From positions 1 through 23,445 of the IMG/VR virus record IMGVR_UViG_3300044858_000542: a stretch of DNA of 23,445 nt, one strand, 5' to 3'. The position numbers and the translations under genes are program-made. This document shows, piece after piece, positions 1-23,445 of the stretch. The notes beneath the pieces were generated by a model, which was not told where the DNA came from, searched no databases, and saw only the letters and a program-made list of their open reading frames with translations. Origin of the DNA: a virus. How positions within the stretch are numbered: position 1 is the first letter of the stretch; each line of letters starts with the position of its first letter.

Positions 1-331
1 AATTAGGAGGGTCAGTTTCCTTCTTCTCCCCTGCCTCAGTCAATAGATACCACTTCATTTGAACCCTGTCAAAATACGGCGTGTCAAACCCATCCCACTT
101 GCCTAGCTTCCAGCCCATGTCTCTGGCCTCGGTAGCCATTGCAGGATCAGATTCCATCGCAAAGTTCAACTCAGGGCAAACACGCAAGAAATTGTCAAAC
201 CTATCCATAGCCTTCGAGCCACCCATGCCTCTATTAGCCCTGTGATGCGTTTGTAGGCCATTTGTAGCCCCGCAATGTGGGCAGTAGGGGTGAGCCTCTA
301 CAGCCCGTCTGAGAGCCTCCTGTCGCTTCAC
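1..331 (-). CDS. HNH endonuclease-like protein, C-terminus cut by window edge
   Basis: This frame runs off the left edge, leaving about 110 residues. It has a CPHC zinc-type pair, then THHRANRGMGG and FDN, which matches the layout of phage HNH nucleases, DNA-cutting enzymes often tied to packaging or recombination. It ends in a region similar to the ESDPAMA..A..MGWKL tail of that family. The usual second CxxC and the last catalytic His are not seen: the aligned stretch reads VCPELNFAMES, so the third H may be N (an HNN form) and one zinc Cys is lost. The start is GTG at 331, overlapping the previous stop as GTGA, with an AGGAAAG ribosome site before it. Nuclease family is fairly sure; activity and role are not. 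Confidence 0.75.
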   Translation of the reverse strand, partial: MKRQEALRRAVEAHPYCPHCGATNGLQTHHRANRGMGGSKAMDRFDNFLRVCPELNFAMESDPAMATEARDMGWKLGKWDGFDTPYFDRVQMKWYLLTEAGEKKETDPPN

Positions 332-651
332 AGACGGCTTTCCTGCCCCATGAGTTTTGCCTGTGTCGCAAGCACCATAGAAGCCGTCTCGATTGACTTG
401 ACCTTTTGCTTGATGCGGTTGAGTTCGGCCTTTCTCAAATCCCTTGCTAGGCGAAGGTCTGCCGACTCAAGTCTGGCGATGGCTTCTCGGTCTCTAACAG
501 TCCCCGCTGATTTTATGTAAGCCTTCTGCTCGGCTAAATCCAAATCGTATTCGGCCTCAGCTAATGCTTTCTCAGCCTCGAACAGCGCAGTGGAACCCTT
601 AGAGTTCTCCGCTATCAGTTCCGCTAGTTGCCTCTGGATTTCCTGTATCAC
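328..651 (-). CDS. Coiled-coil hypothetical protein
   Basis: This 107-residue protein is almost wholly helical and rich in A, E, L, K and R, with heptad-like spacing over residues 1-90, so a coiled coil is likely. No enzyme motif is seen. The start is GTG with an AGGGG ribosome site six bases before it, lying inside the upstream small gene. The stop overlaps the HNH gene start by four bases (GTGA), which suggests coupled translation. It sits between recombination genes and a nuclease, so a helper role in DNA metabolism is possible but is only inference. An alternative is that it forms one protein with the upstream small frame (599-784) through a frameshift or a sequencing indel. Confidence 0.6.
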   Translation of the reverse strand: MIQEIQRQLAELIAENSKGSTALFEAEKALAEAEYDLDLAEQKAYIKSAGTVRDREAIARLESADLRLARDLRKAELNRIKQKVKSIETASMVLATQAKLMGQESRL

Positions 652-784
652 TCAACACCCCTAACAGAAGCTCGATGAGTTCCCTGTTCCAAAACTGAGC
701 TTCACTTTCCTGTCCTCGAAACCTTGCCACCAGATACGCCTCCTCCAGCTCTTGGAGTTTGGCTCTCTTCAAATCGCTGAGCAT
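599..784 (-). CDS. Small helical hypothetical protein, heavily overlapped
   Basis: This 61-residue frame opens with a plausible amphipathic helix (LKRAKLQELEEAYLVARFRG, then EAQFWNREL) and ends in a low-complexity tail rich in S, G, T and E. It overlaps the upstream gene by 83 bases and the downstream gene by 53. The tail matches the region where the downstream gene begins in another frame, so only the first 45 or so residues look like selected protein. A GAAGGG lies about ten bases before the ATG, a rather long spacing. It may be a true small gene, or the N-terminal part of the downstream coiled-coil protein joined by a frameshift. No function can be assigned. Confidence 0.45.
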   Translation of the reverse strand: MLSDLKRAKLQELEEAYLVARFRGQESEAQFWNRELIELLLGVLSDTGNPEATSGTDSGEL

Positions 785-1226
785 AAAGCTTCAACCCTTC
801 TAGGATTTCCTGAGAAGCGTTGTTGGCTTTAGCTTGTGCATAAAGGTCTCGCAGTTCTTCGATTGTGCCAAGACTACCAGCTCTTTCGAGCCAATCCATC
901 CTTGCAACCTTTTCCATTTCTTCCCTGCTTGGTCGCTTTGAGCCTGAGTAGATGTAGTTAGCGAGCGCACGCCCGATCGAAGATGTCTCGCATCGCTCTA
1001 AAGCGAACGCATCGGAGTTTGCTTCACTTGCCCAACCTGTTGTCTTCGGTAGGTCGGTAGCCTGATCACCCGCCGTCAGATAAATCCTTGTCTCGATAAT
1101 CCACAGCGCAGAATCCTTGCTGTGATTCAGGGTAATAATTCGAGCATCAGAGTTCTTCTCATCAGCCCAAAAAGTTTTTAGTCTTTCCTCAACAGTTGCG
1201 TATTGTGACAAATCAAACCTAGCCAT
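702..1226 (-). CDS. Putative single-strand annealing / Erf-like recombination protein
   Basis: The 174-residue protein starts MARFDLSQYATVEERLKTFW and holds the block CETSSIGRALAN (residues 79-90) followed by KRPSREEMEKVAR. This E-T-S-x-x-G-R-A-L-A pattern recurs in a family of actinophage recombination proteins that I associate with Erf/Rad52-like single-strand annealing, though I cannot confirm the fold. The tail, residues 150-174, is Gly/Ser/Lys rich and probably disordered. It directly follows the YqaJ-type exonuclease with a one-base TAATG overlap. An exonuclease plus annealing protein is the standard phage recombination pair: the nuclease makes single strands and the partner anneals them. 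The family match is good; the biochemical role is inferred mainly from the neighbour. Confidence 0.6.
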   Translation of the reverse strand: MARFDLSQYATVEERLKTFWADEKNSDARIITLNHSKDSALWIIETRIYLTAGDQATDLPKTTGWASEANSDAFALERCETSSIGRALANYIYSGSKRPSREEMEKVARMDWLERAGSLGTIEELRDLYAQAKANNASQEILEGLKLYAQRFEESQTPRAGGGVSGGKVSRTGK

Positions 1227-2122
1227 TATTTCTTTCCCTTCTTGACTACCAAATAGGGGAGACCATCTCCCTTTGCCTGCCTCGATGCTATGCGAACTTT
1301 TTGTCCATCAACTTCCATGTAGGCGTGTTTAGCTCGACCCATTGCATCAAGAACCTTTGACTTGATTAGGCGCAGTTCTTCCGCTGCCTCGTCATACTTT
1401 GCCTGTGCGTTTGCAAGGTAGTGCAGAGAGTCAATCTCAACCTCAGTCTCGTCAATCAGCGGGTGCTGGTAACGGACAGCCTCATAAGTTGACTCTGAGC
1501 CATCCCACTCAGGTCGCTGATCTGCGAACATACAAGCCTGAAAGTCAATCGCCTTCTGTCGGGCAATGTCAATCTCAAAGTCATCACGCTGAATCCAGTA
1601 GTCATGCCAAGTCATTCCTGCGACTGCAACCAAAGCAGCCTTTTTGAGTCCGAGAATGTCGAGGTAGTGCTGAACTTGCAAATAATAACCAGCAGGCAAC
1701 TCTTCCCAAGTCTGTCTGCCTGTCTTTACCTCAATCACGATCCACTCGCCTGTCTCTTTGTGTCGAGCCAGCGCATCGGGGTTGGCGTGGCGGAACGGGA
1801 TAAGCGCATCTTGGTAAGTGCCAGTCAGGAAAACCTCATACTCAGGATGCTCCTCTGACCAGAGCTGAAGAATCGGCAACTCAAAAGCCTTGCCGAATCT
1901 GATTGCCCAGTTCTCCTCAATCTGTGAGGGTATCTTGCCTGTCTTCTTTGCCCATAGTGCATAAGCAGACTCAAAGGGGTTTAGCCCCATAATGGTCGAA
2001 ATCTCTGATCCGCCGATTGAGTCCTTGCGAGCGTTGTGCCACTCGTCAGAACCAGCCTCAAAGACTCCGAGTAGGGTTGCGTTGTTGAACTTCTCAGGTG
2101 CGTGTGTTTTTAACATGGTCAT
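1226..2122 (-). CDS. YqaJ-type phage recombination exonuclease
   Basis: The 298-residue protein shows the ordered motifs of the YqaJ/lambda-exonuclease branch of the PD-(D/E)xK nucleases: DSIGGSEIS (E40), RFGKAFE (E81), NPDAL with D116, IVIEVKTG with E131 and K133, and QVQHYL (149-154). D116, E131 and K133 are the expected metal-binding and catalytic residues. Such enzymes degrade one strand of linear DNA to expose single strands for annealing during phage recombination. The C-terminal 100 residues hold a helical segment (LANAQAKYDEAAEELRLIKS) common in this family. Two starts compete, ATG at 2122 and ATG at 2116; neither has a strong ribosome site. The gene is divergent from the WhiB gene, with only 37 bases between starts. 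Confidence 0.88.
   Translation of the reverse strand: MTMLKTHAPEKFNNATLLGVFEAGSDEWHNARKDSIGGSEISTIMGLNPFESAYALWAKKTGKIPSQIEENWAIRFGKAFELPILQLWSEEHPEYEVFLTGTYQDALIPFRHANPDALARHKETGEWIVIEVKTGRQTWEELPAGYYLQVQHYLDILGLKKAALVAVAGMTWHDYWIQRDDFEIDIARQKAIDFQACMFADQRPEWDGSESTYEAVRYQHPLIDETEVEIDSLHYLANAQAKYDEAAEELRLIKSKVLDAMGRAKHAYMEVDGQKVRIASRQAKGDGLPYLVVKKGKK
2085..2114 (+). promoter_or_regulatory. Candidate promoter for the WhiB-like gene
   Basis: TTGAAC at 2085-2090 and TTTAAC at 2109-2114 are 18 bases apart and resemble -35 and -10 boxes. They lie inside the start of the divergent exonuclease gene and would give a leader of about 40 bases. The match is modest and was judged by eye only. Confidence 0.28.
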
Positions 2123-2159
2123 AGTTTCTACCCTGCCACCGACATTTTCAAATTAGGCT

Positions 2160-2417
2160 ATGGCAATGGGACATTTCGACCAGAAGCACTACCGCTTGCT
2201 AAAGGCTATTCATGCTGCTGGCGGTGTGCCATGTGAGGACTTCCCTGAGCTTTTCTACCCGGAGGAAATCCGAGACGAGACACGCCGAAGGCTGTCTGTT
2301 GTGATCGCCAAGAAACTCTGTGACACCTGTCCTGTCAAGGCCGAGTGCTTCAGGTATGCGGTTGAGTCGGGTCAGAAGTATGGGATTTGGGCAGCGACTC
2401 TTCCGAGTGAGCGTTAG
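2160..2417 (+). CDS. WhiB-family iron-sulfur transcription factor
   Basis: The 85-residue protein has the four WhiB cysteines, C25, C54, C57 and C63, in C-x28-C-x2-C-x5-C order. It also has DFPELFYP after the first Cys and the GIWA turn (75-78) that stands for the usual G[VI]WGG. These proteins bind a 4Fe-4S cluster and contact the main sigma factor to change host or phage transcription. The basic C-terminal tail for DNA binding is very short here (TLPSER). It is one of only three plus-strand genes. Its TAG stop overlaps the TAA of the convergent holin gene. Start is ATG 2160 or ATG 2166; AGG precedes the first by two bases, so the second may be used. Confidence 0.92.
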   Translation: MAMGHFDQKHYRLLKAIHAAGGVPCEDFPELFYPEEIRDETRRRLSVVIAKKLCDTCPVKAECFRYAVESGQKYGIWAATLPSER

Positions 2418-2611
2418 TCCTTCTTGAAGGCTACTGAGGTCAGGATTGAAAGAAACCCTGCGCCGAGTGAAACCGATGCAAGCGAAACCCAGTCAATAGC
2501 AAACAGCCCGATTGAGCCTGTGCCTAGAACAGCGATTGCAGACTGAGCAACTGTCTTGATTGCTCTTTCCCCTGCGTAGCTCCAGAACTCTAAACTAAAT
2601 ATCCTCATCAT
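2414..2611 (-). CDS. Holin, r1t-like
   Basis: The 65-residue protein opens FWSYAGERAIKTVAQSAIAV, which matches the r1t-type phage holin pattern (F-W-x-x-A-x-E-R-A-I-K-T-x-A-Q-S). Two hydrophobic stretches follow, about residues 19-36 and 42-61, and it ends in the basic FKKD. Holins form membrane holes that let the endolysin reach the cell wall. The start overlaps the upstream membrane-protein gene by 17 bases. Two adjacent ATGs (2611 and 2608) are possible starts. It closes the minus-strand lysis cassette and meets the WhiB gene head-on, with overlapping stop codons and no clear terminator between. Confidence 0.82.
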   Translation of the reverse strand: MMRIFSLEFWSYAGERAIKTVAQSAIAVLGTGSIGLFAIDWVSLASVSLGAGFLSILTSVAFKKD

Positions 2612-2816
2612 GTGCCTTTCTAGTTTTTACATCTTCATAAGTAGCAAAAGCAGTATAAGCGGTCAGGATGATAGAAATCAAAGCCACTCCGCCAATGATT
2701 AGTTCTCGGCTGACTGAGGAATCTGCCTCATAGGTAATCGCCCCAAACAGGATCATGAATGCAGACAGGGCAAAAGATAAATAGATAAGCCTTCTGCGGT
2801 GTTTCCAGCTACGCAC
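2595..2816 (-). CDS. Small two-span membrane protein of the lysis cassette
   Basis: The 73-residue protein has a basic start (RSWKHRRR), two membrane spans at about residues 10-28 and 39-59, and a charged C-terminus (EDVKTRKAHDEDI). This layout fits a second holin, an antiholin or a holin partner, but no family is recognised with certainty. It overlaps the endolysin gene upstream by eight bases and the r1t-like holin downstream by 17, so the three genes are likely made together. Two small membrane proteins beside an endolysin are frequent in actinophages. The lysis role is inferred from position and membrane layout. Confidence 0.75.
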   Translation of the reverse strand: MRSWKHRRRLIYLSFALSAFMILFGAITYEADSSVSRELIIGGVALISIILTAYTAFATYEDVKTRKAHDEDI

Positions 2817-3231
2817 TTAGTCGCTCGTCAATGAAGGTTTCAGGGTCAAATACAACTCCAAAGGTGACTGATGTGACTTTAGGCCCAATGGTCAGGTGTA
2901 AGTGTGCGCCCCTAGATGCAGAACCAGTATTCCCAACCTTGCCGATTGTCTGACCTTCTTTTACCCTGTCACCAACTTTTAGCGTTGGCTTTTCCTGAAG
3001 GTGGCAGTAGCCGATGAAAACAGTTCTCCCGTTAATCTCATCCCAAGCTGACTGCACTAGAACATGACCAAGAATTGAAGACCACTTGACCGCCTGAACT
3101 GTTCCCGATGCAACAGCAGGAATCGCCTTGCCTTCTTTGGGTGCGTAGTCCAGACCTCGGTGTGCGGTGAGTCTCCTCGCCGTTGTGCCAAAGCGTGAGG
3201 TTATGAGTTTCTTTGAGAAGGGATGTCTCAT
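2809..3231 (-). CDS. Endolysin, M23-family metallopeptidase
   Basis: The 140-residue protein is a single M23 (LytM-like) zinc peptidase domain. It has HRGLDYA (H24, D28), YCHL (H77) and GAHLHL (H110, H112), the expected zinc and catalytic positions, plus the GDRVKEGQTIGKVGNTG strand typical of the fold. Such enzymes cut peptide bridges in peptidoglycan. There is no signal peptide and no separate wall-binding domain, so release through a holin is expected. The gene overlaps the upstream XhlA-like gene by four bases (ATGA). It is a compact lysin; many actinophage lysins are longer and multi-domain. Confidence 0.88.
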   Translation of the reverse strand: MRHPFSKKLITSRFGTTARRLTAHRGLDYAPKEGKAIPAVASGTVQAVKWSSILGHVLVQSAWDEINGRTVFIGYCHLQEKPTLKVGDRVKEGQTIGKVGNTGSASRGAHLHLTIGPKVTSVTFGVVFDPETFIDERLSA

Positions 3232-3470
3232 CTAATCAAAGCCCAAAGTGCGGCAATAAATCCTGTAATGCCTGAACCGAGTGCAGTAAAGACAAGCTTC
3301 TCAATCCACTCCATGCGAGCGAGTTTCTGCTCTACCCGATTCATGCGAGCAGGTAAGTCTTTGAGGTTTTTGATGTCGGCAACTATCTCGATCTGAACAG
3401 CTTGGACTTCAATGAGCTTTTCGTAGATGTCTCGTTGCGTTATGCGAACGCCGTTTGTTTCCTCAGCCAT
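3228..3470 (-). CDS. XhlA-like coiled-coil protein with C-terminal membrane anchor
   Basis: The 80-residue protein has a charged helical N-terminal part, with a probable coiled coil at residues 17-57 (LIEVQAVQIEIVADIKNL then MNRVEQKLARME), and one hydrophobic span at 60-78 ending in R. This layout resembles the haemolysin XhlA family, cell-surface or membrane partners of lysis proteins. AGGG lies six bases before the ATG. It overlaps the endolysin start by four bases. A role in anchoring or timing lysis is inferred from the layout and position; a tail-associated role is possible because it follows the fibre genes. Confidence 0.65.
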   Translation of the reverse strand: MAEETNGVRITQRDIYEKLIEVQAVQIEIVADIKNLKDLPARMNRVEQKLARMEWIEKLVFTALGSGITGFIAALWALIR

Positions 3471-3485
3471 TTTTTACCCTGCGAG

Positions 3486-3884
3486 TTAGTTTTCTACCTG
3501 AAAGTTTATTGCAACCCAGTCAAGAGAATCTTCATCCCACTTATACATCACGCCATCATTTGGGTAAGGGACAGGTGCTTCCCATCGGCCAGTTTGTTCA
3601 TTGAGAATCCAGCTTGGGTAAGGCTTTGGTGGGATAAAAGCATCCTTGTCCCAGTCATAGGTGTAGCCGATACCAGCATAGTTCTTTCGATAGTTTCCAT
3701 TGTAAGAAGTTCGCTTACAAGTCAATCCCTCAAACCAAGGTCTTGTTTGATAAAACTGCTCCCATGTTTCCGATGACCCACCGACTACTGTTCCGTCTAA
3801 GTCTGTTTGGGTCATGTTCTCATCAACGCCAGTAATAACCTGAACCACAATGTTATTTTCATCTATTAGTGCGTAGTGTGCCAT
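3486..3884 (-). CDS. Tail fibre-tip-like protein with aquatic-phage-type domain
   Basis: Starting at the ATG that overlaps the previous stop (TAATG at 3884), the protein has 132 residues and begins MAHYALIDENNIVVQVI. It carries RKNYAGIGYTYDWDKDAFIPP, KPYPSW and a second PYP turn. This block is familiar from structural proteins of marine cyanophages and other aquatic phages, where it lies in or beside tail fibres. An upstream TTG at 3893 would add three residues and is less likely. It follows the Gly-rich fibre gene, so it may be a fibre tip or a chaperone that stays attached. The domain match is good; receptor binding is inferred. Confidence 0.7.
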   Translation of the reverse strand: MAHYALIDENNIVVQVITGVDENMTQTDLDGTVVGGSSETWEQFYQTRPWFEGLTCKRTSYNGNYRKNYAGIGYTYDWDKDAFIPPKPYPSWILNEQTGRWEAPVPYPNDGVMYKWDEDSLDWVAINFQVEN

Positions 3885-4795
3885 TATGTCCAACTTACAT
3901 TTCCGCCGCCAGAAATTAAGGTTGTATAACGCCCATTAGTTCCAACGGCTTCATTTGTCACTCCAGCTGTTAATCCAGCACCGACACTAATTGTATAAGT
4001 ATTTGGATATCTAAGAATAACAATTCCCGAACCACCAGCCCCGCCTGTAGTCCGACCACCACCACCACCACCACCAGTATTTTGAGTTCCAGATGACGCT
4101 GTAGTGCCAGATAAAGCACCGCCACCAGCACCACCACCAGAAGTAGCTGAAGAACCAACTGTTCCGAAACCTCCTCCACCACCGCCAGCTCGACTAACTG
4201 TCACTCCATTTATAGATGAAGAAACACCAGCTCCGCCAACTCCTCCAGCAGCAGTAGTGCTTGCATTACCACCAGCTCCACCAGCACCGCCCCCGCCACC
4301 ACCAGCATAATTAGGAGCTATCGAAGAGGCCGCATTGTCGCCACCTTTGTAACCTTGACCGGTTTCTCCATTAGCACCAGTTCCCCCAAGGTCAAACCCT
4401 CGACCACCACCAGAACCACCAGTCGTAGGAGTTTTGCCAACTCTCTCATCATATCCACCACCACCGCCGCCAGTAGATGTAATGGTTGAAAAAATAGAAT
4501 TAGAGCCTTGGCCGCCACGATTTTCGTCAGTTCCAGCAGCAGCACCACCACCGCCAACCTGCACGAAATAGTTTGTTCCTAAAATAATGTTAGTTCCAAA
4601 TGACAATGCACCTTCAGCAGAAGCCCCACCACCAGAATTTTCTCCAGTAACATTTGAGCGATATCCACCAGCACCGCCCCCGCCACCACTTAGAGTTGCA
4701 CCACCACCGCCACCAGCAATAACCAAATATGACAAACCCGTATCAAGAAAACCAGATGGCCCTTGCGTGGCAAGAATTCCTATTGGAATAGGCAT
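3884..4795 (-). CDS. Glycine-rich tail fibre / adhesin
   Basis: The 303-residue protein is dominated by glycine runs (GGGGG repeated about ten times) between short linkers, flanked by YLVIAGGGGG near residue 23 and GSGIVILRYPNTYTISVG near residue 255. This is the signature of Gly-rich phage adhesins whose polyglycine helices pack into a lattice at the fibre tip and display variable loops for host binding. The C-terminal 45 residues look like a separate beta domain. Both ends join neighbours by TAATG overlaps. The repeats are coded by GGN runs, which create false open frames on the other strand and frames. The adhesin class is fairly sure; the receptor is unknown. Confidence 0.78.
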   Translation of the reverse strand: MPIPIGILATQGPSGFLDTGLSYLVIAGGGGGATLSGGGGGAGGYRSNVTGENSGGGASAEGALSFGTNIILGTNYFVQVGGGGAAAGTDENRGGQGSNSIFSTITSTGGGGGGYDERVGKTPTTGGSGGGRGFDLGGTGANGETGQGYKGGDNAASSIAPNYAGGGGGGAGGAGGNASTTAAGGVGGAGVSSSINGVTVSRAGGGGGGFGTVGSSATSGGGAGGGALSGTTASSGTQNTGGGGGGGRTTGGAGGSGIVILRYPNTYTISVGAGLTAGVTNEAVGTNGRYTTLISGGGNVSWT

Positions 4796-5355
4796 TATGC
4801 AGTTATCTTTCCAACTACTCGGTAGGTGTTAGCTGCAACCTTTTGAACAGTTGCGGCATTATATGTTTCATTTATCTTGAAGGTCACGCTCGTGCCGGCC
4901 GTTCCCGCACCTCCCCAATCGCTTACGCCCGTCCCCGCAGCTATGGTTACAGTTCCGCCAGCGTTACGCCAGATGGTTAGCGTGTCAAAAGTCTGTAAAA
5001 CATCGGGAACTGTGATCGTGACAGCCGCAGTTCCGTTCACCCAAATTGTTCCATTGTCGAGTGCGGAAGTCGCAGTCATTGAGGTTGTGGTTGTAGTTCC
5101 GCCGAAGGCAACCTGATTGCCGTTGATTGTTCCGCCAAAGGTCGAAACGGGCCAGACCTGCTCCCAGAAGGTTGTGAAGACCTCAAGGCGGTTATTGTCC
5201 TCTAGGTAGCTGACCATTCCTTCGGTAGCTGTGCCGATAGCTGAGCCTCTGGCGGCTGAGCCTGCGAAAACAAAAACCACCTGATCGGCGACGAAATTAT
5301 TTAAATCACTCGCTGTGAGGACCTCACCAGCGGTAAAGACTTTGCGGCCTGACAT
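4795..5355 (-). CDS. Minor tail protein / fibre base
   Basis: The 186-residue protein opens SGRKVFTAGEVLTASDLNNF, then EGMVSYLEDNNRLEVFT, a start seen in many actinophage minor tail proteins that attach fibres. The rest is rich in T, G, V and A and probably beta-structured, with no enzyme motif. It lies between the large minor tail protein and the Gly-rich fibre, with a TAATG overlap downstream and seven bases to the gene upstream. An adaptor that fixes the fibre to the tail tip is a reasonable inference. Confidence 0.72.
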   Translation of the reverse strand: MSGRKVFTAGEVLTASDLNNFVADQVVFVFAGSAARGSAIGTATEGMVSYLEDNNRLEVFTTFWEQVWPVSTFGGTINGNQVAFGGTTTTTSMTATSALDNGTIWVNGTAAVTITVPDVLQTFDTLTIWRNAGGTVTIAAGTGVSDWGGAGTAGTSVTFKINETYNAATVQKVAANTYRVVGKITA

Positions 5356-5362
5356 TATTCTC

Positions 5363-6595
5363 CTAGAAGGCTAGAGCGTTGCCCGCATCTAGCTTACCAA
5401 ACTGAGCGTCATCCAAGACGAACAGGGCAAAGTCAAGCGTCGAGAAGCCTAGCGACATGATGTGGTTGTCTAGGTCAATCGAGTTGTCAATGCGGATGAT
5501 TTCAGCGTATTTGGAGATAGCCGGGGCAATGCCGTTAGGGGTGAATTTGATTTCGACAACATCGCCGATTTCTAAGCCAAGCAGGTCGCTCTGCTCCTGA
5601 TTCGTCAGCTCGTCAAGCAACACCTCAACAGACTCAAAGCGGTATTCAGGCTGTGAGTATTTATTTGCGTAGAACTCGGCAAGCTCATCAACATCGCCGT
5701 TAGCGTTGATTAGAAGCCCGGTTCGGGTCAGGTTGAAGATTCCGTAAGTGTCTATTGACTCAAGGTCTAGGGTCGTGACCTCATAAGAGGTTATCTCCGA
5801 GCTGACAACAATCTCGTTTGCTAGGAGTTCTGATCCGTATTGCACCTTGAGCGACTGATACTTGATACCAGTGCCGTCATCGGCAAGGGTCACGCCTTGA
5901 GAAGTCGGAGCGGCGATGCGGTCTCGGAAGATTACATTTCCTGACTTACCGATGAAGAATGCACCGGGTTCGCTGCGCTCGACTAATCGCAAGTAGGTCA
6001 GGGCATTTGTGTTGTCAGCGATTGTGTCTGCACCGAGTGTCATTAGCCCTGTGTCAACATCTCGAAGAGTTGAAGGCCAGTTGATTTCAGGCAGGTCAAG
6101 GATTGCGTTTATTCTTTCCCCTGACTTCTGGACTGAGTTTGTTCTTGTGGCAATGGTCTGAGTTGCAAAGGAAGATGTTGCATCCGAGCAAGCTGCCGAA
6201 GCCGTTGAGTCTCCGTTTGGCGCATAGGTCAGATTCCAGTCATCGACAAGACCGGCGAATTGCACAATCCCACCTGATGAGATTCTGACCTGACGCTTGG
6301 GAACTATCTGACCTGCGTATGGTGAGAGTGCATATTCAGGGTCAAAGGTTCGGTCATTGTTATTGAAGACTATGTTTGCCAACCCTGAGTCGAACTGGTC
6401 AAGCTGGCGGTTTTTGCCTCGCTGGATTGCAACCGACTGCACGAGGTCTGTCACATCGAAGAACAGGACACCTGCCAAAAGGTATTCGGTGTTGTTGAGC
6501 TTGCCCTTTATCGGATCGTCGAGAATAAAGTAAGGGCCAAGACCTGACGAGAGAATGTCAAATCCAAGCTCTACCTTTTGGACTGGCTGGCTCAA
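5363..6595 (-). CDS. Minor tail protein (tail tip / baseplate)
   Basis: The 410-residue protein follows the tape measure and overlaps it as TTGA, so the start is probably TTG. The N-terminal part contains VQSVAIQRGKNRQLDQF, then NNDRTFDPEY and SPYAGQIVPKRQVRI, a pattern typical of siphovirus tail-tip proteins. A later segment, IGDVVEIKFTPNG (about 344-356), fits the fold of distal or tail-associated hub proteins. It probably builds the tail tip between the tube and the fibres. No clear catalytic motif is seen. The ribosome site is weak, so translation may depend on coupling to the tape-measure gene. Confidence 0.78.
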   Translation of the reverse strand: MSQPVQKVELGFDILSSGLGPYFILDDPIKGKLNNTEYLLAGVLFFDVTDLVQSVAIQRGKNRQLDQFDSGLANIVFNNNDRTFDPEYALSPYAGQIVPKRQVRISSGGIVQFAGLVDDWNLTYAPNGDSTASAACSDATSSFATQTIATRTNSVQKSGERINAILDLPEINWPSTLRDVDTGLMTLGADTIADNTNALTYLRLVERSEPGAFFIGKSGNVIFRDRIAAPTSQGVTLADDGTGIKYQSLKVQYGSELLANEIVVSSEITSYEVTTLDLESIDTYGIFNLTRTGLLINANGDVDELAEFYANKYSQPEYRFESVEVLLDELTNQEQSDLLGLEIGDVVEIKFTPNGIAPAISKYAEIIRIDNSIDLDNHIMSLGFSTLDFALFVLDDAQFGKLDAGNALAF

Positions 6596-8604
6596 TTTGT
6601 CGGACTCACTAGAACTTGACCACCAGCGGAGACATACTTGGTGATGGTGTTACCCAATGTCTTACCGACCATTGCCAAAGACTGCGTTGAGTCAGTCTTG
6701 ACATTTATGTTGATGATTGTGCCGACTGCATTTGCGCCTTGCGTTCTCAGAAGCTCTGCCTGACTGCGGAACAGGTTGCGTGTTTCTAGCGCTCCCATTG
6801 CAGCAGCGGTTTCCCCTCGGATTGCAGACTCGTTAGCAAACTGAGTTGCCGCTTCGATTCTTGAAGTCAGGTAAGCAAGAACCTTGTCAACATCTGAGAA
6901 TGCGTCAATCAGGATTCCTGTTGCATCGTTGATCAGCTCAGCAGCAGCTGTAGCCCCAGCAGGAATGTCAACGAAAGGTCTTGGGGTTGTTGTGGTCGAA
7001 CCACCACCGCCGCCTCCGCCGCCACCAGACGGAGTGCGTGGGGTTTGCACTGGTGCAGGAATGTTTATCGGAGGCAGAGAAACAGAACCTCCGCCCTGAA
7101 TGCCCTTGAGCAAGTTATTGAACCTGTTTAGCTCACCAGCCGATTCTCTAATCTCATTCTTGATGCGGTCAAGGTTCATGTTGTTGAAGCGATTTAGCTC
7201 TCCGACAGTTGTTCGGATTGCAAGTTCGGTGCGAGCAAGTTCATCTCTGACTCTAGCGACTCCGTTGATTGCTAGGTCTCTATTGGCAGCGGTTGAGCTT
7301 TCTAGTGCAAACTCATACTGACCAAGTAGTCTTCTAAGGCTTTCGACCTGCACAGCGTTCTGAGCCTGTGCTTTCGTCATGCCTTCGGTGTTTACTCTTG
7401 ATCCGTAAACCTGCTGTGAGTAGTCAGCCAAACTTGAGGTCAGGAGAACTGCGCCTGTGACCATAGCTGCGAATGGCAGAAGTTTGAGGGCTGCGCTGAA
7501 AGCTGTTGTTGTTGCGGTTGTGGTTACGACCTGCTTTTGTAGCAACACCATCGCTGCCTGAAACAGCCCAGTTGCGATTGTGACAGCCTTGTAGGTTACG
7601 ACTAAAGCAGCGATTACTGAGGTGAATAGAACTATTGCATCTTTGTTCTGCACCACCCAACCGATGAAGTCAATGAGGGCTTTGATGCTGTCAATGATTG
7701 CGATGGTCAAATCTCTGAGGGTCTGAGTTCCCTCTGGGGATGCAAGCCAGCGAGTGAAGTCTTGAATTGCAGGCAGGACTTCGGTGCGGAAGATGTCTGC
7801 GATTTCAGCAGCAGCGGGAGCGAGTGCCTTTTCTAGCTCTGGTGTGATTTTGATTAGTTCGTTTGAGAACTCTTGGAAGACGGGCAGAAGGGCAGCACCG
7901 ACAGCCTCAGAGATGTTGTCAAAGGCCAGCTTCATCTTGTCAGAAGCCTTAGCGGTTGCCTCAGCAGTTCCGCCGACCTGAGTTTCGATAGCAGAGAGAA
8001 TCATGTTCTGAGCTTCGAGAACTTGTCCCGACTCGACCATGACCTTTATCTTGTTTCTTTCCTCCTGCGTGAAAGTAACACCCGATCTAGTTAGGGCTGT
8101 GAGGCCTTTGATGGGGTCTTGCAGGGCTTTTCCGAGCTGTGTTGCGTTAGTCTCTGCCGAGCCAAATCCAGCGGCTGCTAGGTCAATTGCAGCCATTGTT
8201 GCTCGGTCAAACGCTCCGCCTGTTTCGTCTGCGGTTTGAGCTAGGTTCTTGAAGGTTAGAAGTTTGGCTTGAGCTTGCTTGATGACCTCAGCGTCAACCG
8301 CTAGGGATAGTTCGTTAGCCTCGGCAAACTCGATGATTCTCTGAGTGACCGCAGATGTCTGCGATCCAAACAGGTTCATCGACTTAGCAACCTGCTCAAG
8401 TCGGTTGTTAGCCTGAGCGACATTCTCGGCAGCAGCGATTGAGTCTGCGCCGAACTTGATTAGTGCTGTGGCAGCAGCAGCAGTGGCAGCGGTGACGGCG
8501 GCGAACGCAACTCCCACGCCTTTGCCAAAGTCTTTGAACTCATTGAGGGCAGACTTGACACCCTTGTCATCCCAGACAGATTTGAGGACTACATTTACTG
8601 CCAT
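6592..8604 (-). CDS. Tape measure protein
   Basis: The 670-residue protein is mostly helical and Ala-rich. It has hydrophobic segments at about 30-50 (VAFAAVTAATAAAATALI), 325-355 and 375-392, and a proline patch with nine glycines (about residues 530-550). It sits after the chaperone and before the minor tail genes, the usual place for the protein that sets tail length and lines the tube for DNA ejection. At roughly 1.5 angstrom per residue it predicts a tail near 100 nm, on the short side for siphoviruses. It follows the gp10-like gene with the TAA directly before its ATG, and overlaps the next gene by four bases. Confidence 0.85.
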   Translation of the reverse strand: MAVNVVLKSVWDDKGVKSALNEFKDFGKGVGVAFAAVTAATAAAATALIKFGADSIAAAENVAQANNRLEQVAKSMNLFGSQTSAVTQRIIEFAEANELSLAVDAEVIKQAQAKLLTFKNLAQTADETGGAFDRATMAAIDLAAAGFGSAETNATQLGKALQDPIKGLTALTRSGVTFTQEERNKIKVMVESGQVLEAQNMILSAIETQVGGTAEATAKASDKMKLAFDNISEAVGAALLPVFQEFSNELIKITPELEKALAPAAAEIADIFRTEVLPAIQDFTRWLASPEGTQTLRDLTIAIIDSIKALIDFIGWVVQNKDAIVLFTSVIAALVVTYKAVTIATGLFQAAMVLLQKQVVTTTATTTAFSAALKLLPFAAMVTGAVLLTSSLADYSQQVYGSRVNTEGMTKAQAQNAVQVESLRRLLGQYEFALESSTAANRDLAINGVARVRDELARTELAIRTTVGELNRFNNMNLDRIKNEIRESAGELNRFNNLLKGIQGGGSVSLPPINIPAPVQTPRTPSGGGGGGGGGSTTTTPRPFVDIPAGATAAAELINDATGILIDAFSDVDKVLAYLTSRIEAATQFANESAIRGETAAAMGALETRNLFRSQAELLRTQGANAVGTIININVKTDSTQSLAMVGKTLGNTITKYVSAGGQVLVSPTN

Positions 8605-9246
8605 TTAGCTAAACTTCCTATTCGCAATCCGATAGTAATTCTGAATGATGCTGTCAATTCTTTTCTCAAAGTCAGGCAAGTCTTTCTCAACAGCAGGCCA
8701 AGCAATACGAGATGCGCCTCTCTTGATGATTCCCGATGCACCATTCAATTTTGCAATGAAGGCTCTTCCTGCTTCGGCTGGAGTTCTGCGAGCATAGGAA
8801 ACCAAGTCACCTGACGCTGTGCGCCTGACAACTGGAGTAAGGCCGCTGTTTCTTTTACCCTTACCAACACTTCTGCCAGACCTGCCAGCCATGTCCATAA
8901 TGTTGACGGCAGCTGAATTTAGGCGAACGCTGACTAGCGTGGTGTTTAGACTCTTGCCACCTGCCTGAGTTCTAAAGCGAACAGTTGTTGAGTCGGGAGC
9001 TTTTGATCCGTTGTTCCATGAGGTTGCCCCATAGTGATCAATCATTCCGCTCAGCGGTTGAACATTGCGGATTGCACTCTTGATTGGCTTTTCTGCCTCT
9101 CGACCAACAACCTTGATTTCCCTAACAAACTGAGTCCTTAGCCCCGGCTCAATCTCTCGCAGGTTCTTCTGGAGGGTGCGGATGTCCTTGACCGAATAGC
9201 TGGCCTTTTGTGTGCCAAGTATGGGGATTTGAAACTCTAAGCGCAT
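8605..9246 (-). CDS. HK97 gp10-like / neck-type structural protein
   Basis: The 213-residue protein is basic. Its helical start is VKDIRTLQKNLREIEPGLR, its middle part is beta-rich, and its tail is AWPAVEKDLPDFEKRI plus IIQNYYR. This layout fits the gp10-like or minor tail proteins that join head and tail or cap the tube. The usual place for such a gene is before the major tail protein, but here it lies after the chaperone and beside the tape measure. AAGGTGG precedes the ATG by five bases. It is the first minus-strand gene after the plus-strand island and may have its own promoter (TAGAAT at 9266-9271). Function is a moderate-confidence inference. Confidence 0.6.
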   Translation of the reverse strand: MRLEFQIPILGTQKASYSVKDIRTLQKNLREIEPGLRTQFVREIKVVGREAEKPIKSAIRNVQPLSGMIDHYGATSWNNGSKAPDSTTVRFRTQAGGKSLNTTLVSVRLNSAAVNIMDMAGRSGRSVGKGKRNSGLTPVVRRTASGDLVSYARRTPAEAGRAFIAKLNGASGIIKRGASRIAWPAVEKDLPDFEKRIDSIIQNYYRIANRKFS

Positions 9247-9265
9247 TGAACCACCTTTAGCCTCA

Positions 9266-9271
9266 ATTCTA
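9266..9271 (-). promoter_or_regulatory. Candidate -10 box for the tape-measure unit
   Basis: On the minus strand TAGAAT (five of six bases match TATAAT) lies 19 bases before the ATG at 9246. No good -35 box is seen at 16-18 bases. A promoter is expected here because a terminator at 10071-10090 and two opposed genes separate these tail genes from those upstream. Confidence 0.3.
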
Positions 9272-9286
9272 CCTTGTTATCAAACT

Positions 9287-9294
9287 GTTATCTT
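9287..9294 (+). promoter_or_regulatory. Candidate extended -10 promoter for plus-strand island
   Basis: TGTTATCTT at 9287-9294 (ending in T9294) looks like an extended -10 (TG-n-TATCTT), which would start RNA near 9301 and leave a leader of about 55 bases. A second option is TTGACA at 9313-9318, but its partner TAGCTC is poor and too near the gene. By eye only. Confidence 0.22.
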
Positions 9295-9357
9295 TTGACC
9301 CTGCCTAAATCCTTGACAATCCCCTAGCCTTGACCTAGCTCAAAGAAAGGAAAAGAA

Positions 9358-9573
9358 ATGAGCATTATTTATAGATACAAAGACACATGGGCAATCAGGC
9401 TTCCACTCGGGAAGGGATTGTTTTTTCAGTATGACGGACTTGACTCTTACGGAAGTTTGAGGTCTTGGGATTGCACCAAGTATGACTTCCTAGATGTCGC
9501 AGGGTTTGAGTTTAGCCAGTATTACTTTGGTGATGACATAGAGTTTTATAGGGGGAGCAAGTGGGCCAAGTAA
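9358..9573 (+). CDS. Unknown small protein, plus-strand island gene 1
   Basis: I do not recognise this 71-residue protein. It is rich in aromatic residues (many Y, F and W) and Asp, has no membrane span or signal, and is probably a small beta protein. GAAAGGA lies about eight bases before the ATG, a good ribosome site. It overlaps the second island gene by 13 bases, so the two are likely one operon. It is on the strand opposite to all tail genes around it, which is typical of late-acquired cargo genes (morons). Defence, host take-over or exclusion roles are possible, but nothing in the sequence decides between them. Confidence 0.72.
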   Translation: MSIIYRYKDTWAIRLPLGKGLFFQYDGLDSYGSLRSWDCTKYDFLDVAGFEFSQYYFGDDIEFYRGSKWAK

Positions 9574-10058
9574 AGGAATATCTAACCGAAAACATTGAGT
9601 CAGTCCTTGCTCGTAATGTGATTGAGATGTATGGCGATCGGGTCAACATTGACTTTGAGATTATGGAAACAATAACTCATCTGCTGTCTGGAGACAATCA
9701 GGCACTACATGACAAAGAGCATGAGTATTTCACCACCCTAAACATTGACACAGCAGATTTTCTAACTGACTGGCTTCATGCGATGACTGCTGCGATTGCA
9801 GTCTTTACGGGTGAGGCAACGACAGAAGATGGTCTGGTTGGAAATAGTTTTGATTGGATGGCTTACCACTTCAATAACAGTCCTCGCCGAACTGTCAGAG
9901 CTATGCAGGACATGGGCCTGAACGATAGGGCGGTTCAGGGCATTATCTATCTGCTGACTGGGAGATTGCTAGAGGTCAATGAGGCTTTGAACATTGTTAG
10001 GTTTGAATACCTAAAGAACGCCAATCATCCAACTGTTATGTCTAGGGTTGTCTCCTAG
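9561..10058 (+). CDS. Unknown acidic helical protein, plus-strand island gene 2
   Basis: I do not recognise this 165-residue protein. It is mostly helical and acidic. It has an LTDWLHAMTAAIAVFTGEAT segment at about 68-87 that is too mixed to be a sure membrane span, and a GLNDRAVQGIIYLLTGRLLE helix pair at about 119-138. The start is GTG at 9561, with GGGGGAG just upstream inside gene 1. It is followed by a perfect eight-base hairpin terminator at 10071-10090. The gene and its partner form a self-contained unit within the tail module. Confidence 0.78.
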   Translation: MGQVKEYLTENIESVLARNVIEMYGDRVNIDFEIMETITHLLSGDNQALHDKEHEYFTTLNIDTADFLTDWLHAMTAAIAVFTGEATTEDGLVGNSFDWMAYHFNNSPRRTVRAMQDMGLNDRAVQGIIYLLTGRLLEVNEALNIVRFEYLKNANHPTVMSRVVS

Positions 10059-10070
10059 CTAAAAGCAAAG

Positions 10071-10090
10071 CCCCTCCCGATTGGGAGGGG
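10071..10090. terminator. Bidirectional rho-independent terminator
   Basis: CCCCTCCC, a GATT loop and GGGAGGGG make a perfect eight-base stem. T-rich tracts follow on both strands (TCTTGCTATTTCTTT on plus, CTTTGCTTTT on minus). It closes the plus-strand island and also lies six bases past the frameshifted chaperone stop, so it should end both converging transcripts. Confidence 0.85.
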
Positions 10091-10095
10091 TCTTG

Positions 10096-10499
10096 CTATT
10101 TCTTTGACATCTCTTGCGCTCTCCAGATCAGAAAGCGGCCCATTGTCCAAAGCATTCTCTCGTCAAGTTTTAGTAACTCAAGCGGGCTGATTTTGAACTC
10201 ATAGGCAATGTTCACCAAATACCAATGAGCCGAGCTATCGCCAAGCCCTTCTATGCTTTTGGGTCAACTGCTCCGATTGAAGCAACTGTTTCAACCCAAG
10301 CGTCAAAGCCTTGAGTTGTTTGCTTCTCTCTGGTTAGTGCTGACCAAGCGAGCCAGAGCAGGTGGGTAACTTTACCTTCCTGCCCTAGCTTCGCAATGCT
10401 GATGTTCTGCTCGGATTCAAACTTAACCATGTCAGCCATGATTATCTTGACATCCTTTTTGGTCTCGTCATTGAACTCGACCTGTAGCTGCATCCTCAT
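10096..10499 (-). CDS. Tail assembly chaperone, long form made by -1 frameshift
   Basis: Reading from ATG 10499 through the slippery heptamer CCCAAAA (10257-10263) and moving back one base joins the 81-residue first part to 53 more residues. The new part begins SIEGLGDSSAHWYLVNIAYE and continues FKISPLELLKLDERMLW, ending MSKK. This joins two coding frames into a 134-residue protein, the classic G/GT chaperone pair of long-tailed phages. The long form bridges the tape measure and tail tube subunits during assembly. The second frame has no start codon of its own near the junction and clearly codes protein, which supports the shift. Frame joining is read directly; its efficiency is unknown. Confidence 0.85.
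10251..10499 (-). CDS. Tail assembly chaperone, short form
   Basis: This is the 82-residue unshifted product, ending at TAG just two codons past the slippery site. It is a small acidic helical protein (DDMVKF-like and LGQEGKVTHLLWLAWSAL segments) in the usual chaperone slot between major tail protein and tape measure. The short form is normally made in excess over the frameshifted form, a ratio that matters for tail assembly. AGGAAA is seven bases before the ATG. A second ATG two codons later is also possible. Confidence 0.85.
   Translation of the reverse strand: MRMQLQVEFNDETKKDVKIIMADMVKFESEQNISIAKLGQEGKVTHLLWLAWSALTREKQTTQGFDAWVETVASIGAVDPKA
10257..10263 (-). promoter_or_regulatory. -1 ribosomal frameshift site CCCAAAA
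   Basis: In the zero frame the codons are GAC CCA AAA, so C-CCA-AAA fits the X-XXY-YYZ slippery rule, with full re-pairing of both tRNAs after a one-base backward slip. A GGAG lies seven bases upstream and could act as an internal Shine-Dalgarno stimulator. A weak stem (GGGCT with AGCTC) follows. TAG is the second codon after the site. Confidence 0.85.
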
Positions 10500-10525
10500 C
10501 TTGGTTTCCTTTCTTATTTAGTTAT

Positions 10526-10936
10526 TTAGACTGTGCCTCTGGTGACTGCACCAGTGATTGTCCAAGTCAAGTTCTGCACAGCTAGGTCTCCAACTGCACC
10601 CGAAACAGGAGCAAGGTTGTCAACTAGAACTGTGAACTCGTATTCAGGTCGGGAAGTTCCCGCTGGAGTGCCAGCAGGGAAAATCGCTACTGTTGCGATG
10701 GTGTTGAACAGGTTGTAAAGAACGCTGTCCAAAGCCGTTGCAGCATAGTCGTTGTGCATTGACAGGGTTACTGAGCCAGACTTGAGTCCACCCTTGTATT
10801 CACGCCAGCCGGAGCTGCCGAAAGAGGTGGTCTCAATGGCATCGGAAGTGGTGGTCAGTTCAACAGAGTTTACATTCTGCGAGATTGCAGTTCCGTTGAG
10901 CTGGACAACAACATCCGTCAGGATTTGAATTGCCAT
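10526..10936 (-). CDS. Major tail protein (tube subunit)
   Basis: The 136-residue protein is beta-rich and contains NVNSVELTTTSDAIETTSFG, then SSGWREYKGGLKSGSVTLSM, a strong signature of siphovirus tail tube proteins: a T-T-S-F-G-S-x-G motif followed by G-L-x-S-G-S. It stacks as rings to make the tail tube and takes its place between tail terminator and chaperone, as usual. An AGGAGAAA ribosome site lies a few bases before the ATG, as expected for a highly made protein. At 136 residues it is short and shows no added Ig-like domain. Confidence 0.86.
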   Translation of the reverse strand: MAIQILTDVVVQLNGTAISQNVNSVELTTTSDAIETTSFGSSGWREYKGGLKSGSVTLSMHNDYAATALDSVLYNLFNTIATVAIFPAGTPAGTSRPEYEFTVLVDNLAPVSGAVGDLAVQNLTWTITGAVTRGTV

Positions 10937-10950
10937 TTATTTTCTCCTAA

Positions 10951-11358
10951 TTAGTTAGCTAACACACGAACATTGAACTCGGCTGCCAGATAAGTAACAT
11001 CTGAAATCAGCACTGATCCGTAGTTCGTCATTTCGGTCACTATGCAGTCAAAGGCCTTTCCGCCTAGTGTCCTATCCGATTCTACCGCAAGCGAAACGGA
11101 TGAGTCTCCAGTGCTTGAGCAGTAGGCATCGAGATTTCTTTGGGCAGTTCTTTCATCTACCCTGCCAACAACTACTTGAACGGCGAAGTTGTATTCGGTC
11201 ATTCCCCGCTTGAAGTCTTGGTGATACTGCACTCTTGCAAGTTGCACTATTGCGATTGGAGGCGATGGGTTGTCGGGGATAGTTGGGGAAACTCTTAGCC
11301 CCGGAATGGTTGCAAGGTTCGCAGCAAGTCCATCACGCAGCTCTGTGATTGAGGCCAC
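10951..11358 (-). CDS. Tail terminator-like protein
   Basis: The 135-residue protein starts at GTG 11358, overlapping the previous stop as TAGTG. It begins ITELRDGLAANLATIPGLRV and has the strand LARVQYHQDFKRG, then YNFAVQVVVGRVDE, a layout seen in tail terminator or tail completion proteins. These cap the finished tube and join it to the neck. Its place between connector and major tail protein agrees. No catalytic residues are expected. Confidence rests on layout and position more than on a unique motif. Confidence 0.7.
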   Translation of the reverse strand: MASITELRDGLAANLATIPGLRVSPTIPDNPSPPIAIVQLARVQYHQDFKRGMTEYNFAVQVVVGRVDERTAQRNLDAYCSSTGDSSVSLAVESDRTLGGKAFDCIVTEMTNYGSVLISDVTYLAAEFNVRVLAN

Positions 11359-11951
11359 TATGCCATCCTGATTTTGCGGTATGGATCAACTAGGTGCTGG
11401 ACATCTGGGTCAAGCCTGAAGCCGACACGCATCGAGCCAAGCTCTCCGCTGATAATTCCTAGAGGCGAGTCAAGTCGCTTGAAGATTCTTGAGGCAAGAA
11501 TGACAGTTGCCTGAGTGATTGCGATTGGGACTGCAGTCCAACCCCAAGTGCCGACTATCTCCACTGTGGCTTCACCATTGCGGTATGGGAACAGGTAGTC
11601 CTCAATTGCTCTGATCTGGTAGTAAGAAGTTGTCACGCCACCTGCTCGACCATTCAGAGGCTCTGCTTGCCAGTCTTTAGCTTCCCAAGTGGTGTCAAAG
11701 GTTTCGCCGTCTTCGGATGTCCTAACTCTGGTCAGGGTGATGAAGTCCTCGGTCTCGCAGACATAGTTGTCAATAGGTGCAAAGATTTTCGTAGCAGTTC
11801 CAGCGTTGTAAAAGTAACGCTCGGTGTAGGAATCAATTTGGCGAGAGGCTGATTCAATTGCCATTTCTAGTAGCGGATCGTCAATGCCGTCAGCTATGCC
11901 TAGTGCTGCCTTGAGCTGTAAAAGTGAAGCGTAGCCATTTGTGATTGCCAT
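11358..11951 (-). CDS. Head-tail connector (gp6-like adaptor)
   Basis: The 197-residue protein opens YASLLQLKAALGIADGIDDP, then LLEMAIESASRQIDSYTERY, the helical pattern of HK97 gp6-type adaptor proteins: a T/S-x-x-x-L-K-x-x-L-x-I start followed by I-x-x-A-S-x-x-I-D. These form a ring under the portal. A later conserved-looking block includes VEIVGTWGWTAVPIAIT. GGAGGAA is a strong ribosome site before the ATG. In most relatives this gene follows the MCP directly, but here the four-gene sugar island has come between them. Confidence 0.82.
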   Translation of the reverse strand: MAITNGYASLLQLKAALGIADGIDDPLLEMAIESASRQIDSYTERYFYNAGTATKIFAPIDNYVCETEDFITLTRVRTSEDGETFDTTWEAKDWQAEPLNGRAGGVTTSYYQIRAIEDYLFPYRNGEATVEIVGTWGWTAVPIAITQATVILASRIFKRLDSPLGIISGELGSMRVGFRLDPDVQHLVDPYRKIRMA

Positions 11952-11979
11952 TGTTCCTCCGCCTCTATTCTAGCCGAGA

Positions 11980-12642
11980 CTAGAAGCCCTTGCTTTTGGC
12001 ATATTTGTAAATCTGGTCAAGATGGTATTGTTTGTCTGGCTGATGGTTGCTGGATAGTGTGTTTCTGTCTATCCCTGCATCCCAAATCATGCGGCGAGTG
12101 TTAGCGAAATAAACCTTCGCACCCTCGGCGGCAGCGTCAATCTGAAAAGCCCAGTCCCCAAACTTGTAGTCATTTGTGGTAAGTCTTTTGTAGATTTCAA
12201 GAGTGGTCATGGGCCAACCCGGTATTGGTAGCCTTGTGGCAATGCTTGAGGTATCCCAATGCCCTCGCTCAAGTGCTTGGTTATGCCGAACGACTATTGA
12301 GTCACAAATTATTTCTGCACCTGCTTCATCGGCTGCTTCCAGCTCATCAAGTGCCTCTGGCAAAAGCTCATCGTCAATCGGCATATACAACCACCACTTT
12401 GAGGTTGCCTGCCTAGTTGCATAATCCCACTTTTCCATATTCGAGCCTTCTGGCAAAACCACAACCCTAGCTTCTATGCCTTCAGGGATTGACTTAGACA
12501 AACCAGTCGGATCACCTTCTGCAATGCCCAAAATAATCTCGTCAGGTTTTCTGTTTAGTCGCAGAACTCCCGACCACCATCGAGGGATAAATTCTGCGTA
12601 TTCCATGCCATAGCAACAGGTAACAAGAGAAAGGGTTGTCAT
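11980..12642 (-). CDS. GT-A-like glycosyltransferase, paralogue A
   Basis: The 220-residue protein has a Rossmann-like start (TTLSLVTCCYG), the block FIPRWWSGVLRLNRKPDEI, and MPIDDE with D90-D91, which fits the metal and nucleotide-sugar site of GT-A (GT2-like) enzymes. It ends in a WD-rich block (GDWAFQ, RRMIWDAGIDRN) and a basic tail. It probably moves a sugar from a nucleotide donor to a phage or host acceptor. It shares the WW[SA]GV..L..KP motif with the protein at 13438-14133, so the two look like ancient duplicates. It is the last gene of the sugar island. The ribosome site is weak (GAAG). Confidence 0.7.
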   Translation of the reverse strand: MTTLSLVTCCYGMEYAEFIPRWWSGVLRLNRKPDEIILGIAEGDPTGLSKSIPEGIEARVVVLPEGSNMEKWDYATRQATSKWWLYMPIDDELLPEALDELEAADEAGAEIICDSIVVRHNQALERGHWDTSSIATRLPIPGWPMTTLEIYKRLTTNDYKFGDWAFQIDAAAEGAKVYFANTRRMIWDAGIDRNTLSSNHQPDKQYHLDQIYKYAKSKGF

Positions 12643-12646
12643 TCTT

Positions 12647-13441
12647 CTAATCTACCGACATTGTTCTGACCATCTCAGAAATCATCGGCCCTCTGAGGTA
12701 GCGGCTGTTGCGCCAGAGCAGTCGGTTGGTGTAGCTGAACTTGGTCGCAAGTCTTCGGTCAATCATGTTGGTTATGGTTGGTATCACTTCGATATCATCT
12801 CTGCCTAATCGCTTGGCAATCATCTTCACTAGGTCGTATTTAGAAACCCAGTCATCGGGGACTAGGTGCTGAGTTCCAGCCAATAGGTAGTTCTGTTTCA
12901 TTATCCCTGCGACCACCCTTGCAAACGCCTCGGTTGTCACGCCGTTCCAGTAGTGATTGACAAAGCCGTTTATCCTTGCGCCTTCAGGTTGGTTCTTCAC
13001 CCAGTCGAATAGCGAGCCTGTGCCGTTCGCTCCGATTATTGAGCAGCGCAGATTGAGCCAGTTCGCTGCCGAGACCTCGCCTCGCTTCTTGCTCACGCCG
13101 TAAGGGTCGGTTGCGTCTCGCTCAGATTCTTCGGTATAGAAACCTTTGTCACCTGCAAACACGCAGTCAGTTGCAATCTGAATGAAGTAAAGGTCTTTGC
13201 GAGTTGCGAGCAGGTGAGGAAAATCGCCATTTATCTTTTCCAGCTTTTCGACTGTTGGCTTCTTCTGTGGAATTGCTCCGATGCAGTTGATGACAACATC
13301 GCCTTCGGTCAGCATGAATCGGTCAATCGAATCTGGTGCTTCGTATTCTGAGCGTGAGGGTGCAATCAGGTCAAAAGAAGAAAGCTCTTTGACCATCGCC
13401 GAGCCAAGCATTCCCTCAGCTCCCAAGATGAGAACCTTCAC
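12647..13441 (-). CDS. RmlD-like dTDP-sugar reductase (extended SDR)
   Basis: The 264-residue protein opens MKVLILGAEGMLGS, with the GxxGxxG NAD(P)-binding turn at residues 7-13. It has INCIGA, the IATDCVF strand (T91, D92) and YGVSK (Y114, K118) as the catalytic pair, all as in dTDP-4-dehydrorhamnose reductases. Such enzymes make the last step of a deoxysugar donor such as dTDP-rhamnose, or a related nucleotide sugar. The start is GTG with a GTGA overlap to the previous glycosyltransferase. The other Rml enzymes are absent in this window, so an earlier intermediate must come from the host or from genes elsewhere. The exact sugar is unknown. Confidence 0.8.
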   Translation of the reverse strand: MKVLILGAEGMLGSAMVKELSSFDLIAPSRSEYEAPDSIDRFMLTEGDVVINCIGAIPQKKPTVEKLEKINGDFPHLLATRKDLYFIQIATDCVFAGDKGFYTEESERDATDPYGVSKKRGEVSAANWLNLRCSIIGANGTGSLFDWVKNQPEGARINGFVNHYWNGVTTEAFARVVAGIMKQNYLLAGTQHLVPDDWVSKYDLVKMIAKRLGRDDIEVIPTITNMIDRRLATKFSYTNRLLWRNSRYLRGPMISEMVRTMSVD

Positions 13442-14133
13442 CTCAGCGACCTTGATAGTTGTCTTATCTGCTCCATGCCCTCTGCTCTCTGATCAGGCCC
13501 AAGCAATGCCCCAGAGGTTGTCATGCGATCGTAACCCCTGTCAAAAACAATCCTCATCGTAGGCGTGTTGTATGGCTTTACAAGGCCCGTTTTCCTCATG
13601 TGTAGCGCAAGACCCCAGTCGGCGAATCTTATGCCCTCAGGGAAGCCTCCAGAGGCTTGCCAGAGGTGTCTGGTCATGGGGTTAGCACCGCCTAGTTCAA
13701 ACTCATAATCAAGGGTCATTGGTAGCCACTTAGTCTGTTGGACATAATCTGTTCCTTTGGTTCTAAGCCAGTCGCAGACTAGGTTGCAACCCTCTGCTTC
13801 GGCTAGGGGAATTGAATTGAGTCCCCCGGGCAGGAAGTAATCGTCAACATTGCAAAGAGCTATCCACTTGCCAACGCATAGATAGATTGCTTGATTCCAA
13901 TACTCGGCATAGCTGTTTAGGTTTTCTTTTATTACCCTGACAACACCCTCGTTCGGAACGCTGGCTTTGACCGCTTCCCAGTTCTTCTCATCGGTGACAA
14001 TGTTTATCTCAAACGGCTTCGTCTCAAGCGACTGCACGCCTGCCCACCATTGAGGCAGGAATTGAGAATAACCATCGCCCCAAATTGCTAGGGGCAGAGA
14101 GATTAGACCAGTGTCTTCAGGAATGGTAGCCAA
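13438..14133 (-). CDS. GT-A-like glycosyltransferase, paralogue B
   Basis: The 231-residue protein has SLPLAIWGDGYSQFLPQWWA near the start, then GVQSLETKPFEINIV, and CNVDDYFLPGGL with D97-D98 as a likely metal/nucleotide-sugar site. The WW[SA]GV..L..KP block and the DD motif line up with the protein at 11980-12642. Later motifs GGANPMTRHLW and GFPEGIRFADWGLALHM fit acceptor-side helices of GT2-like enzymes. The only start in frame near the previous gene is TTG at 14133, with GGAA upstream, overlapping the GT-B gene by 31 bases. Donor and acceptor are unknown. Confidence 0.7.
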   Translation of the reverse strand: MATIPEDTGLISLPLAIWGDGYSQFLPQWWAGVQSLETKPFEINIVTDEKNWEAVKASVPNEGVVRVIKENLNSYAEYWNQAIYLCVGKWIALCNVDDYFLPGGLNSIPLAEAEGCNLVCDWLRTKGTDYVQQTKWLPMTLDYEFELGGANPMTRHLWQASGGFPEGIRFADWGLALHMRKTGLVKPYNTPTMRIVFDRGYDRMTTSGALLGPDQRAEGMEQIRQLSRSLR

Positions 14134-15305
14134 TAGTGATTCCAGACTTTCACATCGTCAAACTGCTGAGCAAACTTGCGTGATGTTTCTGAGTAGCGGC
14201 CTTCTTCTTTTGTTACCTGATAAGCCTTCTCTAGTTGTTGAGCGATTGACGAGATATAAGGAATCTTCCACCATGCAATCTGCGCCTCATCCCAGAACAA
14301 CTGTCCTTGAACCTTGAAGCCATCTTCTGCCACTAAATCCCTCGGCCCAGTCCAGTCGGATGCGATGACTCTTGTGCCACAGGCTTGCGCCTCAATGATT
14401 GGAATTTCAAATCCCCCACCGAGCGAAACCTGCAACACAACATCCGCAGCCGAGTAGAAGCCGGCTAGGTCTTTCGGATCAACACCTAAGCGGTAGTCGA
14501 TGGGGTCAGGGAAAATAACAGAACTCATGTCAAGCCCGCAAGCCTCAGCTAGTCGGGGAAGATGGAAGCCTCCATAAACACCCTTCGGTTCGGTGTGGAC
14601 ATAGAGATAAGCGTTTGGGTGTGTTTGTCGGAACATTGCAAAAGCCATGAAAGCCTCAGCGAAAGCCTTGCGATGAATTGACTTGTTTGCTTTGTTAGCT
14701 GCATTCATTACGACTAGGAAGTCATCTTCCTTGACACCCAAAAACTCTCTGCCGTCTTGCTTGCCAATCTTGTCGGTGCGCTTGAAGGTGTTGACTGTAT
14801 CTACCGAGTGCGGAATGTAGATTCCCTCGATGCCGACATCTTGCAGTTGCTCCATGCCGAAGGGTGACATTGCGATCGGTTGAACATTGTCTTTGTCTAG
14901 CCAACGCTTGACCGCAGGAGGCATTGAGATATGGTCTAGCGGTGTCCAGCTCAGAATATTGGGCCACTCTTCTGTCGGCCACATCTCAGGCTTTAGAACC
15001 CAGACATCGCAAAGAGTCAGGATGTAATCTTTCCAATCCTTGTTCATCATTTGCATCTTGTGTCCGACTGCAAGTGAATCCTGTGACATTGGCTCATAGC
15101 CTCTTGCGTAGTGTGGAATTTCTCCGTAAGGGGTTTTGTGTGTTGAGTTGTTGCCCTCTAGTCCGTAGTTCGAGACATGAGCAACATTCGCTCCATGCTT
15201 TGCAAGATTGTCAATCAGTTGCCCGATCTGCATTCCGTAACCTGTTGGCTGGTATGGCGAATTGGAGAAGGTTGTAACTGTTAGGTCTAACTGCTCTGGC
15301 TTCAT
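14103..15305 (-). CDS. GT-B glycosyltransferase, GT4-like
   Basis: From ATG 15305 the protein has 400 residues. The C-terminal half holds FPDPIDYRLGVDPKDLAGFY, then SAADVVLQVSLGGGFEIPII and EAQACGTRVIAS, the donor-binding fold with the E-x5-E-like motif of GT4 enzymes. The N-terminal half (NSPYQPTGYGMQIGQLIDNL) has the acceptor-side G-x-G-x-x-x-x-x-L pattern. It would transfer a sugar from a nucleotide donor with a GT-B two-domain fold. AGGAA lies five bases before this ATG, so it is chosen over an in-frame GTG at 15326. It is the first gene of the sugar island, just after the MCP terminator. Confidence 0.8.
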   Translation of the reverse strand: MKPEQLDLTVTTFSNSPYQPTGYGMQIGQLIDNLAKHGANVAHVSNYGLEGNNSTHKTPYGEIPHYARGYEPMSQDSLAVGHKMQMMNKDWKDYILTLCDVWVLKPEMWPTEEWPNILSWTPLDHISMPPAVKRWLDKDNVQPIAMSPFGMEQLQDVGIEGIYIPHSVDTVNTFKRTDKIGKQDGREFLGVKEDDFLVVMNAANKANKSIHRKAFAEAFMAFAMFRQTHPNAYLYVHTEPKGVYGGFHLPRLAEACGLDMSSVIFPDPIDYRLGVDPKDLAGFYSAADVVLQVSLGGGFEIPIIEAQACGTRVIASDWTGPRDLVAEDGFKVQGQLFWDEAQIAWWKIPYISSIAQQLEKAYQVTKEEGRYSETSRKFAQQFDDVKVWNHYWLPFLKTLV

Positions 15306-15336
15306 AAATTCCTTTCTTCCCCCCACAATAGCAAAA

Positions 15337-15359
15337 TCCCCCGACTTTGTGCCGGGGGA
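15337..15359 (-). terminator. Rho-independent terminator after the major capsid gene
   Basis: On the minus strand TCCCCCG, a nine-base loop and CGGGGGA form a seven-base stem followed by TTTTGCTATT. It lies 24 bases past the MCP stop and before the sugar island, so it probably limits read-through from the capsid gene. Confidence 0.78.
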
Positions 15360-15382
15360 CTTGCCTAGATTTCTAAGGTTGA

Positions 15383-16555
15383 CTATGCAGCCGAGCCTCT
15401 GAAAATCTTGAAGTGCTCTTGGTGGGACAGGTTTCCGTCAACACGAATCATGAAACGGAAGACTGCAAGGTCGTTAGCGAACTTGAAGTCATCGCTCCTA
15501 TCGACTCGCAATCCGCCGGCTAGACGAATTTTGTATGACGGGAGATACCCGTAGCCCACGCTTGCCGAAGCCGATCCAACTGCTGCCATTCCGGGGTTCT
15601 CGAATACTGGGTATCCAAGCAGTCTGTCTGCGGTTGCGCCATTTAGACCCGGCTCGAATAGGTAGTATCCGTCAGTGGTCTTTAGCTTGCGAGCGTTGCG
15701 GATTGCAGATGGGGCCATGAGGAAGCCAGTTCCCGGCAATCTGCGAACAGCACCATCAACCGAGTAAACAAGGTCAATGAGCTGGTCAGCGGTGAATAGA
15801 CCACCTGCGATTGTTCCAGAAACTCCAGTTCCAGCAGCGGTTACGATACCGGTTGGCTGAGAAGATCCAGAACCAGTGGTTAGAGCAGCGTTAACTGCAA
15901 CACCGATTGAGTTACCAGCGGCACGAGCTAGAACCTCAGCGATGTCAACACCGCTGTCTTCGATCAGCTCACGAGCAACTGGAACTAGGAATGCATACTT
16001 GTATGCGCCTAGAGTGATGGAGCTGAAGGTTGGCTCTGACTCGTCAATGGTTGCGCCTGCGGTCTCAAGAACAGCAGTTGCGTAGTTGGTCAGAACTGGA
16101 ATCTTCAGGTCTTCTCCGCCAGCGGTCTCGAAGCGCTCTCCGAGGTCTAGCATTGGGCCAACCTCACGAGCTAGGTCATACACTCTTGCAACGAAGGACT
16201 GAGGAACAACTCCACCAGCATTTGATGGGGTTAGAGTTCCACGAGTCTCAAAGTTGTGAGAACGAATCTCACCCTTTGCAAGCGAACGAACATAGTCGTA
16301 GTCGGACTTTGATACTTCTGAAACATCGAAGCCAGAAGTTGCAGCAGCGGCCTTAGCCTCACGCTCTTCTGCCTTGCGGATGGTTTCGATTGCGGCTGCT
16401 CTCTCGTCAAGGTCTGCGTTGATGCGGTCGAACTTGCTCTGCTCTTCAGCAGTCAAGTCTCTCTTCTCAGCAGCAGCGGAGTCAAGCAGGGCCTTTGCTT
16501 CCTCCCATGCCTTAGCACGAGCCTCAGCCTGAGCCTTAATAAAGGACTGTGACAT
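15383..16555 (-). CDS. Major capsid protein, HK97 fold
   Basis: The 390-residue protein has an N-terminal coiled-coil scaffold (delta-like) region to about residue 95, with alternating A, E, K and R. The shell domain then starts near TLTPSNAGGVVPQSF and runs through LGAYKYAFLVPVARELIEDS, LPGTGFLMAP and DDFKFANDLAVFRFMIRVDG, all typical of HK97-type capsid proteins. The prohead protease probably removes the N-terminal part around residues 95-110. AGGAGA before the ATG is a strong ribosome site. The gene is flanked by two terminators and has its own candidate promoter, which suggests a separate strong transcript. Confidence 0.92.
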   Translation of the reverse strand: MSQSFIKAQAEARAKAWEEAKALLDSAAAEKRDLTAEEQSKFDRINADLDERAAAIETIRKAEEREAKAAAATSGFDVSEVSKSDYDYVRSLAKGEIRSHNFETRGTLTPSNAGGVVPQSFVARVYDLAREVGPMLDLGERFETAGGEDLKIPVLTNYATAVLETAGATIDESEPTFSSITLGAYKYAFLVPVARELIEDSGVDIAEVLARAAGNSIGVAVNAALTTGSGSSQPTGIVTAAGTGVSGTIAGGLFTADQLIDLVYSVDGAVRRLPGTGFLMAPSAIRNARKLKTTDGYYLFEPGLNGATADRLLGYPVFENPGMAAVGSASASVGYGYLPSYKIRLAGGLRVDRSDDFKFANDLAVFRFMIRVDGNLSHQEHFKIFRGSAA

Positions 16556-16584
16556 TTTGGTCTCCTAATAGTTTTATTTGACTT

Positions 16585-16606
16585 CAGCTGCGCTGACGCA
16601 GAACTG
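16585..16606 (-). other. Leader hairpin before the major capsid gene
   Basis: On the minus strand CAG-TT-CTGCG-TCAG-CGCAG-CTG folds into a GC-rich stem of eight pairs with a two-base bulge and a four-base loop. It lies about 30 bases before the MCP start and leaves the AGGAGA site free. It could protect the mRNA 5' end or bind a regulator. Confidence 0.45.
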
Positions 16607-16634
16607 AAACAGGCGGTGCTTACACTCAACCCTG

Positions 16635-16640
16635 TTTATA
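16635..16640 (-). promoter_or_regulatory. Candidate -10 box for the major capsid gene
   Basis: TATAAA on the minus strand (five of six to TATAAT) lies just after the terminator at 16657-16690. It would start RNA near 16628, giving a leader of about 73 bases that includes the hairpin at 16585-16606. No clear -35 box is seen. Confidence 0.33.
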
Positions 16641-16656
16641 TCTTAGCAAAAGGAAA

Positions 16657-16690
16657 ACCCCAGAGGTAGAAAGGATAGACCCTCTGGGGT
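16657..16690 (-). terminator. Rho-independent terminator ending the head operon
   Basis: ACCCCAGAGG and CCTCTGGGGT make a perfect ten-base stem with a 14-base loop. On the minus strand it is followed by TTTTCCTTTTG, a good terminator tail. It separates the terminase-to-protease genes from the MCP. Confidence 0.85.
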
Positions 16691-16712
16691 GGTTACTCGC
16701 TAAACCTTGCGA

Positions 16713-16937
16713 TCAGGGGATTCGCTTTTCAGTTGGTTCAATGATGCGAGTTTCCTTTATAGCGGCATACGCCGATGCGCCGCTGTTTCTATCGCTGTCA
16801 GCTTTGACTGCGACATCTTTGTTGTCTAGCTTCCAAATGGCTTCAGCCCACTTGTCTGCTAGTGAGTAAATCTCTCCAACGCTAGGGTCTCCTGCGATTG
16901 CGAGAATGGTTTGCTTGATTTGTTCTTTGCTTGCCAT
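16713..16937 (-). CDS. Small hypothetical head-module protein
   Basis: This 74-residue protein has a helical first half (KEQIKQTILAIAGDPSVGEI, then LADKWAEAIWKLD) and a charged, probably loose second half. It is not recognised as a known family. It lies between prohead protease and MCP and shares a TAATG overlap with the protease stop. Small genes at this place in other actinophages are structural or decoration proteins, or are of unknown use. It is the last gene before the terminator at 16657-16690. Confidence 0.7.
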   Translation of the reverse strand: MASKEQIKQTILAIAGDPSVGEIYSLADKWAEAIWKLDNKDVAVKADSDRNSGASAYAAIKETRIIEPTEKRIP

Positions 16938-18454
16938 TAGTTTCTCTTTAGTAGTAGGTCAAGCTGTTTGCGCTTTAGGTCGAGCAGGTTTGGCTCTTCG
17001 GTCTTTTCTTCTTCTACCTGCGTCACAGGGGAAAGAGTGTCAACAACCTTCTTGATTAGTTCTGCCTCGGTGTCTGACAAATCAGAGCCTTCCTCTAGCT
17101 TGAGGACTGCATCAGCCAAAGCATCAGCATCAACCTGCGCTCTAGTTGCTACCTTGTCGAGTGAGCGAACCATTGCCTCGGTTGCGGCATAAGCAGGAAA
17201 AGCAACAATGCTTGTCTCAAAAAGTCTTACGCTCTTGAGAGTGCGCTGTGTCATTTCTTGATTCCATGAGTCTTTGATAACTGAGAAGCCAAAGCTCATC
17301 TTGTTTAGGTCTCCTCGGCGGAGTAGCTCAGCCATGTCTCGACCATCGGAAGTGTTTGGCAGGCTTGCTTCTACTCTGAGACCAACCTCGTCTTCATAGA
17401 GCTTCATTGTGCCTGAGCGAGTAGATGCAAGAACTCGGCCTGTGTCGTGATTGACCAACAGCTTGACATCGTTGCGAGAGCGTAGCGAGCGGCGGAATGC
17501 GCCGGGTTCGATGGTCTCGACAAAGCCACCCAAGTCTTCTGATGGGGAGTTGAACTTTGCAGCGTAACCAATGAAGGTCATGCCATCGCCCTCGGCTCTT
17601 AGCTCAAAGTCAGCGTCAAAGTTTCTGGTTTCTTGCTTCATGTTTGCTCTCTCTTGCTCGGCTTCTAGTCTAGTCTTTACACCTTCTGCATAAGCCATCG
17701 CTCGTCTTGCAGATCGCTTAGTTGTTCCGCCACCCCATAGAGCCATTGCAACAACTCCGGGTGATGGGAAGTTTTCTGATGAAGGGTTGGCATCAGGTGA
17801 ATCTAAATCTCCCAAGTGTCTCGCAATCCAAGCTGCAATCCGAACCCACTTGTCGGCGGAGACATTTCCCTCAGCCATTGCTCTAGCTTCTCTGATTGTG
17901 CGATCTACTAGACCATCTCCGCCAAGCCCCTCTTCATACCATTGCAAACCTCTGCGAGCAGATGCCCTCATGTAGGCAGGTGCAGTCAGGTCAACCTGAC
18001 GAACCTCGTCATCGTCTTCATCGTCTTCATCCATCGGTTCTGGCAGCGGGTCAATCTTTGTCAGCGTTGAGAACTTGTGTCCGACATAAACATCGGTATC
18101 ATCCCAACCACCTTCTACTCTTTGGTAAACCTGAATCAAAGCGGCAGGGTCATCGGGAGTGCCTGTGATTGTGAATGATGAGTCTGGAACATTTATTGTT
18201 CCGTCTCGCTCAATCTGGACAATCTCGCCTCTAGCTCGACCGCCCGATGTGTTCCAAGAAACATAATCGCCAACCTCAAGCTCGTTTGGTCTCGCTCTTT
18301 CTCCGCCGGGTTCGATGCCCTCAGAGATTGAGACAGCGACCATCTGGTCAATGGCATCTTGCTTGGTTGTGTGGCAACCAATCACTTCGCCGTCTTCTTT
18401 TACAGTTGCCCAACCTGAGCAGTCAGGTGATTGATCAGTTATGAAGTATGGCAT
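16937..18454 (-). CDS. Fused prohead protease with tudor-like N-terminal domain
   Basis: The 505-residue protein has several parts. Residues 57-111 (ELEVGDYVSWNTSGGRARGE, then IVQIERDG) resemble the tudor-like DUF2945 domain. Residues 139-150 are almost all D and E. Residues 157-265 form a helical domain (LGGDGLVDRTIREARAMAEG). Residues 280-435 are the HK97 prohead protease, with H336 (VNHD), S387 (KMSFGF) and E413 (LFETS) as the likely catalytic set. The rest, 436-505, is a charged coiled helix. The protease cuts the capsid scaffold region during maturation. M272 may be an internal start. The gene is joined to both neighbours by TAATG overlaps. Confidence 0.88.
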   Translation of the reverse strand: MPYFITDQSPDCSGWATVKEDGEVIGCHTTKQDAIDQMVAVSISEGIEPGGERARPNELEVGDYVSWNTSGGRARGEIVQIERDGTINVPDSSFTITGTPDDPAALIQVYQRVEGGWDDTDVYVGHKFSTLTKIDPLPEPMDEDDEDDDEVRQVDLTAPAYMRASARRGLQWYEEGLGGDGLVDRTIREARAMAEGNVSADKWVRIAAWIARHLGDLDSPDANPSSENFPSPGVVAMALWGGGTTKRSARRAMAYAEGVKTRLEAEQERANMKQETRNFDADFELRAEGDGMTFIGYAAKFNSPSEDLGGFVETIEPGAFRRSLRSRNDVKLLVNHDTGRVLASTRSGTMKLYEDEVGLRVEASLPNTSDGRDMAELLRRGDLNKMSFGFSVIKDSWNQEMTQRTLKSVRLFETSIVAFPAYAATEAMVRSLDKVATRAQVDADALADAVLKLEEGSDLSDTEAELIKKVVDTLSPVTQVEEEKTEEPNLLDLKRKQLDLLLKRN

Positions 18455-19377
18455 TAGCCGAGCCTCGCATTCACAGTTATTGTTCCCCCTAGTGCAACCG
18501 CTGTGCCGTTGATTGTGATGCCTCCTGCGGTTGTGTTGATGCTGATCGTCTGCGTTTCAGCGTTGTAAACAATCGGCGATGTTGCGGCTACAACTCCAGC
18601 AGGTCCTTGTGGTCCAGTCGCTCCGGTTGCACCCTGCGGTCCAGTAGGGCCTGTCGGTCCTGTCGCTCCCGTAGCTCCAGTTGCTCCGGTTGGTCCAGCA
18701 GGTCCAGTTTCGCCTTGAATACCCTGTGGGCCTTGTGCGCCAGTCGGGCCAGTAGAACCAGCAGGGCCAGTTGCACCAGTATTGCCTGTGTCACCTTTAT
18801 CGCCCTTGTCACCCTTGAGTCCCTGAATACCTTGCTCACCCTGTATGCCTTGTGCGCCTTGTGGTCCTGTTGCTCCAGTTGCTCCTGTTGGACCTGTGTT
18901 GCCTGTGTCCCCCTTGTCACCCTTATCTCCCTTTAGTCCTTGAATACCTTGAGGGCCAGTTGCGCCGGTAGCTCCAGTTGCGCCTGTTGCTCCGGTATCG
19001 CCCTTGTCACCTTTGTCTCCCTTTTCGCCCTGCGGCCCAGTTGCACCTTGAGGCCCTGTAGCACCAGTCAATCCTTGAATACCCTGAATGCCTTGCGTTC
19101 CCTGAAGTCCTCTTGGGATGACAAGACTCAAAGTCTGGTTAGGTGCTGTGCCTGTAATTGTTGCGCCTGCATCGCCACCCGGTGCGCTGGCTGTGACAGT
19201 TCCAATGGTTAGCGTGTTGGCTGGTCCGAGCTGACCTTGTATTCCCTGCGGTCCTTGTGGCCCAGAGTTTCCAAGAGTGACACTTGTAGAAGTCTCAATG
19301 ACCGAAACATCAACGCTAGTTTCCGTAACTGTGAGCGTTGAATTGGTTTCAGTTATTGCGACAACTGACCGAGACAT
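18454..19377 (-). CDS. Collagen-like fibre protein
   Basis: The 307-residue protein has a non-repeat N-terminal part with a short [14 protein letters not shown] patch at 39-52. It then has 57 unbroken Gly-X-Y triplets at residues 90-260, with three copies of a [11 protein letters not shown] unit, and a C-terminal beta domain ([14 protein letters not shown]). Gly-X-Y runs fold into a collagen triple helix, so a trimeric fibre is expected; bacteria lack proline hydroxylation, and charged K/D pairs often give stability instead. It sits between portal and protease genes, so it may be a capsid fibre rather than a tail fibre. It is joined to both neighbours by TAATG. Confidence 0.85.
18598..19110 (-). 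repeat. Gly-X-Y coding repeat (57 triplets)
   Basis: This DNA stretch codes the unbroken collagen-like run. Units are near-repeats of nine to 30 bases, so the region is prone to length change by slippage or recombination. It also creates false open frames on both strands. Confidence 0.9.
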
Positions 19378-19721
19378 TACCGAGTGACCTGCGCTTCGAC
19401 TGAGAAATTGCCTTGAACAAGTCTCGTGATGGCAGAGCCAGAGTTCAATTCAAGGTCGTAAAGATATTGCCCTGCGACTATTGAACCCATTGTGTTTGCG
19501 CTGACGCTGATGTCAATAGTTCCAGCAGTTCCGCCGAGAGTTATTCCTGATCCATTCGTCAAGCTAAGAACTGGAGTTGATGCGTCATAGGCTTCTCTGA
19601 CCTGCATGGCTGCGGTGTAGTTAGTCAGATTGACCGCTGTGCCACCGATTGACCAACTCAGAGACAGGTCATAAGTTGCACCTTGATAAGCGGTGATGTT
19701 GTATCTGCCCGGTGTTATCAC
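19377..19721 (-). CDS. BppU-like beta protein, possible fibre attachment domain
   Basis: The 114-residue protein starts at GTG with a GTGA overlap. It has [20 protein letters not shown], then [20 protein letters not shown], the pattern of the N-terminal domain of baseplate upper (BppU-like) and related phage proteins that anchor fibres. Residues 60-110 complete a small beta sandwich. It is next to the collagen-like gene, so it may be the socket or base of that fibre. Family match is moderate; partnership with the fibre is inferred from the TAATG overlap. Confidence 0.65.
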
Positions 19722-19978
19722 TTGCTTAACCTCAGAACTCTCACATTTCTAGTTGCTCCGTCTGAGATACACCAGAGGCTATCTCCGGGTGTCAGATAAA
19801 ACTCTTCAGTTGTTTGCTTAGGAAGATTCAATCCTGTTGTAGTGGTGACATCGCTTCCGCCAAGATAAACAGTATGTTCTGAGTTGTTATGAATGTGAAC
19901 ACTTACAGGATTCGAGTCAGCAGGTGCAATTTGAGCTGCAACTGTTCCGATGCTGAAGTTGATTGCTAGTAGTCCCAT
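19718..19978 (-). CDS. Small beta-rich head-module protein
   Basis: The 86-residue protein is probably a small beta barrel (VSVHIHNNSEHTVYLGG, EFYLTPGDSLWCI). No family is recognised with certainty, though similar small proteins accompany fibre genes in other phages. It follows the portal directly: the portal TAA is immediately before this ATG, with GGAGGG inside the portal gene as ribosome site. It overlaps the next gene by four bases. A capsid decoration or fibre-base role is possible. Confidence 0.7.
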   Translation of the reverse strand: MGLLAINFSIGTVAAQIAPADSNPVSVHIHNNSEHTVYLGGSDVTTTTGLNLPKQTTEEFYLTPGDSLWCISDGATRNVRVLRLSK

Positions 19979-21334
19979 TTATCCCTCCGGGTAAACAGAT
20001 GTTGGGTCGGCTGGATTAATCTGTGCGACACCCTGAAGCTGAACGCTTGGAACGCCTGTGTGTGCGATTGGTGGCAAGCCCATAGCTGCAAGGGTCTCGG
20101 CAGGGTCAAAACCTGAGTTGATAAGTCGCTGTGCCATGAGAACTCTCTTGTCGGTTGCAGATAGGTCTGCTGCGTCAATGTTGACATTCGCAAGGGGCAC
20201 TCTGAGGATGTCTCCGCCGTCAATCTTTGACAGGCCTTCTGCGACACGAGCGTCATTGGTTGTCAGGATTCCAGCTTGGATTCCCTGCGAGTAAGCAGAG
20301 AAGCGAGATTGTGCATCGCCTCGAAGCAGGCTGTTCATGTTGAATTCAACAAATGCGCCCTGTCCGTTTGGATAGACCTGAAGCAAAGTTGAGAGTGAGT
20401 TCTCGATGATTGCAACATAAGGTCTGAGAGTGTGGGTCACAAACTCGATGGATGTCTGCTCAATGCTTGAGTAGGTGTTAGTTCCGGGCAGGTTCATCAG
20501 GTGAGATGGGATGTTCCAGATTCGACAGAGGTCTTCGATAAACATTCTGCGTGAGTCGAGAAGCTGTGACTCTTCTGGGTTGATGCCAATGTCTTTAATG
20601 TCCAGACCTGAGTGCAGAACGATTGTCTTGTGAGCTTTTCTCCAACCGCCATGACGAGCGTCAACCGACTTCGCCAGAAGCTTCGCCTGATCCTCTGTGA
20701 GCGACTGAGGTGTCACTAGAGCGTAGTTGCCCGATGCACCTTGTCCGAAGAAACGCTGAGCGTATGAGTCGAGAGCAAGTCCTAAGCCGAGAGCTTCTTT
20801 CATCGCCTCAACTCTTGAAACGCCTCGGATTGCGCCGGGTCGCATAACTGACTCGACAATGTGCAGAATTTCGTCAGAGGTGTAAGTCTTCTGGTCTTCT
20901 TCATAGACAAACATCACTCGACCATTGCGGTTGCGCTTGACCTCAATCTTGGTCGGGTTGAGAACCATCAGGTTAATGGGGAAGCCTTCCTCATCCCTAA
21001 AAATTCTCACGAATGCGTTTCCGTCAAGCATGAGCGAAGCGATGATTGAGCTAATGAATGGTGTGCGGTCAACAAAGGAAATGTCAGGTCGGTTCACCCA
21101 GTCAGGCTTCGGCCTCATTAGAAGTTTCTGTCCGTCTCTGCGAACCCAAGCATCCATCGGCAGGGTTGAGATTGTTCCAGCGATCAGCGAGATGGCAGCC
21201 GACACGCCTGCGAGTTTGTAGACATTGTCTTCGTCAATGAAAGTGCCTGAGTTGTTCTGAAGCTCAAAGTCAAGACCAGCACCCCAAAGGCTGTTAGGGG
21301 TTACTGCTCGCTTCTCGAAAATGTTTCCTAGCAT
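19979..21334 (-). CDS. Portal protein, HK97 family
   Basis: The protein has 451 residues from ATG 21334. It contains YKLAGVSAAISLIAGTISTL, LMLDGNAFVRIFRDEEGFPI, VLNPTKIEV, the DEILHI strand and GVSRVEAMKEALGLGLALDS, all hallmarks of HK97-type portals. The portal makes the 12-subunit ring through which DNA enters and leaves the capsid. The last 40 residues are loose and Pro-rich. An upstream TTG would add one residue, but the ATG is favoured by the TGATG overlap with the small membrane gene and by GAGG five bases upstream. Confidence 0.92.
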   Translation of the reverse strand: MLGNIFEKRAVTPNSLWGAGLDFELQNNSGTFIDEDNVYKLAGVSAAISLIAGTISTLPMDAWVRRDGQKLLMRPKPDWVNRPDISFVDRTPFISSIIASLMLDGNAFVRIFRDEEGFPINLMVLNPTKIEVKRNRNGRVMFVYEEDQKTYTSDEILHIVESVMRPGAIRGVSRVEAMKEALGLGLALDSYAQRFFGQGASGNYALVTPQSLTEDQAKLLAKSVDARHGGWRKAHKTIVLHSGLDIKDIGINPEESQLLDSRRMFIEDLCRIWNIPSHLMNLPGTNTYSSIEQTSIEFVTHTLRPYVAIIENSLSTLLQVYPNGQGAFVEFNMNSLLRGDAQSRFSAYSQGIQAGILTTNDARVAEGLSKIDGGDILRVPLANVNIDAADLSATDKRVLMAQRLINSGFDPAETLAAMGLPPIAHTGVPSVQLQGVAQINPADPTSVYPEG

Positions 21335-21477
21335 CAACGCCTCTCAATAGCTATGCCGAAGAGGATGGAGAAAGCTCCACCGACAATGATTCCCGCAGGG
21401 ATAAAAATAAGACCAACCCCGACACTTATGGCAATTGCCCCTGCAACCTGTAGAGCTGTGACCAATTTAGAAGACAT
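21334..21477 (-). CDS. Small membrane protein between terminase and portal
   Basis: This 47-residue gene reads MSSKLVTALQVAGAIAIS then VGVGLIFIPAGIIVGGAFSI and ends IERR. It has one or two hydrophobic spans over residues 8-44 and a basic tail. It overlaps the terminase gene by 12 bases and the portal ATG by one base (TGATG), so it lies in the operon without gaps. Very similar small Gly/Ile/Val membrane proteins sit at this exact place in many actinophages. Its function is unknown. It is short enough to be missed by length-limited gene calls. Confidence 0.8.
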   Translation of the reverse strand: MSSKLVTALQVAGAIAISVGVGLIFIPAGIIVGGAFSILFGIAIERR

Positions 21478-22972
21478 AGACACCCGGAGTTAGTTGTTCG
21501 GGTTCTATTCTAACCTGTAAGGCTCTATCTACTGCTATAACCGCTGCGACTGCTGCGTCAATACGGCGTGATGATGCTCTGTTTTCTTTTACTATCCTGA
21601 CTCCTAGATTGTCGGTTTTCACTACTGCGTTTGAGAGATGGCGAGCCAGTAGCGGGTCTCCATCGTGTCTGAGCTTCTTCTCTACTACGGCTGAAAAAAA
21701 TTTCTGGCAGGCCGGGACCATGCGCCTTGCATTTGTGGAGGGATACTCCACTATGGGGTAGCCTTCCTCGGCGAGAACCTGCATTGACCTTTGCCAGCGG
21801 TAAGGGTCGCAGACTATTTCTTTGACTTTCGGATTGTCTTTGACAAAATCCCGAATCTTGTTTTCAACAGCCAAAGTGTCAACTCGCCAAGTAGCGTCAT
21901 GGATGTTTGGGTCTTTCTCCCATGCCTGAATCATAAAGACTTGCGGTTCGTCTTCGACTGTTGCACCGACTAGGACTGTCGAGTCACCTGAGAACGATCC
22001 GTCAAAGCCAATGATGTATTCCTTGTCCGTCAGGTCGAGCGGTGATTCACAGGCTTCCCAAGAACCTGACGGCAACCATGACACCGCTGACGATACCCAT
22101 TGCCCGCAACGCTTTGTGCGAAACTCCGGCTCAGGTGTTCGCCTGACTGCCGACTCGAAATCTTCTGCCGAACAGATGTCTCCATAGCCGGGGTTTGACA
22201 TTCGCCAAGTCTCAGGTTGTGTGTGGTCAGCTTCGGCAGGTGCTTCCCAAGTTGCCATGAAGAAAGTCGGGTCATCGACTTCACCTCTAGCAACCTTCTG
22301 CCCATACTGATACAGCGTGTAAGCGATTGAGTCTTGACCTGTGGTGTCGGTTCTTACGCCGGGTGTGGTGATGGCGATTAGGGTTGCCAAGCGACCTCTT
22401 GCACCCATAGCCAGCGACATGACATCGAACAGTTCTCGATTGGGCTGAGCGTGAAGCTCGTCAAAGATTACAGCCGATGGGTTTAGACCTTCCTTCGAGT
22501 AAGCCTCGGCAGAGAGAACTCGATACACCGATCCGTTGGCAGGTAGCTCGATGGCATCTCGGTAAAGTTTGGTTAGCTTTGAGAGTTCTTCGCTTGCTTC
22601 AATCATTCGCTTAGCGTCTTGGAACACAATGCGAGCCTGTTCCTTTTCGGCTGCGACTGAATAGACTTCTGCTCCCCTGACTCCGAGAATCAGAGAGTAA
22701 AGACCAAAGATAGAACCGAGTGCAGACTTGCCGTTCTTTCTCGGCATCAGGATCAGGTTTATGGCGTGGCGGTAGAGGCCGTCTTGCCCTGCGAACACAT
22801 GGCGGATTAGTTCCTTCTGCCAATCTCGCAGGTGTAATTGTTCGCCTGCTCTGCCAGCTATCGAGTCTTTGGTTACAACGCCAAAGGCTTCAGCAAAGTC
22901 AATGACAAATTCCCCTTCACCTGATTCAATCAGATTTTGAGGGACTGGTGTCAGCCATTGTGGAGGCCACAC
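21467..22972 (-). CDS. Terminase large subunit
   Basis: The 501-residue protein has an ATPase domain with Walker A MPRKNGKSAL (76-85, K82, S83) and Walker B AVIFDELHA (D171, E172). It also has an RNase H-like nuclease domain with IGFDGSFSG (D324), VCDPYRW (D389) and RRIDAAVA (D472). It powers DNA packaging through the portal and cuts the concatemer. The start is GTG at 22972, with AAGAAGG six bases before it, inside the small-subunit gene (47-base overlap). Length and motifs are normal for the family. Confidence 0.95.
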   Translation of the reverse strand: MWPPQWLTPVPQNLIESGEGEFVIDFAEAFGVVTKDSIAGRAGEQLHLRDWQKELIRHVFAGQDGLYRHAINLILMPRKNGKSALGSIFGLYSLILGVRGAEVYSVAAEKEQARIVFQDAKRMIEASEELSKLTKLYRDAIELPANGSVYRVLSAEAYSKEGLNPSAVIFDELHAQPNRELFDVMSLAMGARGRLATLIAITTPGVRTDTTGQDSIAYTLYQYGQKVARGEVDDPTFFMATWEAPAEADHTQPETWRMSNPGYGDICSAEDFESAVRRTPEPEFRTKRCGQWVSSAVSWLPSGSWEACESPLDLTDKEYIIGFDGSFSGDSTVLVGATVEDEPQVFMIQAWEKDPNIHDATWRVDTLAVENKIRDFVKDNPKVKEIVCDPYRWQRSMQVLAEEGYPIVEYPSTNARRMVPACQKFFSAVVEKKLRHDGDPLLARHLSNAVVKTDNLGVRIVKENRASSRRIDAAVAAVIAVDRALQVRIEPEQLTPGVYVF

Positions 22973-23396
22973 GATTTGCCTTCTTTCTCATAAGTTCTTC
23001 AAGTTTGCTCGCTGCCTTGACTTCGGCTATGCCAAGACGAGTTCTATCTGTTGGGGTAAAGCCAAGCATTGAGAGGTTCGAGCTAATCATCTTTTCTAAA
23101 TCGTGCAAGGCTCGGTAAAGCCTCCACTCACTTGTCTCGTGAATCTTGGTGATGAGGTCGGTTCTCCGATCCATCTGCTCACAGGTTATGAGCAAGAGCT
23201 GAGTGTCTGAGTTACGAGCAATCCAGTTCTCGCCTGTCTTCATCGCAGCATCCCAAAGCTGTTGGCCTGCAAACTCAAGCGGTCGAGCCGGTGCAATGTA
23301 GCCACCTTCTACAAAGCTCACCTCTTTAGGCAATGGTCTTCTTCCGGGGTTGCCTAACTGTCTTTTCAGTTCGGCTGGCTTCGGCGGATTCGGCAT
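22926..23396 (-). CDS. Terminase small subunit, P27-like
   Basis: The 156-residue protein opens PNPPKPAELKRQLGNPGRRP, the typical start of P27-type small terminases. It has a helical middle part (SDTQLLLITCEQMDRRTDLI) and the block GFTPTDRTRLGIAEVKAASK near residue 112-131, also typical. It recognises phage DNA for packaging and hands it to the large subunit. The ribosome site is weak (AAG near the ATG). The bases 23397-23445 before it hold no complete gene. Confidence 0.88.
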   Translation of the reverse strand: MPNPPKPAELKRQLGNPGRRPLPKEVSFVEGGYIAPARPLEFAGQQLWDAAMKTGENWIARNSDTQLLLITCEQMDRRTDLITKIHETSEWRLYRALHDLEKMISSNLSMLGFTPTDRTRLGIAEVKAASKLEELMRKKANRVASTMADTSPSKSD

Positions 23397-23445
23397 TTTC
23401 TTAGCTTACCCGAAAAGGTTTGAACTGCTACTCTGTGCAGAACAT

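Follow-up and report, generated by a model that had tools for sequence, protein, structure and literature searches.

Morons, accessory genes inserted among the late genes of tailed phages, are a known kind of phage cargo. In lambdoid and other tailed phages, they lie between late genes, often on an unusual strand, and are missing in close relatives; a promoter and a terminator of their own inside a late operon make up the classical anatomy. A second type of described system concerns control by the host. Cyanophage genes carry a box of the OmpR/PhoB family that is read by the host's PhoB, the phages encoding no regulator of that class, and this precedent is backed by binding assays (PMC10976474). 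The MtrA consensus in S. coelicolor is GTAACCNNNNNGTAACC (PMC12323332), while GlnR boxes read GTnAC-n6-GTnAC (S. venezuelae) or t/gTAAC-n6-Gc/aAAC (M. smegmatis); binding of GlnR boxes by MtrA was also reported (PMC10704036). No publication on MtrA or GlnR boxes in actinophages was found in the literature searched.

Here, we analyze an island in the tail module of a siphophage, within a 23,445-base IMG/VR contig (the window) whose structural genes lie on the minus strand. The island shares the anatomy of lambdoid morons, but it differs from them in belonging to a lytic phage family, in bearing a direct-repeat putative activator box in its leader, and in traveling with one structural gene. What is new is not the cargo itself but an MtrA/GlnR-like box common to cargo at several sites, together with a late promoter that overlaps it. 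Our best reading, which we regard as evenly balanced between right and wrong, is that the island is an accessory cassette of early type that acts in the host and is switched by a host response regulator.

The island comprises gene A (positions 9358 to 9573, plus strand; 71 aa) and gene B (9561 to 10058, plus strand; 165 aa, GTG start), whose open reading frames overlap by 13 nt. Both have the substitution pattern of real genes that evolve as proteins under purifying selection, with a median dN/dS of 0.07 over 5 pairs for A and of 0.13 over 69 pairs for B. An earlier note on this DNA placed the two genes between the chaperone and the tape measure, transcribed against the tail genes; the orientation stands, but a core gene of 213 aa, C213 (8605 to 9246, minus strand), separates the island from the tape measure. 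The upstream neighbor is the tail assembly chaperone G/G'T (10096 to 10499, minus strand), whose long form, G'T, arises by a -1 frameshift. A canonical slippery heptamer, C CCA AAA, lies at 10263 to 10257 (minus strand), where the 82-aa chaperone ORF ends, and the -1 frame (PKSIEGLGDSSAHWYL...) is kept in relatives, giving G and G'T products.

G'T ends at 10096 and B at 10058, leaving 37 bp that hold a GC-rich hairpin between the two stops. This predicted bidirectional intrinsic terminator (10070 to 10091), already proposed in the earlier note as the closing border of the island, folds on the two strands at -26.5 and -24.8 kcal/mol (z of -6.0 and -5.5). It gives the island a terminator of its own by predicted structure on both strands, and empty sites have a terminator at this point as well. 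The search for RNA elements in the island region returned just one sub-threshold match, on this same hairpin. At the other end, C213 and A start on either side of a divergent leader of exactly 111 nt (9247 to 9357).

Gene B was found in 23 contigs, the window and 22 further ones, always between G'T and C213, and homologs down to 41% identity keep this position. Since an independent profile built from distant members gave no further members, the B family seems to occur nowhere but at this site, in a single phage family; no B was found in the phage collection either. The site is empty in 39 sampled relatives, phiPsal1 included, against 22 full rows. In the family proper, the order at empty sites is the G'T stop, the terminator hairpin, AGGTAGAATTGA or a variant of it, and C213. 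The closest empty-site relatives are 99 to 100% identical in the chaperone (TAC) and 98 to 99% identical in the tape measure (TMP). The island thus stands between core genes and is missing there in close relatives, as morons are, whereas a virion structural gene would be present at the site in all relatives. It is therefore accessory, non-core cargo, as the earlier note had supposed.

The cargo content also varies, in that B alone, A with B, and B with a BRCT gene were all seen at the locus in relatives, the earlier note having suggested a search for different cargo there. Gene A is present upstream of B in seven contigs (the window and L002, L003, L004, L005, L008, and L033), and its presence requires 3 changes on the B tree. 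In contigs without A, B begins right after the leader, with ATG. In the distant relatives L106, L107, and L114, B is 41 to 46% identical and a small BRCT gene comes after it (Pfam PF00533; E values of 1e-8 to 1e-10). In L107 (5353 to 5580) and L114 (4813 to 5028), this gene is a stand-alone version similar to the domain at the C-terminus of NAD-dependent DNA ligase, and the profile match begins at its position 19. Because A is optional and BRCT is an alternative beside B, B is the core gene and A and BRCT are options; of the two-gene unit first described, the reality of both genes holds, but the unit has a single core gene with an optional partner. Two short overlapping genes could also suggest a toxin-antitoxin pair that stabilizes the phage. 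Neither gene matches a toxin-antitoxin family, and A is missing from most B-bearing phages, so we reject this pairing as hardly credible.

The window phage is probably a lytic phage of freshwater or marine actinobacteria. Its host is very probably an actinobacterium, on the basis of the WhiB gene that the phage encodes and of its relative phiPsal1 (MG835450), from Pontimonas salivibrio, which has a homologous head-tail module in the same gene order but an empty site. Of the 11 two-component systems in Pontimonas, five were matched to those of M. tuberculosis. A genome scan for the host gave a single match, a phage contig in a metagenome-assembled genome (MAG) with relatives of 0.4 to 1.0 Mb. 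This contig, L128, is an empty-site relative inside a pond MAG; it reflects either a binning error, which is the probable explanation, or an unexpected host. Since no MtrA exceeded the cut-off in the 0.4- to 1.0-Mb relatives of this MAG and mis-binning is probable, we set it aside as host evidence.

Expression from a prophage, a mark of classical morons, is not demanded by every moron definition. The promoter and terminator that the island possesses within a late operon would suit a temperate-phage moron serving exclusion or lysogenic conversion and expressed by the prophage. However, no tyrosine or serine recombinase (integrase or resolvase) was found in 10 to 11 family records, a search limited by the fragmentary state of the contigs, and 84,980 prokaryote genomes yielded no B at the sensitivity of the scan. 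Furthermore, phiPsal1 was described as lytic and not integrated (PMC6106888). We hence consider a prophage moron very improbable; lysogenic expression and a role in excluding other phages, both raised in the earlier note, are unlikely.

The 111-nt leader was thought to hold candidate promoters for both strands. A generic sigma-70 scan of this gap found no promoter, but comparison of homologous leaders bears the proposal out, revealing a conserved -10 on each strand. On the plus strand, the putative island promoter has a -10, TAGCCT (9325 to 9330), and a poor -35, CTGCCT (9301 to 9306). The main TAnnnT hexamer occurs 33 to 35 nt from the edge of the box described below in all 8 diverged B leaders (34 nt in the window), and the product of the shuffle probabilities is 1.5e-10 if these are independent. 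Four distant leaders have TTGACA, TTGACT, or TTGCCA 18 nt ahead of the -10. Comparative sequence thereby points to a promoter belonging to the island itself, with its -10 conserved at a fixed distance from the box.

On the minus strand, AGGTAGAATTGA (9263 to 9274) contains TAGAAT at 9266 to 9271 as the late-type -10 of C213, and it is conserved in empty-site relatives. Nearly all relatives keep TAGAAT, as a rule with TGA or AGA right after it, ahead of both C213 and the head-tail connector gene, whereas the more upstream sequence varies freely. In the window, the second copy lies at 11967 to 11972 (minus strand), upstream of the connector gene. We propose TAGAAT as a late -10, a candidate promoter needing no -35.

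Between the two putative -10s lies a direct repeat, RTAAC-N6-RTAAC, with an 11-bp period (9276 to 9291, minus strand). It is present once, at the same place, in every B leader, although B falls to 41% identity; in these leaders, it precedes the TAGAAT -10, and there is no box at empty sites. Relative to the B promoter, the box lies upstream of the -35; relative to the C213 promoter, it covers the -35/spacer region. A site upstream of the -35 is the usual place for an activator. In all leaders, the distance of 33 to 35 nt upstream of the -10 is likewise suited to activation, as would be expected of a promoter under MtrA or GlnR control.

The box core has only 10 specified bases. In 15 family records, the pattern matched 20 times versus 2 for the reversed control. 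Among repeat spacings of 0 to 21, a spacing of 6 was found in 28 distinct contexts versus 0 to 10 for the others, homologous contexts not being independent. The box is also found in six relatives at a site following rusA, ahead of TATA-like -10s that serve small early genes of diverse kinds; in G014 and G003, the rusA-site box is a triple repeat. Small unrelated ORFs headed by the box follow rusA in L120, L121, L122, L123, L124, and L125. The box-headed ORFs after rusA are likely early host-interaction genes. In L082, L095, and L097, moreover, the box heads different accessory genes that are inserted ahead of the capsid gene. This second site for accessory genes, ahead of the major capsid gene, was seen at 2086 to 2334 in L126, at about 1081 to 1377 in L095, and at about 1042 to 1338 in L097, and its cargo comprises two or more distinct small genes (MKTQFENYIQ... 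and MGYTITATSANG...), with the box in each leader.

These occurrences underlie a broader proposal, that the phage family has wired optional genes at at least three sites to a host master response regulator, MtrA or GlnR, through such boxes. In the tail module, the box would also serve to switch between the accessory gene, which runs backwards, and the late structural promoter. We hold this proposal tentatively, as somewhat short of probable. If it is true, RTAAC-N6-RTAAC with a -10 at a fixed distance is a sequence tag that finds host-interaction genes among unknown phage ORFs.

Regulators of the OmpR family use sites in the form of 11-bp direct repeats, and the phage box is a putative site for such a response regulator. 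Like the boxes of MtrA and GlnR in Streptomyces and Mycobacterium, it consists of two 5-nt GTAAC-like repeats with an 11-bp period; it differs from them in being in phage genomes, in having A or G as its first base, and in that the sixth base of the unit is not a conserved C. Its reader could instead be encoded by the phage, the cassette then belonging to the phage's own early regulon without any sensing of the host. The recurrence of the box in the early region of relatives would be in agreement with this view, as would the WhiB genes of family phages and the cI/cro-type HTH proteins annotated in phiPsal1. Yet no OmpR-type DNA-binding domain exceeded the cut-off in 11 phage records, despite the OmpR-type form of the repeat, and phiPsal1 carries WhiB but has no RTAAC box, which weakly disfavors WhiB as the reader. 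A phage-encoded reader therefore seems unlikely to us, though it is still a serious contender. B can be ruled out in this role, because five of the six genomes with the box at the rusA site lack it.

A host regulator remains the reading that we prefer, and we regard the step from the box to MtrA or GlnR as supported rather than demonstrated. As in the cyanophages, phage genes bear an OmpR/PhoB-family box with no phage-encoded regulator of that class; here, by contrast, the box is MtrA/GlnR-like, the host is very probably actinobacterial, and binding is predicted from the sequence. Control of phage genes by a host response regulator has its documented case in cyanophages with PhoB; finding it again in Actinobacteria would show it to be general.

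In the mechanism that we propose, a lytic actinophage carries the island as an accessory cassette of moron type. B, alone or together with A, would be made from an early-type promoter pointing against the tail genes, and the bidirectional terminator would separate its transcripts from those of the chaperone. An OmpR/PhoB-type factor, most likely host MtrA or GlnR, would bind RTAAC-N6-RTAAC; from this upstream site, acting as an activator, it would turn on the B promoter while also covering the -35/spacer region of the C213 late promoter. At the onset of late transcription, the TAGAAT promoter would take over. B would act inside the host cell, in host take-over or counter-defence, rather than as a part of the virion. 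We infer the identity of the binding protein, the sense of its action (activation versus repression), the timing, and the function of B.

The history of the island ties it to C213. Its presence or absence requires 2 changes on the C213 maximum-likelihood tree, compared with 8 on the connector, 9 on the tail terminator, 12 on the major tail protein (MTP), 12 on the TAC, 11 on the G'T, 12 on the tape measure N-terminus, and 11 on the Dit trees. Distance alone does not explain this asymmetry, because G'T is only 37 bp from B. The number of label changes climbs from 2 to 4 along C213, the pattern expected from physical linkage, and the N-terminus of island-type C213 does not align with that of the empty-site type. 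Tree comparisons thus identify the recombining cassette as the island, its leader, and C213. The view of the island as self-contained holds for its own terminator and promoter, but not for its inheritance, which is shared with C213, nor for its box, which overlaps the C213 promoter.

The scarcity of changes on the C213 tree relative to G'T, TAC, MTP, TMP, and Dit, together with the distinct N-terminus, might also mean that B chaperones, inhibits, or modifies the C213 tail-module protein and that the two are co-inherited from mutual need. B, however, is on the opposite strand with a separate early-type promoter, the shared 111-bp leader with its overlapping box and -10 would by itself force co-inheritance, and the climb along C213 is what linkage would produce. 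We find such a partnership distinctly unlikely and retain the reading of B as an early-type factor acting in the host.

Profile searches in Pfam, PHROGs, and NCBIfam returned no known family for A or B, in line with the first impression of the locus, and PADLOC returned none for B; matches to HpaII (E of 0.06) and phage 30.8 (E of 0.019) were below the cut-off. The AlphaFold model of B is mostly helical (pLDDT 83, pTM 0.76) and had no credible match in the PDB by sequence or in the PDB and BFVD by fold, while the model of A was too weak for such use (pLDDT 64). B is acidic, with a charge of about -12, and has a conserved core (residues 53 to 150) that includes D63-W71, Y102-Q116, and Q126-L137. 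Its N-terminal segment (codons 15 to 52) is variable, with amino acid change about four times faster and a pN/pS of 0.41 versus about 0.1 in the core; this value is not above 1, and we reject positive selection as the explanation. We speculate that B meets a varying host target, which would fit its early-type promoter, optional presence, confinement to one family, and variable segment. As a protein family without a sequence or fold relative, at one site in one phage family, B is a concrete candidate for host take-over or counter-defence.

Variation is also apparent elsewhere among the structural genes of the window. Between the capsid and connector genes (11980 to 15326, minus strand) lies a block of glycosyltransferase-like and epimerase-like genes, which appears to be another variable region, since most relatives lack a close match to the 220-aa gene adjoining the connector. 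The tape measure (6592 to 8604, minus strand) ranges from 26 to 99% identity among close relatives while that of the neighboring Dit stays high, which suggests that the tape measure undergoes frequent exchange.
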